A DNA stretch of 64,000 nt from Vulcanimicrobiota bacterium (GCA_027459645.1 DAIDHQ010000022.1:1-64000); one strand, 5' to 3'; positions 1 to 64,000 are shown, numbered from the stretch's first letter. Numbers and translations are program-made. Notes: generated by a model not told the origin, from the sequence alone.

Positions 1-90
1 ATGCGAAACGCATCCGGCGCCCGAGTGACACCGAGCCTGATACCGCCCTACGATATCACCCGGGATGAGCCGCCCGCAAGGCGCGGCGCC

Positions 91-157
91 TGGCGCGTGC
101 GGGAATCGAACCCGCGGCACCGTAGGGTATCAGGTGTCGACACCATCGAGACGCCCC
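91..157 (-). other. tRNA/tmRNA-like structured element
   Basis: On the minus strand a perfect T-arm is present (stem GCGGG/CCCGC around loop TTCGATT, plus-strand 99-115). It is followed by ACGCGCC plus discriminator A, which pairs with GGGGCGT at 151-157 with one G-G mismatch at pair 3-70. The 5' part contains GGTGTCGACA, one base from the GGTTTCGACA signature at tmRNA 5' ends. The span is only 67 nt, no canonical anticodon arm can be drawn (CACC/GGTG closes an 11-nt loop), and no tag reading frame fits inside. It may be a degenerate or minimal tRNA-like domain, a tmRNA remnant, or a tRNA mimic. The loop sequence (plus 121-134) is the reverse complement of plus 36-52 apart from a 3-nt bulge. 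No CCA is encoded. Confidence 0.4.
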
Positions 158-181
158 AGGCACAGGTACGATCACGCACTC

Positions 182-1441
182 ATGCTCGACAACAATACGC
201 AGAATCTCGCAAGCGACGTCTTCGAAAACTACAAACGCTATCTGAATCCGCCGCTCGCGCGCGTGATGAAGCTCTCGGGTTCGCCCGTCGAAGTGCGCGC
301 GCAGGGCACGACGATTTGGGATCAGCACGGCAAAGCGTATCTCGATTTCGCAGGCGGCTACGGCGTCTTCACGCTCGGGCATTCGCATCCGCGCGTGATC
401 GCGGCGGTGCGCGAGCAGATGGAGTCGATGTCGCTTTCGGGTAAGACGATGTTCAACGTCGTGCTCGGCCGCGCGGCAAAGCGTTTGGCGGAACTCTCGC
501 CCGGCGATCTACGGTATTCGTTCTGGTGCAACAGCGGAACCGAGGCGGTGGAAGGCGCGATCAAACTCGCGCGTGCTGCGACGGGACGCGCCAAAGTCGT
601 CGCGACGTTGAACGCGTATCACGGAAAAACCATCGGCGCGCTTTCGATCAGCGGGCGCGAAACGTTTCAAACGCCGTTCCGTCCGTTGCTCGGGGACGTC
701 GAACACATCGGCTACGGCGACGCGAGCGGATTGGACGACGTGCTGCGCGATGCCGCGGCGTTCGTCGTCGAACCGGTGCAAGGCGAAGGCGGCGTCAACG
801 TTCCGGCCGCCGGATATTTGCGCGAGGTGCGCGAGGCGTGCGATCGCACGGGGGCGCTCTTCATCGCCGATGAAGTGCAGACGGGGCTCGGGCGTTGCGG
901 ATTCCTGTTCGGATGCGATCGCGACGGTGTCGTCCCCGACGTCATGACGCTCGCCAAAGGGCTCTCCGGCGGCATCATTCCCGTCGGCGCGTTTATCGCG
1001 CGTCCGGACGTATGGAATCGTGCGTATGCGAAGCAGCCGCTCGTACACACGTCGACCTTCGGCGGCAGCGAAATCGCCTGCGCCGCCGCGCTTGCGGCCA
1101 TGGACGTGCTCGAAAGCGACGGCCTCGTCCAGAACGCGAGCGATCGCGGACGGCAATTGCTTGAGGGGTGCGAAGCGCTCGCGGCGCAGTTCCCGCACGT
1201 CATCCGCGAGGTGCGCGGGGTCGGTTTGCTCGTCGGCGTCGAGCTCACGAGCGAAGGGTACGGCGGGTGGATCATCCCCGAAATGCTCAAGGCCGGCGTG
1301 ACGGCGGCCTGGACGCTTAACCAGCAGCGCGTCATTCGCTTGGAGCCGCCGCTGGTCGTCACCCGGGAAGAAGTCGAGACCGCGCTCGCGGCCTTGCGAG
1401 CAGGGGTAGCAACCGCTGCTGAGAAGCTAGGGCGTTTGTAA
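182..1441 (+). CDS. Class III (omega) aminotransferase, PLP-dependent
   Basis: A 419-residue fold-type I PLP enzyme of the acetylornithine/putrescine aminotransferase group. Visible hallmarks are CNSGTEAVEGAIKLAR for phosphate binding, the AFVVEPVQGEGG strand, ADEVQTGLGR, and the Schiff-base lysine in TLAKGLSGG (K259). The frame is open upstream to 65, but those codons are the antisense of the tRNA-like element and give a typical spurious GNRTRG peptide, so ATG 182 is chosen. It leads a cluster with an SRPBCC protein and an acyl-ACP-reductase-like enzyme that should make an aldehyde. Transamination of that aldehyde is therefore a possible job (inference). The amino donor and substrate cannot be read from the sequence. 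Confidence 0.9.
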   Translation: MLDNNTQNLASDVFENYKRYLNPPLARVMKLSGSPVEVRAQGTTIWDQHGKAYLDFAGGYGVFTLGHSHPRVIAAVREQMESMSLSGKTMFNVVLGRAAKRLAELSPGDLRYSFWCNSGTEAVEGAIKLARAATGRAKVVATLNAYHGKTIGALSISGRETFQTPFRPLLGDVEHIGYGDASGLDDVLRDAAAFVVEPVQGEGGVNVPAAGYLREVREACDRTGALFIADEVQTGLGRCGFLFGCDRDGVVPDVMTLAKGLSGGIIPVGAFIARPDVWNRAYAKQPLVHTSTFGGSEIACAAALAAMDVLESDGLVQNASDRGRQLLEGCEALAAQFPHVIREVRGVGLLVGVELTSEGYGGWIIPEMLKAGVTAAWTLNQQRVIRLEPPLVVTREEVETALAALRAGVATAAEKLGRL

Positions 1442-1448
1442 ATTTATC

Positions 1449-1886
1449 ATGCCCTATGTCGAGACCAGCATCGCGATCGCGGCGCCAGCGCGCGCCGTTT
1501 ACGAGCTCGCCAAAGATCAAGAGCGGTTCCCGCAGTTCATGCCGGACGTGGAAAGCGTCAAGGTGCTCGAACGGCACGCCGACCATTGGATCACGCGTTG
1601 GAAGACGCTGGTCGAGGACGCGCCGATCGAGTGGACGGAAGAAGACCGCTTTAACGACGCGGAGCTGCGCATCGATTACAAACTGCTCGAAGGCGATCTC
1701 GATACGTTCGAAGGCGCGTGGACCTTCGACGAGCGCGACGGCGTCACGCACGTAGTTCTGGGCGTAGAGTACGATTTCGGCGTTCCGACGCTCGCCGAGT
1801 TGATCGGCCCAACGCTCGAGAAGAAGGTCAAGGAGAACAGCGAGATGATGCTCGCGGCGCTCAAAGCGGAGGCGGAAAAACCGTGA
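1449..1886 (+). CDS. SRPBCC / START-like (COQ10-polyketide cyclase type) protein
   Basis: A 145-residue protein with the one-domain helix-grip pattern of the polyketide cyclase/COQ10 START family. It opens with the typical VETSIAIAAPARAVYELAKD strand-helix and the FPQFMPDVESVKVLER segment, and ends with a long amphipathic C-terminal helix. Members bind hydrophobic ligands such as quinones or lipids, and some have lyase or cyclase activity. The start lies 7 nt after the aminotransferase stop, and its stop overlaps the GTG of the next gene (GTGA), so it is translationally coupled to the acyl-ACP-reductase-like gene. A lipid or aldehyde ligand is plausible from context but not shown. Confidence 0.8.
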   Translation: MPYVETSIAIAAPARAVYELAKDQERFPQFMPDVESVKVLERHADHWITRWKTLVEDAPIEWTEEDRFNDAELRIDYKLLEGDLDTFEGAWTFDERDGVTHVVLGVEYDFGVPTLAELIGPTLEKKVKENSEMMLAALKAEAEKP

Positions 1887-3046
1887 CCAAATCGCTCCCC
1901 AAATTCTGCTTCGTCATCCATCCGCTCTCGCTTGACGACGTTGCGCGTTACGAACCGGGCGCGGCCGGTAAGGGAGCACCGATCATCCGCAAAATCATGG
2001 AGTGGATGCCTTCGTACGCCGCCGTCCATGTCACGGGAATTCGAACCCCTGACGGGCGCGAAGCCGAAGGGTGGTTCGTGGCGGCCCCGTTGCTGCCCGA
2101 CCAAATGATGGAATTTCCGCGCGAAGAGGTCTATAAGCGTATCGTTCGCGCGATCGAAATCGGCGCGGAACTCGGCGCGCAGGTCGCGGGGCTGGGAGCG
2201 TTCACCGGCGTCGTGGGCGACGGCGGCGTTACGATTGCGGAACGCTCGCCGATTCCCGTAACGACGGGAAACTCACTCACGATTGCCGCCGGCATTCAAA
2301 GTCTCTTTCGGGGCGCGCGCGAGATGGAGATCGATACCACGCAGGCCACGGCCGTGGTGGCCGGCGCGACCGGTTCGATCGGCGGCGCGTGCGTGCGACT
2401 CGTTGCGCCGAAGGTTCGCAAGGTCATCCTCGTTGCGCGCAATCAGACGCGCTTGGCAAAATACCACGAGTCGATCGCCGGGCAATTGCCCTGCGAATCG
2501 TCCTACACCACGGATATCTCGGCCGCCGTGCGGCAAGCGCAATTGATTCTTACCGCGACCTCGTCCACGCAAGACGTCATCGAACCCGAAGATTTGCAGA
2601 CCGGCGCGGTCGTGTGCGAACTCTCGCTTCCGCACGACGTCAGCCGCCGCGTTGCGCTCGAGCGTCCGGACGTGCTGGTGACCGAAGGTGGGAACATGCT
2701 CGTTCCGGGAAATCCGCGGTTCGAGCGCATTCGCGAGCCGGGGACCGAATTCGATTTGAATCTGCCGCCGCGAACGGCGCTCGCGTGCATGAGCGAAACG
2801 ATGGTGCTCGCGCTCGAACGGCGCTTCGAGCCGTACACCCTCGGTCGCGGCATCGACATCAACAAAGTGATCGAAATCGAACGCATGGCGACGGAATGCG
2901 GCTTCACGCTGGCGGACATGCGCGCGTTCGACGCGGCCATTACGCCCGAAAAAATCCGGGCGACGCGCGAAGCCGCGCGGCTTCGAGGTGGCTCCGCTCT
3001 ATCACCGGTAACGGCACAACGTGCAATGGGTGCGCCTTCCACATGA
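1883..3046 (+). CDS. Acyl-ACP reductase (AAR)-like dehydrogenase
   Basis: A 387-residue protein resembling cyanobacterial long-chain acyl-ACP reductase (aldehyde-forming) along its whole length. It has an N-terminal FVIHPLSLDDVARYE segment, then GLGAFTGVV and TTGNSLTIAAG, and an NADPH-binding Rossmann stretch ATAVVAGATGSIGGACVRL followed by ARNQTRL. The segment LACMSETMVLALE matches the AAR region holding the acyl-enzyme cysteine (here C302). Cyanobacterial AAR reduces fatty acyl-ACP to a fatty aldehyde. No aldehyde-deformylating oxygenase is visible, so the aldehyde would have another fate. GTG 1883 overlaps the upstream stop, and ATG 3043 of the next gene overlaps this stop (ATGA). Such genes are often annotated loosely as shikimate/quinate dehydrogenase. 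Confidence 0.75.
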   Translation: MTKSLPKFCFVIHPLSLDDVARYEPGAAGKGAPIIRKIMEWMPSYAAVHVTGIRTPDGREAEGWFVAAPLLPDQMMEFPREEVYKRIVRAIEIGAELGAQVAGLGAFTGVVGDGGVTIAERSPIPVTTGNSLTIAAGIQSLFRGAREMEIDTTQATAVVAGATGSIGGACVRLVAPKVRKVILVARNQTRLAKYHESIAGQLPCESSYTTDISAAVRQAQLILTATSSTQDVIEPEDLQTGAVVCELSLPHDVSRRVALERPDVLVTEGGNMLVPGNPRFERIREPGTEFDLNLPPRTALACMSETMVLALERRFEPYTLGRGIDINKVIEIERMATECGFTLADMRAFDAAITPEKIRATREAARLRGGSALSPVTAQRAMGAPST

Positions 3047-3948
3047 AACACATCGTCAGCGTTTCGCTCGGCTCGTCAACGCGCGATCACCGCGCTCGGG
3101 TGAGCTTGATGGGCGAGGAGTTCGAGATCTCGCGCGAGGGCGTCGACGGCAAGCTTGATGCCGCGATCGCGCGCGTGCAAGAACTCGACGGCAAGGTCGA
3201 CGCGATCGGCCTGGGCGGCATCGACGTCTATCTCTACGCGGGTTCGAAGCGGTACGCGTTGCGGGACGGACTGCGGCTGCTCAACGCTGCGAAGATCACG
3301 CCGGTCGTCGACGGGAGCGGCTTGAAGAACACTCTCGAGCGTAAAGCCGTACAGTTCTTGCAGGACGAGCTGCATGTGAATCTGCGCGGCAAGAAGGTCT
3401 TAATGGTGAGTGCGCTCGACCGTTTCGGCATGGCGCAGGCACTCGTCGATGCGGGTGCCGACGTGCTCTTCGGCGATTTTATCTTCGCCCTCGACAAAGA
3501 TATCGCCGTGCGCGATCTCAAGACGTTTGAAGAGATGGCGGAAAAGTATCTGCCCGACGCGTGTAAGCTGCCGTTTCAATTCTTCTATCCCACCGGAAAG
3601 AAACAAGAGAAGCCGCCCGAACCCAAATATCCGCAATATTATCAAGAAGCCGATGTGATCGCCGGCGATTTCCACTTCATGCGCCAGTTCATGCCCGACC
3701 GTCTCGACGGCAAAATCGTGCTGACGAACACCGTCACGGAAGCCAACATCGAAGAATTGCGCGTTCGAGGCGTGAAACTGCTCGTCACGACGACGCCGGA
3801 TTTTGAAGGACGCTCGTTCGGCACGAACGTGATCGAGGCGGCGCTGCTGGCGCTCCTGCGCAAACGCTGGGAAGACGTGACCGCCGAAGATTACGAGCGC
3901 GTGCTACGGGAATTGAACCTGCGGCCGCGCGTCATCGAACTCGCTTGA
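3043..3948 (+). CDS. Quinate 5-dehydrogenase-like protein of unknown role
   Basis: A 301-residue soluble protein. It contains a Rossmann-like strand-turn-helix (GKKVLMVSALDRFGMAQALV) followed by alternating strands and helices. Database names for such proteins tend to be 'quinate 5-dehydrogenase', but no catalytic residues of that enzyme can be pointed to here. It overlaps the AAR-like gene by 4 nt and the APC permease by 4 nt, so the three are made together. The tight pairing with an AAR-like gene suggests an accessory or second step in the same pathway (inference). Function not recognised. Confidence 0.6.
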   Translation: MKHIVSVSLGSSTRDHRARVSLMGEEFEISREGVDGKLDAAIARVQELDGKVDAIGLGGIDVYLYAGSKRYALRDGLRLLNAAKITPVVDGSGLKNTLERKAVQFLQDELHVNLRGKKVLMVSALDRFGMAQALVDAGADVLFGDFIFALDKDIAVRDLKTFEEMAEKYLPDACKLPFQFFYPTGKKQEKPPEPKYPQYYQEADVIAGDFHFMRQFMPDRLDGKIVLTNTVTEANIEELRVRGVKLLVTTTPDFEGRSFGTNVIEAALLALLRKRWEDVTAEDYERVLRELNLRPRVIELA

Positions 3949-5294
3949 TTCGGGGCGTCGTCTCAGACACGCGCCTGCCGCGCGTCTTGCACTACTTCGA
4001 TATCTCGGTTCTTGCGTCGGCGTCGATGGGGCCGGCATATTCGCTCGCTTCGACGATGGGACCGATGGTCGCGGCCGCCGGAACCGGCGCACCGCTCGCG
4101 TTTTTGCTCTTGTCGTTCGTGATGCTGTGCATTGCGGTAGCATTCATGCATCTCTCGCGCGTCGCGCCCAATGCGGGTTCGTCGTATTCCTGGATCCGCA
4201 TGTCGTTCGGGAATCGCGTGGGTGCCTACGGCGCGTGGTTGTTGATCCTCTCGAACTTCTTTGCGACGATGGCCATCGCCGTGCCCGCGGGCATATACAC
4301 CCTCGCGCTGATCGCCCCCGCGCACGAAAACGATCCGCTTCTTTCGGCGGTCGTCGGCGCGGTCTGGATCGTCGGGAGCTCCGTGCTGCTCTACGTCGGC
4401 ATGCGGCCGACCGCACTCGTGACGTTTTTGGCGCTTGCATTCGAAATGGTGGTGCTGGTCGTCACGGCCGTCGTTGCGTGGTTGCATCCGCCGGCAATCG
4501 ATAGCGCACGCACGATCGCGTCGGTCCCGCTGCCAACGGCGCGCTTTGCGGGATTCGTGACGGCGATGACGCTCGCGGTCTGGATGAACGACGGATGGGA
4601 GGTCAGCGCCTCGGCGAGTGAAGAGGTCGACGACCGGCCGTCGGCATCCGGACGCGGCGGGATCGCCGGATTGATCGCGTCGACGGTGGTGCTGCTGCTC
4701 TGCATGATGGCCTACCAGCATTTGGGGACGCAGCGCGGCTTCGTCGAGAACCAGGCCGACGCGCTGGCGTACGTGGGCACCTTGCTCGGGTCGGGCGTGT
4801 GGCGGACCGCGATCGTCGTGACCGTGTTGCTCTCGACGCTCACCACGCTGTGGACCACGGTGCTCTACCTCTCGCGCTCGGTCTTTGCGATGGGGCGAGA
4901 CGGATTGCTCCCCCGGCGTCTGGGCGCGCTGGACGAGCGAAGCGAACCGCTCGTCTCGCTGGCCGTCGTCACCGTCCTCGTCGTGATCTGCGAACTCGTG
5001 ACGGGCTTTTCGAAGAGCGCGGCCGATCAATTGACGCTCGTGCTCAACGCCAGTTCCGTATTTCTCGGTTTGCTTTTCGTGCTCACGGCCGGTGCGGCGA
5101 TCCGCCGTTTTGCTCGCGACCCTGCGGCCCGGCTGGGAGCGGTGGTAGTGCCGCTACTTGGCGCGCTCGCGCTGCTTGCGGTGATTGTGGCGACGATCGC
5201 GCTCGAAGACCGCCGGCTGCAGCTGTACGCTTGGGGCGGTATCGCCCTGGGTATACCGTTTGCGCTCTGGCGTGGCCGCGCCCGTCAAGGATAG
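3945..5294 (+). CDS. APC-superfamily amino acid/polyamine permease
   Basis: A 449-residue polytopic membrane protein with about 12 hydrophobic segments. It shows the APC-family N-terminal pattern: unwound helix 1 near ASASMGPAYSLASTMG, then the NAGSSYSWIRMSFGNRVGAYGAW stretch typical of amino acid permeases. TTG 3945 overlaps the preceding stop (TTGA); no better in-frame start exists close by. It closes the aminotransferase/AAR-like cluster and could import an amine or amino acid donor or product for that pathway. Substrate specificity cannot be deduced. Confidence 0.85.
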   Translation: MIRGVVSDTRLPRVLHYFDISVLASASMGPAYSLASTMGPMVAAAGTGAPLAFLLLSFVMLCIAVAFMHLSRVAPNAGSSYSWIRMSFGNRVGAYGAWLLILSNFFATMAIAVPAGIYTLALIAPAHENDPLLSAVVGAVWIVGSSVLLYVGMRPTALVTFLALAFEMVVLVVTAVVAWLHPPAIDSARTIASVPLPTARFAGFVTAMTLAVWMNDGWEVSASASEEVDDRPSASGRGGIAGLIASTVVLLLCMMAYQHLGTQRGFVENQADALAYVGTLLGSGVWRTAIVVTVLLSTLTTLWTTVLYLSRSVFAMGRDGLLPRRLGALDERSEPLVSLAVVTVLVVICELVTGFSKSAADQLTLVLNASSVFLGLLFVLTAGAAIRRFARDPAARLGAVVVPLLGALALLAVIVATIALEDRRLQLYAWGGIALGIPFALWRGRARQG

Positions 5295-5370
5295 AACCGG
5301 GGTTCGCGGCGGCCGCCGGGGAACGGGGCAGGGGAACGGTCCGAGTCCCCAAAACAAACCGCGCCAGCGT

Positions 5371-5393
5371 CCTTCCGCAAGCTCAGGAGGACG
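5371..5393 (+). repeat. Degenerate copy of 23-bp intergenic repeat
   Basis: CCTTCCGCAAGCTCAGGAGG plus ACG is a variant of the 23-bp element found at 26087-26109 and, inverted, at 32997-33019. It lies between the APC permease and greA. It supplies an AGGAGG that looks like a ribosome binding site but sits 32 nt before the likely greA start. Confidence 0.5.
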
Positions 5394-5422
5394 CGAAATT
5401 TATTACACGGGGTCCTAGGTAC

Positions 5423-5944
5423 TTGAACGAAAAAGAGATCGTCCTCACAGCAGAGGGCCTGGCTAAACTTCAAGACGAGCTGGACGAGCTCAAGACCGTC
5501 CATCGCAAGGAAGTCAACGATCGTATTCGCCAGGCGAAAGAGTACGGCGACCTCAGCGAAAACGCCGAGTACGAAGACGCCAAGCAAGAACAAGCCTTTA
5601 TCGAAGGCCGTATCCTCAAGCTCGAAGGGATGATTCGCAACTCGCGTATCATCGACGAGTCGGAATATGCCGCCGACGAAGTACATCTGGGCGCGACCGT
5701 CAAGGTGAAAGACCTCAAGAACGGCGAGAGCTACGAATTCCACGTCGTAGGTTCCGCGGAAGCCGACCCAGCATCCAAGCGGATATCGAACGAATCGCCG
5801 CTCGGCCGCGCGATGATCGGGCACAAGAAGGGCGAGACCGTCGACGTTGCAACGCCGCGCGGCGTCGTAAAATACAAGATCGAAGCGATCAAGAACGGCA
5901 ACGGCGCCACGCCGGCGAAGAAAGCCACCAAGAAAGCTTCCTAA
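5423..5944 (+). CDS. greA: Transcription elongation factor GreA
   Basis: 173 residues. The N-terminal coiled coil carries the conserved GDLSENAEYEDAKQEQAFIEGRI segment whose acidic tip rescues backtracked RNA polymerase by stimulating transcript cleavage. The C-terminal FKBP-like domain (ATVKVKDL to GHKKGETVDV) contacts the polymerase. TTG 5423 gives the family N-terminus LNEKEIVLTAEGLAKL. The AGGAGG at 5385-5390 is part of a repeat and is too far upstream unless a rare ATT at 5402 is used. The lysine-rich C-terminal tail (KKATKKAS) is an extension beyond the usual end. lysS follows 13 nt later, an arrangement common in bacteria. Confidence 0.93.
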   Translation: MNEKEIVLTAEGLAKLQDELDELKTVHRKEVNDRIRQAKEYGDLSENAEYEDAKQEQAFIEGRILKLEGMIRNSRIIDESEYAADEVHLGATVKVKDLKNGESYEFHVVGSAEADPASKRISNESPLGRAMIGHKKGETVDVATPRGVVKYKIEAIKNGNGATPAKKATKKAS

Positions 5945-5957
5945 CGAGAGGTCCGAT

Positions 5958-7457
5958 TTGGACGAAGAGTTCGGCAAAAGCGAAGCAGCACTCGTAGCGG
6001 CCAGACGGGAATCTCTGGCCGCTTTACGTTCGCGGGGCCGCGACCCGTTCGCGCAGACGCGCTTTTCCGTCGACGCAACTGCGGCGGAATTAAACGCGCG
6101 CTACGGCTTTTTGGAAATCGGCCAGCATGCGGAGACGGAGAATTGGAACGTCGCCGGTCGGGTGATGTCGATTCGCACCGCCGGCAAAACGATGTTCGTC
6201 GATCTTCACGACCGTACGGGGCGGCTACAGCTCTACGTTCGCAAAGATGAATTGGGCGAAACGTTCGCCGATTGGGAAGATCTGGATCGCGGCGACGTCG
6301 TCGGCGTGAGCGGTTTCATGTTTCGCTCGAAAAAAGGCGACCTCACGCTACACGTGAAGTCGTTCGCCGTTCTTTCGAAGTCGCTGATGCCGTTGCCCGA
6401 CAAATGGCACGGCTTGCAAGACGTCGAGAAACGCTACCGCCAGCGCTACGTCGATTTGATCGTCAACGCCGGCGTTCGCGACACGATGATCCTGCGCAGC
6501 AAGATCGTTTCGGAAATGCGCCGCTTCATCGACGCGCAGGGTTTTTACGAGTGCGAGACGCCGACGCTCCTGCACGTGGCCGGAGGCGCTTCCGCTCGTC
6601 CGTTCCTTACCAGCGTCAACGCGCTTTCCGGCGAGGAGATGCAACTGCGCATCGCGACGGAACTGAACTTAAAGCGTTTGATCGTCGGCGGCTTGGAACG
6701 GGTATACGAGATCGGGCGCATATTCCGTAACGAAGGCATCGATACCACGCACAATCCCGAATTCACGATGCTCGAACTCTATGCCGCGTACTGGGACGTA
6801 CACGACATGATGGATTTCAACGAAGCGCTGATCAACGATCTGGTGCAGGTCGTTACGGGCGGCGCGGAAGAGTTACTGGTCGGCGAGCAGACGATCTCGT
6901 TTGCGCGTCCGTTCAGGCGGGTGGCGTATCTCGATGCGATGCGCGACGGTTCCGGCGGCAAATACACGCGCGAACAATTGCTCGATCCGAGCGGCGCCGC
7001 GAAGATCGTCGAAGAGCTCGGGTTGCCGAAATCGCCGACGCACGGGCACGCGCTCGACAAGATCTTCGAACGCCTGGTCGAGCCCGCGCTCGTTCAACCG
7101 ACGTTTGTCACCGATTACCCGGTGATCATCTCGCCGCTCGCCAAGCGCAAAGCGGGCGATCCCGAACTGGTCGACCGCTACGAACTCTTCTGCAATCGCA
7201 TGGAGATTTCAAACGCATTCACCGAGCTGAACGATCCCGACGATCAGCGCGGGCGCTTCGAAGCGCAGGCACGCGAACGCGCCGCCGGCGACGAAGAGGT
7301 GCCGCAGCCGGATTGGGATTTCGTTCGAGCGCTCGAATATGGGATGCCGCCGACGGCCGGAATCGGCATCGGCGTCGACCGGCTCGTCATGCTGCTGACC
7401 AACAACGTCTCGATCCGCGACGTATTGCTCTTTCCGCTGCAGCGTCAGCACGGGTAA
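5958..7457 (+). CDS. lysS: Lysyl-tRNA synthetase, class II
   Basis: 499 residues, the usual length of class II LysRS. An N-terminal OB-fold anticodon-binding domain spans about 60-150 (VAGRVMSIRTAGKTMFVDL). The catalytic domain follows with motif 1 around residues 170-210, motif 2 near FRNEGIDTTHNPEFTMLE, and motif 3 GIGIGVDRLVMLLT near the end. It charges tRNA-Lys. TTG 5958 lies 7 nt after GAGAGG. It follows greA and precedes a tiny cysteine-rich gene by 7 nt, so the three may share a transcript. Confidence 0.96.
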   Translation: MDEEFGKSEAALVAARRESLAALRSRGRDPFAQTRFSVDATAAELNARYGFLEIGQHAETENWNVAGRVMSIRTAGKTMFVDLHDRTGRLQLYVRKDELGETFADWEDLDRGDVVGVSGFMFRSKKGDLTLHVKSFAVLSKSLMPLPDKWHGLQDVEKRYRQRYVDLIVNAGVRDTMILRSKIVSEMRRFIDAQGFYECETPTLLHVAGGASARPFLTSVNALSGEEMQLRIATELNLKRLIVGGLERVYEIGRIFRNEGIDTTHNPEFTMLELYAAYWDVHDMMDFNEALINDLVQVVTGGAEELLVGEQTISFARPFRRVAYLDAMRDGSGGKYTREQLLDPSGAAKIVEELGLPKSPTHGHALDKIFERLVEPALVQPTFVTDYPVIISPLAKRKAGDPELVDRYELFCNRMEISNAFTELNDPDDQRGRFEAQARERAAGDEEVPQPDWDFVRALEYGMPPTAGIGIGVDRLVMLLTNNVSIRDVLLFPLQRQHG

Positions 7458-7464
7458 GGAGACG

Positions 7465-7620
7465 ATGGACGGCCAGAAGTGCGCGCACGACCCCTGCACC
7501 TGCTACGTCGACCTCGGCGAGTCGTACTGCTCGGATGTCTGCCGGCGCCGGAGCCTCGCACCGGATGCCACCGCACACGCTGCCTGCGGCTGCCGCCACG
7601 CGGAGTGCCTGAATAGCTAG
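7465..7620 (+). CDS. Small metallothionein-like Cys-rich protein (51 aa)
   Basis: A 51-codon gene after lysS, with AAGGAG just before the ATG. Eight cysteines lie at 6, 11, 13, 22, 26, 41, 43 and 48, with histidines at 8, 38 and 45. The pattern CxxxxCxC - YCSxxC - CxC - C resembles bacterial SmtA/BmtA-type metallothioneins, where YCS-x-x-C follows the first CxC and a second cluster ends the chain. Such proteins bind Zn, Cd or Cu through thiolate clusters in the cytoplasm. Only 7 nt separate it from lysS. No metal-sensing SmtB/ArsR gene is adjacent, so regulation is unclear. The family call rests on cysteine spacing alone. Confidence 0.7.
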   Translation: MDGQKCAHDPCTCYVDLGESYCSDVCRRRSLAPDATAHAACGCRHAECLNS

Positions 7621-7639
7621 CAGGCTATCAGAAGCCTGC
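7620..7639. terminator. Stem-loop after metallothionein-like gene
   Basis: GCAGGCT and AGCCTGC form a perfect 7-bp stem with a 6-nt loop directly at the stop codon of the Cys-rich gene. No T-run follows, so it is a weak terminator or an mRNA-end stabiliser rather than a classical intrinsic terminator. Confidence 0.35.
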
Positions 7640-7697
7640 AACCGATTATTGGTTGGCTGAGTTCTGGCTCGTATCCACTACCGAGCCAGGAGAGACC

Positions 7698-8144
7698 ATG
7701 AGTTTGGATTTGACGCAGACCCCGCCGCGCAGCGTACACGACAAGGTGCACGGACTGGTGCAGATCGGCCGCACGATCGATAAGGGCAAGGCCCTCGCGC
7801 ACGGCAACGTGGGCGAATATCACTACAATTGCCTGATGGACCAGGCGGTTTTCGCCTTCCTGGGAATCGACCACGAAGCGCTGCTCGAACAGATCAAGAA
7901 CGCGAAGAGCGATGCGGAGATCGAGTCGTACGTACGGGGCTTCATCGACAAGAAATCGTCCGAGGAGATCGAGCAATGGAATCGGGAATGGGTCACGCAT
8001 AAGCCTGAAGGAGAATCGCTCGAATACTTCCTGCAACTTCGCAATTCGTTAGCGCCGGAACGGACCGACGTGACGAGCTGGGCCGATCTGTTGGACCTGG
8101 ACGAGAAGCGTCCGGTTCCCCATCGGGAGACGGCGAACGTCTAA
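7698..8144 (+). CDS. DUF5069 family protein
   Basis: 148 residues. The N-terminal LDLTQTPPRSVHDKVHGLVQ and the GEYHYNCLMDQAVFAFLGID segments are hallmarks of DUF5069, a small soluble family of unknown function in environmental bacteria. The ATG at 7698 is preceded by a good CCAGGAGAG ribosome site. The longer frame from 7653 is rejected because it lacks one. Its 3' end abuts or overlaps truA, suggesting co-transcription. No catalytic motif is evident. Confidence 0.8.
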   Translation: MSLDLTQTPPRSVHDKVHGLVQIGRTIDKGKALAHGNVGEYHYNCLMDQAVFAFLGIDHEALLEQIKNAKSDAEIESYVRGFIDKKSSEEIEQWNREWVTHKPEGESLEYFLQLRNSLAPERTDVTSWADLLDLDEKRPVPHRETANV

Positions 8145-8149
8145 CGACG

Positions 8150-8920
8150 ATTCGCGCGGCGGTCGAATATGACGGCACGCGCTTTTTCGGATTCCAATTT
8201 CAACCGTCGGTTCGCAGCGTTGCCGGTGAGTTGGAAGCGACGCTCGGACGGCTCTTCGACGAACCCGTAAAAATCACGGGCGCGGGCCGCACCGATACAG
8301 GCGTTCACGCGAGCGGGCAAGTCGTATCCTTTACGACGGCCCGCTCGTTTCCGTTCGAACGCTTGGCGATCGCGGCAAACAGCGCGCTGCCGGACGATCT
8401 TTCGATTCGCGACGTCGCCATCGTCGATCGCCGTTTCTCCGCTCGTTTCTCCGCGCGCGAGCGAACCTACGTGTATGCGATTTTGCGGCGCAAAGACCGC
8501 GCGGCGTTGCTCTCGCATCGAGCCTATCATGTATACGGCGCGCTCGACGTGGAACGCATGCGCGAAGCCGCAGCACACTTGGTTGGAGAGCACGATTTTC
8601 GGTCGTTCTGCGGCGTGCTGCCCGACGGCGGCGTAACCGTTCGCGAGGTGCGCTCGCTTCAGTTCGACGACTTCGGGGATTACGTGCGCGTGCAGATCAG
8701 CGCGGATGGATTCTTGCACCGCATGGTGCGCACGATCGTAGGGACGCTCGTCGAATGCGGGTTGGGGCGACGAGATGCCGGGGCGATGCGTGAGGTGCTT
8801 GCCGCGCGCGATCGACGTGCCGCAGGCCTAACGGCACCCGCGCATGGGTTGTATTTGGCCGGCGTGCGCTACGAAGACGGATACGACTCGTATTCCGAGC
8901 CGCCCGTCTTCGTGCACTAA
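8150..8920 (+). CDS. truA: tRNA pseudouridine(38-40) synthase TruA
   Basis: About 256 residues. The catalytic aspartate is in AGRTDTGVHASGQVV, with the N-terminal VEYDGTRFFGFQFQ strand and the C-terminal DGFLHRMVRTIVGTLVECG motif, all diagnostic of TruA, which isomerises U38-40 in the anticodon arm. The start is unresolved. The first in-frame ATG (8231) would delete the conserved N-terminus, and no ATG/GTG/TTG occurs between the upstream stop and the conserved region. ATT 8150, or a codon overlapping the DUF5069 stop (CTA 8141), are the only nearby options. The frame stays open into DUF5069, so a start inside that gene is also possible. Confidence 0.9.
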   Translation: MRAAVEYDGTRFFGFQFQPSVRSVAGELEATLGRLFDEPVKITGAGRTDTGVHASGQVVSFTTARSFPFERLAIAANSALPDDLSIRDVAIVDRRFSARFSARERTYVYAILRRKDRAALLSHRAYHVYGALDVERMREAAAHLVGEHDFRSFCGVLPDGGVTVREVRSLQFDDFGDYVRVQISADGFLHRMVRTIVGTLVECGLGRRDAGAMREVLAARDRRAAGLTAPAHGLYLAGVRYEDGYDSYSEPPVFVH

Positions 8921-8926
8921 CGCGGC

Positions 8927-10081
8927 TTACGGGCCGACGAGAATCAGCGCGCCGGAGGGATTGAACTGTAGGTGATAGGTCTGTCCGCTCGTGACGTTCT
9001 TCACGGCGCTTCCGTCGGAGAGCTGGAAGGTGCCGCTCGCGCAGCCCATGTTCGGCGTCGCCGTTTGCGACGCGGAAACGGTGAACGATTGCGGTGACGC
9101 GCCGTTGCACGTCAGCGTGAAGTCTTCGTCCTGACGCGTATCGTTGACGATCGTCAGTCCCAAAGTCAGCGAGGTAACCGGGATATTCGAGACGGTCACG
9201 TGGCCGTTTGCGTTGGTGAAGATCGAGTAGGGACCTCCGCCCGGAAGACCGCTCGCCGATCCGCCGTTGACGACTTGAACGTTGAACGAAGAACACGGAC
9301 CGCCGGGGAACGAGGACGAGTCGAGTTGCTGCGTCGCACCCGAGCCGATGTTGTATTGTAGCGTCGAACTCACATTCGAACACTTGATGGAGTACGACTG
9401 CGTTGCGGTGGTATCGTTGCGGAACGAGATCGCCGTGTTGCTGCCGATCGCAACGTTCGTGGGCGACGCCGTGGCGGCGGGCGCAGGCGCCGAGTGGTGA
9501 TGGCTGGCGAGCGCGATGCCGCCGATCAGTCCGATGAGCGCGGCGATGCCCGCTGCCGCGCCGCTATCGTGGTGGCTCGTGCCGTTGGCGTTGCCGTTGG
9601 ATGCGACGTCGTTGCACTGAAAGTACCACGGGAGGCCCGAATTATTGAGCTTGCCGCGCATCTTCTGCGACGTGCTCGCATACACGAAACGATTGAGCGT
9701 GAGATCGCGATTAAAAATGGCCGCGCCGCACACGTGATTGTGATCCCACGACGTGAACGGCCCGAGATCTTGGCAATCGGAGGCGGGGTGGTAGAGATTC
9801 GCCGTCTCATCCTTCCCGTTCGACATGTTGAAGACGCCGATCTTCGGCTTCGAAACGTTGCGAAGCTGTGCGATTTGCGAGGGGCTTTCCGATCCGTTGC
9901 AGAGGCTCATGGCAAGATCCTTAGCGTCTTGCTTGTTGAGCGAGTCGGTGACCCAGTAGATGTAGCGCTGAGAACGGGAGTAGACCATGTGGCCTGCGCC
10001 GCGCTGCGTTTGGGCAGCCGCTGGGGCGAGCGAGCTTACGAGCATAAGGGATGACAGAAATAGCGAAATGGCCGCGCGCAT
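8927..10081 (-). CDS. Secreted protein of unknown function with Gly/Ser-rich C-terminal half
   Basis: 384 residues. A clear Sec signal peptide (MRAAISLFLSSLMLVSSLAP, cleavage after AAAAQ) is preceded by AAGGAG, so the ATG at 10081 is preferred to the longer frame. The N-terminal part (about 30-170) carries paired cysteines and YxYWVTDSLNKQDAKDL. A hydrophobic GIAALIGLIGGIALA segment near 190 and an HHH stretch follow. Two repeated beta domains (about 210-290 and 300-384) have similar SFTVSASQTATPN / YNIGSGATQQLD layouts and a Cys pair each. No family recognised. It is convergent with truA, leaving 6 nt. Confidence 0.75.
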   Translation of the reverse strand: MRAAISLFLSSLMLVSSLAPAAAQTQRGAGHMVYSRSQRYIYWVTDSLNKQDAKDLAMSLCNGSESPSQIAQLRNVSKPKIGVFNMSNGKDETANLYHPASDCQDLGPFTSWDHNHVCGAAIFNRDLTLNRFVYASTSQKMRGKLNNSGLPWYFQCNDVASNGNANGTSHHDSGAAAGIAALIGLIGGIALASHHHSAPAPAATASPTNVAIGSNTAISFRNDTTATQSYSIKCSNVSSTLQYNIGSGATQQLDSSSFPGGPCSSFNVQVVNGGSASGLPGGGPYSIFTNANGHVTVSNIPVTSLTLGLTIVNDTRQDEDFTLTCNGASPQSFTVSASQTATPNMGCASGTFQLSDGSAVKNVTSGQTYHLQFNPSGALILVGP

Positions 10082-10167
10082 AGAAGCTCCTTTGCGGGCT
10101 GTGGTGGCGGTGCGTGTTGGGTGCACTACCCGGCTCGCTCCTTTCGGGGTTAAGGCCGCCGAGGCCG

Positions 10168-10572
10168 CTATCGCCCGATCTCTTCGAGAAGCCGCTGGAG
10201 CTGTTTGGTTTGGCCGACGTTGAGCCTGCGGAGCAATTTTGTAGCGCGTTCTGCGGCTTGCGCGCTCGCGTCGTCCACCAGTGCGCGGCCGGCATCCGTC
10301 AAAGCCACGTGCGAGGCACGGCCGTCGCCTGGGTCGCGCTCGCGTTGGACGATGCCCCGTTTCTCCAAGGGCAGCAGCGCGCGGGTAACGCCTGAGGGCG
10401 AGAGGTGCAGCTCCGCCGCGATCTCGGTCGGCCGCCTTCCGGCAGCGCTGCCCCGCAGGACCAGCAGAAGGCGCAGTTCCGCAAAACTCAGGCCGGCCGC
10501 CTCGAGGGACCGCGAGGCGACGGCATTGGCGGAAGCGAGGGCGAGGAAGGTCTCCATGGCATCGGTAGGCAT
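10168..10572 (-). CDS. MarR-family transcriptional regulator
   Basis: 134 residues, the normal MarR length. The winged helix-turn-helix is visible in RPTEIAAELHLSPSGVTRALLPLEKRGIV, with the wing RERDPGDGRASHVALTDAGR and terminal dimerisation helices. Such regulators respond to phenolic or oxidative signals. The promoter lies just upstream with -10 ending 8 nt before ATG 10572, so the message is probably leaderless, and the promoter contains inverted TTGAC/GTCAA half sites consistent with autorepression. It is divergent from rplM, and the secreted-protein gene follows downstream on the same strand. Confidence 0.88.
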   Translation of the reverse strand: MPTDAMETFLALASANAVASRSLEAAGLSFAELRLLLVLRGSAAGRRPTEIAAELHLSPSGVTRALLPLEKRGIVQRERDPGDGRASHVALTDAGRALVDDASAQAAERATKLLRRLNVGQTKQLQRLLEEIGR

Positions 10573-10579
10573 GCCGCCT

Positions 10580-10609
10580 AGTATATTTGACTACTCAAGT
10601 ACATGTCAA
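10580..10609 (-). promoter_or_regulatory. MarR promoter with palindromic operator
   Basis: Read on the minus strand: -35 TTGACA (10604-10609), an 18-bp spacer, -10 TATACT (10580-10585). The spacer holds a second CTTGA and ends in GTCAA, giving TTGAC...GTCAA inverted half sites plus a direct TACTTGA repeat. The predicted start point falls within a few bases of ATG 10572, so no ribosome site can fit. Confidence 0.6.
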
Positions 10610-10633
10610 GTAAATTGAACCCGCAAAATTCGC

Positions 10634-10662
10634 TTGACGCCGCTGCGGAGACCCGGTAAGAT
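10634..10662 (+). promoter_or_regulatory. rplM-rpsI promoter
   Basis: TTGACG (10634-10639), a 17-bp spacer and TAAGAT (10657-10662) form a good sigma-70-like promoter. It is oriented toward rplM and would give a leader of about 100 nt. Confidence 0.6.
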
Positions 10663-10671
10663 GCGTGAGTT

Positions 10672-10741
10672 CGCGAGGGATGTTTCGATGCTCGCGGATC
10701 GGCCGCAGGCCGAACGCCATGGATTCGGTGCAGTCGAATCC
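10672..10741 (+). promoter_or_regulatory. Structured rplM 5' leader, candidate L13 autoregulatory element
   Basis: Three consecutive hairpins lie between the promoter and rplM: CGCGAG/CTCGCG (10672-10677 with 10691-10696), TCGGCC-GCA-GGCCGA (10699-10713), and GGATTCG/CGAATCC with a 7-nt loop (10721-10741). They end 26 nt before the ATG, ahead of AGGA at 10754-10757. Ribosomal protein L13 represses its own leader in E. coli, and L13 leader RNAs are known in Firmicutes. A similar role here is inferred from position and structure. Confidence 0.45.
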
Positions 10742-10767
10742 GGCTTCTTGCTTAGGACAGATTTCGT

Positions 10768-11193
10768 ATGAGAACGACGCTTCAAAAAACCGCAGAGACG
10801 CAGCACGATTGGTTTATCGTGGACGCTGCCGGCCAGCGTTTGGGTACGCTCGCCGTGCGCATCGCGCGTGCCCTTTCGGGCAAGCACAAACCGACGTGGA
10901 CACCGCACATCGACAACGGCGATCACGTGATCGTGATCAACGCCGAAAAGATCGAACTCGGCGGCAAGAAGTGGGACGAGAAGGTCTACCACAACCACAG
11001 CGGATTCCCGGGCGGTCTCAAGACCAAGACGGCGCGTGAGATTCACGAGAAGCACCCCGAGCGGCTGATCGAAAAGGCCGTTCGCGGCATGCTGCCCACC
11101 AATCGCATGCGCGACGAGCAGCTCCGCCGTTTGAAAGTCTACCCCGGAGCGACGCACGCTCACGACGCGCAAAAACCGCAGCCGCTGTTCTAG
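10768..11193 (+). CDS. rplM: 50S ribosomal protein L13
   Basis: 141 residues, the standard length. Family signatures include [19 protein letters not shown] near the N-terminus, [28 protein letters not shown], and [21 protein letters not shown]. It is an early 50S assembly protein that binds 23S rRNA. Its leader is strongly structured, and rpsI follows 8 nt later in the conserved rplM-rpsI operon. Confidence 0.97.
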
Positions 11194-11201
11194 GAGCATT
11201 C

Positions 11202-11594
11202 GTGGAAAGCAATCAGATTCAAGCCACCGGACGCCGTAAGCGCGCGATCGCGCGCGTGAAACTCGTGCTCGGCCAAGGCGTCATCACCGTCAACAAGAAG
11301 CCCATCGAAGACTATTTCCCGCGCCCGCAACTGCAGCAGATCGTCCGGCAGCCGCTGGAAGCGACGCAGACCGGCGGCCGCTTCGATATCATCGTCAAAG
11401 CCGAAGGCGGCGGCGTTACGGGTCAGGCCGGCGCGGTACGTCACGGCATCGCTCGTGCGCTCGTCGAGATGGACGCCTCGTTCAGAGAGGTGCTCCGCAA
11501 GAACGGCTTCCTGACGCGCGACCCGCGTGAGAAAGAATCGAAGAAGTACGGTCGCAAGCGCGCCCGCAAACGCTTCCAATTCTCCAAGCGCTAA
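11202..11594 (+). CDS. rpsI: 30S ribosomal protein S9
   Basis: 130 residues. The N-terminal [12 protein letters not shown], the [19 protein letters not shown] signature and the basic C-terminal tail ending KRFQFSKR (which reaches the P-site tRNA) identify S9. It starts with GTG 11202 in the rplM-rpsI operon. Confidence 0.97.
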
Positions 11595-11607
11595 TAGCGT
11601 TCGGCGC

Positions 11608-12651
11608 GTGAACCCGGTTTGGGTTGTGGTGGCAGTTGCCTTAGGCACTGCCACTTTCTTTTTCCATCCATCCGCGGCATGGATCGAATCGACGTATGCA
11701 AACGGCATCTACCCCGCGTGGGAGCATGCCGTTTTTCCTTTCTCCAACGCGTTGCCGTGGTCGCTCGGCGATCTCGCGGTGCTTCTGGTCGTGCCGTGGC
11801 TCGCGTGGCGGTGGCATCTGTGCTGGCATTCGCTCCCGATCGCGCGGCGCAAACGCGTGCTGCGGATGTTCGCCGAATTGGTCGCGGCGGCCGGATTCTA
11901 TCTGTTTTGGTTCGACGTGAGCTGGGGCTGGAATTACGATCGCGCGCCGATCGAAACGCGCGTGGCCTACGATGCCTCGCGCGTAACGCCCGCCGCGCTC
12001 GACGCACTGCGAAACCGCGTCGTCGCGCATATGAACCGTCTCGCGCCGCTCGCGCACGCCGCACCTCACCGCTTGGATCTTGCAACGCTCTATGATGCGT
12101 GGCTTCCGGTCGTACAAGCCGGCGGCGACCGGTGGACGCCGGTAACCGGTGCGCCGAAACCGACGCTCGCCGATCCGTTCATGAACGCGACGGGCACGAG
12201 CGGCTTCGTGAATCCCTTCGCGCTCACCGTGCAGCTCGCCAGCGACGACCTGTGGTTCGAGCGGCCGTTCGATCTGGCTCACGAGTGGACGCACGTCGCG
12301 GCCTACGCGCGCGAAGACGAAGCAAACTACGTTGCGGCGGTTGCATGCACGCGTTCGAACGATCCCGTTATCGCGTATTCCGGATGGCTCGAGCTCTTTA
12401 CGTATCTGCCGCCGCTCAAGAGCTATCCGAAATCGATGTTCGTGCCGCAGGTTTGGCACGATTTCGCCGCGATCCGTGCGCGCAACGCGAAACGCATCAA
12501 TCTCACCCTCGCGAATCTTAGCTGGCGGACCTATAACGTCTACCTGAAGAGCAACCACGTGGCGGCGGGCGTGCAAAACTATAACGAGGTCACGCGACTC
12601 TATCTCGGCGTCGCCTTGGACGCATCGGGAGTGCCGGAGCAGCGTTCATAA
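11608..12651 (+). CDS. DUF3810-like membrane-anchored putative metallopeptidase
   Basis: 347 residues. Three hydrophobic N-terminal segments (about 1-20, 45-70, 88-108) precede a large extracytoplasmic domain. The motif HEWTH (H225-E226...H229) followed by AREDEANYVA fits a zinc-binding HExxH plus downstream Glu, as in DUF3810 proteins. The GTG at 11608 is the first start after rpsI (13 nt gap), so it may be read through from the ribosomal operon. Substrate unknown. The flagellum-type gene block starts 53 nt downstream. Confidence 0.75.
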   Translation: MNPVWVVVAVALGTATFFFHPSAAWIESTYANGIYPAWEHAVFPFSNALPWSLGDLAVLLVVPWLAWRWHLCWHSLPIARRKRVLRMFAELVAAAGFYLFWFDVSWGWNYDRAPIETRVAYDASRVTPAALDALRNRVVAHMNRLAPLAHAAPHRLDLATLYDAWLPVVQAGGDRWTPVTGAPKPTLADPFMNATGTSGFVNPFALTVQLASDDLWFERPFDLAHEWTHVAAYAREDEANYVAAVACTRSNDPVIAYSGWLELFTYLPPLKSYPKSMFVPQVWHDFAAIRARNAKRINLTLANLSWRTYNVYLKSNHVAAGVQNYNEVTRLYLGVALDASGVPEQRS

Positions 12652-12704
12652 TTCGGTAACAGTGCGGTGTTTCTGCGGCCACGAACGGCACGTAGAGTAG
12701 CGGC

Positions 12705-12920
12705 ATGTTCGATGTAGCCGAATCACTGCAAGGCGGGCTCGACCGGGCGCAACGCAGCCTGCGGCAGTCGCAAGCCTCCGTGGCAGCCGCGAACGCCGGG
12801 CGTAACGGGCGCGCGGCCGATGCAGCCATGGCGCAAACCGCGCGCGCGGCGCTCTTTAGCGAAGCGTTACTCGCCGCGATGCATGCCCGTCTTTCCGAAA
12901 TAGCGGCAGCGGCAAAATGA
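12705..12920 (+). CDS. Very short FlgB-like rod protein
   Basis: 71 residues. The N-terminal helix (FDVAESLQGGLDRAQRSLRQ) and the C-terminal helix (AAMAQTARAALFSEALLAAM) follow the heptad layout of FlgB ends, but the central rod domain of the roughly 130-residue family is missing, as is the canonical NNIANxxTPGY motif. Its stop overlaps the ATG of the flgC-like gene. Position at the head of flgC-fliE-fliF is where flgB normally lies. FlgB identity is inferred from context and weak helix similarity. Confidence 0.45.
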   Translation: MFDVAESLQGGLDRAQRSLRQSQASVAAANAGRNGRAADAAMAQTARAALFSEALLAAMHARLSEIAAAAK

Positions 12921-13249
12921 GCGTCGACCTCATGCAGACGGCCGCTTCGGGCATGGATGCGCAGCGCGCCGCACTCGACGTCTATGCGCGCAACGTCGCG
13001 GCGGCCGAGGCGGCAGGGCGCGACGGGCACTTCGCCCGGCTATTGCCGCGCTTCGATCTCGTCGACGACGGGGAAGGGGCGACGGTCCGCTTTGCAGGTA
13101 CGGTGCAAGAACCCGGCAGCGACGTCGACGTTGTCACGGAAATGATTGCGGTGATGAATGCGTCGCGCGCGTACGAATCGGACGCTTCGCTCTTCGACGT
13201 CGGCAAGACGCTCGCGGAAAAGACGATCGAGATGGGGCGGCTAGGATAA
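12917..13249 (+). CDS. flgC: FlgC-like proximal rod protein (short)
   Basis: 110 residues against about 135-150 for FlgC. The N-terminal helix SVDLMQTAASGMDAQRAALD and the C-terminal block DVVTEMIAVMNASRAYESDASLFDVGKTLAEKTIEMGRL match FlgC well. The rod motif ANN.ANA.TPGY is degenerated to ARNVAAAEAAG and the middle domain is trimmed. It should form the proximal rod next to FliE. It overlaps flgB-like by 4 nt and fliE by 1 nt. Confidence 0.75.
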   Translation: MSVDLMQTAASGMDAQRAALDVYARNVAAAEAAGRDGHFARLLPRFDLVDDGEGATVRFAGTVQEPGSDVDVVTEMIAVMNASRAYESDASLFDVGKTLAEKTIEMGRLG

Positions 13250-13515
13250 TGAAAGTGGAGTTGCTTGCGCCCGACGCCGCAACGCCGAAGCCGCCCGCTC
13301 CGCCCGACGCGCAAGCCTTTGCGGCGGCACTCGACGGCATAGGCGCGCAGCTGACCGCCGCCACGCGGGCGGAAGATGCATACGCAAACGGCGACGGCTC
13401 GCTCCAGGCGGCGGTGTACGAACGCGCGCGCGCCGACGTCGCGCTTGCGGTTGCAACGGCCGCGGCGCAACGCGGTGCGCAAGCGCTCAACGCCGTGTTC
13501 AACATGCAGATCTGA
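13249..13515 (+). CDS. fliE: FliE-like rod/MS-ring junction protein
   Basis: 88 residues, close to the FliE size. The FAAALDGIGAQLTAA segment and the C-terminal block ALAVATAAAQRGAQALNAVFNMQI match the FliE end in which two helices line the export gate and start the rod. The N-terminus is proline-rich and variable. ATG 13249 shares its A with the flgC stop. Confidence 0.7.
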   Translation: MKVELLAPDAATPKPPAPPDAQAFAAALDGIGAQLTAATRAEDAYANGDGSLQAAVYERARADVALAVATAAAQRGAQALNAVFNMQI

Positions 13516-13525
13516 GCGCGCCGCA

Positions 13526-14989
13526 ATGGATGTGCAAGCGCTCCTCTCGCGCGCGAATGCGATTTCACCACGCCTAAAGAGCATCGTGGCCATCGCCGTG
13601 ATCGCGTCGATCGCGCTCGGCGTCTTCGCGGCGACGGTTTCGCACGGCGCGCGCGTTGCGCTCTTCGTGCAGCGGTTGCGGCCCGAGCAGCTCGCCGAGG
13701 CCGAAGAGCGGCTGGCGGAATGGAACGTTCCCTTTATATCGCAGCAAGGCAACGTTTTGGTCGATGCGCCGCGCCGGAACGAGCTGCTGTTACGTCTGGC
13801 GCTTGCCGGCGTTCCGCACGCGCACGTCGAGACGACCAACGAAGCCCTGGCGAATGTCGGGATGCTCACGCCGCAATCGGTGATCGACGCTCAGGCCCGT
13901 GCGGGCCTCGCGGGCGAGATCGAACTTGCGCTGCGCGGCGTTGCAGGCGTCGAGGATGCTCACGTCATTATCGCACCCGCGCGTCCAGCCGAGTTTGCCG
14001 ATCAACAGGGCCACGATGCGTCCGCGAGCGTACGCGTCAAAGCGCGCGCACCGCTCTCTCGCGCATCGATCGCCGGCATTCGAGCGTTCGTGGCGGCGAG
14101 CGTTCCCGGTTTGCAGGCGTCGAACGTCACGTTGCTCGACGACCGCGGCGTGGCGTTGCAGGCAGATGCCGGGGCGGGCGACGATGCCACAGTGCTTCAG
14201 GCGTCGCTGCAGTCGGCGCTCGACGATTCCCTTGGAACCGGCGTGGCCCTCGTGCGCGTGAACGCGCAGTACAGCCAGGTCGAGCGTGAGGCGCGCGACG
14301 TGCGGCGAGCGCCCCTTGCGACACCCGCGATTCGCAGCCGCTCGGCGAGCGAAACCTACGACGGCGCGGGAAAGCGGTATCAAAAGACCGATACGAACGA
14401 CGATCGCGGCAGCGACGTGCAGACGCATGTGGCCCGAACGCCGGCCGGAACGTTGCTGCACCTAACGACCGCGGTTTTTATCGACGCCCATCACGCGGTC
14501 GATCTGGCGGCGGTGCGCGCGCTCGCCGCGGCGACGGTCGGCTTCGATCCTAAGCGCGGCGATCGGCTCGAGGTAGAAGCCGTCGATTTTCACCACGCGC
14601 GTCCTCCCGTCCGCGACGGATGGATGCTTGCGTATGGCGCCTTGGTGCCGCTGTTACCGGCGCTTGCGCTTGCTTTCGGGGCGGTGGTCGTGACGCGACT
14701 CGCCATCCCGCCACTCACTGCCGCCGTAAAACTCGCGAGCGAACGCGCCGCGGTTGCGCGAACGTCGAGGAGCGTCGCCACCTTTGAACCGTCGCGCGTA
14801 CGTTCGGTGCTCGAACACGAACCGCCGCACGCGGCGGCGGCGATCATCAGCGCGTTGCCCGCCGCGACCGCCGCAGCCGTGCTCGAACTCTATCCGCCGC
14901 ACGAACGCGAAGCGATCGTTGCGCGCATGCAGCGTGCGCATTCGCCGTTCGTTCCCGATGCCTACGAGGTGTTGCATCAGCATGCATGA
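13526..14989 (+). CDS. fliF: MS-ring protein FliF fused to a FliG middle-domain segment
   Basis: 487 residues. The first transmembrane helix is at about 20-42, followed by ring-building motifs 1 and 2 (LFVQRLRPEQLAEAEERLAE; GMLTPQSVIDAQARAGLAGE; VEDAHVIIAPARP) and a large periplasmic domain. The second transmembrane helix is at about 368-394. Normal FliF ends shortly after this with a short FliG-binding tail. Here residues 420-487 instead resemble the FliG middle domain: VRSVLEHEPPHAAAAIISAL and AAAVLELYPPHEREAIVARM match its EHPQ-type repeat. No FliG C-terminal torque domain and no separate fliG are seen in the window. Confidence 0.85.
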   Translation: MDVQALLSRANAISPRLKSIVAIAVIASIALGVFAATVSHGARVALFVQRLRPEQLAEAEERLAEWNVPFISQQGNVLVDAPRRNELLLRLALAGVPHAHVETTNEALANVGMLTPQSVIDAQARAGLAGEIELALRGVAGVEDAHVIIAPARPAEFADQQGHDASASVRVKARAPLSRASIAGIRAFVAASVPGLQASNVTLLDDRGVALQADAGAGDDATVLQASLQSALDDSLGTGVALVRVNAQYSQVEREARDVRRAPLATPAIRSRSASETYDGAGKRYQKTDTNDDRGSDVQTHVARTPAGTLLHLTTAVFIDAHHAVDLAAVRALAAATVGFDPKRGDRLEVEAVDFHHARPPVRDGWMLAYGALVPLLPALALAFGAVVVTRLAIPPLTAAVKLASERAAVARTSRSVATFEPSRVRSVLEHEPPHAAAAIISALPAATAAAVLELYPPHEREAIVARMQRAHSPFVPDAYEVLHQHA

Positions 14990-15452
14990 GTTCGTCTCGA
15001 TGCGCGAATGGCTCGCGCCGCCGGTCGAAGCGGACGTTGAAAGCGCGCCGCCCCTTGAGCCGCTAGTGTCTGCCGATGGTCCCGGAGAAACGCCCGTGCC
15101 GGCGGCCGATGTTTCCGCCGTACGGCGCTTTCATGCGGCACTCGAAGATGCGCTAACGCTTGCGACGCGAGAGCTGTTGCGCGAGATCGCCTGCGAGGTG
15201 CTCGGCCGCGAGATCGCGCACCCATGCGACGTTTCGAATCTCGTCCGCCGCGCGATCGAACGCTACGGCGTCGAACCGGTTCGCGTGCACGTGCATTCCC
15301 GCGATCTCGAAGCCGCACGCGATTGCGGATATGCCGTCGTTGCCGACGAGTCGCTGCGCCCGGGTGATGCGCTCTTGGTACTGGAGTGCGGCTCGATCGA
15401 CGCGCGGCTGGGCACGCGTTTGCAGCACGTCCTCGATGGAATGCCGGCGTGA
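14982..15452 (+). CDS. fliH: FliH-like stator of the export ATPase
   Basis: 156 residues. The C-terminal part (LLREIACEVLGREIAHPCDV to VVADESLRPGDALLVLECGSIDARL) matches FliH/SctL, whose C-terminal domain binds the ATPase N-terminus. The N-terminal coiled region is short and acidic. ATG 14982 lies inside the fliF end (8-nt overlap) and its stop overlaps the fliI GTG, the standard fliF-(fliG)-fliH-fliI order. Confidence 0.75.
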   Translation: MHEFVSMREWLAPPVEADVESAPPLEPLVSADGPGETPVPAADVSAVRRFHAALEDALTLATRELLREIACEVLGREIAHPCDVSNLVRRAIERYGVEPVRVHVHSRDLEAARDCGYAVVADESLRPGDALLVLECGSIDARLGTRLQHVLDGMPA

Positions 15453-16690
15453 TCGCCTGCGGCCGCGTGACCTCGCTGCGCGACGGCTTCACCGAGGTCG
15501 AGATGCCGCCGTTGCGCGTCGGAAGCGCGGTGCGCTGCGGCCAGGTGCCCGGACGCATCGTCGAAGCCGGCGTTTCGCGGGCGCTCGTCACGTTCGACGG
15601 CGACCTAGCATCGCTCGCAATCGGGGCGATCGTAAGTGAGGACGTGCAAGCCGCGCACATGACCGCGGGAATTGCGTTGCTGGGTCGATCGATCGATGCT
15701 TACGGCACGCCGCTGGACGGAATGCCGCCCGCGCGCGGACGCATCGTCCCGATCGCGGGAATTGCGCGGCCCGTCGCGGAGCGGCGCGGCATCAGCGAAG
15801 CGCTTCCAACCGGTGTCCGTGCGATCGACGCACTTTTGACGATTGGACGCGGTGCGCGCGTCGGAATCTTCGGCGGACCCGGTTCGGGCAAGACGACGCT
15901 GATCGAATCGATTGCTGCGGGTACCGCCGCGGACGCCGTGGTTCTTGCGCTCGTCGGCGAACGCGGCCGCGAAGCGCAACGCTGGACCGAGCGTTGCAGC
16001 GAACGTATGACGATCGTCTGTGAGACGAGCGATCGTCACCCCGCGCGACGATTGCGCGCGGCGCTCGCCGCATGTGCGCATGCGGAAGCGCTTGCGCGTT
16101 CGGGATTACACGTCTTGCTCGTTCTGGATAGCCTGGCCCGCGTCGCGTATGCCTTGCGCGAACTTGCGGCTGCGACCAACGAACCGGTCGGGCGCGGCGG
16201 GTATCCCGCGCGCGTGTTCGCCCAGATCGCGAAGCTGGTCGAACGCGCGGGCGCCTTCGAGCGCGGATCGATCACGTTGATCGCGACGGTGCTTAACGAC
16301 GGCGACGATCGCGATCCCGTCAGCGAGAACGCGCGCTCGCTCTTGGACGGGCATCTGCAGTTGGATCCGGCACTGGCGGCCGCCGGGCGTTTCCCGGCGA
16401 TCGACGTCCTTGCGAGCGCGAGCCGGACGATGGGCGCCGTCGCTTCAGCCGCCCATCGGCGCAGCGCCCAGGCGGTCCGCTCCGCCCTTGCTCGCCTGGC
16501 TGCCACCCGCGACCTCCGCAGCCTCGGCATAGAACCGGCGGATGCAAGGCTGCGGGCGGACATCGCCGCCGAGCCCTCGCTCGAGGCGTTCCTGTGCCAG
16601 GACGAGGCGGTTTCACCCTTCGAGCAGACGCTGGAGGCCCTTCACGAAATGGCCGATATCTTGGAAGAGCCCCATGAACATCACCTCTGA
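15449..16690 (+). CDS. fliI: Flagellum-type export ATPase FliI
   Basis: 413 residues. Walker A is GGPGSGKTT (residues 142-150), Walker B is HVLLVLDSLARVA, and GRGGYPARVFAQIAKLVERAG plus RSLLDGHLQLDPALAAAGRFPAIDV are typical of FliI/SctN ATPases. It forms the hexamer that unfolds and delivers substrates at the cytoplasmic gate. GTG 15449 overlaps the fliH stop. The FliJ stalk gene that usually follows is not seen; a lytic transglycosylase gene takes its place. Confidence 0.92.
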   Translation: MIACGRVTSLRDGFTEVEMPPLRVGSAVRCGQVPGRIVEAGVSRALVTFDGDLASLAIGAIVSEDVQAAHMTAGIALLGRSIDAYGTPLDGMPPARGRIVPIAGIARPVAERRGISEALPTGVRAIDALLTIGRGARVGIFGGPGSGKTTLIESIAAGTAADAVVLALVGERGREAQRWTERCSERMTIVCETSDRHPARRLRAALAACAHAEALARSGLHVLLVLDSLARVAYALRELAAATNEPVGRGGYPARVFAQIAKLVERAGAFERGSITLIATVLNDGDDRDPVSENARSLLDGHLQLDPALAAAGRFPAIDVLASASRTMGAVASAAHRRSAQAVRSALARLAATRDLRSLGIEPADARLRADIAAEPSLEAFLCQDEAVSPFEQTLEALHEMADILEEPHEHHL

Positions 16691-17288
16691 CCTGAGCGCG
16701 GTCGCGCAGCGCATCAGCCAAATCACCGGCGAACCCGTGCAGCTTCCCGGCGTCCCCGAGACCGCCGACGAGCAGCAGGCGTCGTTTGCCGCGATGGTGC
16801 GCGCCGAGCTCGAAGCGCAAAACGCCGCCGGAGCGTCGGGCGTCGGTGCGGGCGCCGCCATCGGCGCGCTCAACGCGCCCGCCATGGTACCGCCGGCCGA
16901 GATCAACCGGCTGGTCGAGACGAATGCGGCGCAGTGGAACGTGGATCCGGCGCTCGTAAAAGCCATCATCGCGAACGAGTCGGGATTTAATGCGAACGCT
17001 ACCTCGAACGTCGGCGCGCAGGGCCTGATGCAGTTAATGCCGGGAACTGCCAACGGACTCGGTGTCACAAATGCCTACGATCCCGCGCAGAACGTGTGGG
17101 GAGGCACGCGCTACATCAAGGGCTTGCTCGATCGCTTCGGTGGCGATGTTCGCAAAGCGGTAGCGGCGTACAATGCCGGACCGGGTGCGGTCGAGAAGTA
17201 TGGCGGCGTACCTCCGTATGCGGAGACGCAAAATTACGTTCAAAACGTTCTGGCAAGTTACGCAAAGTATCGCGGCGAGGCTCCGTAA
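16674..17288 (+). CDS. SLT-type lytic transglycosylase
   Basis: 204 residues. The goose-lysozyme-like SLT domain occupies the C-terminal half: catalytic Glu102 in IIANESGFNANATS, then VGAQGLMQLMPGTA and AVAAYNAGPGAVEKYGG. Such enzymes open peptidoglycan for the rod. The N-terminal half is Ala/Gly-rich with no clear signal peptide, so it may be exported through the type III gate like FlgJ. It starts inside fliI (17-nt overlap), which ties it to the apparatus. Confidence 0.9.
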   Translation: MNITSDLSAVAQRISQITGEPVQLPGVPETADEQQASFAAMVRAELEAQNAAGASGVGAGAAIGALNAPAMVPPAEINRLVETNAAQWNVDPALVKAIIANESGFNANATSNVGAQGLMQLMPGTANGLGVTNAYDPAQNVWGGTRYIKGLLDRFGGDVRKAVAAYNAGPGAVEKYGGVPPYAETQNYVQNVLASYAKYRGEAP

Positions 17289-18852
17289 GAGCCTCTCTGT
17301 TGCGCTGCTCGTCGCGCTGACCGCGCAGACGCCGGCGCCGCATCCATCCGTCGAAGCGATTCTCAGACACCACGCCGACGCGCTTGCGGCATTGCATGTG
17401 CGCGAGCCAAAATCGCACGAAACGACCGGCACGCTCTCGGGTCTCGGGCTGCAGGGAACCTTTCACGAATGGCAGGATGGCGACAAACAACGCCGTGACG
17501 AGCGGCTCGGCATCAGAACGCAGCGCATTTTGCGCGTCGGCAAGACGATGTGGATCCAGAACACGAGCGGCGAGATTCGCGAGCTTCACGGATTGCTGGC
17601 GCGCCGCCAAATCACCGCAGATTTTATCGCCACGGGCGACTTCGCCGAAGAGCCGCAGTTCGTGCATTTCATCGACCGGACGACGCTTCCCGACGGTCGC
17701 GCCGTCTATCGCCTGAAGATCGCGCCGCCGACCGGCGAGCCCTATACGATCGCCATCGACGCAAAGACGTGGATGATCGATCAGATGTCGTACGTCGAGC
17801 ACGCCGCGCCCGAGACGATGACGTACTACGACTACCGCACCGTCGACGGCATGCTGATTCCCTTCGAAGAGATCGATTCCAACGGCGATTCGAAGTACGA
17901 CGTAACCTCGCACGTGACCGCCGTGTCGGTCGATACGCCGATCGATCCGTCGGTCTTCGCGCCGCTTCATCCCGAAGCCGTCGCGGAGAGCGCTCCGGTG
18001 ACGGTCCCGTATCACCTGGTCAACGGACTGCCGTTCGTCACCGTCGGCATCGACGGGCATTCGTATGAGTTCTTGCTCGATTCCGGTTCGCAAGGAAACG
18101 TGGTCGACCGGACGGTCGCGGAGCAATTGCAATTGCACCCGCAGGGCACGCTCGAGATTCGGGGCGTCGATCGAACGGCGAGCATGGGCGTCGTCGCGAC
18201 GCCTCCCATGTCGATCGGTGCCGCTCAACTGCCGCGAGGGGTTGCGACGGTGCTGGATCTCAGCACGATCGTGCGCGGGTCGCATCCGATGCAAGGCGTG
18301 CTCGGCTATCCCTTCTTTGCCGCATCCGAAGTGCGATTCGATCCCGATGCAAGCACGGTAACGATTGCCAAGCCCGGTACGCTTCCGCCCGTGGGCGAAA
18401 AGCTCGACGTCGATACCGATCGCGAACTAGCCGAGGTGCATGCGACGATCGATCGGAACGCGACGACGCGTTTGGTCGTCGATACGGGGAATTCGAACGA
18501 GCTGCTGCTCTTTTCGAGCTTCATCCGCGATCACGAGGGCGTCGTGAATTTCGCGGGCAATCGTCCCGTCGCCAACCGTGGCGTCGGGGGATCGACCGAC
18601 GCCGTGGGGGCGATGGTCGACGAACTCGATCTGGGGAGCTATCGCCTCTACAACCGCTACGCGAATGTGATTCTTTCGAAATCGGGTGCGTTCGCGGATC
18701 GAAACGACGGCGGCAACGTGGGCTTCGGCGTATTGCGCAATTTTATCGCGACCTTCGATTTAGCCAATCACGCCCTCTATCTCGATCGAGCGCGCGGTTT
18801 CGACGACGGCCGCTATCGCTCGCGTAACGATTCGTTCAAATTGCCGCCATAG
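17218..18852 (+). CDS. Exported retropepsin-like double aspartic protease domain protein
   Basis: 544 residues from ATG 17218. A basic N-terminus is followed by the hydrophobic SLSVALLVALTA, consistent with a signal peptide or anchor. Residues about 55-270 form an LppX/outer-membrane lipoprotein-like beta domain (TMWIQNTSGEI; DYRTVDGMLIPFEEI). Two aspartyl-protease-like lobes follow, with D288-S-G and D422-T-G, each with a downstream G-[VY]-[LG]-type flap region. The start overlaps the transglycosylase by 71 nt, so it is likely co-expressed with the export genes. The exact start is uncertain. A processing role for the apparatus is only inferred. Confidence 0.75.
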   Translation: MRRRKITFKTFWQVTQSIAARLRKSLSVALLVALTAQTPAPHPSVEAILRHHADALAALHVREPKSHETTGTLSGLGLQGTFHEWQDGDKQRRDERLGIRTQRILRVGKTMWIQNTSGEIRELHGLLARRQITADFIATGDFAEEPQFVHFIDRTTLPDGRAVYRLKIAPPTGEPYTIAIDAKTWMIDQMSYVEHAAPETMTYYDYRTVDGMLIPFEEIDSNGDSKYDVTSHVTAVSVDTPIDPSVFAPLHPEAVAESAPVTVPYHLVNGLPFVTVGIDGHSYEFLLDSGSQGNVVDRTVAEQLQLHPQGTLEIRGVDRTASMGVVATPPMSIGAAQLPRGVATVLDLSTIVRGSHPMQGVLGYPFFAASEVRFDPDASTVTIAKPGTLPPVGEKLDVDTDRELAEVHATIDRNATTRLVVDTGNSNELLLFSSFIRDHEGVVNFAGNRPVANRGVGGSTDAVGAMVDELDLGSYRLYNRYANVILSKSGAFADRNDGGNVGFGVLRNFIATFDLANHALYLDRARGFDDGRYRSRNDSFKLPP

Positions 18853-18859
18853 CGCGTCC

Positions 18860-19432
18860 ATGACGGCCGTCGATGATGGGTGCATGACGGAAGTTTTGAA
18901 CGTGACGATCCTCAGTGCGCCGGTCGCAGCCGTCGATCGCCGCGCACTCTCGCAGGCATGGTATTCCGCGCTTCATCTCACCCAGGCCGCTCGTACGGAC
19001 GAGCGGGCTTTCCCGCCCCAGGCGCGACCGGGCGGGCAAGAGGCGGACGCCGCGTCGCATGGAATCGCCAGCTGCGTAAAAAGCGCTGCGCCGCACGCTG
19101 CTCGCGCGACCGCGGCCAAAGCGACGGCGCGCACGCCGGTGATGGGTGCCGCGGAACGCCGCGCGGCACGCTCGCGGCTCTCGCGCAAGATCGAACGCGC
19201 GCTGCTTCACCCGCAGCGCCCGGCGCGGCGATCGATGCTGACGGTGGACGGAAGCAAAGCACGCGTGGCGGTTACGCTGCAGGAGACGACGCAGGGCCTA
19301 CGGTTGGTCGCCATGTGCGCGCCGCATTCGCGTGCGGCCGTCGCTCGCGCGTTGGAAGAAGCGCGCTACGCGCTCGCATCGCGGGGGATCCTCTTACGGC
19401 ACGCGCTCGCGGGAGATGCTCGTGATCGTTAA
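18860..19432 (+). CDS. Protein of unknown function, possible FliK-like
   Basis: 190 residues; M9 at 18884 is an alternative start. The first 120 residues are Ala/Arg-rich and low complexity. The last 65 form alternating strands and helices (LTVDGSKARVAVTLQETTQGLRLVAMCAP, then SRAAVARALEEARYALASRGI), similar in layout to the hook-length-control FliK C-terminal domain (beta strands followed by a helix on 'xxxRxxLEExxxxLRxxLxxxGL'). No hook gene is visible for it to measure. The overlapping frame 18880-19425 has poorer residue composition. The FliK call is tentative. Confidence 0.4.
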   Translation: MTAVDDGCMTEVLNVTILSAPVAAVDRRALSQAWYSALHLTQAARTDERAFPPQARPGGQEADAASHGIASCVKSAAPHAARATAAKATARTPVMGAAERRAARSRLSRKIERALLHPQRPARRSMLTVDGSKARVAVTLQETTQGLRLVAMCAPHSRAAVARALEEARYALASRGILLRHALAGDARDR

Positions 19433-20144
19433 TGCTGCGACGCAACGCGCGCTGGATCTCATCGCGCAACGTGCCGCCGATGCGCGAGCGGCATTTACGC
19501 CCGGCGCGCTGCCGCATTTCGGCGATACGACGACGGCCGCTCCCAAGACGCGTCTTGCCTTCGATCCGCTCAGCGTCAGCGCGCCTGCGAACGACTATTT
19601 TTTGCTCGGCAACGATCGCGGGCAGGCCGCGTACACGCGAGACGGCGTCTTCGAACTGCATAACGGCGTGTTGTGCACTCGCGACGGGTTCCACGTGCGC
19701 GGATTCGCTCGGGCGGGCGCTGCAACGAGCGACTTGCGCGTCGATCCCGTCGATGCGGCGTTGGGACGGGTTTCGAATCTGCGCATCGAGCGTGACGGCA
19801 CGCTGGCGTACGATCGTAGCAGCGTCGATCCCCGCACCGGCGTACCGCAATCGCAGCGCGTCGTGGCCGGCGTGCTTGCGCTCGCGCGGTTTCCTCTCGC
19901 GGCGCGCATGCAGCCTTCGGATGACGGCGCGGTGTCCGCACCACCGGGCGTCGTTCCGCACGTTGGGCGCGCCGGGGACGGAAACTTCGGCGATCTCGAA
20001 CCGATGCACCGCGACGAGAGCCGCATCGACCTCAACCGCAGCTTGGAGAAGTTGCACGACGCCTATCTCGCGTTCGATGCGCTTCTTGCCGCCCATCGCG
20101 CACAAGGGCACACCGGAAAAGTTGCCATGGATCTGTTGAAGTGA
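19416..20144 (+). CDS. Rod/hook family protein FlgF/FlgG-like
   Basis: 242 residues. The central segment ANDYFLLGNDRGQAAYTRDGVFELHNGVLCTRDGF is the D1/Da signature shared by FlgF, FlgG and FlgE (FF.V....G...YTR.G.F..D..G.L....G). N- and C-terminal helices (LVIVNAATQRALDLIAQRAA; LNRSLEKLHDAYLAFDALL) fit rod proteins, but the NNLANxxTxGF motif is absent. It would make the distal rod or a periplasm-spanning axle. Only one such gene is present, against the flgF, flgG and flgE set of a full flagellum. The start follows GGGAG, inside the upstream gene. Confidence 0.7.
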   Translation: MLVIVNAATQRALDLIAQRAADARAAFTPGALPHFGDTTTAAPKTRLAFDPLSVSAPANDYFLLGNDRGQAAYTRDGVFELHNGVLCTRDGFHVRGFARAGAATSDLRVDPVDAALGRVSNLRIERDGTLAYDRSSVDPRTGVPQSQRVVAGVLALARFPLAARMQPSDDGAVSAPPGVVPHVGRAGDGNFGDLEPMHRDESRIDLNRSLEKLHDAYLAFDALLAAHRAQGHTGKVAMDLLK

Positions 20145-20953
20145 GGACGCTCGCGTTCGGCCCAGTCGTTGAGGAGCATGGAACGCGGCGCATCCGGCAT
20201 GCGCGTTTCGAACCGCGCTCGCGCTTCCCGGTGTCCGCAGCGTGCGTCGTTGCCAACGCCGCGCGCGACCTCCTCGCAAAGGTCGTGGGCGAACCCGTCG
20301 AGATTCGGCTCCTCTCGCCGGAGGTTCCCGACGACGCCGCATGGAGCGCGATTGCCGAGGGCGCGCGCCGTTATCGCGTGAGCGGAACGGTAGGAGAGGC
20401 GTGCCTCGTTCTACGTCCGCGCGATGCTGCCGCGCTCGCGTCGGCCGCGTTTCACGAATTTTCGAGCGAGGCCCGATCGCTCTCGGTCTTGGAAGAACGG
20501 ACGCTCGGGCGCATCGCGCAAACGGTCGCGGGTGCTCTAGCGCCGGCGGTCGGCGTCGTGGGGCGCGTTGCGGAGGACGCGTCCGAATTGCGCGGCTTCG
20601 CGACCTATTTCGAATTGCAAGTCGAGCTGCCGTTCGCCGCGTGCATCGGCATCGCGCTCGTTTGCGACCCGGTAGCCGACGCACGGCCTGCGATACGCCC
20701 CGAGGCGTTGCTCGACCTGACGGTCGAGCTTTGCGCAAGCAGTCAGGGGGTCCCAGTCGCCGCGGGAACGCTCGCCGCCCTCGAAGTCGGGCAGGTTGTG
20801 CCGATTACTCAAGAAACGGGGGTTTTCGCCGCCGTGCTAACCATTGCCGGAAGGCCCGTCGCGCGCGGCGAATGCGGGGTTCGAGGCAACCGGCTTGCAC
20901 TGGCGATCCGCCTCGCGCCATATCCCGAAGGGAGTAGCGAACCGGAATCATGA
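20141..20953 (+). CDS. FliM-like C-ring protein (divergent)
   Basis: 270 residues. The C-terminal 75 residues ([39 protein letters not shown]) form a SpoA/SURF1-like C-ring domain. The middle resembles a worn CheC-like domain ([21 protein letters not shown]). The FliM N-terminal CheY-binding motif (LSQxEIDxLL) is missing, suggesting no chemotactic switching. GTG 20141 and the terminal ATGA overlap with fliN show coupling. It could equally be called a SctQ-like sorting-platform protein. Confidence 0.65.
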
Positions 20954-21222
20954 CCGTCAACCTTGGCAAAGTGAAAGATCGCGCGAATCTTGACGTGCTC
21001 ATGCACGTTCCGCTCACCGTCACCGCCGAACTCGGGACCGCGAAGATGTCGGTCTCGGAAGTCTTGAAGTTGGGTTCGGGGTCGATCATCGAACTCGACC
21101 GGCTCGCCGGCGGTCCCGTCGATCTGCTCGTCAACAACAAACTCGTGGCGCGCGGCGAAGTCGTGGCGGTCGACGAGAACTTCGGCGTCCGCGTGACGGA
21201 GTTGATTTCGCGCCCAATTTAA
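20950..21222 (+). CDS. fliN: FliN/SctQ C-terminal SpoA-domain C-ring protein
   Basis: 90 residues, essentially one SpoA domain: [67 protein letters not shown]. This is the well-conserved FliN core that docks FliH-FliI to the base of the apparatus. It overlaps the fliM-like gene by 4 nt and is followed by a strong hairpin before fliP. Confidence 0.92.
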
Positions 21223-21247
21223 ATCCTCGCAACATTTCGAACACATG

Positions 21248-21271
21248 AGGGTGACGCAAGCGCGTCACCCT
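21248..21271 (+). promoter_or_regulatory. Hairpin directly upstream of fliP
   Basis: AGGGTGACGC and GCGTCACCCT form a perfect 10-bp stem with a 4-nt loop, ending 7 nt before the fliP ATG and followed by only TTTG. It could attenuate transcription between fliN and fliP or mask fliP initiation. No ribosome site precedes fliP. Confidence 0.5.
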
Positions 21272-21278
21272 TTGTGTT

Positions 21279-21935
21279 ATGGATGCATTGCTCGGACACG
21301 GCCATGGCAGCGCGGCAACGCTGCCGCTCGACGTGCTGCTCGGTCTCACCGCGCTTTCGATCGTGCCGTTTCTGTTGATGATGTGCACGTCGTTCGTCCG
21401 GATCATCGTCGTGCTTTCGCTGGTCCGTTCGGCGATCGGGACCTCTGCGTTACCGCCGAATGCGGTTCTCTCGGGCCTCGCGCTCGTGCTGACGCTCGTC
21501 GTTATGGCGCCGACGTTCCAGCAGATCAACGAACGCGCGCTGCAGCCGTACCATCAAGGGCGGCTCACCCAATCGCAAGCGTTCGAGCGCGCGTCGGCAC
21601 CGCTGCGTGCGTTCATGCTGCGTCAAACGCGCGTGGCCGACGTGGAGCTCTTCGACCGCATCGCGCACCGTCGGGCCGAGCCCGCGGCATCCGCACCGCT
21701 CGTGGTGCTGATGCCCGCGTTCGTCGTGGGCGAATTGCGCGGTGCGTTCGCCATCGGATTCTCGCTCTATCTGCCCTTCGTCGCGATCGATCTCGCCGTG
21801 GCCGCGATCTTGATGGGCCTTGGCATGATGATGCTCTCGCCGCCCGTCGTTAGTCTGCCGGTGAAATTGTTGCTCTTCGTGATGGTCGACGGCTGGGCGC
21901 TGGTGTGCGGAGGCGTCGCGACGAGTTTCAGGTGA
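21279..21935 (+). CDS. fliP: Type III export gate protein FliP
   Basis: 218 residues. The N-terminal LTALSIVPFLLMMCTSFVRIIVVLSLVRSAIGT and the C-terminal [32 protein letters not shown] are FliP/SctR signatures; with FliQ and FliR it forms the core export pore. No cleavable signal sequence is seen, as in SctR rather than enteric FliP. fliQ should follow at once but lies 4.2 kb away. The last 121 bp recur at 22838-22958 with silent changes only, indicating that the 3' end has been exchanged by an inserting element. FliO is absent. Confidence 0.95.
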   Translation: MDALLGHGHGSAATLPLDVLLGLTALSIVPFLLMMCTSFVRIIVVLSLVRSAIGTSALPPNAVLSGLALVLTLVVMAPTFQQINERALQPYHQGRLTQSQAFERASAPLRAFMLRQTRVADVELFDRIAHRRAEPAASAPLVVLMPAFVVGELRGAFAIGFSLYLPFVAIDLAVAAILMGLGMMMLSPPVVSLPVKLLLFVMVDGWALVCGGVATSFR

Positions 21936-22314
21936 TTTGCCGCACTTCGTCCGGCTGCATTAGCTGAAATACATTTCCTTCCGGATCCTGCCCGTCGCAT
22001 AACAGATAGGGAAAGCCATCGTAACGCTTGACGCCCCGCATTACCACACCGGCAGCGATCATTCGTTCTCGCATGGCGCCGATGTCTTCCGGAATGGAAA
22101 AGACGATTTTTGCGTTCGATGTGGCCCCGGCGCTACGATTGGCGGCTGGAAAAGGCGTACCAGCACGATGCAATGCTAATTCCACTGCGCCGCCCTGAAG
22201 CACCACCCATTCTCCGTCGATTTCTTCGACGAGATCCAACGCAAAATGCATTTGATAAAATGTTTTTAGTGACGCGACATTTCGAACATAAAAAATAATT
22301 CGCGAAAGGTGCAT
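21928..22314 (-). CDS. VOC (glyoxalase/bleomycin resistance) family protein
   Basis: 128 residues with one VOC module: LSRIIFYVRNVASLKTFYQMHFALDLVEE at the start and DGFPYLLCDGQDPEGNVFQLMQP at the end, containing the paired strands that bind a divalent metal. Two modules from a homodimer normally build the site. Its stop overlaps the fliP end by 8 nt in convergent orientation, so it sits exactly at the left boundary of the first islet. Substrate unknown. Confidence 0.85.
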   Translation of the reverse strand: MHLSRIIFYVRNVASLKTFYQMHFALDLVEEIDGEWVVLQGGAVELALHRAGTPFPAANRSAGATSNAKIVFSIPEDIGAMRERMIAAGVVMRGVKRYDGFPYLLCDGQDPEGNVFQLMQPDEVRQIT

Positions 22315-22337
22315 GTGCCTATAGCGCGCTTTGCCGG

Positions 22338-22571
22338 TTACGCCGCATCAACAGCGATGGCGACGGTTACGAATTCGGCGTTTGCCAGCGGTCGCGGTTG
22401 TTCGCCGCGTTCTCGGAGTGCCTCTAGATGGAGTTGGGCGGCACGTACGAACCGTGCGAGCACGTCGTCTCTATCGTCGCTGACGGCATAGACGTCGGGC
22501 AGCTCATCGGAGGTTGCCCCGTAGGTTTTTGTATCGGGATCGTAGTCGATTCTCACGGCAACGGTTTTCAT
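22338..22571 (-). CDS. hicB: HicB-like antitoxin
   Basis: 77 residues from ATG 22571. The partial RNase-H-like fold YDPDTKTYGATSDELPDVYAVSDDRDDVLARFVRAAQLHL is typical of HicB. No C-terminal DNA-binding HTH/RHH domain is present, so autoregulation may use another mode. The start overlaps the hicA stop (ATGA), giving the usual hicA-hicB order. The longer frame from 22610 is rejected because it would extend far into hicA. Confidence 0.8.
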   Translation of the reverse strand: MKTVAVRIDYDPDTKTYGATSDELPDVYAVSDDRDDVLARFVRAAQLHLEALRERGEQPRPLANAEFVTVAIAVDAA

Positions 22572-22768
22572 TCGTCTTTCCATCCTAGCCGCTTTTGAAG
22601 CTTCCGCCAAACGGCTTTTGGCATCTCGTGATTCGGGCCACCGTCGATGGTGATCTGATCCCCGGTCGCAGCGTTAAAGTAAACCGAGTGATCGCCTTTA
22701 CCGCGGCGCTTCAATGTATACCCTGAACTCAGAAGGCGAGCAACGATCTCGCGAACCCGTGGCGGCAT
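22568..22768 (-). CDS. hicA: HicA mRNA interferase toxin
   Basis: 66 residues. It has a dsRBD-like alpha-beta-beta-beta-alpha fold, with the catalytic histidine in RRGKGDHSVYFN (H27), then ITIDGGPNHEMPKAVWRKLQKRLGW. HicA cleaves mRNA and tmRNA independently of ribosomes. It forms a two-gene toxin-antitoxin unit with hicB inside the first islet. Confidence 0.88.
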   Translation of the reverse strand: MPPRVREIVARLLSSGYTLKRRGKGDHSVYFNAATGDQITIDGGPNHEMPKAVWRKLQKRLGWKDE

Positions 22769-22835
22769 AAGCGCACATTCTATTGGCTTGCCGAGCAGCC
22801 TCCTCGCGGCATTGAGTGGCTAGCAGGCTCACCTC

Positions 22836-22958
22836 GTGGGCCTTGGCATGATGATGCTCTCGCCGCCGGTCGTGAGCTTACCGGTAAAATTGCTGCTCTT
22901 CGTAATGGTCGACGGCTGGGCGCTCGTATGCGGAGGCGTCGCAACATCGTTTCGTTGA
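22836..22958 (+). pseudogene. fliP 3'-end fragment (second copy)
   Basis: Aligned with 21815-21935 without gaps over 121 bp. Eighteen base differences fall in 14 codons and every one is silent, so the encoded 39 residues from GLGMMML to the stop are identical. The first 30 bp are identical in both copies, and sequence to the left of that core is unrelated. The fragment has no start of its own. It is best explained as the fliP 3' end displaced when an element carrying a homologous end recombined into fliP. Confidence 0.9.
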
Positions 22959-22988
22959 ACTTGACGAACCGATAGCAGAACGACTATC

Positions 22989-23274
22989 ATGAATCGCCCT
23001 CGCGAGGTGGCTTTTCGAGGCGCAACATGGTAGAGCGAGTTTGCAGGTAAGGCGTATGCACGGTGATCTGCGCGAGGTCATGGAGATCGTTGTACCGGAT
23101 CGCAGCGGAACGTACCGCGGAACATATTGCATTGGGAAGGATCGAGTCTATGCCCTCTACTTCTTCAAGAAAAAGAGCAAGCACGGCATCGCGACGCCCA
23201 AAGAAAATCTCGGTCTCATCCGCGCAAGGCTTGCGGCGGCGCGACGGATCGAAGGCGAAACGCAGGCGAAGTGA
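22989..23274 (+). pseudogene. HigB/RelE-like toxin, 5' frameshifted
   Basis: The last 77 residues (from TTG 23041) match phage-derived Gp49-like HigB toxins: VMEIVVPDRSGTYRGTYCIG, YALYFFKKKSKHGIATPKENLGLIRARL. The family needs about 35 more N-terminal residues. These appear in another frame beginning at ATG 22989 (NRPREVAF) and then in the main frame (EAQHGRASLQVRR), implying a one-base shift near 23010-23016. Toxin activity is therefore doubtful. The antitoxin gene follows after 1 nt. Confidence 0.7.
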
Positions 23275-23275
23275 G

Positions 23276-23599
23276 ATGCCCTATACGGTTACGCAGACTC
23301 CGTGGGAAAACGAACCTGATGCAGAGGAACTCGACGCGAAAGCCTTCTTAGGACTGGAGATTCGTAATAGCATCGAGGAGCTCGGCCTCTCGCAGCGTGG
23401 GGCCGCGAAACGCATAGGAATCGCCCAGGCCGACGTTTCGAAGCTCGTAAACTTGAAAGTCTGGGGGTTCTCGATTCTACGGCTATCGGAGCTACTCGCA
23501 AGGCTCGGTGCAGATGTGGACATCCATGTGCGCGTGCGCTACAGAAAGGGGCCCGGTAGCCTGCGGATCGTGACGACGAAGCCGCGTCGGGCGGCGTAA
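23276..23599 (+). CDS. higA: HigA-like XRE antitoxin
   Basis: 107 residues. The helix-turn-helix lies in EIRNSIEELGLSQRGAAKRIGIAQADVSKLVNLKVW, the layout of HTH_37/XRE antitoxins that pair with Gp49-like toxins, followed by FSILRLSELLARLGADVDIHVR. It begins 1 nt after the toxin stop (toxin-first order as in higBA). It should bind the toxin and the operon promoter. With a broken toxin it may persist as an orphan antitoxin. Confidence 0.85.
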   Translation: MPYTVTQTPWENEPDAEELDAKAFLGLEIRNSIEELGLSQRGAAKRIGIAQADVSKLVNLKVWGFSILRLSELLARLGADVDIHVRVRYRKGPGSLRIVTTKPRRAA

Positions 23600-23600
23600 G

Positions 23601-23939
23601 GTGAGGAGTGTTCTATTCCGCTACTTGTATGCATATGCAATGGTGGTTCAGTTCGCTATTGTATTGAGCGGATTGTTCTTCGGATTCGTGTGCGAAGGCA
23701 GGTTTAACTACGAGGGGCTCATCATTGGACCGCTTTACTATCTGCCTTTGACGTATACGGTTGTGGTACCACTGACGATGCTTGTCGCGTTTGCTGCCCT
23801 GCCTTTGGTTAGGGACCGATGCTGGTCGACGAAGGCAAGCATACTACGTCTAGGGTTCTTACCGATCGCAGTCTACGTCGTGTTTTCGATCCTCCTATTG
23901 CTACTTAGCATCGCGAGTCCGCAGACTGATTGTTTTTAG
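23601..23939 (+). CDS. Small membrane protein, unknown, atypical base composition
   Basis: 112 residues with three hydrophobic segments (about 5-28, 40-68 with LIIGPLYYLPLTYTVVVPLTMLVAFAAL, and 82-107) and cysteines near 30, 74 and 111. GTG 23601 lies 1 nt after higA. Codons are clearly AT-richer than neighbouring genes, indicating recent acquisition with the second islet. No family recognised; immunity or accessory function with the TA pair is conceivable but unsupported. Confidence 0.6.
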   Translation: MRSVLFRYLYAYAMVVQFAIVLSGLFFGFVCEGRFNYEGLIIGPLYYLPLTYTVVVPLTMLVAFAALPLVRDRCWSTKASILRLGFLPIAVYVVFSILLLLLSIASPQTDCF

Positions 23940-23950
23940 GAGAAATTTAC

Positions 23951-23980
23951 CTCATAGCCCTCGGCATGATGATGTTATCG
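23951..23980 (+). pseudogene. Degraded third fliP-end remnant
   Basis: Reads in frame as LIALGMMMLS, parallel to [11 protein letters not shown] of fliP, with GGCATGATGATG identical to the core of the other two copies. Similarity stops after about 30 bp. It marks the right edge of the second islet and is the most decayed copy. The match is short, so chance is less easily excluded than for the second copy. Confidence 0.5.
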
Positions 23981-24043
23981 TCGTCACCGTGCGCGCCTTG
24001 CGCGAGCGTCTTGGGCCACGCATGATGGCCCGGTGGGAGTGCG

Positions 24044-25111
24044 TCACAGACGCTCGCCTTCGTAATAGTCGAGCTCCGGGTAATCGCGCACGATGATGTC
24101 GCGCTTCCCGATGAGTGCTTTTCGAGAATCCGGATAGAAGCAATCGTCGAGCTCGTCGTTGATCCCGATCAGGATCAACGTCGCCGGCTCGTCCGATTCG
24201 TTGATCACCTGATGCGCGCCGGCTGGGCGCGTCGGAAACGCTACCAGGTCGCCGGCACGAAGAGGCCACGTTGCATCCTGCGTACGAATGCTTGGCGTGC
24301 CGTCCCACACGATGAAGAGTTCTTCTTCGATGGAGTGCCAATGCAGGGGGCAGAAAACCGTGCCGGGATCGAGCCGCGCGACGCGATAACCAAGGCGCTC
24401 TCCGCCGACCAAAAAGCCCACTTCGGCGTGCGCGACGTCATATCGACCCGTGCCTCCGCGTTTGAGCGGAAGCTCGTCGAGATTCACCCGATGAACGAAA
24501 ACGTCGCGCTCCCGTTCGAATGCTGCCTGGAGCGCGCTCGTGCCGTGCTCGAAAACGCATGTGCCGTCGCCGACGAGCACGTGTTTGGGCACCTCGGCTC
24601 GCAACGCGCGCAGCGAAAGAACTGCAGCCACAGGGTCGGCCAGCTTTTCTCGGGGCATCAACCGTAACGATCCCGCGGGTACGCCCCACAGGGCGTCGCC
24701 CACGATCACCGCGCGACGCTCGCGAAACGAAAGGGCAATCTCGCCGCTCGTCTTGAGCCCGCGAAAGCTGAGTACGCGAGCATCGCCGATCGTATCACCA
24801 TGCTCGAGCATGCGATCGACACCTGCGGCTAAATGCGGGGCATCGTCCGCGCTTGCCGCGACCTGCGCGCCGAAATGTTTCTTGAAGGACGCCGCAGTGC
24901 GCTCATGATCGCGGTTGGTCACGACGACCCACGCTACGCCGCCGGCGCGTTCGATCCGGGCGAGCAGCGCCTCGTCTGCGGCGAGGGGGTCGACGACAAG
25001 ATTTCCTTCCCCGCACTCCACGAAGAACGAGTTGAAATACATCTCCCGATCCGGTTGCCAAACCGACCACATCGAGATACCGGGAACGACCGTTGCTTGC
25101 ATAGACCCCAA
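24044..25111 (-). CDS. MBL-fold-like domain fused to a C-terminal cupin
   Basis: 355 residues. Residues 1-210 follow the metallo-beta-lactamase fold (FNSFFVECGEGNLVVDPL; VVVTNRDHERTAASFKKHFGAQV; GDGTCVFEHG), but the metal motif HxHxDH is reduced to TNRDHERTA, so metal binding is doubtful. Residues about 230-320 are a cupin with HWHSIEEELFIVWDG and PTRPAGAHQVINES, providing two to three metal-ligand histidines and a Glu. The combination suggests a sensor or isomerase/dioxygenase-like enzyme. The gene separates the fliP remnant from metF, and is not part of the export apparatus. Confidence 0.7.
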   Translation of the reverse strand: MGSMQATVVPGISMWSVWQPDREMYFNSFFVECGEGNLVVDPLAADEALLARIERAGGVAWVVVTNRDHERTAASFKKHFGAQVAASADDAPHLAAGVDRMLEHGDTIGDARVLSFRGLKTSGEIALSFRERRAVIVGDALWGVPAGSLRLMPREKLADPVAAVLSLRALRAEVPKHVLVGDGTCVFEHGTSALQAAFERERDVFVHRVNLDELPLKRGGTGRYDVAHAEVGFLVGGERLGYRVARLDPGTVFCPLHWHSIEEELFIVWDGTPSIRTQDATWPLRAGDLVAFPTRPAGAHQVINESDEPATLILIGINDELDDCFYPDSRKALIGKRDIIVRDYPELDYYEGERL

Positions 25112-25206
25112 GTGTCGCTCGATGACATGCCCGCGTCAAGCACGGGAAGCCGGGTTCCGTGCTGCGTTGCAGAGGCGTAGACGCCCCGTTCCGTTAAGAT
25201 ATATCC

Positions 25207-26121
25207 ATGCGCATTTCCGACGCGCTCGCAACCGTGCGGCCGTTCTTTTCGTTCGAGTTTTTCCCGCCCAAGGACGAAGCGGGCTCGCGGCAGCTCTTTG
25301 CGACGATCGAAGCGCTCGCGCCGTTACGGCCCGCATTCGTTTCCATCACCTACGGAGCCGGCGGCTCGTCGCGCGATCGAACCGTGGCGCTGGCGAAGCA
25401 AATCCAAACCGATCTTGGGCTTACCGTGATGGCGCACGTAACGTGCGTCGGATCGACGCGGGCCGAATTGCGCTCGCTCTTCGACGACCTCGCGCGCTCC
25501 GGCATCGAAAACATCCTTGCGTTGCGCGGCGATCCGCCAAAGGGAGCGACGGAATTCGTTATGCCGCCGGGCGGCTTCGCACATGCATCCGAGTTGATCG
25601 CGATGCTGCATCGCAATTATGACTTCTGCATCGGAGCCGCATGCTATCCGGAAACGCACGTGGAAGCGAGCGACGCGCAGAGCGATCTCGCGCGCCTCAA
25701 AGAAAAGGTTGACGCGGGCGCGGATTTTCTGATCTCGCAGCTGTTCTTTAATAACGATCGCTTCTTGGCGTTCGAACGCGAGGCGCGGGCTCTGGGCATT
25801 CGGGTCCCGATTCTTCCCGGCTTAATGCCGATCACGAACTATCAGCAGGTCGCGCGCTTTACCTCGGCGATCGGCGCGACGATTCCGCCGAAGTTGCTGC
25901 GCGAGATGGAACTACGCCACGACGACGGGAAAGCGGTCGAAGATCTCGGCGTCGCCTACGCCGCGTTGCAGGCAACGGAATTGCTGCAGGGCGGATCGCC
26001 CGGCGTCCATTTCTACACCTTGAATCGCTCGCCCGCGACCCGGGCTATCGTGTCGGCGCTCATCGCCGGGAGTGCCTGGCGTCCATCCTTCGACAAGCTC
26101 AGGATGACAACGACAAGCTGA
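25207..26121 (+). CDS. metF: 5,10-methylenetetrahydrofolate reductase
   Basis: 304 residues. FAD-dependent TIM barrel with the family motifs FSFEFFPPKDEAG, SITYGAGGSSRD, HVTCVG, LALRGDPPKG, GAACYPETH and the flavin-contacting FLISQLFFNNDRF. It makes 5-methyl-THF for methionine synthesis. The last 12 residues (SFDKLRMTTTS and neighbours) are encoded by the 23-bp intergenic repeat and are not conserved family sequence. It lies unexpectedly between fliP and fliQ. Confidence 0.95.
   Translation: MRISDALATVRPFFSFEFFPPKDEAGSRQLFATIEALAPLRPAFVSITYGAGGSSRDRTVALAKQIQTDLGLTVMAHVTCVGSTRAELRSLFDDLARSGIENILALRGDPPKGATEFVMPPGGFAHASELIAMLHRNYDFCIGAACYPETHVEASDAQSDLARLKEKVDAGADFLISQLFFNNDRFLAFEREARALGIRVPILPGLMPITNYQQVARFTSAIGATIPPKLLREMELRHDDGKAVEDLGVAYAALQATELLQGGSPGVHFYTLNRSPATRAIVSALIAGSAWRPSFDKLRMTTTS
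26087..26109 (+). repeat. 23-bp repeat forming the metF 3' end
   Basis: CCTTCGACAAGCTCAGGATG plus ACA. The same element occurs inverted at 32997-33019 (CCTGAGCTTATCGAAGG) and degenerate at 5371. Here it is read as codons for the extreme C-terminus of MetF. Confidence 0.6.
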
Positions 26122-26172
26122 CGGTCATACCCGCGTAATCGTGAGGTAACATCGCGCCGCTAGCGTAGCGGC

Positions 26173-26442
26173 ATGGACGCATTCGACGGGTTACTGCGCG
26201 AAACGATGGTGCTCGCCGCTATCCTATGCCTTCCCGTCCTTGGCGTGGCGGCGCTGGTGGGGACCGGCGTGGCGATCGCGCAGGCGGCAACGCAAATTCA
26301 GGAACAAACGATCACGCTGTTGCCGAAGGTTCTGGCCGTCGGAGCATTCGTCGCACTCTTTGGTTCGTTCGGTTTACGCTTGTGCGCGGAACTCTTTCAC
26401 CACGCGCTCGATGCAATGCCGGCGGTCTTGTACGGTCCGTGA
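26173..26442 (+). CDS. fliQ: Type III export gate protein FliQ
   Basis: 89 residues, the standard FliQ/SctS length, with two transmembrane hairpin helices (MVLAAILCLPVLGVAALVGTGVAIAQ and VLAVGAFVALFGSFGLRLCAELF) and the AQAATQIQEQTITLLPK linker. Forms the middle of the helical export pore. Its leader GTAGCGGCATG also precedes the flgB-like gene. fliR follows with a 4-nt overlap. Confidence 0.93.
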   Translation: MDAFDGLLRETMVLAAILCLPVLGVAALVGTGVAIAQAATQIQEQTITLLPKVLAVGAFVALFGSFGLRLCAELFHHALDAMPAVLYGP

Positions 26443-27149
26443 GCGCAGCAGGCTTGCTCGTCTTCGCGCGCTGCGCCGGATTTATATTTCGTGCGCCGGG
26501 CTTTTCGCATCCGTCGGTACCGCGCACGTTGCGCGCGGGAATCGCCCTCGTACTCGCGCTCGCGATCGCGCCCTCCATACATCGCGTGACCCTCGACGGC
26601 GCCGCGCTCGTGCTGGCCGTCGCGTTCGAATTGGCGCTCGGTACGGCGATCGGGATGAGCGCGTCGCTGCTCTACGACGCGGCTTATACCGGAGGACGAA
26701 TGCTCGACGATTACGTCGGCGTAAAGGCGATCGCTCCAAACGTTGCGCTCGTGGCACCAAGCGGCTTCGGACGATTATGGTCGCTGGCGTTTACGACCGG
26801 ATACCTGCTGCTCGGCGCGTATCGGCCGGCGTTACTCGGTTTTGCGGGCAGCTTCACGCGCGTCCAACCCGGTGCGTTCGTCGACGCCCATGCATGGTCG
26901 GCGTTCGCATTGACGCTGGTGACCACGACCGTGCTCGTCGCGGCATCCGTCGCCGGTCCGGCGATGGCGATTGCATTCGTCGTTCAGGTAGCGCTCGCGG
27001 TGCTCTCGCGCGCGATCCCGCGCTTTAGCACCTTCACGCTCTCGTTTCCGCTCGTCTTTGCCGCCGTGCTCGTCGTCACGGCGATCTCTTTACCAATCAT
27101 GGTCTTGCGCGCGGCGCATCCGCTGTTGCTCGTTCCGGGCAGCCGATGA
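26439..27149 (+). CDS. fliR: Type III export gate protein FliR
   Basis: 236 residues with about six transmembrane segments. The FARCAGFIFRAPGFSHPSVPRTLRAGIAL start and the GRMLDDYVGVKAIAPNV (plug-loop region) match FliR/SctT, and LVQVALAVLSRAIPRF fits the conserved C-terminal helix. GTG 26439 overlaps fliQ, and the stop overlaps the flhB ATG. Confidence 0.9.
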   Translation: MSAAGLLVFARCAGFIFRAPGFSHPSVPRTLRAGIALVLALAIAPSIHRVTLDGAALVLAVAFELALGTAIGMSASLLYDAAYTGGRMLDDYVGVKAIAPNVALVAPSGFGRLWSLAFTTGYLLLGAYRPALLGFAGSFTRVQPGAFVDAHAWSAFALTLVTTTVLVAASVAGPAMAIAFVVQVALAVLSRAIPRFSTFTLSFPLVFAAVLVVTAISLPIMVLRAAHPLLLVPGSR

Positions 27150-28144
27150 GCGATTCCGAGAAGCATTTCGATCCAACGCCGTCTCGCCTGGCGAAGGCGC
27201 GCAGAGACGGTAACGTGCCGCGCGCTCAAGAGTTTGGGGCGAATGCCGCGTTTGCTGCTGCCGCGCTCGCTGCCGTTGCGATCGCGGCGCCGCTCGCGCA
27301 GGCGTCGACGCGCGCCTTTGCGGCAGGTTCGCGCGGTGACGTTGGTCCGGCCGGTGCAATTTTCGCGATTGCACTTCTGCCGCTCGTCGCAGCCGCGCTG
27401 GCAGCGGTACTTGCGGGCGTCGTGCAAACGCAAGGGCTCGTGTTCGTCGCGCCGGCGATCCGCCTCGAGCGTCTCGCGCCGGTCGAGGGAATCAAACGAA
27501 TCTTCTCGCGTGAGACCGTGACGCACGCTTTGCGCGCCGTGGTTGCCTTTGCCATCGCTGCTGCGAGCGTTTCGAGTGCGTTGCGCGATATTCTCGCTAC
27601 TACCGCTTCGGTGACGTCACCGCTCGCGATTGCATTCGCGGCGTGGCATTGTGCGGAACGCATCGCGGCAACCGGCGTCTGCATCGGATTGGTGCTCGCC
27701 GGAATCGAAGTTGCCGTCGCGCGCCGCGGATGGATTCAGAAGTTGAAGATGAGCCTGCACGAGTTAAAGCGCGACGTCAAGGAGCAGGACGGCGATCCGA
27801 TGACGCGCGGCCGCCGCGCGTCGCTGCACCGTTCGATGATCCGCGGCTCGCTGCAAGCCGTGCGCGACGCCGCATTCGTCGTCGTCAATCCAACGCACGT
27901 GGCAGTCGCTCTTGAGTATCGGCCGCCCGAGGTACCCGTTCCGGTGGTACTGTTGCGGGCGCTCGATGCGATGGCCCTGCATGTGCGCGACCTCGCGCGC
28001 GAATCGAACGTTCCCGTCGTCGAAAACGTGTCGCTCGCGCGGGCGCTCTATCGCGAGGGACGTACCGGCGAGCCGATTCCGCGCGAACACTACGTTGCGG
28101 TCGCAGAGGTCGTTGCGGCGCTCGTCCGCTCGGGGGCGCTATGA
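27146..28144 (+). CDS. flhB: Export switch protein FlhB
   Basis: 332 residues. N-terminal PTPSRLAKARRDGNVPRAQEF is diagnostic, followed by four membrane helices and a cytoplasmic linker (LKMSLHELKRDVKEQDGDP). The self-cleaving NPTH motif is intact (N248-P-T-H251), followed by VAVALEY. Cleavage changes substrate class from rod/hook to later substrates, so an autocleaving FlhB implies at least two substrate classes although no hook or filament genes are seen here. Confidence 0.95.
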   Translation: MSDSEKHFDPTPSRLAKARRDGNVPRAQEFGANAAFAAAALAAVAIAAPLAQASTRAFAAGSRGDVGPAGAIFAIALLPLVAAALAAVLAGVVQTQGLVFVAPAIRLERLAPVEGIKRIFSRETVTHALRAVVAFAIAAASVSSALRDILATTASVTSPLAIAFAAWHCAERIAATGVCIGLVLAGIEVAVARRGWIQKLKMSLHELKRDVKEQDGDPMTRGRRASLHRSMIRGSLQAVRDAAFVVVNPTHVAVALEYRPPEVPVPVVLLRALDAMALHVRDLARESNVPVVENVSLARALYREGRTGEPIPREHYVAVAEVVAALVRSGAL

Positions 28145-30183
28145 GCAAACTTCCCGTCTATGCATTCGCGGCCGGCTTGCTCGCGATCGTGGCGATCTTG
28201 ATAGTGCCGTTGCCCCCGTGGCTGCTGGATCTCTTACTGGGCGTCAACGTTCTCGCGTCGGCGCTCGTACTGTTGCTGGCGGTGACGATCGAGGACCCGC
28301 TGCAGTTTTCGGCGTTTGCGCCGGCGCTCTTGGTTGCAACGCTCTTTCGCCTGTCGCTCGACGTGTCGGCGACGCGGCTCATCCTTACCGACGGCGCGAC
28401 GCCGGGTGCGGTCGGCAGCATCATTCCCGCGTTCGGCGCCTTCGTCGTCCACGGAAATCTGGTCGTGGGGTTGATCGTATTTGCCATCTTGATCACGATT
28501 CAATTCATCGTCATTGCGTCGGGCTCTCAGCGTGTTGCCGAAGTCGCCGCGCGTTTCACCCTCGACGCGATGCCCGGCAAGCAGATGGCGATCGACGCCG
28601 ACGTTCACGCAGGCGTCTTGGATGCAGACGGCGCGCGCCGCAAGCGCGCCGCCGTTCAGCGTGAGGCAGATTTTTATGGCGCGATGGACGGTGCCGGCAA
28701 ATTCGTTAAAGGTGACGCCATTGCCGCGCTCGTCATCGTCGCCCTCAATCTTACCGGCGGCATCGTCGTCGGCGTGGCCTATCACGGCATGGCGCCGCTC
28801 GATGCCCTCAACACGTTTGCGCTGCTTTCGATCGGAAACGCGCTCGTCACGACGTTACCGGCGTTCCTGATCTCGACCGCGATGGGCATGATGGTCACGC
28901 GCGTCGCATCGGAAGGGGCACTCGGCGCAGATTTGGCCGCGCAGCTCTTCGCGCGACCCGACGTCCTGCGCAGCGCGGGAGCGCTGCTGCTGGTCTTGTC
29001 GTTCGTACCGGCGTTGCCGCGGCCCGTCTTTCTCACGCTCGGGATCGCGTCGTTTGCTGCCGCACAGTTGGCGGCGCGCGCCAAACGGATGCGCGACGAA
29101 CGGATGCGCGCCGACGCACAGCGAGCGAAACGTCAGGCGATGCGGCGTCCGGAACTTGCGCTCGGTCTCGTGGGTGTCGACGCGATGTCGATCGACATCG
29201 GCGCGGATCTTGCACCGTTGCTGGCCGCGCCTCTGGCCGATGCGTTGCTCGACCGCATCGGCGAAGTGCGGCGCGCCCTCGCAGGAGAGATCGGTATCGT
29301 TCTTCCCGGCGTACGTTTGCGCGACGATCTGGCGCGCGATTCCGACACGTATGCGATTCGCGTACGCGATCGCATCGTCGGCGCCGGCCGCTTGGAACTC
29401 GAACGCATGCTTGCGGTTGCGGAGGCATCCTTGCTCGAGCGGCACGGTTTGCGTGTGGAACCCGAGCCGGTCTACGGCTTGCCGTCGGCATGGATCGACG
29501 TCTCGCAGCGCGAGTCGATGTGCGATGCTGGCGCGCTCGTTTTCGATCCCATCAGCATCATCGGATCGCACGTGGCCGAAACGGTGCGCAGGTATGCGGG
29601 CGAACTGGTCGGGCGGCAAGAGCTTCAGACGCTGCTCGAGCATCTGCGCGGGTCAATGCCCGCGCTCGTGCGCGAATTCGGCACCGATGCCTTCCCCCTC
29701 GGGACGCTGCACCGCGCCTTCATCCACCTGCTCCGCGAGGGCGTCTGGCCTCGCGATCCGGTTGCCGTTCTGCAAGCGATGCTCGAGGCGCCGGTCCGCG
29801 ATGCCCGGGAGCTGGCGGAAGCCGCCCGCAGGGCCGTGGTGCCCGATCTGCTGCGCCGGCGGGGTGTCGCTCAGCTCGAGCCGCTCTTGATCGAGCCCGA
29901 ATTCGAGCGCGAACTGATCCGTGCGTGGACCGGCCAGGGCGAAGGCGCGGCCGACCCGGAGCGGGCGCTGCGGCTACGGGACGAGGTCCAAGACTACTTG
30001 CAAAGGGTGCCGGGCGAACGTGCCGCGGTCGTATGCACGGCGGCCTTGCGGCCGGTCCTCGCCGACGTGCTCCTGCGCTCCGGACTGCGCGCCGAGGTCC
30101 TCTCCTACGCAGAATTGCCGCCCGAATTGCAGTTAGTTCCCGCGGGGGTGGTGAACCAAGAGCCCCGGCCCCTGCCGGTTTGA
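28141..30183 (+). CDS. flhA: Export gate protein FlhA
   Basis: 680 residues, full length. Eight N-terminal membrane helices with the conserved FHIPEP-family loop (SQRVAEVAARFTLDAMPGKQMAIDAD, EADFYGAMDGAGKFVKGDA) and a complete cytoplasmic nonamer-forming domain (from about 340: LALGLVGVDAMSIDIGADL) including the chaperone-docking region. It energises export using the proton motive force. It ends the type III block, and secD follows after 82 nt. Confidence 0.96.
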   Translation: MSKLPVYAFAAGLLAIVAILIVPLPPWLLDLLLGVNVLASALVLLLAVTIEDPLQFSAFAPALLVATLFRLSLDVSATRLILTDGATPGAVGSIIPAFGAFVVHGNLVVGLIVFAILITIQFIVIASGSQRVAEVAARFTLDAMPGKQMAIDADVHAGVLDADGARRKRAAVQREADFYGAMDGAGKFVKGDAIAALVIVALNLTGGIVVGVAYHGMAPLDALNTFALLSIGNALVTTLPAFLISTAMGMMVTRVASEGALGADLAAQLFARPDVLRSAGALLLVLSFVPALPRPVFLTLGIASFAAAQLAARAKRMRDERMRADAQRAKRQAMRRPELALGLVGVDAMSIDIGADLAPLLAAPLADALLDRIGEVRRALAGEIGIVLPGVRLRDDLARDSDTYAIRVRDRIVGAGRLELERMLAVAEASLLERHGLRVEPEPVYGLPSAWIDVSQRESMCDAGALVFDPISIIGSHVAETVRRYAGELVGRQELQTLLEHLRGSMPALVREFGTDAFPLGTLHRAFIHLLREGVWPRDPVAVLQAMLEAPVRDARELAEAARRAVVPDLLRRRGVAQLEPLLIEPEFERELIRAWTGQGEGAADPERALRLRDEVQDYLQRVPGERAAVVCTAALRPVLADVLLRSGLRAEVLSYAELPPELQLVPAGVVNQEPRPLPV

Positions 30184-30265
30184 CCCGCGCGGGCCTCCTA
30201 TACTAAACTTGGAGGGTTGTCGCCGGGCCTTGCCTGGCGTTCCTTCTTTCTTCTAGTCAGAACCG

Positions 30266-31639
30266 ATGAGCTGGAAAACATTAAAACCGTTCGTTAAGGC
30301 GATCGTCGTTATCGCGGTCGTGGCGTATGCGATTTGGCAGATCACGCCGATCGACAAAAAAATTAGTCTCGGTCTGGACCTGCAAGGCGGTTCGCGCCTG
30401 TTGCTCCAGCTCTCACCGGCCGAAGTGGGCCAGGTCATCAACTCGCAGGTGCAAGCGCAGACCCGACAGGTCATCGAGCAGCGCATCAACGGGATGGGCG
30501 TAACCGAACCGCTGATCAGCAACGTCGGATCGACGCGTATCCTCGTCGAGATTCCCAATTTGAAGAATCCCGACCAGGCGGAGGCGCTGATCAAGACCGC
30601 AGCCGTTCTCGACTATAAGATCATTCCGCCGGACGTCTATCAGAAGGCCGAAGCGGCGCTGCAAGTCGTGAATTCGCCGGCGAACGCGCCCGGCATTACG
30701 GCGAAGCAACGCGCGCAGGCAGAAAAGTACGTTGCGACGACCGCCTATAATGCGAGCGGTCCCGTCGTATATACCGGTAAGGAATTAAAGGCCGCGCAAG
30801 CGGGCTTCGATCAATCGGGCAATCCGGACATCACGTTCCAAACGAAGGACGCGTCGAAGTTCGGCCGCATGACGACGAAGAACGTCGGCAAGCTGCTCGC
30901 GATCTTCTTGGATCACCGCTATGTTTCCGCAGCGACGATTCAGAGCCCGATCTTCGATAGCGGTCAGATCACCGGACAGTTCACGCAAGAACAGACGGTG
31001 ACGCTCGCCAACGAACTCAACGCCGGTGCGCTTCCCGCGAAGATCACGATCATCGAAAAAGAAACGGTCGGCCCGACGCTCGGCAAGATCGATCTCTTGA
31101 AGTCGCTCAAGGCGTCGATGCTGGGACTCGCGCTCGTGCTCGTCTTCATGATCCTCGTGTACCGTCTGCCCGGTCTCCTGGCGGATATCGCGCTTGCGAT
31201 CTATTGTCTCGTGATGCTGGCGATTCTCTCGCTCGCGCACGCAACGCTGACGCTGCCGGGCATCGCAGGCTTCGTGCTCTCGATCGGTATGGCCGTCGAC
31301 GCAAACGTCCTGATCTTCGAACGCATCAAAGAAGAGCTGTGGAACGGCAAGTCGTTCCGCTCTGCGGTGCGCGTCGGATTCTCGCGCGCGTTCAGCGCCG
31401 TCTTCGACAGCCATTTCACCACGATCGTCGGTGCCGGCGTGCTCTACATGCTCGGTACCGGAACGGTGCAAGGCTTCGCCTTCACGCTCTTCTGGGGAAC
31501 CGTCGTGTCGCTCGTGACCGCGGTCTTCGTAACGCGTTTCTTCGTCGACACGCTGGTCGACAACAACATCCTCACCTCGCCCGAACTCTACGGCGTCAAG
31601 TCCGAAGACGTCGGCGTTTTCGCCAAGGCCGGAGCGTAG
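30266..31639 (+). CDS. secD: Protein translocase subunit SecD
   Basis: 457 residues. One N-terminal membrane helix, the ISLGLDLQGGSRLLLQL motif, a periplasmic P1 domain, and five C-terminal membrane helices with GIAGFVLSIGMAVDANVLIFERIKEEL. It pulls secreted proteins across the membrane with SecYEG. The preceding 82 nt hold a TATACT that could be a -10, but no well-spaced -35 is present. secF starts 4 nt after the stop. Confidence 0.96.
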   Translation: MSWKTLKPFVKAIVVIAVVAYAIWQITPIDKKISLGLDLQGGSRLLLQLSPAEVGQVINSQVQAQTRQVIEQRINGMGVTEPLISNVGSTRILVEIPNLKNPDQAEALIKTAAVLDYKIIPPDVYQKAEAALQVVNSPANAPGITAKQRAQAEKYVATTAYNASGPVVYTGKELKAAQAGFDQSGNPDITFQTKDASKFGRMTTKNVGKLLAIFLDHRYVSAATIQSPIFDSGQITGQFTQEQTVTLANELNAGALPAKITIIEKETVGPTLGKIDLLKSLKASMLGLALVLVFMILVYRLPGLLADIALAIYCLVMLAILSLAHATLTLPGIAGFVLSIGMAVDANVLIFERIKEELWNGKSFRSAVRVGFSRAFSAVFDSHFTTIVGAGVLYMLGTGTVQGFAFTLFWGTVVSLVTAVFVTRFFVDTLVDNNILTSPELYGVKSEDVGVFAKAGA

Positions 31640-31643
31640 CGCC

Positions 31644-32894
31644 ATGCTGTTTCGTCGACTGAATTGGAATATCGTCGGATGGTTCAAAACCGTTTCGAGG
31701 ATCTCGTATTTCGTCATGGCACTGGGTCTGGCCGCCATGATCTACCACGGCTTCCAAGGCGGCCATGGATTCCAGGCCAAGAATATGCTGCGCCTGGGCC
31801 TCTCGTTCACGGGCGGTACCGACGTCCATGTGAGCTACGTCTCGCCGACGACGACCGATGCCGTTCGCTCGGCGCTTGCGTCGCTGAACCTGTCGGACGA
31901 ACGTCTGACGACGATCAACAACGACGGCCGCAGCTTCCAATTGCAGACGAAGACGTCGTTTGCAAACAACTCTGTCCCGCTCAAACAAGCGCTCTCCAAG
32001 GCGGGCCCGTTCGATCCGAAGTCGCTCAGCATCACGGCGCTCGGGCCGTCGCTCGGCGGTGAGTATTTGCGGATGGCGCTGTGGGCGTTGCTGATCGCGC
32101 TCAGCATCCAGTTCATCTACATCGCCTTCCGATTCAATTGGAACTATATCTTCGGTCTCGTGACCGTGATCGCGCTCGTGCGCGACGCGGCGGTGATGAT
32201 CGGTATCTACGCGATCGTCAATCGGCCGGCCGACGACGCCTTCCTCGCGGCGGTGCTGACCGTCATCGGGTACTCGGTCATGGATACGATCGTCATTCTC
32301 GATCGAATCCGCGAGAACACGAAGATCATGGGCGGCGCGCCGTTCGAACACATCGTCAACGAATCGATCAAACAGACGATGACCCGTTCGGTGAATACCG
32401 TGGCGACGGTCGTCATCACGCTGGTAGCGCTGCTGATTCTGGGCGGATCGAGTCTGAAAGACTTCGCCTTCGCGCTGCTCGTCGGCATTCTCTCGGGTGC
32501 GTATCACTCGATCTTTTTCTCGGCGCCCCTCGTCGTCGTCTTCCGCAAGCGTCAGCTGGAAGCGGCTGCGCGTAAGCGTCGCGAGAGTCTCTCGGCTGCA
32601 CCCGCGTCCCGCGGCGACGCGCCGGCGGCTTCGCGCGGAGCATCGCGTGATGAGATCGTGGCAGCGCGTCGCGCGCGTCGCGAGAAGCAGAAGTCGACGC
32701 GTGCCCCGCAGACCTCGCCGCAGCGCTACAAGCGCACGAAATCGGCGACCGCGGAGATCGATCCGCTCGATGCGCAGACCAGTGGCCTGCACGACGAAGC
32801 GCTCGAAGCGGGACACGAAGAGATCACGCTCAATCTCGAAGGCTTCGACATTCCGGAGCATGTCGAGCCGGCCTCCGAACACCACGAACCCTAA
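31644..32894 (+). CDS. secF: Protein translocase subunit SecF with long C-terminal tail
   Basis: 416 residues. The SecF core (LGLSFTGGTDVHVSY; six membrane helices; TVIGYSVMDTIVILDRIREN; GGSSLKDFAFALLVGILSGAYHSIFFSAP) ends near residue 300. The remaining roughly 115 residues form a cytoplasmic tail, first basic (AARRARREKQKSTRAP) and then acidic (EAGHEEITLNLEGFDIPEH). The tail is absent from most SecF proteins. Its last 35 nt overlap the start of the helicase gene. Confidence 0.93.
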   Translation: MLFRRLNWNIVGWFKTVSRISYFVMALGLAAMIYHGFQGGHGFQAKNMLRLGLSFTGGTDVHVSYVSPTTTDAVRSALASLNLSDERLTTINNDGRSFQLQTKTSFANNSVPLKQALSKAGPFDPKSLSITALGPSLGGEYLRMALWALLIALSIQFIYIAFRFNWNYIFGLVTVIALVRDAAVMIGIYAIVNRPADDAFLAAVLTVIGYSVMDTIVILDRIRENTKIMGGAPFEHIVNESIKQTMTRSVNTVATVVITLVALLILGGSSLKDFAFALLVGILSGAYHSIFFSAPLVVVFRKRQLEAAARKRRESLSAAPASRGDAPAASRGASRDEIVAARRARREKQKSTRAPQTSPQRYKRTKSATAEIDPLDAQTSGLHDEALEAGHEEITLNLEGFDIPEHVEPASEHHEP

Positions 32895-34890
32895 GTCGCG
32901 TTCGAAACGACCGCTTCCGCCGCCGACCGCGTCGGAGGCGGCGTTCGAACGGGCCTTTGCCGCGTTACGCGGCGAATCTGTCACCCTGAGCTCCGATGTC
33001 ACCCTGAGCTTATCGAAGGGAAACCTGCACGCCTTCGTCGAGCGCGCATTCGCGAACGCACCCGAATGGTCGCGCGACCGCTATGCCAGCATCGGTGAGG
33101 CATCGCATTTCTATACGAAGCTCAAAGGCGTGTCGTTCGAAGGGCGCCAGGACACGATCGCCGGCATGCGCGTCGGCAGCGAACTCGAGCTTCGGCGCCA
33201 ACCCGATAACCCGTACGACGCCAATGCCGTGGCCGCATTCTTTGGCGCGCTTCAACTGGGGTTCGTCAGCAAGGAAATTGCGAAACACGTCGCGCCCGTG
33301 ATGGACGGCGGCGTGCGTTATCGCGCTCGCGTCGAGTCCCTGACGGGCGGATCGGACGGAAAAAACCGCGGCGTCAACGTGTACGTCTGGCGCGACGCCG
33401 AGGCATCGCTTGCAGCACGCGTCGCCGACAGTGCCGTTCGCCGCGAGCGCGCGAGCCATGCCGGCGTCGAAAACGCGGTGCGCGATGCGTTGATCGGCGA
33501 GAACCGTCCGCACGCAGCGCAGCTTGCGGTGCTCGAACGCGTCGAAGCCGGAAACAACACGCTCGCCGTTCTTGGGACCGGACGCGGAAAATCGTTTTGC
33601 TTTCAGCTCCCGGCCGTCGTGCGTGCCCTCCAATCCGGTGCGAAGACGCTCGTCATCTACCCGCTGCGAGCGCTTGCGAACGATCAGTTCGATGCGCTCA
33701 CGCGCAAGCTCGACCCGTTCGGATTGCGGATTCATCGCGCGAACGGATCGATCGGTCCCGACGAGCGCGACGAGCTCTTCGAAGCTCTCAAGAGCGGCAC
33801 GTGGGATCTGATCCTTGCCACGCCGGAATTTCTCGAGTTTCACCGCGACGCATTTACCGGCGTCAGCGCGCCGCAACTCGTCGTCGTCGACGAAGCCCAC
33901 CATCTTTTTGAATCCAAGCACCGTGCCGCGTACGGCCGTCTTGGAGAGACGATTGCGTCGCTGAAGCAACCGCAAGTGCTCGCGCTAACGGCCACCGCAA
34001 ACGACGATGCGTTCGCCCAGATCGTGCGCGACCTGCGGATCGGTGCGTGGGTCATCGACCCGACGGTCCGTGAAAACCTCGCGGTCGTCGACGCGCGCGG
34101 AACCAAAGACAAGCAAGGGTACTTGGAGTCGCTTTTCGCGGCGCGCGAGAAGGGCATCGTCTATTGCAACTCGCGCACCGAAGCGGCAAAAGTTGCGGGG
34201 GCGCTTCGTAAGAAGCTCGGCGACACGGTGATGTTCTATCACGCCGGCATGCCCACGCCCGAGCGCCACGAGGTCGAGCGTCTCTTTCGCGCGGGCGAAC
34301 TGCAGGTCGTCGTCGCGACCTCCGCGTTCGGCGAGGGCATCGATCTTCCCGACGTGCGGCACGTCGTGCTCTACCATCTGAATTTCGACTTCACGGAGTT
34401 CAATCAGCAATCGGGACGAGCCGGACGCGACGGGGCGCAGGCATGCATCCATCTGCTCTTCGGCGACCCCGATCGCCGCCTGAACGAGTTCATTATCGAC
34501 CGCGACGCGCCGACGCTCGGGGCGCTGAGAGCCATCTACAAAGGCGTACGCGGACTGGCGCGCGATGGCGTGCTGCGCATGAACTTTACCGACATCGCAC
34601 GCACGCTCGATATCGATAAAGTGAGCGATCGCAGCGTCAGCCGCGCGCTGCGCATCTTCGAAGACGAGGGGTTAGTCGAAGTCGCCGAAGACGACGACGG
34701 GCGCTACGTCCGCTTCTTGCCGGTCGAGCACAAGATCGATCTCACGCAAAACGAACGGTATGCCGAAGGTGAGGCCGAACGCGAGAGCTTCAAACGCTTC
34801 TGCGATCTGGTCCTCAACGCAAAAGCCGACGCGCTCGAACGCATCATCAATCGGCCGATCTATCCTGGCCGCGTCGAATTGATTCGCTGA
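32860..34890 (+). CDS. HIRAN domain-RecQ-like superfamily 2 DNA helicase
   Basis: 676 residues from ATG 32860. Residues about 95-190 form a HIRAN domain (KGVSFEGRQDTIAGMRVGSELELRRQPDNPYDANAVAAF with LGFVSKEIAKHVAP), a module that recognises 3' DNA ends. The RecQ-type core follows: Walker A GTGRGKS near 238, DEAH at 344-347, ALTATAN, and motifs V/VI ATSAFGEGIDLPDVRHVVLY with QQSGRAGRDG. A winged-helix-like tail ends the protein. No RQC zinc cysteines or HRDC domain are evident. Residues about 40-54 (SVTLSSDVTLSLSKG) are the translation of the 23-bp repeat, inserted into the N-terminal linker. Confidence 0.85.
   Translation: MSSRPPNTTNPKSRSKRPLPPPTASEAAFERAFAALRGESVTLSSDVTLSLSKGNLHAFVERAFANAPEWSRDRYASIGEASHFYTKLKGVSFEGRQDTIAGMRVGSELELRRQPDNPYDANAVAAFFGALQLGFVSKEIAKHVAPVMDGGVRYRARVESLTGGSDGKNRGVNVYVWRDAEASLAARVADSAVRRERASHAGVENAVRDALIGENRPHAAQLAVLERVEAGNNTLAVLGTGRGKSFCFQLPAVVRALQSGAKTLVIYPLRALANDQFDALTRKLDPFGLRIHRANGSIGPDERDELFEALKSGTWDLILATPEFLEFHRDAFTGVSAPQLVVVDEAHHLFESKHRAAYGRLGETIASLKQPQVLALTATANDDAFAQIVRDLRIGAWVIDPTVRENLAVVDARGTKDKQGYLESLFAAREKGIVYCNSRTEAAKVAGALRKKLGDTVMFYHAGMPTPERHEVERLFRAGELQVVVATSAFGEGIDLPDVRHVVLYHLNFDFTEFNQQSGRAGRDGAQACIHLLFGDPDRRLNEFIIDRDAPTLGALRAIYKGVRGLARDGVLRMNFTDIARTLDIDKVSDRSVSRALRIFEDEGLVEVAEDDDGRYVRFLPVEHKIDLTQNERYAEGEAERESFKRFCDLVLNAKADALERIINRPIYPGRVELIR
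32979..33019 (-). repeat. Tandem partial and full copy of 23-bp repeat inside coding sequence
   Basis: TGTCACCCTGAGCT occurs at 32979-32992 and again at 32997-33010; the second copy continues to TATCGAAGG (33019). It is the reverse complement of the metF-end repeat and keeps the helicase frame open. Confidence 0.6.
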
Positions 34891-35429
34891 TGGCACCCCG
34901 CCCGGCAGCCGTGGTCCTCGCGATCTTTGCGGCGCCCCCGCACGGCGTGATCTTTCTCGAACGCGCCGCCCACCTTCGCCACCACGCGGGTCAGATCGGT
35001 CTACCCGGAGGCGGTGCCGATCGCGAAGACGATGGGGATCTGCAGAAAACCGCCTTGCGCGAAATGCACGAAGAGGTCGGCATCGCTCCGGAACGCGTAC
35101 GCTTCGTATGGGCGCTTCCAACGGTGCATCCGCGCGTCAGCAACTTTCTCGTGACCCCGTTCGTAGTCGTCGTGCAGCCCGGACCGCTCGTGATCGATTC
35201 CAACGAAACGGCGGCGGTGTTTTTCGTGCCGCTGCACACGCTGCTCGAAGGCGTGCACGACGGCGTCATGGACCTGGGAACGATTCAAATCCAAACGACG
35301 CTTCTCGATTACGACGGCCGGCGCATTTGGGGGCTGACCGGCCACGTGCTGCGGATGTTCGTCGACGAATGGTCGAACGAGGGATCGCAGATGCGCGCGC
35401 GGATCGAAGCCGAACTCACCCCCGGCTGA
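34890..35429 (+). CDS. Nudix hydrolase, CoA diphosphatase (NudL) type
   Basis: 179 residues. The UPF0035-plus-Nudix signature LPGGGADREDDGDLQKTALREMHEEVGI is that of CoA-pyrophosphohydrolases, which split CoA to phosphopantetheine and 3',5'-ADP. The catalytic REMHEEVGI is intact. The ATG shares its A with the helicase TGA (TGATG). The 3' end overlaps the convergent kinase gene by 14 nt. Confidence 0.88.
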   Translation: MAPRPAAVVLAIFAAPPHGVIFLERAAHLRHHAGQIGLPGGGADREDDGDLQKTALREMHEEVGIAPERVRFVWALPTVHPRVSNFLVTPFVVVVQPGPLVIDSNETAAVFFVPLHTLLEGVHDGVMDLGTIQIQTTLLDYDGRRIWGLTGHVLRMFVDEWSNEGSQMRARIEAELTPG

Positions 35430-36465
35430 GAAACGTTGCGACGCCGATCAGGCCGTTCGCTTGATCTCCAAACGGCGCGAAGCGCGCGTCGTGCGTTTGC
35501 GCCGCGTCATAGCGCTTGTAGATCTGCTGCAAGATCGCCGCGAAGCGGAAGATGTTGAAGATGTGATACCAGCGGACGTGCGATACATCGAAGCCGGTGA
35601 GTTCCGCATAGCGCGCGACGAGTTGGGCGCGCGCCGGAAATCCGTCGCGCCAGCTCGGCATGCCCCACGCGCGAAAAGCCGGCGGGTCCTGCGCTTCCGG
35701 CCAGAGCGCGAGCACGTAGCCAAGGTCCATCAGCGGATCGCCGTAGGTGCACATGTCCCAGTCGAGCACGGCCGTGATGCGAGCCGGTTCCTCACGATCG
35801 AGCAACATATTGTCGAGTTTAAAATCGTTGTGGACCAATGTTGCAGCTTGCGACGGCGGTAGCGCTTCGCGCAGCCACTGCACGAGCGACGCAGCATCCA
35901 CGCTCTTCGACGTGCGCGCGGCATCCCAGCGCTGCGCCCAGCCGTCCAACTGGCGTGCGACGTACCCTTCGGGTTTGCCGAGCCCGGAAAGGCCGGCCGG
36001 CGCGACGTCGACGCCGTGCAAGTCCGCAAGAGCTCGCACGAACGTCTCGCTCAAACGCGCTGCAAACGTCGAGTCGCCGTGGAAGCGTTCGGGGAGATCG
36101 CGCCGGATCGCCACGCCGTGCTTGCGTTCTTCGACAACGAAATCGGCGCCGATCACGTGAGGATCCGTGCAGAGTAGATAGGCCCGTGGCGCAAGCGGAT
36201 AATACCGGTATAGCTTAGAGAGAACGGCGTGCTCCCGGCGCATGTCGTGCGCGTGCGGGGCAACCGGTCCGAGCGGTGGGCGACGCAAGACGTATTCAGC
36301 GTTCCCAAAGCGCAAGAGATACGTCAGATTCGCGTGGCCACCGCCGAATTGTCGCACTTCGAGCGGCCCTTCGACCGATAGATGCTCGCGCAAATAGGGC
36401 TCGAGAAGCGCGAGATCGAGGCGTTCCTCACTTCGAACGTCGATGACTTCAGGGTCGTCGTTCAT
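35416..36465 (-). CDS. APH-family phosphotransferase (ACAD10/11- or LvaA-like kinase)
   Basis: 349 residues with a protein-kinase-like fold: nucleotide loop QFGGGHANLTYLLRF, then VVEERKHGVAIRRDLPERF, catalytic loop LVHNDFKLDNMLLD and metal-binding VLDWDMCTYGDPLMDLGY. This is the APH subgroup found fused to acyl-CoA dehydrogenase in animal ACAD10/11 and as LvaA in Pseudomonas levulinate catabolism, where it phosphorylates the 4-hydroxyl of a 4-hydroxyacyl-CoA. The start overlaps the phosphatase stop (ATGA). Last gene of a three-gene operon with a matching ACAD. Specificity is inferred. Confidence 0.85.
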   Translation of the reverse strand: MNDDPEVIDVRSEERLDLALLEPYLREHLSVEGPLEVRQFGGGHANLTYLLRFGNAEYVLRRPPLGPVAPHAHDMRREHAVLSKLYRYYPLAPRAYLLCTDPHVIGADFVVEERKHGVAIRRDLPERFHGDSTFAARLSETFVRALADLHGVDVAPAGLSGLGKPEGYVARQLDGWAQRWDAARTSKSVDAASLVQWLREALPPSQAATLVHNDFKLDNMLLDREEPARITAVLDWDMCTYGDPLMDLGYVLALWPEAQDPPAFRAWGMPSWRDGFPARAQLVARYAELTGFDVSHVRWYHIFNIFRFAAILQQIYKRYDAAQTHDARFAPFGDQANGLIGVATFLSRG

Positions 36466-37082
36466 GCCGGCCGTTCCAGATGCGCGGTGTCGTTGAGCGT
36501 TACGACGAGGCGTCGATCGTCGCGCGCGCGGATCGTGGTGATCGACGTGTTGCCCGCCGGGAAGAAGAAGTCGGCGCGCAGATCGAACAAATGCGCGACG
36601 TACGCATTAATGGCGCCGGCATGGCTAACCACGGCAACGCGAGCGCCGGGATGCGCTTGCACGATGTCGTGAATCGCCGCGGTCATGCGCGCACGGATCT
36701 GCGCGGACGGCTCCGTTCCGGGAAGGTGCGACCATCCGCCGTGTTCGATCGCGATATCGGCAAGATCGCTCAATGAAACGGCGCCGATGCCCGCGATTTC
36801 GACTTCGCGCAAACGCGAATCGTCGCGTATCGCATGCCCGAGGGGACGCGCGATTGCCTGGGCCGTTTGCATCGTGCGTTTGAGGGGGCTCGAATATATC
36901 GCGGAGATGCCGCGCATCGCCATTCGCGCGGCGAGCCGCTCCGCCTGGGCCCGTCCGCGCTCGGAGAGCGGAAGATCGATGTCGCGGACCTCGGCCGTTA
37001 CCGTTTCGGCGGGGTGGTCGGCATCCGCGTGCCGGATGAGCAAGAGTTCCGTGGCGCCATGCGCGATGCGGAAATCACGCAT
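36462..37082 (-). CDS. Histidine phosphatase (phosphoglycerate mutase-like)
   Basis: 206 residues. The phosphohistidine motif is [12 protein letters not shown] (RHA instead of RHG), with [18 protein letters not shown] and the second histidine in [14 protein letters not shown]. The superfamily removes phosphate from sugars, nucleotides or small phosphoesters. It sits between the ACAD and APH-kinase genes with overlaps of 8 and 4 nt, so a role on a phosphorylated acyl intermediate or as a salvage step is conceivable. The longer frame to 37598 is an artefact of reading into the ACAD gene. Confidence 0.88.
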
Positions 37083-38265
37083 CGTATTTTCTGAGCTCCG
37101 CTTTTGCAATCGAGCGAAGGTGAACTTCGTCGGGACCGTCGGCGATTCGCAACGAACGCGCCGCGATCCACGCGTGAGCGAGGCCGGTGTCGTCGAGAAG
37201 ACCCTCGGCACCGAATGCTTGAATCGCGCGATCGACCACGTGTTGAGCCATTGCGGGAGCCGCAACTTTTGCCATCGCAATGGCGGCTGCGGCGCGCTTG
37301 TTTCCCAGCGCGTCGAGTTGCTCGGCAGCGCCATAGACCAGATGACGCGTTGCATTGATCTCGATCCGCGAGCGGGCGATCCATTCGCGCACGACGCCTT
37401 GATCGGCGAGCGGACGTCCGAATGCGACGCGGTCGCGAACGCGTACGCACATCGCGCGCAAGACCCGCTCCGCGAGACCGAGCAATCGCAAGCAGTGATG
37501 AAGGCGTCCGGGACCCAATCGTCCCTGAGCGATTTCGAAACCACGGCCTTCCCCGAGAAGCATCTGATCTGCGGGTACGCGCACGTTTTCGAACGCAATC
37601 TCGGCGTGACCGAAAGGCGCGTCGTCGTAGCCGAAGACCGAGAGGTTACGCACGATCCGTACGCCGGGTGTATCGATCGGCACGAGAATCATCGATTGCT
37701 GAAGATGAGTGGGGGCGCCGGGGTTCGATTTTCCCATGAAAATCAATATCCGCGCGTGCGGATGGAGCGCGCCCGTCGTCCACCATTTACGTCCGTTCAA
37801 GACGTACGAGTCGCCGTCGCGCACGATCGAAGCGGAGATGTTGGTTGCATCCGATGACGCCACGCCCGGTTCGGTCATCGCGAAGCCGCTACGAATCGTG
37901 CCGTCGAGGAGCGGCCGTAACCAGCGCTCGCGCTGTTCCGGGGAGCCATATCGCGCCAATACTTCCATGTTGCCCGTGTCGGGAGCGTTGCAGTTGCACG
38001 CTTCGGGCGCGATCGGCGAGGTTCCCAACAGTTCGCAAAGCGGCGCGTATTCGCGATTGGTAAGACCCGCCCCGTACTCGCGCTCGGGCAAGAAGAGGTT
38101 CCACAAGCCCTCGGAGCGCGCTCGGGCTTTGAGTTCTTCCATGACGGGCGGTTGCGCGAATTCCTTCCCCGCGGTTCGCACCCCGTCGAAATACGCAGCT
38201 TCGTTCGGATACACGTGCTCGCGTACGAACGTCGAAAGCCGTTCCAGTAGCGGTTGAGGCGACAT
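37075..38265 (-). CDS. Acyl-CoA dehydrogenase, ACAD10/11-like
   Basis: 396 residues. Family motifs are [18 protein letters not shown] (FAD and substrate binding), [32 protein letters not shown], and [40 protein letters not shown]. The GPGRLHHC and DGPDEVH forms are those of the ACAD10/11 (and LvaC) subgroup, which acts on phosphorylated 4-hydroxyacyl-CoA rather than simple beta-oxidation. It is first in an operon with a histidine phosphatase and an APH kinase, and is divergent from a LysR gene. Confidence 0.92.
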
Positions 38266-38310
38266 CGTTCTCCTTTTGCGCTCGCTCGCCGAGCAAGCAA
38301 TATAACGCTT

Positions 38311-38333
38311 GTTGCGATTATAGCAATAATTGC
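38311..38333. promoter_or_regulatory. Candidate LysR operator between divergent genes
   Basis: The AT-rich 163-bp space between the ACAD start and the LysR start contains GCAATAATTGC (38323-38333), a perfect palindrome, next to a half-like TTGCGATTATAG. This is the place and style of a LysR binding region (T-N11-A type) controlling both directions. Not proven. Confidence 0.4.
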
Positions 38334-38428
38334 CTTTAAATCACTACATTTTTCCGATTCTTTTGTGCTGTCGGCGAATCGTTTGCTCCAAAAGACTTGC
38401 CTGGCGTTTTGTGGTATTTCGTACGTTA

Positions 38429-39358
38429 ATGCCTCTACGCCGAGACCTACCTTCTCTCAACGCACTTGCGGCTGTAGAAGCCGCCGTCCGGTTTGGTAAC
38501 TTCTCTCAAGCGGCGCGCGAACTTGACGTTGCTGCGTCGGCCGTTAGCCGGCATATCGCGCAAGTCGAGCAGTGGAGTGGACTGCGATTATTCGAACGCC
38601 GCGGAAGACACGTATTCGTAACGGCTGAGGGCGCCGCGATCGCCGAATCAGTTCGAGCCGGATTCGACAATATCGCGCGTACCATCGAGCGTTTGCAGCG
38701 CGAGCGAAACGGGCGAACCCTTACGATTGCTTGCAGCTTCGATGTCGGCACCGCCTGGCTGATGCCGCGGTACGGTGCATTACGACAGCGATTTCCCGAT
38801 GCGGACATCCGTATCGTCACCGCAAGCGCGCTCACCTACGCGGAATTCGATACGCCGGAGATCGATCTCTCGATTCGATTCGGTGACGGAAAATGGGCGA
38901 ATTACCAGGCCGAGATGCTCTACCGGGAGCGCGCCTATCCCGCCGCGTCGAGAGCGTACGTATCGAAGCACTCGGAGTTGCAGAAAGCGGACGCGGCGGA
39001 AGCGCTGCAGTCGCACAGGTTGCTGGATCTGGATAACGGCCGGCTGTCGGGATTGAGCTGGCGCCGCTGGCTCTTCGAATTCGGCTGCACCGCAAAACAC
39101 TCGCAACTCGCGAAATTTCCGAGTCACATGATGCTGACGCAAGCGGCGCTTCGCGGTGAGGGCGTGGCGTTGTTCTGGCACGGGATTCACGACGATCTCT
39201 TCGCCGGGGGCGACCTGGTTCGGGTCGGAGCGCAGAGCGTCGAAACAAACGCCGGGTTCTTCCTTGTCGCACGAGCCCTCGAACGGCAACCCGTTCAGGG
39301 GCTCGTCGACTTTTTTCTGAAGAGCAGGGCCGAGACGCACGAACTGCTGGTGCTGTAG
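38429..39358 (+). CDS. LysR-family transcriptional regulator (GcvA-like)
   Basis: 309 residues from ATG 38429. N-terminal winged HTH: LPSLNALAAVEAAVRFGNFSQAARELDVAASAVSRHIAQVE, followed by a periplasmic-binding-protein-like effector domain (TIACSFDVGTAWLMPRYGALRQRFPDADIRI). The LPSLNALxAFEAA opening is typical of the GcvA/AmpR branch. Divergent orientation suggests it controls the ACAD-phosphatase-kinase operon. The frame from 38330 is rejected because its first 33 codons are AT-rich and non-conserved. Confidence 0.92.
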   Translation: MPLRRDLPSLNALAAVEAAVRFGNFSQAARELDVAASAVSRHIAQVEQWSGLRLFERRGRHVFVTAEGAAIAESVRAGFDNIARTIERLQRERNGRTLTIACSFDVGTAWLMPRYGALRQRFPDADIRIVTASALTYAEFDTPEIDLSIRFGDGKWANYQAEMLYRERAYPAASRAYVSKHSELQKADAAEALQSHRLLDLDNGRLSGLSWRRWLFEFGCTAKHSQLAKFPSHMMLTQAALRGEGVALFWHGIHDDLFAGGDLVRVGAQSVETNAGFFLVARALERQPVQGLVDFFLKSRAETHELLVL

Positions 39359-39394
39359 GGTGTTCTGGCGTCGGCGCACCGCATTCGGTTGCGA

Positions 39395-40600
39395 TCAGGC
39401 GATGACGCGTTCGGCGCGAGCGGCGTCGGTCGCGTCGAAGAAGCGATTGTCGGTTTCGCTTACGCGTGGCGCCCACGGATCGATCTGTTTTGCATTGACG
39501 GGGGCGTGCACGGTCGGACCGGCGGCATCGCGGTAATTCGAGCCGCCGAAGGGTGCGAAGGACCGGCTTTCCGCGTGGGCTAGCACGAGTGAGGAGACTG
39601 CCCCTGCCGCCGTTTTGGCGTCGTCGCGAAGCCGCTGATCCAGTCGCCCGTCGGAAGCGATCGTATCGTAGAGCGCGATCGCGGGACGATCGGCGTGCCA
39701 CGGCATGTCGGGCGTTGCATCGGGAAAGCGAACCATCCCTTGGACCGATTTGGTGTCGCTGCGAAGGGCCGCGACTTCCGCGCGGTTGCCGGAGGTTTGC
39801 GCGATGTCGTCGTTGAGCGATTTTACCGCGTGCTCCATCGCGGCGATTTTTGACGAATTGAGATCGAGCACGTCGAAGGCTGCAGCGGGAGAGAACGAAC
39901 CAATCCCCGGCACGCCGTAACGTGCGTGCATCACGTCCTTTACGATGCCTTTTGCAAGGGCGTTCGCGTCGCCCGTATTCCGGGCGATGGCTTCGGCAAC
40001 CGTGCTCGGGACGCCGGGAGAAACCATCGTCTCCGGGGATGCGGCCAGGAAGCGAACCCCGTCGTGCGAGAGCGCGTCGGCGAATCCCAGCGTCGACATC
40101 AAGCATTGATTGGCAACGACGCCGTCCACGTTGCGCTGCGCGTCTTCGGGATGCTCTTTTGCGTGCATGGCTTCGCCTTGCGCGATCGCATCGGCGATCT
40201 TTTGCATCGGCATGACGCCGCCGTACGTATCGGCCTCCAGGCCGCCTCCATCGCCTGCACCGTGATCGACGAGATCGATCCACGTTTGCTTCGCGCCCGA
40301 TTTCTCGGCGCTGTCGAGCGTACGCGCGACGAAGCTTGCGAGATTGTCGGGTGAGGCCATGTCGTCGGGAATGCGATCCGCGCGGGCCCCGCCGACGCTG
40401 CCGTCGGCAATCGTATAGCGTTGGGTTCCGCGTCCGTCGGTGTTTTCGACGCTGAACTGAATCGAGCCGTCTTTCGCGCTGACATCGCGCGCTTGCGTGA
40501 GTACCGCCGCTTGCGAAGCGTCGAGATTGTTGTCGCCGTCGCGATAGATGCCGAATTCAAGATTGCGCGGATGCGCCGGCGTAAGGGTGGTTGGTTGCAC
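39395..40600 (-). CDS. Clostripain-like (C11 family) cysteine peptidase
   Basis: 401 residues. The C11 pattern is present: IYRDGDNNLDASQ near the N-terminus, then the His of the dyad in LVDHGAGDGGG (H113) and the Cys in VVANQCLMS (C166), matching the YxDGDNNLE / SHGGG / DxCLMG layout of clostripain. No signal peptide is seen, and the protein starts directly after AGGAGG at GTG 40600. The C-terminal 150 residues are helical and not recognised. The arginine-binding acidic residue of clostripain cannot be placed with confidence. Confidence 0.7.
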   Translation of the reverse strand: MQPTTLTPAHPRNLEFGIYRDGDNNLDASQAAVLTQARDVSAKDGSIQFSVENTDGRGTQRYTIADGSVGGARADRIPDDMASPDNLASFVARTLDSAEKSGAKQTWIDLVDHGAGDGGGLEADTYGGVMPMQKIADAIAQGEAMHAKEHPEDAQRNVDGVVANQCLMSTLGFADALSHDGVRFLAASPETMVSPGVPSTVAEAIARNTGDANALAKGIVKDVMHARYGVPGIGSFSPAAAFDVLDLNSSKIAAMEHAVKSLNDDIAQTSGNRAEVAALRSDTKSVQGMVRFPDATPDMPWHADRPAIALYDTIASDGRLDQRLRDDAKTAAGAVSSLVLAHAESRSFAPFGGSNYRDAAGPTVHAPVNAKQIDPWAPRVSETDNRFFDATDAARAERVIA

Positions 40601-40650
40601 GAAGGCCCTCCTGACAGAAGTGTTGTCAGGTACCTACTGCGACAGAACGA

Positions 40651-40671
40651 GGCCGCGACAAGAGCGCGGCC
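40651..40671. terminator. GC-rich hairpin between peptidase and hydrolase genes
   Basis: GGCCGCG and CGCGGCC pair over 7 bp with a 7-nt loop, 7 nt beyond the hydrolase stop (read on the minus strand). No T-run follows; probably an mRNA end structure for the two hydrolase genes. Confidence 0.35.
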
Positions 40672-40678
40672 GCAACTG

Positions 40679-41812
40679 TTAGTGCACGCGCAGCAGCGCG
40701 TCGAGTACCGGTGTGGTGAGCGCCGCGTTGTTCGTTTGGCCCAAGTTCGTGAGCGTCGTGACCGCGAGGTGCAGATCTGGGATCGTAGCGGTAAAGGTCG
40801 AGAAGCCGGCGGTCGAGCCGTTCGCGCCGAACATTGCGTGGCCGTCGTCAATCACATAGGCGAAGCCGCCGTAACAGTACGCAGGGCGGTACTTTCCCGG
40901 ATTCTCCGCGCCAGTGTACGCCGGCTTCCCGTCCGACAGTTTCCCGCGCGAATAATAGAGCTCACGCCATTTCCCGTGGAGCAGCTTGCCCGTCAGCAGC
41001 GCGTCGTCCCACGTCTGCAGGTCGGCGGCGTCGCCGACCAGGTAACCCGCCGCATCGGCATCGCGCAGGTTCCACGGCAACGCGTTTGCGAGCTGCCCGA
41101 CCTTCTCGCCTTGTGTGCCGTGCGGGTCGAGCGCGGCGAGATCGGCGTTCCAGAAAATATATCCGAGCGCAAGGTTCGACTGAATCTTCAGCAGTTGATA
41201 GCCATGCACCGCGTGCATTCCGAGCGGCTGGAAAATCCGCGACGCGAAAAATGTATCGAGGTTCTGACCACTGACTTTTTCGATTATTTTCCCCAGTAAT
41301 AAATAGCCGGTGTTGCTGTACTTCGCCTGGGTCCCGACGGGGAAGTGCATTGGTTTATTCTCGGCCCATGCGATGAGGTCGTTGGAAGTGAGAAACGGCA
41401 GCGCAGCTTTCTGTACGAAGTCGACTTCGGCGTCGTTGATCGGGTCGGGAATGCCGGAAGTGTGGACCAACAAATTTTCTACGGTGATTCCGCGGTTTGC
41501 GAACTTCGGAAACCACTTGCCGATGTCTGCGTGCAGATCGAGCTTTCCGTCTTGCGCGAGCAAGAAGATACCCATGGCCGTGAACTGCTTTGTAAGCGAG
41601 CCGTACTGATAGAGGGTGTCGAGGTTTGCCGGCAGCTTCTCGCCGACGTTGCGATATCCGTAGGCCTTCTGGAAGATGCGTTTCCCGTCGCGATCTACTT
41701 CAACCACGACGGAGGGTACGTGCCGCACCCGCAGCGATGTTTCGACGGCGGCGTCGATCGCCTTGACTTGGGCGGCTGAAAGCGATGCAGCTAAGAGGAG
41801 TGGGGCGATCAA
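40679..41812 (-). CDS. Serine beta-lactamase-fold hydrolase (class C/esterase type), exported
   Basis: 377 residues. TTG 41812 follows AAGGAG and opens a signal peptide (LIAPLLLAASLSAAQ). The nucleophile motif is SLTK in YGSLTKQFTAMG, the YSN motif is present (KYSNTGYLLLG), and a HxG-like GANGSTAGF occurs near the end. The family includes class C beta-lactamases, DD-peptidases and esterases. Tandem with a second, related gene 10 nt upstream. The longer frame to 41938 lies within that gene and is rejected. Confidence 0.88.
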   Translation of the reverse strand: MIAPLLLAASLSAAQVKAIDAAVETSLRVRHVPSVVVEVDRDGKRIFQKAYGYRNVGEKLPANLDTLYQYGSLTKQFTAMGIFLLAQDGKLDLHADIGKWFPKFANRGITVENLLVHTSGIPDPINDAEVDFVQKAALPFLTSNDLIAWAENKPMHFPVGTQAKYSNTGYLLLGKIIEKVSGQNLDTFFASRIFQPLGMHAVHGYQLLKIQSNLALGYIFWNADLAALDPHGTQGEKVGQLANALPWNLRDADAAGYLVGDAADLQTWDDALLTGKLLHGKWRELYYSRGKLSDGKPAYTGAENPGKYRPAYCYGGFAYVIDDGHAMFGANGSTAGFSTFTATIPDLHLAVTTLTNLGQTNNAALTTPVLDALLRVH

Positions 41813-41822
41813 GCAAGTCTCC

Positions 41823-42971
41823 TTAGTCTTTGAAGAGCATGTCAAAGAGTTCGTCGCAGCGCGTGAAGGGCCCGAACGTGTCGAGCATCGATGGAGGGTG
41901 AGGCGTTCCGAGTGCGACCGGGACGCTGCCGTATGCATTTTGCAATTGTCGCGCGAAATAAAAGCGATCGAAGTCCGGGGCGAGATCCGCGCCGTTTGCT
42001 ATCGCAACGACAAACGTGCCGTCGGGGAAGATCGCGTTGATGGCGCTAGCGGTCGTGAAATCGCCTCCGTGCCAGAGCAATACGCCGGGTTGCACGAACC
42101 ACCCGAGGCCGTAACTTACGTTTCCCGAGATCCGTACGGCGGGCGACGTCATTTCGTTCAGGTACCGTTTGTCCAGGAGGGTTCCGTTGTAGAGCGCGAT
42201 GTCGAAGCGTACGATGTCGCTCGGCGTGGTGATGACTCCTCCGCCGCCCAGGACGTTGCTCCAATGGGGCGACGGGCACCGCAAGAACGGATCGCTCTTC
42301 ATGCGATGCACGTAGCCAAGCGCGACATTCGAATCTTTGCGACCGTCGCTCGAGTATGAGTGCGTCATGTGCGCCGGGCCGAATATGTGGTTTTGGAGAT
42401 AGGTCGCAAAGGGCTCGCCCGCGACCTTCTGTACGATCATCGCAGCAAGGTAGTAGTTTTCGTTCGCATATTCAAACGTGGTGCCCGGAGCGGCGAACAG
42501 CGGCGTCGCGTTGAGCTTGCGGAACACTTCATCGGTAGTAATCGCACCATCACCGTGAATGATCGGATCCTTGTGCCCGTGTCCCGGTATTCCCGACGTG
42601 TGGTCCAGGATTTGCCGCACCGAAATCTTCGAGCCGTTTACAAAGTTCGGCAGGTAAACGGACACGGGCGCGTCGAGCGAGACTTTGCCGGCCTGAACGA
42701 GCTGCATCAATGCGGTGGCGGTGATTGATTTCGAAACCGATGCGACGTGCAGCGGCGTATCGGGCGTCATCGGCGTTTTCGTTGCGATGTCGGCATAGCC
42801 GGAGGCCTGGGCGGTGATCACACCTTTGGCGACGCTTCCGACGGCGACGGAGAGCCCGGGGTAAATCTGCGCCTCGACGGTGTTCCGGACGATCGGTGCG
42901 GGCGTCGCAGGTGTCATCGCCGGCGCAACAAGCGCCACGGCGATTAGAACCAGTAGCGACTTACCGGACAT
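41823..42971 (-). CDS. Serine beta-lactamase-fold hydrolase, exported (second of tandem)
   Basis: 382 residues. Signal peptide MSGKSLLVLIAVALVAPAMT, nucleophile motif SVSK in HVASVSKSITATALMQ, YAN triad residues in FEYANENYYLAAMIVQ, and HGG in LLWHGGDF. Sequence is only distantly related to its neighbour, so this is not a recent duplication. Probably a periplasmic esterase or peptidase. A beta-lactam-hydrolysing role is possible but unsupported. Confidence 0.88.
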   Translation of the reverse strand: MSGKSLLVLIAVALVAPAMTPATPAPIVRNTVEAQIYPGLSVAVGSVAKGVITAQASGYADIATKTPMTPDTPLHVASVSKSITATALMQLVQAGKVSLDAPVSVYLPNFVNGSKISVRQILDHTSGIPGHGHKDPIIHGDGAITTDEVFRKLNATPLFAAPGTTFEYANENYYLAAMIVQKVAGEPFATYLQNHIFGPAHMTHSYSSDGRKDSNVALGYVHRMKSDPFLRCPSPHWSNVLGGGGVITTPSDIVRFDIALYNGTLLDKRYLNEMTSPAVRISGNVSYGLGWFVQPGVLLWHGGDFTTASAINAIFPDGTFVVAIANGADLAPDFDRFYFARQLQNAYGSVPVALGTPHPPSMLDTFGPFTRCDELFDMLFKD

Positions 42972-43066
42972 CGTGAGCAATCGCTTTGGACGGCGCTTCG
43001 CCGTGACCCTTTGGCCGCTTTATGGGCCAAGCGGGTGATGCTACCACGCCATACTAATCTCGAGTA

Positions 43067-44575
<1,509 letters not shown>

Positions 44576-44583
44576 GGCGGACG

Positions 44584-45891
44584 ATGACAGCACTGGGAGA
44601 TTCTATCCACAAAAGCCTCACCGAGCTCGAAGTAAAACTCGAAGCGAACCGTTGCCTGTACTGTTATGACGCACCCTGCATGAACGCGTGCCCGACGCAC
44701 ATCGACGTCGCGTCGTTCATCTCGAAGATCGCGCAAGGAAACATCAAGGGGAGCGCGCGCGACATCCTGAGCGCGAATCCGATGGGTGCGAGTTGCGCGC
44801 GCGTCTGCCCTACCGACGAACTATGCGAAGGCGCGTGCGTCTATCGCAAGGACGACTCGCCGATTCGCATCGGCGACCTTCAGCGCTTCGCCGTCGATTG
44901 GGCCATGCGCTCCGGCGATCGGCTCTTCGAACCCGGTGCGCCGACGGGCAAGCACGTCGCGGTCGTCGGCGGCGGGCCGGCCGGGCTTTCCACGGCGCGC
45001 GATCTTCGGCTCAAAGGGCACGCCGTTACCATCTTCGACGCACACGACGAACTGGGCGGGCTCAATACCTATGGCATCGTGCCGTTTCGTCTTTCGACCG
45101 AGGTCGCGCTGTGGGAAGCGCAACAGGTCGTGGAGCTCGGCGCCGAAGTGCGCGCCGGCGTTCGCGTCGGCGAGGACGTGCCGTTCGAATCACTGCTCGA
45201 CGGCTTCGATGCGGTCGTCATTGCATGCGGCATGGGAAGCGTGCCACGCCTGGGCATCGACGGTGAAGATCTCGACGGCGTGTGGGATGCGCTCGACTTT
45301 ATCGAACGCGTAAAGACGGGAACGTTTGCCGGCGAACTGGGCGATCGCGTGGCCGTGATCGGCGCGGGCAACACGGCCATCGATGCGCTCACCTGCGCCA
45401 AGCGTCTGGGTGCCGAACGCGTAACCGCTTATTACCGGCGAGGCGAGTCGCAGATGTCGGCCTACGGGTTCGAATACGAGTTCGCCAAACAAGAGAACAT
45501 TGAATTTCGCTTCTTTTGCATGCCGTTGCGCATTCTCGCTCGGGACGGCCGCGCCGGCGCAATCGAGTTCGCGCGCACCGAGTTGCGGCAAGGTGCGCTG
45601 CGCCGCGTCGAAGGCCGCGAGTTCGTCGAGCCGGTCACGGCAGTGATACGCGCGATCGGCCAATCGCGTCTGGAAGCGACGCTCAACGCTTTCGGCGTCG
45701 AAACGGAAAGCGGCGTCGTGAGGGTCGATGACGATCTTGCGACTACGCGTCGCGGCGTCTTTGCCGCCGGCGACTGCATCTACGCGAAAGGCACGCGAGA
45801 GGCGATGGTGGTTGAAGCAGCGGAGCAAGGGAAGCTCGCCGCCAGGAGCGTCGACGCCTACGTGAACGCGGAGCGCCGCAACGATGGCTGA
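44584..45891 (+). CDS. preT: Dihydropyrimidine dehydrogenase subunit PreT
   Basis: 435 residues. An N-terminal domain with Fe-S cysteines (CLYCYDAPCMNACP; CARVCPTDELCEGAC) precedes a GltD-like FAD/NAD(P)H module (VAVVGGGPAGLSTARDL; VAVIGAGNTAIDALTCAKRLG). PreT passes electrons from NAD(P)H to PreA for reduction of uracil or thymine. The stop overlaps the preA ATG by 8 nt. Confidence 0.94.
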   Translation: MTALGDSIHKSLTELEVKLEANRCLYCYDAPCMNACPTHIDVASFISKIAQGNIKGSARDILSANPMGASCARVCPTDELCEGACVYRKDDSPIRIGDLQRFAVDWAMRSGDRLFEPGAPTGKHVAVVGGGPAGLSTARDLRLKGHAVTIFDAHDELGGLNTYGIVPFRLSTEVALWEAQQVVELGAEVRAGVRVGEDVPFESLLDGFDAVVIACGMGSVPRLGIDGEDLDGVWDALDFIERVKTGTFAGELGDRVAVIGAGNTAIDALTCAKRLGAERVTAYYRRGESQMSAYGFEYEFAKQENIEFRFFCMPLRILARDGRAGAIEFARTELRQGALRRVEGREFVEPVTAVIRAIGQSRLEATLNAFGVETESGVVRVDDDLATTRRGVFAAGDCIYAKGTREAMVVEAAEQGKLAARSVDAYVNAERRNDG

Positions 45892-47146
45892 CCTTCGCAG
45901 CAACCTTGCCGGTATCGTCAGCCCCAATCCGTTTTGGCTTGCGTCCGCACCGCCGACGAACAGCGGGTATCAGGTGATGCGCGCCTTCGAAGCCGGTTGG
46001 GGAGGCGTCGTGTGGAAGACGCTCGGAACGCCGATAACCAACGTGACGTCGCGGTTTGCGGGACTCAACTACAAGCAAAACAAGATGGTTGCCATGAACA
46101 ACATCGAGTTGATTACCGATCGGCCGCTCGACGAAAACCTCGCAGAGATTCGCGAATGCAAGCGCGCGTTTCCGGACCGCGCGATCGTCGCATCGTTGAT
46201 GGAAGTGTGCGAGCAGAAGCCGTGGTGGGAGCTGGTCAAGCGCGTCCAAGAAGAAGACATCGACGGCTTCGAGCTCAACTTTGGCTGTCCGCACGGCATG
46301 AGCGAGCGCGGCATGGGCGCCGCGGTCGGCCAGCATCCCGACCTCATCGAACAAGTCACGGCATGGGTGAAAGAGGTCGCGCGCGTGCCCGTCGTTGTCA
46401 AGCTGACTCCGAATATCACCGACGTGCGCGTGCCGGCGCGCGCGGCAAAGAGCGGAGGCGCCGACGCCGTCAGCATGATCAACACGATCAACAGTCTGAT
46501 GGGCGTCGATATCGACACGTGGAACCCGATTCCGCACGTCGACGGCAAAAGCTCCCACGGCGGCTACTGCGGGCCGGCCGTCAAGCCCATTGCGCTCAAC
46601 ATGGTCAACGAATGCGCGCGCGATCCGTTGGTCGGTCTGCCGATCTCGGGAATTGGCGGGGTCGAATTCTGGCAAGATGCAGTGGAGTTTTTCTTGCTCG
46701 GCGCTTCGAACGTTCAGGTCTGCACGGCCGTCATGCATCACGGCTTTCGCATCATCGATCAACTGATCGACGGATTGCAAAACTACATGGACGAGCGGAA
46801 ACTCGCAACGATGGAATCCTTGATCGGCGGTTCCCGCGACCGGATAACCGCCTGGGACAATCTCAACCTCAATTATAAGATCGTCGCAGAGATCGACCAA
46901 GAGTCGTGCATACACTGCAGCAAATGCTATATCGCCTGCGAAGATGCAGCCCATCAATGCATCGATCGCAGCGTGATAGGGGGCGTAGCGCAACTGCGCG
47001 TGGACCAGGCTCATTGCGTCGGCTGTAATCTTTGCATGATGGTCTGCCCCGTCGACGAGTGTATCACCATGGTGCAGGTCGATACCGGGCTGCCGCCCGA
47101 GTCTTGGAAGGAACGCAGCCGCAAGACCACCGTCGGCACGCCATAG
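45884..47146 (+). CDS. preA: Dihydropyrimidine dehydrogenase subunit PreA
   Basis: 420 residues. FMN-binding dihydroorotate-dehydrogenase-like barrel (NPFWLASAPPTNSGYQ; NFGCPHGMSERGMGAAVGQ; the catalytic cysteine lies in the HGGYCGPAVKPIALN loop region) and a C-terminal 2[4Fe-4S] ferredoxin (CIHCSKCYIAC; CVGCNLCMMVCPVDEC). It reduces uracil/thymine to the 5,6-dihydro form, the first step of the reductive pathway. Confidence 0.95.
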   Translation: MADLRSNLAGIVSPNPFWLASAPPTNSGYQVMRAFEAGWGGVVWKTLGTPITNVTSRFAGLNYKQNKMVAMNNIELITDRPLDENLAEIRECKRAFPDRAIVASLMEVCEQKPWWELVKRVQEEDIDGFELNFGCPHGMSERGMGAAVGQHPDLIEQVTAWVKEVARVPVVVKLTPNITDVRVPARAAKSGGADAVSMINTINSLMGVDIDTWNPIPHVDGKSSHGGYCGPAVKPIALNMVNECARDPLVGLPISGIGGVEFWQDAVEFFLLGASNVQVCTAVMHHGFRIIDQLIDGLQNYMDERKLATMESLIGGSRDRITAWDNLNLNYKIVAEIDQESCIHCSKCYIACEDAAHQCIDRSVIGGVAQLRVDQAHCVGCNLCMMVCPVDECITMVQVDTGLPPESWKERSRKTTVGTP

Positions 47147-47172
47147 TCGCTCAACGTGGAGGAATAAAGGGT

Positions 47173-48564
47173 TTGGGAACGCTCATCCGAGGCGGCACGG
47201 TCGTTACGGCGACGGACCGCAACCATGCGGACATCTTGATCGTAGACGAGCGCATCGCGATGCTCGCCGAGCGCATCGATCCGGCCGGCCACGACGTCGT
47301 CGATGCAACCGGCACCTACGTGTTTCCGGGCGGCATCGATCCGCACACGCATCTGGATATGCCCTTCGGTGGAACGGTCACCGCCGACGATTTTGAAACG
47401 GGCACCCGGGCGGCCGCGCTAGGCGGAACGACGACGATTATCGATTTCGCGCTTCACACCAAGGGCGACTCATTGCACAACGCGCTTGCAACCTGGCACG
47501 AAAAGGCGCGCGGCAAAGCCTGCATCGATTACGGGTTTCATTTGACCATTGCTGACGGTCGCGACGAAACGATGGCCGAAATCCCGAAAATCATCGCGGA
47601 ACAAGGCGTCAATTCGTTCAAGGTCTTCATGGCGTACAAGCACGTGCTCTACGTCGACGACGAAACGATCTTCAAGACGCTGCAGGCGTGTCGCGATGCC
47701 GGCGGCCTAGTGCAGGTCCATGCCGAAAACGGCGACGTCATCGAAGTCATTACCCGTCAGGCGCTCGCCGAAGGAAAGACCGACCCGGTGTGGCACGCGC
47801 TCACGCGGCCGGTCGAATGTGAGGGCGAAGCCACGCACCGCGCGATCCGGCTGGCCGAAATTGCGAAGGCCCCGCTCTACGTCGTGCACGTGTCGAGCGC
47901 GATGGCCGCCGATATGATCAGCGACGGGCGCAAACGAGGCCTCTCCATCTACGGCGAGACCTGTCCGCAGTATCTGGTGTGCGACACGGAAGATTACCGG
48001 CGGCCGAACTTCGAGGGCGCGAAATACGTCCTCTCTCCGCCGATTCGCGACAAATGGAATCAAGACGTGCTGCTCGCGAAGCTCAAGAACATGGAGCTTC
48101 ACACGTTCGGATCGGACCACTGCAGCTTCAATTTGTGCGGGCAGAAGGAACTCGGAAAGCACGACTTTTCGAAGATTCCCAACGGTGCTCCCACGATCGA
48201 AGACCGGATGTCGATCCTGTACGAAGTGGGCGTCAACAGCGGCGCAATCGGCTTGAATCAGTTCGTCGCGCTTAGCTCGACGAATGCGGCGAAGCTCTTC
48301 GGCTTGTTCCCGCGCAAGGGCACGATCGCCGTCGGCAGCGACGCCGACGTGTTGATTTGGGATCCGAACGCCGAACGGACGATCTCTGCCTCCTCGCATC
48401 ACATGAACGTCGACAACAACGTCTTCGAAGGCATGCGCGTAAAGGGCCGCCCGCGGGCGGTCTTCTCGCGCGGTCTCAAAGTGGCCGAAGGCAATACGTT
48501 CACCGGACGCAAAGGCCACGGCGCCTTCCAGCGCGCCGAAAAATTCTATCCCGTGCAGTTGTGA
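47173..48564 (+). CDS. hydA: Dihydropyrimidinase
   Basis: 463 residues of the cyclic amidohydrolase family. Binuclear zinc ligands are in GGIDPHTHLDM, the carbamylated lysine in NSFKVFMAYK, and further ligands in LVQVHAENGD, YVVHVSSAMA and GSDHCSFN; GETCPQYL is family-typical. It opens dihydrouracil to N-carbamoyl-beta-alanine. TTG 47173 lies behind GGAGGAATAAAGGG, 27 nt after preA. The frame open to 47032 overlaps the preA 3' end and is rejected. Confidence 0.95.
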   Translation: MGTLIRGGTVVTATDRNHADILIVDERIAMLAERIDPAGHDVVDATGTYVFPGGIDPHTHLDMPFGGTVTADDFETGTRAAALGGTTTIIDFALHTKGDSLHNALATWHEKARGKACIDYGFHLTIADGRDETMAEIPKIIAEQGVNSFKVFMAYKHVLYVDDETIFKTLQACRDAGGLVQVHAENGDVIEVITRQALAEGKTDPVWHALTRPVECEGEATHRAIRLAEIAKAPLYVVHVSSAMAADMISDGRKRGLSIYGETCPQYLVCDTEDYRRPNFEGAKYVLSPPIRDKWNQDVLLAKLKNMELHTFGSDHCSFNLCGQKELGKHDFSKIPNGAPTIEDRMSILYEVGVNSGAIGLNQFVALSSTNAAKLFGLFPRKGTIAVGSDADVLIWDPNAERTISASSHHMNVDNNVFEGMRVKGRPRAVFSRGLKVAEGNTFTGRKGHGAFQRAEKFYPVQL

Positions 48565-48574
48565 AAGGACGACG

Positions 48575-49459
48575 TTGGAATCAAAAGTAACGATCGGGCT
48601 CATTCAAGCCCATCACGACGTCGACGGAAGCGAGCCGATCGAGACGCATAAGAAGGTCGCGATCGACAAGCACGTCGGATTGATTCGCGATGCAAAAGCG
48701 CGCGGCGCGCAGATCGTGTGCCTGCAAGAGATCTTTTACGGTCCCTACTTTTGCACCGAGCAGACGAAGAAGTGGTACGACGCCACCGAACGCATTCCCG
48801 ACGGGCCGACGACGAAGTTGATGCAAGATCTCGCCAAGGAACTGGGGATCGTGCTGGTCGTTCCGATGTTCGAAGACGATTACGCCGGCGTGTATTATAA
48901 CACCGCGGCCGTGATCGATGCCGACGGGCGCTATCTCGGCAAATACCGCAAACATCACATTCCACAGGTGCAGGCGGGACCGCCGGGCTGCGGATTTTGG
49001 GAGAAGTATTACTTCCGTCCCGGCAATCTTGGATATCCGGTCTTTGATACGGCGTATGCGAAGATCGGCGTCTATATCTGCTACGATCGCCACTTCCCCG
49101 AAGGTGCGCGGATGCTCGGGCTGCACGGCGCAGAGATCGTCTTTAATCCTTCGGCAACGGTCGCGGGCCTCTCGGAATATCTCTGGAAGCTCGAACAGCC
49201 GGCGCACGCCGTGGCAAACGGTTATTACGTCGGCGCCATTAATCGCGTGGGGATGGAAGCGCCGTGGAACATGGGCGAGTTCTACGGACAGTCGTATCTG
49301 GTCGATCCGCGCGGTCAGTTCGTAGCGATGGGGAGCCGCGATCGAGACGAGGTCGTCATCGGCGTCATGGATCGCGGCGTCATTCGCGACGCGCGAAACA
49401 CGTGGCAGTTCTTCCGGGATCGCCGGCCCGAGAGTTACGGCGATTTGGTAGCGGAATAG
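48575..49459 (+). CDS. Beta-ureidopropionase (N-carbamoyl-beta-alanine amidase)
   Basis: 294 residues, nitrilase superfamily. The catalytic Glu-Lys-Cys triad is visible: VCLQEIFYGPYF, YRKHHIPQV and IGVYICYDRHFPE. It releases beta-alanine, ammonia and CO2 from N-carbamoyl-beta-alanine. TTG 48575 follows AAAGGA. The stop shares a base with the GTG of the transporter gene. Confidence 0.94.
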   Translation: MESKVTIGLIQAHHDVDGSEPIETHKKVAIDKHVGLIRDAKARGAQIVCLQEIFYGPYFCTEQTKKWYDATERIPDGPTTKLMQDLAKELGIVLVVPMFEDDYAGVYYNTAAVIDADGRYLGKYRKHHIPQVQAGPPGCGFWEKYYFRPGNLGYPVFDTAYAKIGVYICYDRHFPEGARMLGLHGAEIVFNPSATVAGLSEYLWKLEQPAHAVANGYYVGAINRVGMEAPWNMGEFYGQSYLVDPRGQFVAMGSRDRDEVVIGVMDRGVIRDARNTWQFFRDRRPESYGDLVAE

Positions 49460-50937
49460 TGAGAGCGACGCAAGAACGCGTGGGCGACGTCGTCGTGCTT
49501 ACACCACAAGCCGTGAACGAGCTCTCGCGCCACGCGTCGATGTGGAACGACGATCTTCGGCCGTGCACGCTCGAAGAACATTCGTGGAACGGCAGCCGCT
49601 TCGCGTCATTGTGGATCGGCATGTGCTTGTGCCTGCCCACCTATTCGCTCGCGAGCGGCATGATCTCGCTCGGGATGAATTGGTGGGAGGCGGTCTTGAC
49701 CGTTCTCACGGGTTCGATCGCCGTGATGGTCGCCATCCTCCTCGTGTCGCATGCCGGGACGCGCTACGGCATTCCATATCCCGTCTTTGCGCGCTTGTGG
49801 TTTGGAACGCGAGGCGCGCATATTCCGGCGCTCGCGCGGGCCCTGATCGCCGCCGGGTGGTTCGGCATCAATTCGTGGTTCGGGGGCCAGGCACTCGATG
49901 CAATTCTGTTGCGCGTTTTGCCCGCTTGGCAGCAACTGAACGCGCATCTTGGCGTCGCGTTCGTGCTGTTCTGGGCGATCAACGTGCTCGTCGCGATGCG
50001 CGGACCGCAGGCGATCGGGAAACTCACGCAGCTTTCCGCGCCCACGCTCGCCGTTGCGGCGATTGCGCTCTTCGTGTGGGCCGCCGCAAGCGCGGGCGGT
50101 CTCGGGCCAATGCTTGCGACGCCGTCGTCGATTCACGGTCCGCAGTTCTGGGCGGCCTTCTTCCCGTCAGTCATCGGCGTGATCGCGTTCTGGGCGACTA
50201 TGGCGTTGAACATCCCCGACTTCACGCGCTATGCGAAGACGCAGCGAGGACAGATCCTCGGTCAAGTTCTTTCGATGCCGCTCACCATGGCGGTCTTTTC
50301 CTTCGTCGGCATCGCCGTAACGTCCGCAACGGTCCTCCTCTTTGGGAAGGCGCTGTGGAATCCGGTCGACGTGATCGTGCGCTTCCCCGCCCCGGTCGTC
50401 GTTATCGCGGGGCTCATCATCATTCTTTCGTCGGTAACGATCAACGTCGGCGCGAATGTCATGGCGCCGGCGCGCGCGTTCGAAAATCTGTTCCCGAGCA
50501 AAATTACCTTTGCAATCGGCGTGCTCGTCACGGGGCTGTTGAGCTTGGCGATGCAGCCGTGGTATATGCTCTCGACGTTTTCGAGTTACATCTTCGTGTG
50601 GCTCGGAACCTACGGCGCGATGCTGGGCGCCTTCGACGGCATCGCGATCGCGGATTATTGGCTCGTTCGCAAGCGGCGCCTGGATTTGGCCGAACTCTAC
50701 TCGCCTTCGGGCATCTACTCGTACGCCGGCGGATTCAACGTGCGAGCGGTCATCGCGCTCGTTGTCGGCTGGCTGGTTGCTCTCGCGGGAATCCGCATCG
50801 CGCCGTTGCACTTCTTGTGGGTCGGAGGCTGGCTCTTCAGCATGCTCGGCGGGTTCGTCGCCTATTGGCTGTTGATGCGCGGCGAGCGCTCCGTCGAATC
50901 CGAAGAAGAGTACGAAGCCGTCACTGCAACTGCGTAG
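49459..50937 (+). CDS. NCS1-family nucleobase transporter
   Basis: 492 residues with about 12 membrane helices. NCS1 features are WNDDLRPCTLEEHSWNG before helix 1, ASGMISLGMNWWEAVLTVLTG, AGWFGINSWFGGQALD and MALNIPDFTRYAKTQ. The family imports uracil, allantoin, hydantoin or cytosine; position between beta-ureidopropionase and aminotransferase favours uracil/dihydropyrimidine uptake. GTG 49459 overlaps the upstream stop by one base. Confidence 0.92.
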   Translation: MRATQERVGDVVVLTPQAVNELSRHASMWNDDLRPCTLEEHSWNGSRFASLWIGMCLCLPTYSLASGMISLGMNWWEAVLTVLTGSIAVMVAILLVSHAGTRYGIPYPVFARLWFGTRGAHIPALARALIAAGWFGINSWFGGQALDAILLRVLPAWQQLNAHLGVAFVLFWAINVLVAMRGPQAIGKLTQLSAPTLAVAAIALFVWAAASAGGLGPMLATPSSIHGPQFWAAFFPSVIGVIAFWATMALNIPDFTRYAKTQRGQILGQVLSMPLTMAVFSFVGIAVTSATVLLFGKALWNPVDVIVRFPAPVVVIAGLIIILSSVTINVGANVMAPARAFENLFPSKITFAIGVLVTGLLSLAMQPWYMLSTFSSYIFVWLGTYGAMLGAFDGIAIADYWLVRKRRLDLAELYSPSGIYSYAGGFNVRAVIALVVGWLVALAGIRIAPLHFLWVGGWLFSMLGGFVAYWLLMRGERSVESEEEYEAVTATA

Positions 50938-50968
50938 TCAGCAATCGTGAAAAAACGGAAGGGTACCC

Positions 50969-52270
50969 ATGGACACGCTCCCCAAATCGCCGAACGCCGA
51001 ACGGGCCAAGAAGTATCTCTTCGCCGCCCAGCAGACGTACTATAAAGAACCGCTAACGCTCGTCGACGGTGAAGGTACTCGCGTGCGCGACGATCGTGGC
51101 CGCGAATATCTCGATGCGTTTGCCGGAATCGCGACGAACACCCTCGGCTACGGAAACACCGAAGTCGCGCAGGCCGTTGCCGATCAAGCGCGCAAGCTGC
51201 TGCACGTCTCGACGCTCTACCTCACGCGAGAGCAGCTCGATTTCGCCGAAAAGCTCGCATCCGTTACGCCGGAGGGCATGACGAAGTCGTTCGTGAGCAA
51301 TTCGGGATCCGAGGCGAACGAAACCGCCGCGCTGGTGGCGAGAACGGCGAAGAACTCCGCCGACTTCTTGTCGCTAGAGCACGCCTACCACGGCCGTACC
51401 GTGTATACGGTCGCCCTCGCGGGCCTGAGCAATTGGCGCAACTTCGGTCCGCAGATGCCGCACGTCGCGTTCGTGCCGAATCCCTATTGCTATCGCTGTC
51501 CGCTCAATTTAGAGTATCCGTCGTGTGAGATCGCGTGTGCGAAAGCCGCAAAGCGCGTCATCGAGACGCAGACGAACGGCGCGCCGGCGGCGATGATCGC
51601 GGAAACGATTTCCGGCGTGGCCGGCATTATCACCCCGCCGCCGGAGTATTTCCGCGTGCTGCAAGAAACGCTCGCGCCCTTCGGCACCTTGCTGATCGCC
51701 GATGAAGTGCAGACGGGTTGGGGGCGTTTGGGCGACGGCATGTTCGGCATGGTCTCGAGCTACGGCGTGGTGCCCGATATTATTACCTCAGCAAAAGGTC
51801 TTGCGGGCGGCGTTCCGATCGGCATCACGATCACCCGTCCCGAACTCGCCGACGCTTTTAAAGGCCCGCATATCAATACGTTCGGCGGAAATCCGGTTTC
51901 GACGCGGGCCGCGCGCGTGACGATCGAAGTGATCGAAAAATCGCGGTTGATCGAAAACGCGAAGCGCCAAGGAGATGCGCTGCTTGCGGGCCTGCGCGAG
52001 CTGCAGAAGCGCTATGCCGTCATCGGCGAGGTACGCGGAAAAGGCTTGATGATCGGCGTCGAACTCGTCAAGGATCGCGTGAGCAAAGCGTACGACCCCG
52101 ACGCCGCGACGCGCATCCTCGAGGAGATGCGCGAACGCGGCGTGCTGGTCGGCAAAGGCGGCCGCTTCGGGAATATCTTGCGCATCCAACCGCCGCTGGT
52201 CTTCAGCGGCGATGATGTCGCGGCATTCTTGAAAGCGCTCGACGAGTCACTGCACGCCGCGTGCGGCTAA
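50969..52270 (+). CDS. Class III aminotransferase, beta-alanine type (AGXT2-like)
   Basis: 433 residues. PLP motifs: SNSGSEANETAALVART, AETISGVAGIITPP, ADEVQTGWGRLG and the lysine in ITSAKGLAGG. The AGXT2-type spacer with cysteines (CYRCPLNLEYPSCEIAC) is present. It most likely moves the beta-alanine amino group to pyruvate or glyoxylate, giving malonate semialdehyde for MmsA. Start ATG 50969 is 31 nt after the transporter. Convergent 4-nt overlap with lactate permease. Confidence 0.92.
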   Translation: MDTLPKSPNAERAKKYLFAAQQTYYKEPLTLVDGEGTRVRDDRGREYLDAFAGIATNTLGYGNTEVAQAVADQARKLLHVSTLYLTREQLDFAEKLASVTPEGMTKSFVSNSGSEANETAALVARTAKNSADFLSLEHAYHGRTVYTVALAGLSNWRNFGPQMPHVAFVPNPYCYRCPLNLEYPSCEIACAKAAKRVIETQTNGAPAAMIAETISGVAGIITPPPEYFRVLQETLAPFGTLLIADEVQTGWGRLGDGMFGMVSSYGVVPDIITSAKGLAGGVPIGITITRPELADAFKGPHINTFGGNPVSTRAARVTIEVIEKSRLIENAKRQGDALLAGLRELQKRYAVIGEVRGKGLMIGVELVKDRVSKAYDPDAATRILEEMRERGVLVGKGGRFGNILRIQPPLVFSGDDVAAFLKALDESLHAACG

Positions 52271-53871
52271 CGCATCACGCCCGGGAAGAAGAAGTAGCAA
52301 CAGACCCCGATGACGATCAGGTAGCCGAGCAAGACGAACGTCCAGCCCATGTTGTGCCGGATGACGGCGCCTTCGTTTCGTACGAAGCGCGTCGTCGACA
52401 CGCCGACGCTCGCGGTCTGCGGCGCAACGGGCTTACCGATCTCGGCCCCCACCGAATTGAGCGTCGGCAAGAGTAAGGGCGGGAACCCGAGCAGTTTGCC
52501 GACGATGCTTTGGAACGAACCGAACATGGCGTTGGTCGACGTGTTGCTGCCCGAAAGCGCCACGCCGATCCAACCGAGGATCGGTGCGAAGATCAAGAAC
52601 CACGGGCCGACTTTCGAGAATCCTTCGGCTAGCGAGGCCGCGATGCCCGAATAGTTGTAGTCGTAGGCCAATCCGAAGATAAAGACGCCGACGAGCAGTG
52701 CGCCCCACATCTGGTGCCAGCTGCGCCGGAAGATCTCGGCGAGTTGTGCGCCGCTCGTGCGCAAGAGTAGCGCGACGACGATCCACGACGCGAGAATCGC
52801 GCTACCGCCGACGAAGGGCGTCCACATGAAGATCGCCGAGACCGTTTTCCCAGCCGAAATCGACGAAAGCGCGTCAACGCCGATCTTGAACGGCGCGATC
52901 TTCGGCAGCGGCGACCACGGCCCGGTCCACAGCACGACGACGACCACGAGCACCAAGAACGGCAGCCAAGCTAGAAAGACTTCACCGGGACGCAACGGTG
53001 GCTCCGCATGCGCCTCTTGCGTTTCGGGAATGGGAACGCCGCCGTATCCGAGCAGCGTTCGCGGTCGCCAGAATCGCAGCAACAGCAGCAACGCTCCGAG
53101 CGATACGATCGAACCGACGACGTCGGGCAGATACGGTCCGAGATAGACGGCGACGGGATATTGTCCCGCGATATAGCCGAGCGATCCGACGATTGCAAGC
53201 GGCCAGCCTTCGCGGAAGCCGCGCCGTCCGCTGACGAGATAGATCAGGATCCACGGCGGCAGCAATGCGAGTATGGCGACGATATGACCGATCGAACTCG
53301 AGAGTGAGAGCAGCGGAAGGCCGGTCACGGCAGCGAGTGCGATAATGGGCGCGCCGAGCGCGCCGTAGGAAACGGGCGCGTTGTTCGCAATGGCCGCGAC
53401 GCGAATCGCATCCAGATCGGGAATCGAAAGCGCGATGAGGATCGGCGCAACGACGGCCCATGGATAACCGAAACCCACGAGGCCTTCCAGCAACGCGCCG
53501 AGGGCCCAAGCGAAGAGAATCGTTTGCACGCGAACGTCGCGCGTACCGTGCGCCGATATCCAGCGTTGGAAGCGTTCGAAGTTCCCGGTAACCACGAGCG
53601 TGTTAAAGAGGACGACGCCCCAGAACGTGATCCAGTCGACGTTCCAGACGCCGGTCGCCGAACCATAGACGTACGCCTGCATGCCTTCGCGCGCAGGCAT
53701 GTGCCACACGAGGATGCCGATCAGCAGCGTCACGAGCGAGCCGATCAGCGCTGATATCCATGCCGACAGCCGGAAGACCGCCAGTAAGATCAGCAGCAGC
53801 GCGACCGGTATGAGCGCGACGAGCCACGTGAGGAAGAGGTTGCCAAGCGGATCCAAGGACTGCTGGAACAT
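52267..53871 (-). CDS. lctP: L-lactate permease, LctP family
   Basis: 534 residues, about 13 membrane helices. LctP signatures are QTILFAWALGALLEGLVGFGYPWAVVAPILIALSIPD (the GFG-P type loop) and GWIGVALSGSNTSTNAMFGSFQSIVGK. Symporter for lactate or glycolate with protons. No lactate dehydrogenase gene is near. It is transcribed toward, and overlaps, the pyrimidine operon end. Confidence 0.94.
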   Translation of the reverse strand: MFQQSLDPLGNLFLTWLVALIPVALLLILLAVFRLSAWISALIGSLVTLLIGILVWHMPAREGMQAYVYGSATGVWNVDWITFWGVVLFNTLVVTGNFERFQRWISAHGTRDVRVQTILFAWALGALLEGLVGFGYPWAVVAPILIALSIPDLDAIRVAAIANNAPVSYGALGAPIIALAAVTGLPLLSLSSSIGHIVAILALLPPWILIYLVSGRRGFREGWPLAIVGSLGYIAGQYPVAVYLGPYLPDVVGSIVSLGALLLLLRFWRPRTLLGYGGVPIPETQEAHAEPPLRPGEVFLAWLPFLVLVVVVVLWTGPWSPLPKIAPFKIGVDALSSISAGKTVSAIFMWTPFVGGSAILASWIVVALLLRTSGAQLAEIFRRSWHQMWGALLVGVFIFGLAYDYNYSGIAASLAEGFSKVGPWFLIFAPILGWIGVALSGSNTSTNAMFGSFQSIVGKLLGFPPLLLPTLNSVGAEIGKPVAPQTASVGVSTTRFVRNEGAVIRHNMGWTFVLLGYLIVIGVCCYFFFPGVMR

Positions 53872-53933
53872 GCGACCGTCCCTCCCGCCGCTATTTTACG
53901 GCAGAACCGCCGTCGCGACTAGGGAGGCGAGGA

Positions 53934-54758
53934 CTACGGCGTTCCCAGCGGCTGCGGCGTCGAGACGTCGCGCACGTTCGGGCACTGTTCGTTCAAACGC
54001 GTTCCACCCGTTGCTTTGGTGTAGCGCATGATGTACTGAACGGCCGGCGGCTCGCTCGCGCGTTGCGCGACGGGCGGGAATTGGAAGTACATCGGGGCGC
54101 TTGCGTTCTTGAACGGATCCTCGGCTTCCGATTTGAAATGCCACGTCCAATCCAGATCCACCGTTCGCGTGCTGCCGTCGGAGTAGTGGACGATCGCTTT
54201 GACGTTGCTGCGTACGTAGTCGCCGCTCTGCGGATCGTATTGCGCGTCGCCGAGCGCTTCGAAATCCACTGCGCCACAGGGAGCGCCGCCTCCGCCCGCG
54301 CCGCTCCCGGCCAGACCGGTACCGTTGCCGTTGGTGCCGTTACCCAAGCTGCCGGCACCGCTTTTTGCGCCGGCGCCCGCTCCTTGGCCGCCGGTTGGAA
54401 CCGGCGCGACGTCGGGCGTGGCGTGAATCACGTGCGGCACCTTCGGGCGGGCGGCTGCCTCGCGCACGATGCGCTCCTTGTGGGCGGCCTTCCCTTCGGG
54501 CTGCGGAACGACGCGGGCGACGGGGACGGCTTGATTGACGGCGACGGCCTTCAATGGAGGCGGCGTCGGCTTCGGCCGCGGCGTGGGGGTGGGTGTCGGG
54601 CGAACGATGATGCGGACGGTCGCGACCTGCAAGACCGTCTCTTTCTCGTTTTGGACCGGCTGGAAGAGCGGGGGGATCAACCCGGCGACGACCTCGTGCA
54701 CGGCAAGCGAGCACGCGAGCGCTACGATAGCGCGCCGCGCGTACGTATGACCGAACAA
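53934..54758 (-). CDS. TonB-like energy-transducer family protein
   Basis: 274 residues from TTG 54758; start uncertain, as the frame stays open upstream into the apt region. An N-terminal membrane anchor (RAIVALACSLAVHEVVAGLI) is followed by a proline-rich span (PTPTPTPRPKPTPPP), a Gly/Asn-rich linker, and a small C-terminal domain (DPQSGDYVRSNVKAIVHYSDGSTRTVDLDWTWHFKSE). The layout is that of TonB proteins that couple membrane energy to outer-membrane receptors, but the TonB-C consensus is weak and no ExbBD genes are near. Confidence 0.65.
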   Translation of the reverse strand: MFGHTYARRAIVALACSLAVHEVVAGLIPPLFQPVQNEKETVLQVATVRIIVRPTPTPTPRPKPTPPPLKAVAVNQAVPVARVVPQPEGKAAHKERIVREAAARPKVPHVIHATPDVAPVPTGGQGAGAGAKSGAGSLGNGTNGNGTGLAGSGAGGGGAPCGAVDFEALGDAQYDPQSGDYVRSNVKAIVHYSDGSTRTVDLDWTWHFKSEAEDPFKNASAPMYFQFPPVAQRASEPPAVQYIMRYTKATGGTRLNEQCPNVRDVSTPQPLGTP

Positions 54759-54863
54759 GGCCTCAAGCCATCTCTGGCCGCGAGGCTCCTCGTGTTGACC
54801 CGTCCGTCGTGTCGTGCTCAGCTCGTAGTCCGTATCTAAAAAACGTAGAGGCCAGAAGTCGCG

Positions 54864-55397
54864 TTGCTCGAATCCACGTTCCCCGTGGAAAGCGAACAAC
54901 TGATTCGAACGATCCCGGATTTTCCGCTGCCTGGGATTCTCTTTCGAGACATCACGCCGCTGCTCAAAGACAAGAATGGCTTTAAGGAGGCGGTAGACCT
55001 CTTTGTCGACCATTTCAAGGGTCGCGACATCGACTACGTGGTGGGCATCGAAGCCCGCGGATATATGCTCGGCGCGCCGCTGGCCTATGCGATCGGCGCG
55101 GGCTTTATTCCGGTGCGCAAACCCGGCAAATTGCCCTATAGCAAGCTCTCCGAATCCTATGCGCTGGAATACGGCACCAACTCCCTCGAAATCCATTCGG
55201 ATGCGTTGGGGAGCGGCGATCGTGTGGTCGTCGTCGACGATCTCCTGGCGACCGGGGGAACCGCGGCCGCTACGCGCCGGCTGCTCGAGCGGCTGGGAGC
55301 GAAAATCGAAGCGTTCGCATTTTTAATCGAACTCGATGCGTTAAAGGGTCGTGAGGCACTCGTTGGCACTGACGTCGTTACGTTCATTAATTACTAG
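54864..55397 (+). CDS. apt: Adenine phosphoribosyltransferase
   Basis: 177 residues. Type I PRTase with the PRPP motif VVVVDDLLATGGTAAA, the dimer/flexible loop RKPGKLPY, and the N-terminal IPDFPLPGILFRDITPLL typical of Apt. It salvages adenine to AMP. TTG 54864 start. The apt-rel neighbourhood is common in bacteria and links purine salvage to (p)ppGpp. Confidence 0.95.
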   Translation: MLESTFPVESEQLIRTIPDFPLPGILFRDITPLLKDKNGFKEAVDLFVDHFKGRDIDYVVGIEARGYMLGAPLAYAIGAGFIPVRKPGKLPYSKLSESYALEYGTNSLEIHSDALGSGDRVVVVDDLLATGGTAAATRRLLERLGAKIEAFAFLIELDALKGREALVGTDVVTFINY

Positions 55398-55815
55398 CGC
55401 GCTGGCGTTCGCCGTGCTTTTCGGCGCGCCGTCGCTTGCCGTTGCGCGCCCTAGCGGCACACCGGCCCCGGTCGCGACCCCGACTCCGCCCCCCGAAGAT
55501 CCAACGGTCACCGAGATCGCGCGGCGGGAGTTCGTGTCGTGGCAGGCGGGCGTCGTAGACGTCAGCCACTACGCCGATCAGACGCAGGCCAAGCTCGTGC
55601 CCAGCAAAATCGCGCAGACCTCGCGGGCCCTCGGAACGCTGGGTTCCCTCGTAAAAACCGAATGGGTCGGACCGGCTGCGATGGAGGGCGTCCCGGCAGG
55701 CGTTCGCGGTTACGTCTATCGCATGGTGTGCACCAACGCAAGCGTCTACGAGATTTTGACGATCCAAAACGGCAAAATTGACGGAATCATGTTCCGCGAT
55801 AAACTGCATCCTTGA
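55351..55815 (+). CDS. Small secreted protein, unknown
   Basis: 154 residues. GTG 55351 lies inside apt (47-nt overlap) and begins a signal peptide (RSLITSALAFAVLFGAPSLAVARP), followed by a proline/threonine-rich linker and one alpha-beta domain (REFVSWQAGVVDVSHYADQTQAKLVPSKI ... YEILTIQNGKIDGIMFRDKLHP) that resembles NTF2-like or DUF3887-type folds in length and ending. Two cysteines are present at most. Function unknown; lies between apt and rel. Confidence 0.7.
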   Translation: MRHSLALTSLRSLITSALAFAVLFGAPSLAVARPSGTPAPVATPTPPPEDPTVTEIARREFVSWQAGVVDVSHYADQTQAKLVPSKIAQTSRALGTLGSLVKTEWVGPAAMEGVPAGVRGYVYRMVCTNASVYEILTIQNGKIDGIMFRDKLHP

Positions 55816-55856
55816 ATCCCGTTCGGCCGATATGAGAGTATTAGTAGATATACCTC

Positions 55857-58019
55857 ATGACCATCGCCGAACTTATCGCCGCCGTTCAGACCTACGACCC
55901 GTCCCTCGAGGCGGGCTGGCTGCGCCGCGTCTATGAGGTAGCTGACCGGGCCCACGAAGGCCAACGGCGAGCATCGGGCGAGTCGTACATCGAACACCCG
56001 CTTTCAGTCGCCGGCATCTTGGCCGAACTCGAGATGGACCGCAGCACTATCGCCGCGGCGCTGCTCCACGACGTCGTCGAGGACACCTCGCTCACCAGCG
56101 AACAAGTAGCGGCGGAATTCGGCGACGAGATCGCGCTCCTCGTCGACGGCGTCACGAAACTGACGCGCATCCCCTACCAGTCGAAAGAAGACGCGCAGGT
56201 TGAAAACCTGCGCAAAATGTTTATGGCGATGGCGCGCGACATTCGCGTCATCATCATCAAGCTCGCAGATCGCCTGCACAACATGCGCACGCTCGCGAGC
56301 CTTCCTCCCGCCAAGCAGCGCGCGATCGCGCGTGAAACGCTCGACATCTACGCGCCGATCGCCCACCGCCTCGGTATTTGGAAGATCAAGTGGGAGATCG
56401 AAGACGAGTGCCTGCGGTATCTGGAACCTGACGGCTATCGCGAGATCGTCGAACGCGTTGCAAAGACGCGGCGCGAACGCGAGAACGACGTCGGCGAAGC
56501 CATCGCGAAGTTGCGCGGCGAATTCAAGGCGATGAAGGTCAACGCCGAAATTCAAGGGCGGCCGAAGCACTTCTATTCGATCTATTCAAAGATCAAGAAG
56601 GGCCGCGACTTTTCGACGATTTACGATCTGACCGCGATTCGCATCATCGTCGATTCGGTCAAGGATTGTTACGCCGCCCTCGGCGCCGTTCACGCGATGT
56701 GGACGCCGCTTCCGGGGCGCTTCAAAGACTATATCGCGATGCCCAAGCCCAACATGTATCAGTCGTTGCACACGACGGTCGTCGGGCCGCAGGGCGAACC
56801 GCTCGAAATCCAGATTCGTACCTGGGAGATGCATCGTACGAGCGAGTACGGCATCGCCGCGCATTGGCGCTATAAAGAAGGCGGCAAGGCCGATCAATTC
56901 GAGAACAAGCTCTCGTGGTTGCGTGCGTTGCTGGAATGGCAGAAAGACATGCGCGATTCGCGCATGTTCATGGAGAGCCTAAAGCTCGACCTGTTCGATT
57001 CGCAAGCGTTCATCTTCTCGCCGCGCGGCGACGTCTTCTCGATTCCCGCCGGCGGCACGCCGCTGGATTTCGCCTATCAAGTTCATACCGACGTCGGCAA
57101 TCACTGCGTCGGTGCGAAGGTGAACGGACGGATCGTTCCGCTCGACTACACGCTGCAAAACGGCGACATCTGCGAGATTCTCGTCAATAAATCCGGCGGC
57201 CGTCCGTCGCTGGACTGGCTCTCGATCGTCAAGACCTCGAGCGCGAAGCACAAGATCAAACAGTGGTTCCGCAAAGAGCAGCGCGAGGAGAACGTGCTGG
57301 CCGGTCAGGAGGCTCTCGAGACCGAACTCGCCCGCGCGCACCTGCGACCCGATCTCGCGCGTGGCGAGTTGATCGAACGGATCGCGCATCGGATGAATTA
57401 CGCGTCGCCGACCGATCTCTTCGCGGCGATCGGCTTCGGCGATGCGTCTGCCGCATCGATCGTCAATCGCATCCGCGACGAAGTTAAAACCGATAACGTC
57501 GTCGAGCTCACGCAAGTCCGCAAGGCTCCGGCGCGAAAGACCACCCGCAAGGCCAGCGGCGTGCGCGTGGCCGGCGTGGACGACGTCCTCGTGCGTCTTT
57601 CGAAATGCTGTTCGCCCGTACCCGGCGATCCCATCATCGGCTATGTGACGATCGGACGCGGCGTGAGCGTACATCGCGCGGATTGCCCCAATGTTGCGTA
57701 CATGAGCGCGACGCCCGAGCGGATTCTGCAAGCGGAATGGACCGAGAACAAGGACATGACGCATGCGGTCGATATCGAAATCGAAGCCGAAGACCGCTCG
57801 CAATTGCTGCAAGATATCATGGCGGTGTTCGCCGAGCTCAAGACGACGGTCAGTTCGGTGACGGCGCGCGTGCGCCGCGACGGCGTCGCCGTGACGAGCC
57901 TTACGGTGCAGATCCGAGATCTCGACCATCTGCACAAACTGCTGACGAAACTCGGCAACCTCAAGAACGTCCGCCGCGTGTACCGCGTCACCAAGCGCGA
58001 AAAGGTGGCTGGATCCTAG
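55857..58019 (+). CDS. rel: Bifunctional (p)ppGpp synthetase/hydrolase Rel
   Basis: 720 residues, full-length Rel. The HD hydrolase domain is intact (YIEHPLSVAGILAEL ... ALLHDVVEDT), the synthetase has RFKDYIAMPKPNMYQSLHTTV, the TGS domain carries IFSPRGDVFSIPAGGTPLDFAYQVHTD, a CC/zinc-finger-like region has KCCSPVPGDPIIGYV, and the ACT domain ends the protein. It both makes and degrades (p)ppGpp in response to starvation. Confidence 0.96.
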   Translation: MTIAELIAAVQTYDPSLEAGWLRRVYEVADRAHEGQRRASGESYIEHPLSVAGILAELEMDRSTIAAALLHDVVEDTSLTSEQVAAEFGDEIALLVDGVTKLTRIPYQSKEDAQVENLRKMFMAMARDIRVIIIKLADRLHNMRTLASLPPAKQRAIARETLDIYAPIAHRLGIWKIKWEIEDECLRYLEPDGYREIVERVAKTRRERENDVGEAIAKLRGEFKAMKVNAEIQGRPKHFYSIYSKIKKGRDFSTIYDLTAIRIIVDSVKDCYAALGAVHAMWTPLPGRFKDYIAMPKPNMYQSLHTTVVGPQGEPLEIQIRTWEMHRTSEYGIAAHWRYKEGGKADQFENKLSWLRALLEWQKDMRDSRMFMESLKLDLFDSQAFIFSPRGDVFSIPAGGTPLDFAYQVHTDVGNHCVGAKVNGRIVPLDYTLQNGDICEILVNKSGGRPSLDWLSIVKTSSAKHKIKQWFRKEQREENVLAGQEALETELARAHLRPDLARGELIERIAHRMNYASPTDLFAAIGFGDASAASIVNRIRDEVKTDNVVELTQVRKAPARKTTRKASGVRVAGVDDVLVRLSKCCSPVPGDPIIGYVTIGRGVSVHRADCPNVAYMSATPERILQAEWTENKDMTHAVDIEIEAEDRSQLLQDIMAVFAELKTTVSSVTARVRRDGVAVTSLTVQIRDLDHLHKLLTKLGNLKNVRRVYRVTKREKVAGS

Positions 58020-58062
58020 CGGTGCCGTCCTGAGCGTTGGGTTCGAATGGAGCTGGCACGAG

Positions 58063-58788
58063 GTGGTGCCGGTCGTTGCGGCGTTTTTTGCCGGTGCCAT
58101 GAACAGCGTTGCAGGCGGCGGAAGCTTTTTGAGTTTTCCGGCGCTGGTATTTGCGGGCGTGCCGCCGATTCCGGCGAACGCGACCAATAATGCGGCGATG
58201 TGGGTCGGTACGTTCGGCAGCGCGCGCGCCTATTGGCCCGACGTAAAGCCGCACAAGCGGCTGCTGTATTCGGTGCTCGCCGTGAGCAGCATCGGGGCGT
58301 TGATCGGAGCGTTGCTGCTGCTCATGACGCCGGCGGCGGCCTTCAACCGCTTGATCCCGTGGCTCTTGCTCTTTGCAACGGTGGTTTTTGCGCTGAGCCC
58401 GCTCTTGACCAAAACGCACGACGGCGACCCCAAACATCAAGGGTGGCAGCTGATCGTGCAGTTCTTCGTGTCGATCTACGGCGGCTATTTCGGGGCCGGC
58501 ATGGGCATCCTGATGCTCGCCGTGCTTTCGTTTTCGGGGTTACCGAGCTTCAATGCCACCAACGGTATGAAGAACGTCCTGAGCGTCGCCATCAACGGCG
58601 TCGCGCTCGTGCCGTTCGTCATCGCGCGCATCGTCGATTGGCCATTCGCGGTGATGATGGCTCTTACCGCACTGCTGGGCGGCTACATGGGCGCAAGGTT
58701 CTTTCGCCGCGTTCCGGGCACGATCGCGCGGGCGATCGTCATCGCGATCGGCATCACGATGACCCTGGTGTTTTTCTTCCGGCGTTAG
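58063..58788 (+). CDS. TauE/SafE (TSUP) family transporter
   Basis: About 241 residues with seven to eight membrane helices. Family signatures: AGAMNSVAGGGSFLSFPALVFAGVPPIPANATN and the second-half repeat IYGGYFGAGMGILMLAVLSFSGL. Such proteins export sulfite, sulfoacetate or related organic anions. The start is uncertain: the frame is open from 58021 and no ribosome site is visible; GTG 58063 is the position used here. Confidence 0.9.
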   Translation: MVPVVAAFFAGAMNSVAGGGSFLSFPALVFAGVPPIPANATNNAAMWVGTFGSARAYWPDVKPHKRLLYSVLAVSSIGALIGALLLLMTPAAAFNRLIPWLLLFATVVFALSPLLTKTHDGDPKHQGWQLIVQFFVSIYGGYFGAGMGILMLAVLSFSGLPSFNATNGMKNVLSVAINGVALVPFVIARIVDWPFAVMMALTALLGGYMGARFFRRVPGTIARAIVIAIGITMTLVFFFRR

Positions 58789-58835
58789 ATAACGCTCAGC
58801 GGGGTAGGTCTTTGGCCGCGACGCCATAGGGCGAC

Positions 58836-60623
58836 CTACGGTACGACGTAGGACGCGCCCGCTGGAGCCGGCCAATTGAGTGTCGATGCGCTAATTGCGC
58901 AGGCTGCGGGACAGCCCGACAGGGTGAGTTTCGTCTCGTTACTGTAGAGTGCGCCAAGCGAACCAAACCACATCGACCCGTCCGCCGCACTCGCTCCAAA
59001 GTTGTTTGCGCTAAGAATCGGATTGCTGAGCGTGGCAAGGAACGTTAAGGTAATCGGACTCGTTGCCGCATTGATCGAGTAGGCATAGATGTTGCCGGAC
59101 GAATCCAACCACAGGTTGCCGGCAGCGTCGAAACCGATGGCACTGATTGCTGCCGTTGGTGCGCTGCCGTTGACGACCGGCGCGGGAAGCGGCGTCATTC
59201 CGCTAGCGAACGAAGAAAACACGTGCAGCTTGCCACCTGAATCGCCTGCCCAGATCGTTTGCTGAAGGCTGGAGGGAATGGCCGATGTTGAGGGAGCGAC
59301 GGCGAGACCAGCTCCCCCTGCCATGCCCGGCTGTTCGTAGGTGTACGCGGAATCAGTCGGAGCATTGAGCGCGTCAAGATATCCGGTCGTATTGTCCAGC
59401 ACGAAGAGATGGCCCGCGGCGTCGAGGGCGACGTTAGAAATCGAGCCGCCCGAGGTCATAAACGGTAAGGGCTGCGTCGGCATCGTGTATGTGCCCGTCG
59501 CGTTCGAGAAGATGAATTCATAAAGCTTTGAGGTGGCGGCCGACTCTGCGACGGCGATATTTCCGGAGAACGCGCCGGTACCAAACTGGCACTGACCGCT
59601 GCCGCACAAGTTCAAGTTCTTGTCGTCATACGTGAGGTCGAGCGGAGTGATGAAATATCCCGGTGGCCCATAGTTCGGCGGAAGCAGCGCATAGCCGGCG
59701 ATGCCGTAGTCTGCAGCCGTTCCACCGGTTGTTTCCGTCGTCCATAGCTCTTCGATGGGCGTGACGGGAACGTTGGCGGTCGCCGTTCCTTGCACGCCGC
59801 CGTTGGCAGTTGCCGTTACGACGATGTTTGCGCCGGAGGTGTTGGCCGGGGGCACGCTCTGCGCCGTAAACGTGAAGACATTGCTCGTCGTGGTGCTGGC
59901 GACGGCGAAGTACTTCGTTGCATCGGATGACGCTTCTGCAACCGTTATCGCCGGCGCTCCGGAATCGCTCGCGGCAATATCGTAGCCTTGCGCATCGTAG
60001 GCCTGCGCGTAAAAGGTCTGCGGGGCGTTTCCGATGACGTACCAACCCGGGTTTCCAAAGACGACGTGCTTTTCGCCGGGACCCGGCGAGAGTGAAACCG
60101 CTGCCGGAACGCCGTAGAACGTCATGCTTGGAATGGTGTTGGGCTGACCGGGGAGGATCGATACCGGCGTCGTCAACGTGCCTTCAGCAAGCATATGCGT
60201 TGAAGCGCCGGTAAAGGTGCCGGAGGAAGGCGGCTGGTCGAAGGCCGCAATCGTGAACGTATAATTCGCGGGCGCGAGCGTCAACTGAAACGTGTAGTCG
60301 GTGTTGCCTTGCGAATCAATCGTGCACGCGATGACGCCCGCGGGAAGCGTGGACGGGCATGTGGCGGAGACCGGCGCCGAAAAGTCCGGATGGGTCGGAT
60401 CGGTCGAAGCCCAATCGATGGCGATTCCCTGGGTGCCTTGCGAGATATAGAGCGGCCGCCGCAGCTGTGTTAGCAGTGCCTTTCCGGGAAGTTTGAAACT
60501 CAGTTGCGCGACCGCGCTCTGCGGCGCGGTGTTACCGACGGGGAGTGCCGGAGACGTGCCTCCACCTCCGCAGGAAGCGAGAAGCATTGCGCAAGATGCG
60601 ATTGGCGCGAAGCGGCGGATCAT
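58836..60623 (-). CDS. Lipoprotein with Ig-like and beta-propeller-like domains
   Basis: 595 residues. Lipobox LLASC at Cys 18 after MIRRFAPIASCAMLLASC, then GGGG. Residues about 40-290 look like bacterial Ig-type repeats with Thr/Ala-rich strands; about 290-595 form repeated NVALDAAGHLFVLDNTTGYL / IGFDAAGNLWLDSSGNIYAY units, i.e. NHL/SMP-type propeller blades. Start overlaps the stop of the upstream, similarly built gene by 4 nt. Likely on the outer membrane or cell surface; ligand unknown. Confidence 0.75.
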   Translation of the reverse strand: MIRRFAPIASCAMLLASCGGGGTSPALPVGNTAPQSAVAQLSFKLPGKALLTQLRRPLYISQGTQGIAIDWASTDPTHPDFSAPVSATCPSTLPAGVIACTIDSQGNTDYTFQLTLAPANYTFTIAAFDQPPSSGTFTGASTHMLAEGTLTTPVSILPGQPNTIPSMTFYGVPAAVSLSPGPGEKHVVFGNPGWYVIGNAPQTFYAQAYDAQGYDIAASDSGAPAITVAEASSDATKYFAVASTTTSNVFTFTAQSVPPANTSGANIVVTATANGGVQGTATANVPVTPIEELWTTETTGGTAADYGIAGYALLPPNYGPPGYFITPLDLTYDDKNLNLCGSGQCQFGTGAFSGNIAVAESAATSKLYEFIFSNATGTYTMPTQPLPFMTSGGSISNVALDAAGHLFVLDNTTGYLDALNAPTDSAYTYEQPGMAGGAGLAVAPSTSAIPSSLQQTIWAGDSGGKLHVFSSFASGMTPLPAPVVNGSAPTAAISAIGFDAAGNLWLDSSGNIYAYSINAATSPITLTFLATLSNPILSANNFGASAADGSMWFGSLGALYSNETKLTLSGCPAACAISASTLNWPAPAGASYVVP

Positions 60624-62848
60624 TGAATCACGACCTTTCCGATCTTATTCGATGAACTATCGGTGAACCACACGTTGCCGTCGGGGCCAACAGTGATTCC
60701 CCACGGCGAACCACCGACTTTATATTCGCTTACCTGACATGCCGTCGCGCACGTAGAGAGGCGAATGACGCCGATGTAGCCGGTCGTGTCGGTGAACCAG
60801 ACGTTGCCGTCGGGCGCGGTGATCAGATGCATCGGCACGGCCGACGGGTTCGGCATCGTAAGCGGGGTATAGACGCAGGAGGCGCCGGTGCACGTTACAG
60901 GTAGCCCGCCGGTCTGTACTCCCTGCCATGTAGTCGCGTTCAGTCGATCGATGCGATTCGCGCCCGCTTCTGCAACGTAGACGTTCCCGTCAGGCGCTTC
61001 CACAATTCCGTTGAGCGGTGGCGCGAACGGAGTTCCCGGGCCGGAAGCTCCGCTCGGATGGACCGCCGCAATGGCGGAGCTTCCCCGTGGTCGAGCAAGC
61101 CCGCCAAACCCTGGCCCGGTCGGCAATTGGGTGCCGCAAGCACAGGTTGGATTGAAGAATCCGACGAGTCCGCTATACGTGTTTGTAAACCAAACGCCGT
61201 GGCTTTCAGCATCCGGAGCGATGCCGAAAATTCCCGTCGTAGGCAGCGTCGCGGTCATGGGCACCGAGAACCCGCTTCCGATTGTGCAGCAGGCGTTTGA
61301 GGGAATTGAAAGCGCGCGCACGAGGTTGGTCTGCGCGTCGTTATAGTTTACTGCTGCGTAGATGTTCCCATCGGGTGCGAGCGCCATGTCTTCGATCGCC
61401 GGGATCGTTGGTAGGAGCGAAAGGGCGCTTTCGCTACAAGTCAGGGTTGTCGTGAGCGTGCACGATACGTTAAAGAGGTTTCCTGGGTCGGTACCCGCAT
61501 GCTCGTCGCCCACCAATAGCGTGCCGGATCCGGTTGCAATGATCGACGCGAGATTTGAAGCGGCGGGAATCGTTCCGGTTCCACTCTCGTCGATCGTGCA
61601 CGTTGTCGTACAGGAGGACGGCGACGGGATCGCCCCGATCTCTTGACCGGCGCGGTCGGTAAAATAGAGCGTTTGCTTGTCGGGGCCGAGCGCGATGCCG
61701 TAGAGCGTGCCCGTCGTATCGGGAGCGGCGAACATCTCGATCGTTGGTGCGCCGACGACCGGCCCCGTGCCCGTCGTCGACGTGATCGTGAGCGGAACCG
61801 TTGCCGTCGTGCCGCTCGCGTCCGCGATCGTCAAGTTTGTCGTCGTCGTTGCCGCGTCGGGAAGAATCGAAATGACGACATTCCCGCCGGCCGTCGCCGG
61901 CGTGCAATTCGCCGGGGAGCATTGGGTGCTGATGTAGCTGGAATTGCCCGTCACGGTAAATGCGCCGCTATAATTCGGTTCGTTGACCGTCACCGTGCCG
62001 GTCGATCCGCCGACGACGAGATTCGTGATGGAAGAGGGCGTATAATTCAGCGTTGCTAGCGGCAACGTCGCAAGCGTCGTTCCATTAAAAGAAAAGACGA
62101 GCGCAGCCGTCGATCCAAGCGCGCCTTTCGATGAGTCATAGCTGATGGCGATCGTGTTTGAAGCACCGCTCGTGCCGTCGGGTTGCGAAAACGACGAGGG
62201 TGTAACGGTAATCGCACCGGTTGGCGCATTGGTGGGCGTAACGGTGATCGCTCCGCCGTACGTCACGGCGCCGGTCAACGGTGTCGTGCCGTTATAGACG
62301 GTAAGCACGGCCTTCTGCGTTACCGGTGTTGAGGAACCCGTGTTCGCGAAGCTGATCGACGATTTGGCGAACGTTATCGACGAGGGATAATCGCCGAGCG
62401 TCAAGGGCGCCGGCGTCGCATTCGGGATGGTCGTATCGATCGTGAGCGTGCCGACGTTGAGTTCGTTGCCGTTTGCATCGAAGGTTGCAACCTGAATCGT
62501 GACGCTCGTCGCGATCGGTACCAGGTAGGTGATTCTGCACGACGTCGAGCCGGCGTTCGTGGTGCAGTACGTAGGATCCGTGATGGACACCGTTAACGGC
62601 GGCGGCGTCGGTGCAACCGGCGGCGCACCGTTGACCGCTACGACCGATAGAACGATCGTCGCCGTATTGGGCGAGACGATCTTCCGTTGCGAAGCAGCCG
62701 GGGACGCTTTGGGGATGGTGATGAGGATCTGCGCGTTCGCGTTGCCACTCTTTTGAATGGGCGCAGGAACCGGCGACGAGGAGCCGCCCCCGCCACACCC
62801 CGCAGCGGCTATTGAAACGAAAAGAACGGCAAGCAACCAGCGCTTCAT
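60620..62848 (-). CDS. Lipoprotein with Ig-like domains and a streptogramin-lyase-like propeller
   Basis: 742 residues. Signal and lipobox LFVSIAAAGC, then GGGG. About 40-340 are beta-rich repeats (FTVTGNSSYIS, TPSSFSQPDG); about 340-742 carry propeller blades with LAPDGNIYAAV, EAPDGNVYVAEAGANRIDRL, TAPDGNVWFTDTTGYIGVI, VGPDGNVWFTDSSSNKIGKV. The 'PDGN[VI]WFTD' blade is characteristic of virginiamycin-B-lyase-like proteins, but the catalytic His/Glu residues of Vgb are not identifiable, so a structural or binding role is more likely. Coupled to the downstream lipoprotein. Confidence 0.78.
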   Translation of the reverse strand: MKRWLLAVLFVSIAAAGCGGGGSSSPVPAPIQKSGNANAQILITIPKASPAASQRKIVSPNTATIVLSVVAVNGAPPVAPTPPPLTVSITDPTYCTTNAGSTSCRITYLVPIATSVTIQVATFDANGNELNVGTLTIDTTIPNATPAPLTLGDYPSSITFAKSSISFANTGSSTPVTQKAVLTVYNGTTPLTGAVTYGGAITVTPTNAPTGAITVTPSSFSQPDGTSGASNTIAISYDSSKGALGSTAALVFSFNGTTLATLPLATLNYTPSSITNLVVGGSTGTVTVNEPNYSGAFTVTGNSSYISTQCSPANCTPATAGGNVVISILPDAATTTTNLTIADASGTTATVPLTITSTTGTGPVVGAPTIEMFAAPDTTGTLYGIALGPDKQTLYFTDRAGQEIGAIPSPSSCTTTCTIDESGTGTIPAASNLASIIATGSGTLLVGDEHAGTDPGNLFNVSCTLTTTLTCSESALSLLPTIPAIEDMALAPDGNIYAAVNYNDAQTNLVRALSIPSNACCTIGSGFSVPMTATLPTTGIFGIAPDAESHGVWFTNTYSGLVGFFNPTCACGTQLPTGPGFGGLARPRGSSAIAAVHPSGASGPGTPFAPPLNGIVEAPDGNVYVAEAGANRIDRLNATTWQGVQTGGLPVTCTGASCVYTPLTMPNPSAVPMHLITAPDGNVWFTDTTGYIGVIRLSTCATACQVSEYKVGGSPWGITVGPDGNVWFTDSSSNKIGKVVIQ

Positions 62849-62886
62849 AAAAAAGCAACCCTCACTACTAAGGCAGAGGGTTGCTT
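62849..62886 (-). terminator. Intrinsic terminator of the RND pump gene, overlapping next gene's leader
   Basis: On the minus strand an 11-bp stem (AAGCAACCCTC / GAGGGTTGCTT, 12-nt loop) is followed by TTTTTT. The T-run abuts the ATG of the lipoprotein gene at 62848, so its only ribosome-site-like GAGGG lies inside the stem. Confidence 0.75.
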
Positions 62887-62890
62887 GGTT

Positions 62891-64000
62891 CTACACTTCC
62901 GCCGCCGCTTCTTTCGCTATTTGCGCTCGTTCGTGTTGGTGCCGGTTGCCGCGGCGGAACCCACCCATATGCGGCTCGATCCGCCGGGCGCTCCACAGAT
63001 AGAGCGTCGGCACCACAATGAGCGAGAGCATCGTGGAGCACAACAGACCCCCGATGACCACCGTCCCCAGGGGAGCTTGCGTCTGGCTGCCTGCTTCGAT
63101 ACCAAGCGCAATCGGCAGCATGCCGCCGATGGAGGCGAGCGTCGTCATCAAGATCGGACGCAGTCGCAGGGGAGCCGCGCGAAGCACGGCCTCACGCGGA
63201 TCGTAGCCGCGCTCGCGGAGCTGATTCGTGAATTCCACGACGAGAATGGCGTTCTTAACGACGATGCCGACCAGCATGAGCACGCCGATGAATGCCGTCA
63301 AACCGAACGAACGATGGGTGATCACGAGCGCCGCTACGATACCCGCCAGCGAGAGCGGGACCGAAAGCATGATAACGAGCGGATGCAACAGCGATTCGAA
63401 CTGCGCCGCAAGCAGCATATAGATAAGGACGATGGCGAGCAGCACGATCAGGCCGAGGCTTCCAAAGGTGTCGCTTTGCTGCGTTACGGATTGGCCGAAT
63501 TGCCAGTAGTAGCCGGGTGGCAACGTCACCGCGTTCATGATCTTCGTCGCTTGTTGAACCGCTTGCCCGAGCGGAATATTGTTCAAGCCCGCATCGATTT
63601 CGATCATGCGCTGTTTGTTCTGCCGCGTGATCTCTGAAGGGCCCGCGCCGAACGAAATGTTTGCAAGTTCGGCCAGCGGCATGACGGGAAGCGTTTGCGC
63701 GGCGGTCGGCGTGGATGCCGACGTCGCAGATTGGGCCACTTGCGAGGCGAGCGGCGACGTATTTGCGCCGAGCGGAATGTTCAATGAGTCGATCGCCTGC
63801 AGCGAGCGTCGTTCGTCCGGCGGCAACTGCACGACGATCGGATACTCGGTGCCGTTGATCTGCATGTAGCTCGCGATCGATCCCGCGGTCGCCGTATCGA
63901 TGACGCTCGAAATGCTTTGCGTCGAGAGCCCGAGTTGCGCAGCCTTAGAGCGATCGACGCTGATGTTTAACTGCGGCTGCGAGTTGTTGATGTTCGTGTT
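62891..64000 (-). CDS. RND efflux pump inner-membrane subunit (HAE1/AcrB type), 3' part
   Basis: Incomplete: the frame runs off the window end, leaving 369 C-terminal residues. Visible are the PQLNISVDRSKAAQLGLSTQ periplasmic part, then LAAQFESLLHPLVIMLSVPLSLAGIVAAL, FIGVLMLVGIVVKNAILVVEF and the C-terminal pair of membrane helices with AAPLRLRPILMTTLASIGGMLPIAL. These match AcrB/MexB-like proton-driven multidrug pumps. The C-terminus ends with a His-rich cytoplasmic tail. A strong terminator follows. Confidence 0.93.
   Translation of the reverse strand, partial: NTNINNSQPQLNISVDRSKAAQLGLSTQSISSVIDTATAGSIASYMQINGTEYPIVVQLPPDERRSLQAIDSLNIPLGANTSPLASQVAQSATSASTPTAAQTLPVMPLAELANISFGAGPSEITRQNKQRMIEIDAGLNNIPLGQAVQQATKIMNAVTLPPGYYWQFGQSVTQQSDTFGSLGLIVLLAIVLIYMLLAAQFESLLHPLVIMLSVPLSLAGIVAALVITHRSFGLTAFIGVLMLVGIVVKNAILVVEFTNQLRERGYDPREAVLRAAPLRLRPILMTTLASIGGMLPIALGIEAGSQTQAPLGTVVIGGLLCSTMLSLIVVPTLYLWSARRIEPHMGGFRRGNRHQHERAQIAKEAAAEV

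Follow-up and report, generated by a model that had tools for sequence, protein, structure and literature searches.

What does an enzyme resembling acyl-ACP reductase make when its genetic partner is an aminotransferase? The cyanobacterial acyl-ACP reductase (AAR; TIGR04058, PDB 6jzq) is partnered by ADO. In contrast, the related protein described here is partnered by a class III aminotransferase (AT). The window analyzed is a stretch of 64,000 nucleotides from a Vulcanimicrobiota bacterium (GCA_027459645.1 DAIDHQ010000022.1:1-64000), in which positions 182-5294 hold a single run of five genes on the + strand. This run and the two genes that follow it are:

182..1441, + strand: class III PLP aminotransferase (AT), 419 aa, start codon ATG; Pfam Aminotran_3, 4.8e-99
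1449..1886, + strand: SRPBCC protein (Polyketide_cyc-type), a small-molecule/lipid binder, 145 aa, ATG; Polyketide_cyc, 8.8e-20
1883..3046, + strand: acyl-ACP-reductase-like thioester reductase (AAR), 387 aa, GTG; Shikimate_DH-type Rossmann, 1.4e-7
3043..3948, + strand: P301, a conserved protein, 301 aa, ATG; no match in Pfam or NCBIfam
3945..5294, + strand: APC-superfamily permease, 449 aa, TTG; AA_permease_2, 2.3e-33
5424..5944, + strand: greA, which anchors the conserved block on its downstream side (approximate start)
5958..7457, + strand: lysS (lysyl-tRNA synthetase), which likewise anchors the block downstream in three groups

A sequence-only reading had proposed that the five genes from AT to the permease are coupled. 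This is confirmed by the gene calls and by 4-bp overlaps of stop and start codons at the SRPBCC/AAR, AAR/P301 and P301/APC junctions, while AT and SRPBCC are separated by a gap of 7 nt. Scans of this part of the sequence for promoters and repeats gave no informative signal.

For the reductase, the same reading had pointed to a retained segment with the catalytic cysteine, ACMSETMV, and to a retained NADPH loop. Both are present at the places given and are conserved in homologues: the segment contains Cys302 and the NADP loop GATGSIG comprises residues 161-167. In an alignment of 21 diverse AAR homologues, Cys302 is invariant, as are G161, G164, I166 and G167 of the loop. Furthermore, Cys302 aligns with Cys294 of SeAAR as well as with the cysteine of PigE. 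The likeness to the cyanobacterial enzyme, which has a catalytic Cys294 and a GATGxIG NADP loop and belongs to a common fold family, thus holds for the cysteine and the loop; however, the protein lies nearer to the reductase half of PigE. Here, 213 bits were obtained for the AAR profile against PigE (PDB 4ppm) and 150 bits against the cyanobacterial AAR, and the protein itself reaches 77.5 bits against TIGR04058, below the cut-off of 449.7. By these sequence comparisons, it can be assigned as a relative of the long-chain acyl-ACP reductases that stands outside the TIGR04058 equivalog, and the reductase domain of PigE appears as its closest characterized relative.

PigE combines an AAR-like thioester reductase, the catalytic cysteine of which aligns with that of the window protein, with a class III aminotransferase. 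The best NCBIfam model for both AT and AAR is the one of PigE (NF053554), each protein matching the corresponding half, with 418.8 bits for AT and 194.2 bits for AAR on the separate proteins, both under the cut-off of 850. PigE is one fused protein of a pigment (prodigiosin) pathway, whereas the window encodes AT and AAR as two separate genes, accompanied by SRPBCC and P301 and near-universal in the phylum. Fused forms do occur elsewhere. In genomes of the Desulfofundulus phylum (Bacillota-type), AT-AAR fusions of ~880-980 aa are present, with the domain order known from TamH and KecF. A plasmid search with AAR returned proteobacterial homologues, which are mostly fused to an AT, and one Streptomyces match. 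The characterized proteins TamH, KecF, PP_2782, TfFusion, TmFusion and TsFusion likewise carry an AT domain followed by an AAR-like domain (PMC9594044, PMC6498172, PMC10829540); they are fused and assigned to secondary metabolism, and the accessible parts of these sources describe neither a P301 nor an SRPBCC partner.

These relatives provide a biochemical precedent. TamA-TamH converts fatty acids to amines and TamH takes C7-C14 aldehydes to the respective amines (PMC9594044). Aliphatic aldehydes and L-Glu are substrates of the natural fusions from Pseudomonas putida, Thermaerobacter and Thermincola, which carry out the transamination (PMC10829540). For PigE, reduction of the thioester and transamination were observed in cell lysate, and purified PigE alone displayed no reductase activity (PMC8341465). 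By analogy, a route from thioester via aldehyde to amine is supported for the pair studied here, since this is the chemistry of PigE, TamH and the AT-AAR fusions. Both this chemistry and fused reductase-transaminase enzymes are already known.

The aminotransferase fits this picture phylogenetically. Its PLP lysine is K259, located within TLAKGLSGG, and the tree places the enzyme together with the cluster ATs from Eremiobacterota and from Actinomycetota MAGs (support 97/96). The superclade takes in PigE, the AT-AAR fusions, the ATs of Desulfotomaculia and the E. coli putrescine aminotransferase PatA, and it is split from the ArgD-like enzymes with a support of 100/99. An assignment as ArgD was rejected on the basis of this split and of scores under the TIGR00707 and PRK03244 cut-offs; ArgD-like paralogues are present elsewhere in the genome. 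PatA (YgjG; NF008570), a class III aminotransferase acting on terminal amines, shares the superclade but falls into a separate group of the tree, and the window AT scores 411.6 bits against NF008570, below the curated cut-off of 612.

Whether the pairing of AT and AAR is more than chance was addressed in 60 relatives from the host group, Candidatus Eremiobacterota, 44 of which are good-quality genomes. AAR was found in 58 of the 60 relatives and in 44/44 good-quality genomes, and a strong AT match in 57/60 and 43/44, respectively. In all 48 genomes that carry both genes on one contig, the distance between them is at most 8.4 kb, and in 35 of these 48 it is below 1 kb. Because of this conservation (AAR in 58/60 relatives, AT within 8.4 kb in 48/48), AT and AAR are judged from the sequence data not to be chance neighbors but to form one functional unit. 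The sequence-only reading had named a missing linkage between the aminotransferase and the AAR-like gene as the observation that would speak against it; the opposite was found, in 48/48 same-contig genomes and in the fusions. Adjacency in the window, conserved linkage and fusions elsewhere thus all connect the AAR-like reductase to a class III aminotransferase.

A very improbable alternative is that the cluster yields a fatty aldehyde or alcohol and that AT is an unrelated amino-acid enzyme, adjacent by chance. Many genomes with P301 and AAR in which AT is not adjacent would fit this idea. It is countered by the fusions, by the fact that AT and AAR are linked wherever they share a contig within the phylum and by their co-occurrence elsewhere; moreover, the ArgD-like enzymes sit at other places in the genome.

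The conserved unit is larger than the pair. P301 is present in 9/9 genomes spread over the phylum, SRPBCC accompanies AT across it, and the order AT-SRPBCC-AAR-P301 is kept across the families compared, usually followed by greA-lysS. The cluster is very probably also carried by the cultured isolate Vulcanimicrobium alpinus WC8-2, which has a complete single-contig genome. The APC permease, which had been counted as part of the cluster, overlaps P301 in the window, but it lies outside the conserved core and was found in the window's own family only, among the phylum regions compared.

We consider it somewhat more probable than all other readings taken together that AT, SRPBCC, AAR and P301 represent a split housekeeping version of the PigE/TamH thioester-reductase/transaminase module, making a long-chain amine that probably serves in a membrane lipid. 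Here, AAR would take a fatty acyl group from ACP (or CoA) to form a thioester bound to Cys302, which would be reduced with NAD(P)H to the aldehyde. AT would then transaminate the aldehyde, using glutamate or a comparable donor, and a primary long-chain amine would result. SRPBCC would probably shield or carry the hydrophobic aldehyde or amine, P301 would probably act as a partner subunit of the reductase and the amine would probably enter a polar membrane lipid, e.g., of the N-glyceroyl alkylamine type. The reduction and transamination steps would follow from the characterized relatives, while the substrate, the product, the lipid in which it ends up and the functions of SRPBCC and P301 are our inference.

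The same amine chemistry could instead lead to a specialized metabolite, alkaloid-like and of the prodiginine, tambjamine or koreenceine type, rather than to a membrane lipid. The assignment of the characterized AT-AAR relatives to secondary metabolites speaks for such a product; nevertheless, we regard it as unlikely, since the presence of AAR in 44/44 good-quality genomes and the position of the genes beside greA-lysS in the regions compared look like core metabolism.

The permease and the PatA relationship raise the question of whether the pathway might run in the reverse direction. In this case, the APC permease would import an amine, AT would convert it to the aldehyde and AAR would act as an acylating aldehyde dehydrogenase yielding acyl-CoA. 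That the AT superclade includes PatA and that an APC permease is coupled to the run here, as well as placed after P301 in Desulfotomaculia, is in line with this catabolic direction. However, the APC gene is outside the conserved core, PatA belongs to a separate tree group, the precedents PigE and TamH run the opposite way and a near-universal retention would be odd for a catabolic option, which together make a degradative role distinctly unlikely.

Returning to the biosynthetic module, its distribution outside the phylum highlights P301. A scan yielded at least 545 relatives of P301, from which 80 loci were kept for comparison. The order AT-SRPBCC-AAR-P301 was observed at 33 of the 80 kept loci, and P301-AT-SRPBCC-AAR at three (Oleimmundimicrobium and Actinomycetes MAGs; Actinomycetota). 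At a further five, from Aquicultor and allies, P301-AAR was found, and in Aquicultor AT is paired with an SRPBCC gene at a separate, second place in the genome; SRPBCC thus accompanies AT in Actinomycetota and Aquicultor as well. Genes for an SCP2-type lipid carrier and an APC permease often come next after P301 in Desulfotomaculia, where AAR lies upstream of greA-lysS. A plasmid search with P301 gave no match.

For the Desulfofundulus phylum, 149 genomes were drawn as a Bacillota-type sample. P301 was present in 117 and AAR in 104 of these, with 102 genomes having the two together (Fisher p 5e-18), and P301 adjoins 77 of the 86 stand-alone AARs. Stand-alone strong AT matches were obtained in 57 genomes, 56 of which also have AAR (p 8e-11), and AT was missing at the threshold used in 17 of the 104 AAR genomes. 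This threshold was picked after the scores had been seen, and genomes with a fused gene as best AT match were left out of the AT/AAR test; further, both p-values overstate the case, since the genomes are related and not independent. The 301-residue protein had been described beforehand as a partner gene of unknown function. The absence of a family match agrees with this description, but P301 is more than a neighbor, being the most constant partner of AAR outside the phylum, too.

What kind of protein is P301? No family was matched in Pfam or NCBIfam, and sequence searches against the PDB gave chance matches only. Two AlphaFold2 models, calculated with different lead sequences, reached pLDDT values of 90.4 and 91.7. 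For both predicted models, AAR ranked first among the solved structures, with Z 14.5 (rmsd 4.3, 251 aligned) and Z 13.6 (rmsd 4.4, 248 aligned), followed by a related carmabin-pathway domain and then by glutamate dehydrogenases (10.7-11.0). In its overall fold, P301 would therefore belong to the AAR fold family, with a predicted AAR-like two-domain arrangement. A comparison of the P301 and AAR profiles with hhalign gave a probability of 2% over 22 columns, i.e., no sequence signal, so that the resemblance to AAR is carried by the predicted structure. A catalytic cysteine and a GxxGxxG motif are absent from P301: there is no invariant cysteine in 41 sequences and the Rossmann loop reads SALDRFGMA. 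Based on the models, P301 is probably a catalytically altered partner subunit of the reductase with an AAR fold.

P301 has 52 invariant residues, including Asp90, Lys95, Asp126 and Arg127, which point to a possible active site, and glutamate and shikimate dehydrogenase folds come next in rank. Both observations would be compatible with a separate dehydrogenase-like enzyme that catalyzes a step preceding or following AAR instead of being a subunit, which we hold to be the less probable case but one to be taken seriously. Against it, AAR heads the list of structural matches and the classical Rossmann glycine motif is missing, while the adjacency to AAR in 77/86 cases fits a subunit too.

If the partner-subunit model is followed, a tentative extension is that AAR and P301 constitute a heteromeric acyl-ACP reductase, which together with AT might supply the long-chain amine of N-glyceroyl alkylamine membrane lipids, with this lipid pathway belonging to the basic equipment of Eremiobacterota as well as of many lineages of the Bacillota type and of Actinomycetota. 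The primary amine with a long chain that the module would make is of the sort contained in N-glyceroyl alkylamine lipids; these are a lipid class and not a gene family, and their tie to the cluster is a proposal of ours. To our knowledge, no alkylamine lipid is on record for many of the genomes that contain P301-AAR; thus, the pair may have another or a wider role. Phosphoglycolipids of the N-glyceroyl alkylamine type occur in Deinococcus, among others. They have been described for Thermus and Meiothermus (PMC3398001, PMC3035268), and N-glyceroyl alkylamines are also reported for Moorella (PMC13274423). For Thermus, the enzymes responsible for the extra hydrophobic (amine) chain were stated to be unidentified in 2022 (PMC9636437). 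Weak matches to TIGR04058 provide the single direct hint at a link between the module and these lipids; they were obtained in two Deinococcota control genomes, Thermus composti and Deinobacterium chartae, and M. jannaschii gives a match as well.

In the literature searched, which left most subscription papers outside its scope, no description was found of P301, of the cluster in its split form or of how widely the phylum conserves it. A chemistry of the pigment and alkaloid type is encountered here as separate, near-universal genes of a whole phylum, beside housekeeping genes, together with a partner family named in neither of the two curated libraries, Pfam and NCBIfam. The gene set represents a concrete, testable candidate for the formation of long-chain amines in membrane lipids of the Thermus/Deinococcus type. 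Vulcanimicrobium alpinus, the one isolate of Eremiobacterota in culture, is a very probable carrier of the cluster, and its published lipid data list unidentified lipids.

Finally, another contig of the same assembly contains a second copy of the cluster with greA and lysS, at ~82% identity. A duplication within the genome was considered for this copy and set aside, as contamination from a close relative is the more likely origin.

The whole cluster, together with lysS and greA, is present a second time in the assembly, on a 27.6-kb contig (C24; locus L036, 6533-14395), at an identity of about 82%. Since the contamination of this assembly amounts to 2.28%, the contig bearing the second copy probably originates from a close relative. 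At the start of the contig that carries the window, a tRNA-like 3' end lies on the minus strand (96-170); ARAGORN predicted no tRNA within the window.

In other genomes, the surroundings of P301, the 301-residue partner of the acyl-ACP-reductase-like protein (AAR), can be compared on both sides. Downstream of P301 in Desulfotomaculia (L123, 10929-12621) come genes for an SCP2-family lipid carrier and then an APC permease, an arrangement that resembles the lipid binder and permease found around P301 in the window. Upstream, an ORF of about 180 residues immediately precedes P301-AAR in most of the Bacillota-type loci (L209-L218), and in Aquicultor (L082) the equivalent position is occupied by a 209-residue protein with an HTH-like sequence. 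The protein encoded at this position is possibly a regulator of the module.

Fused forms of the class III aminotransferase and AAR, about 880-980 residues in length, are encoded at further Bacillota-type loci (L219-L226), and their AAR domain is interrupted by an insertion. One of these loci (L225) harbors both a fused and a stand-alone AAR. Furthermore, a Leisingera plasmid (L206, 6594-10781) carries a 4.2-kb gene, the product of which contains AAR-like and aminotransferase regions, and this gene is adjoined by an MMPL transporter.
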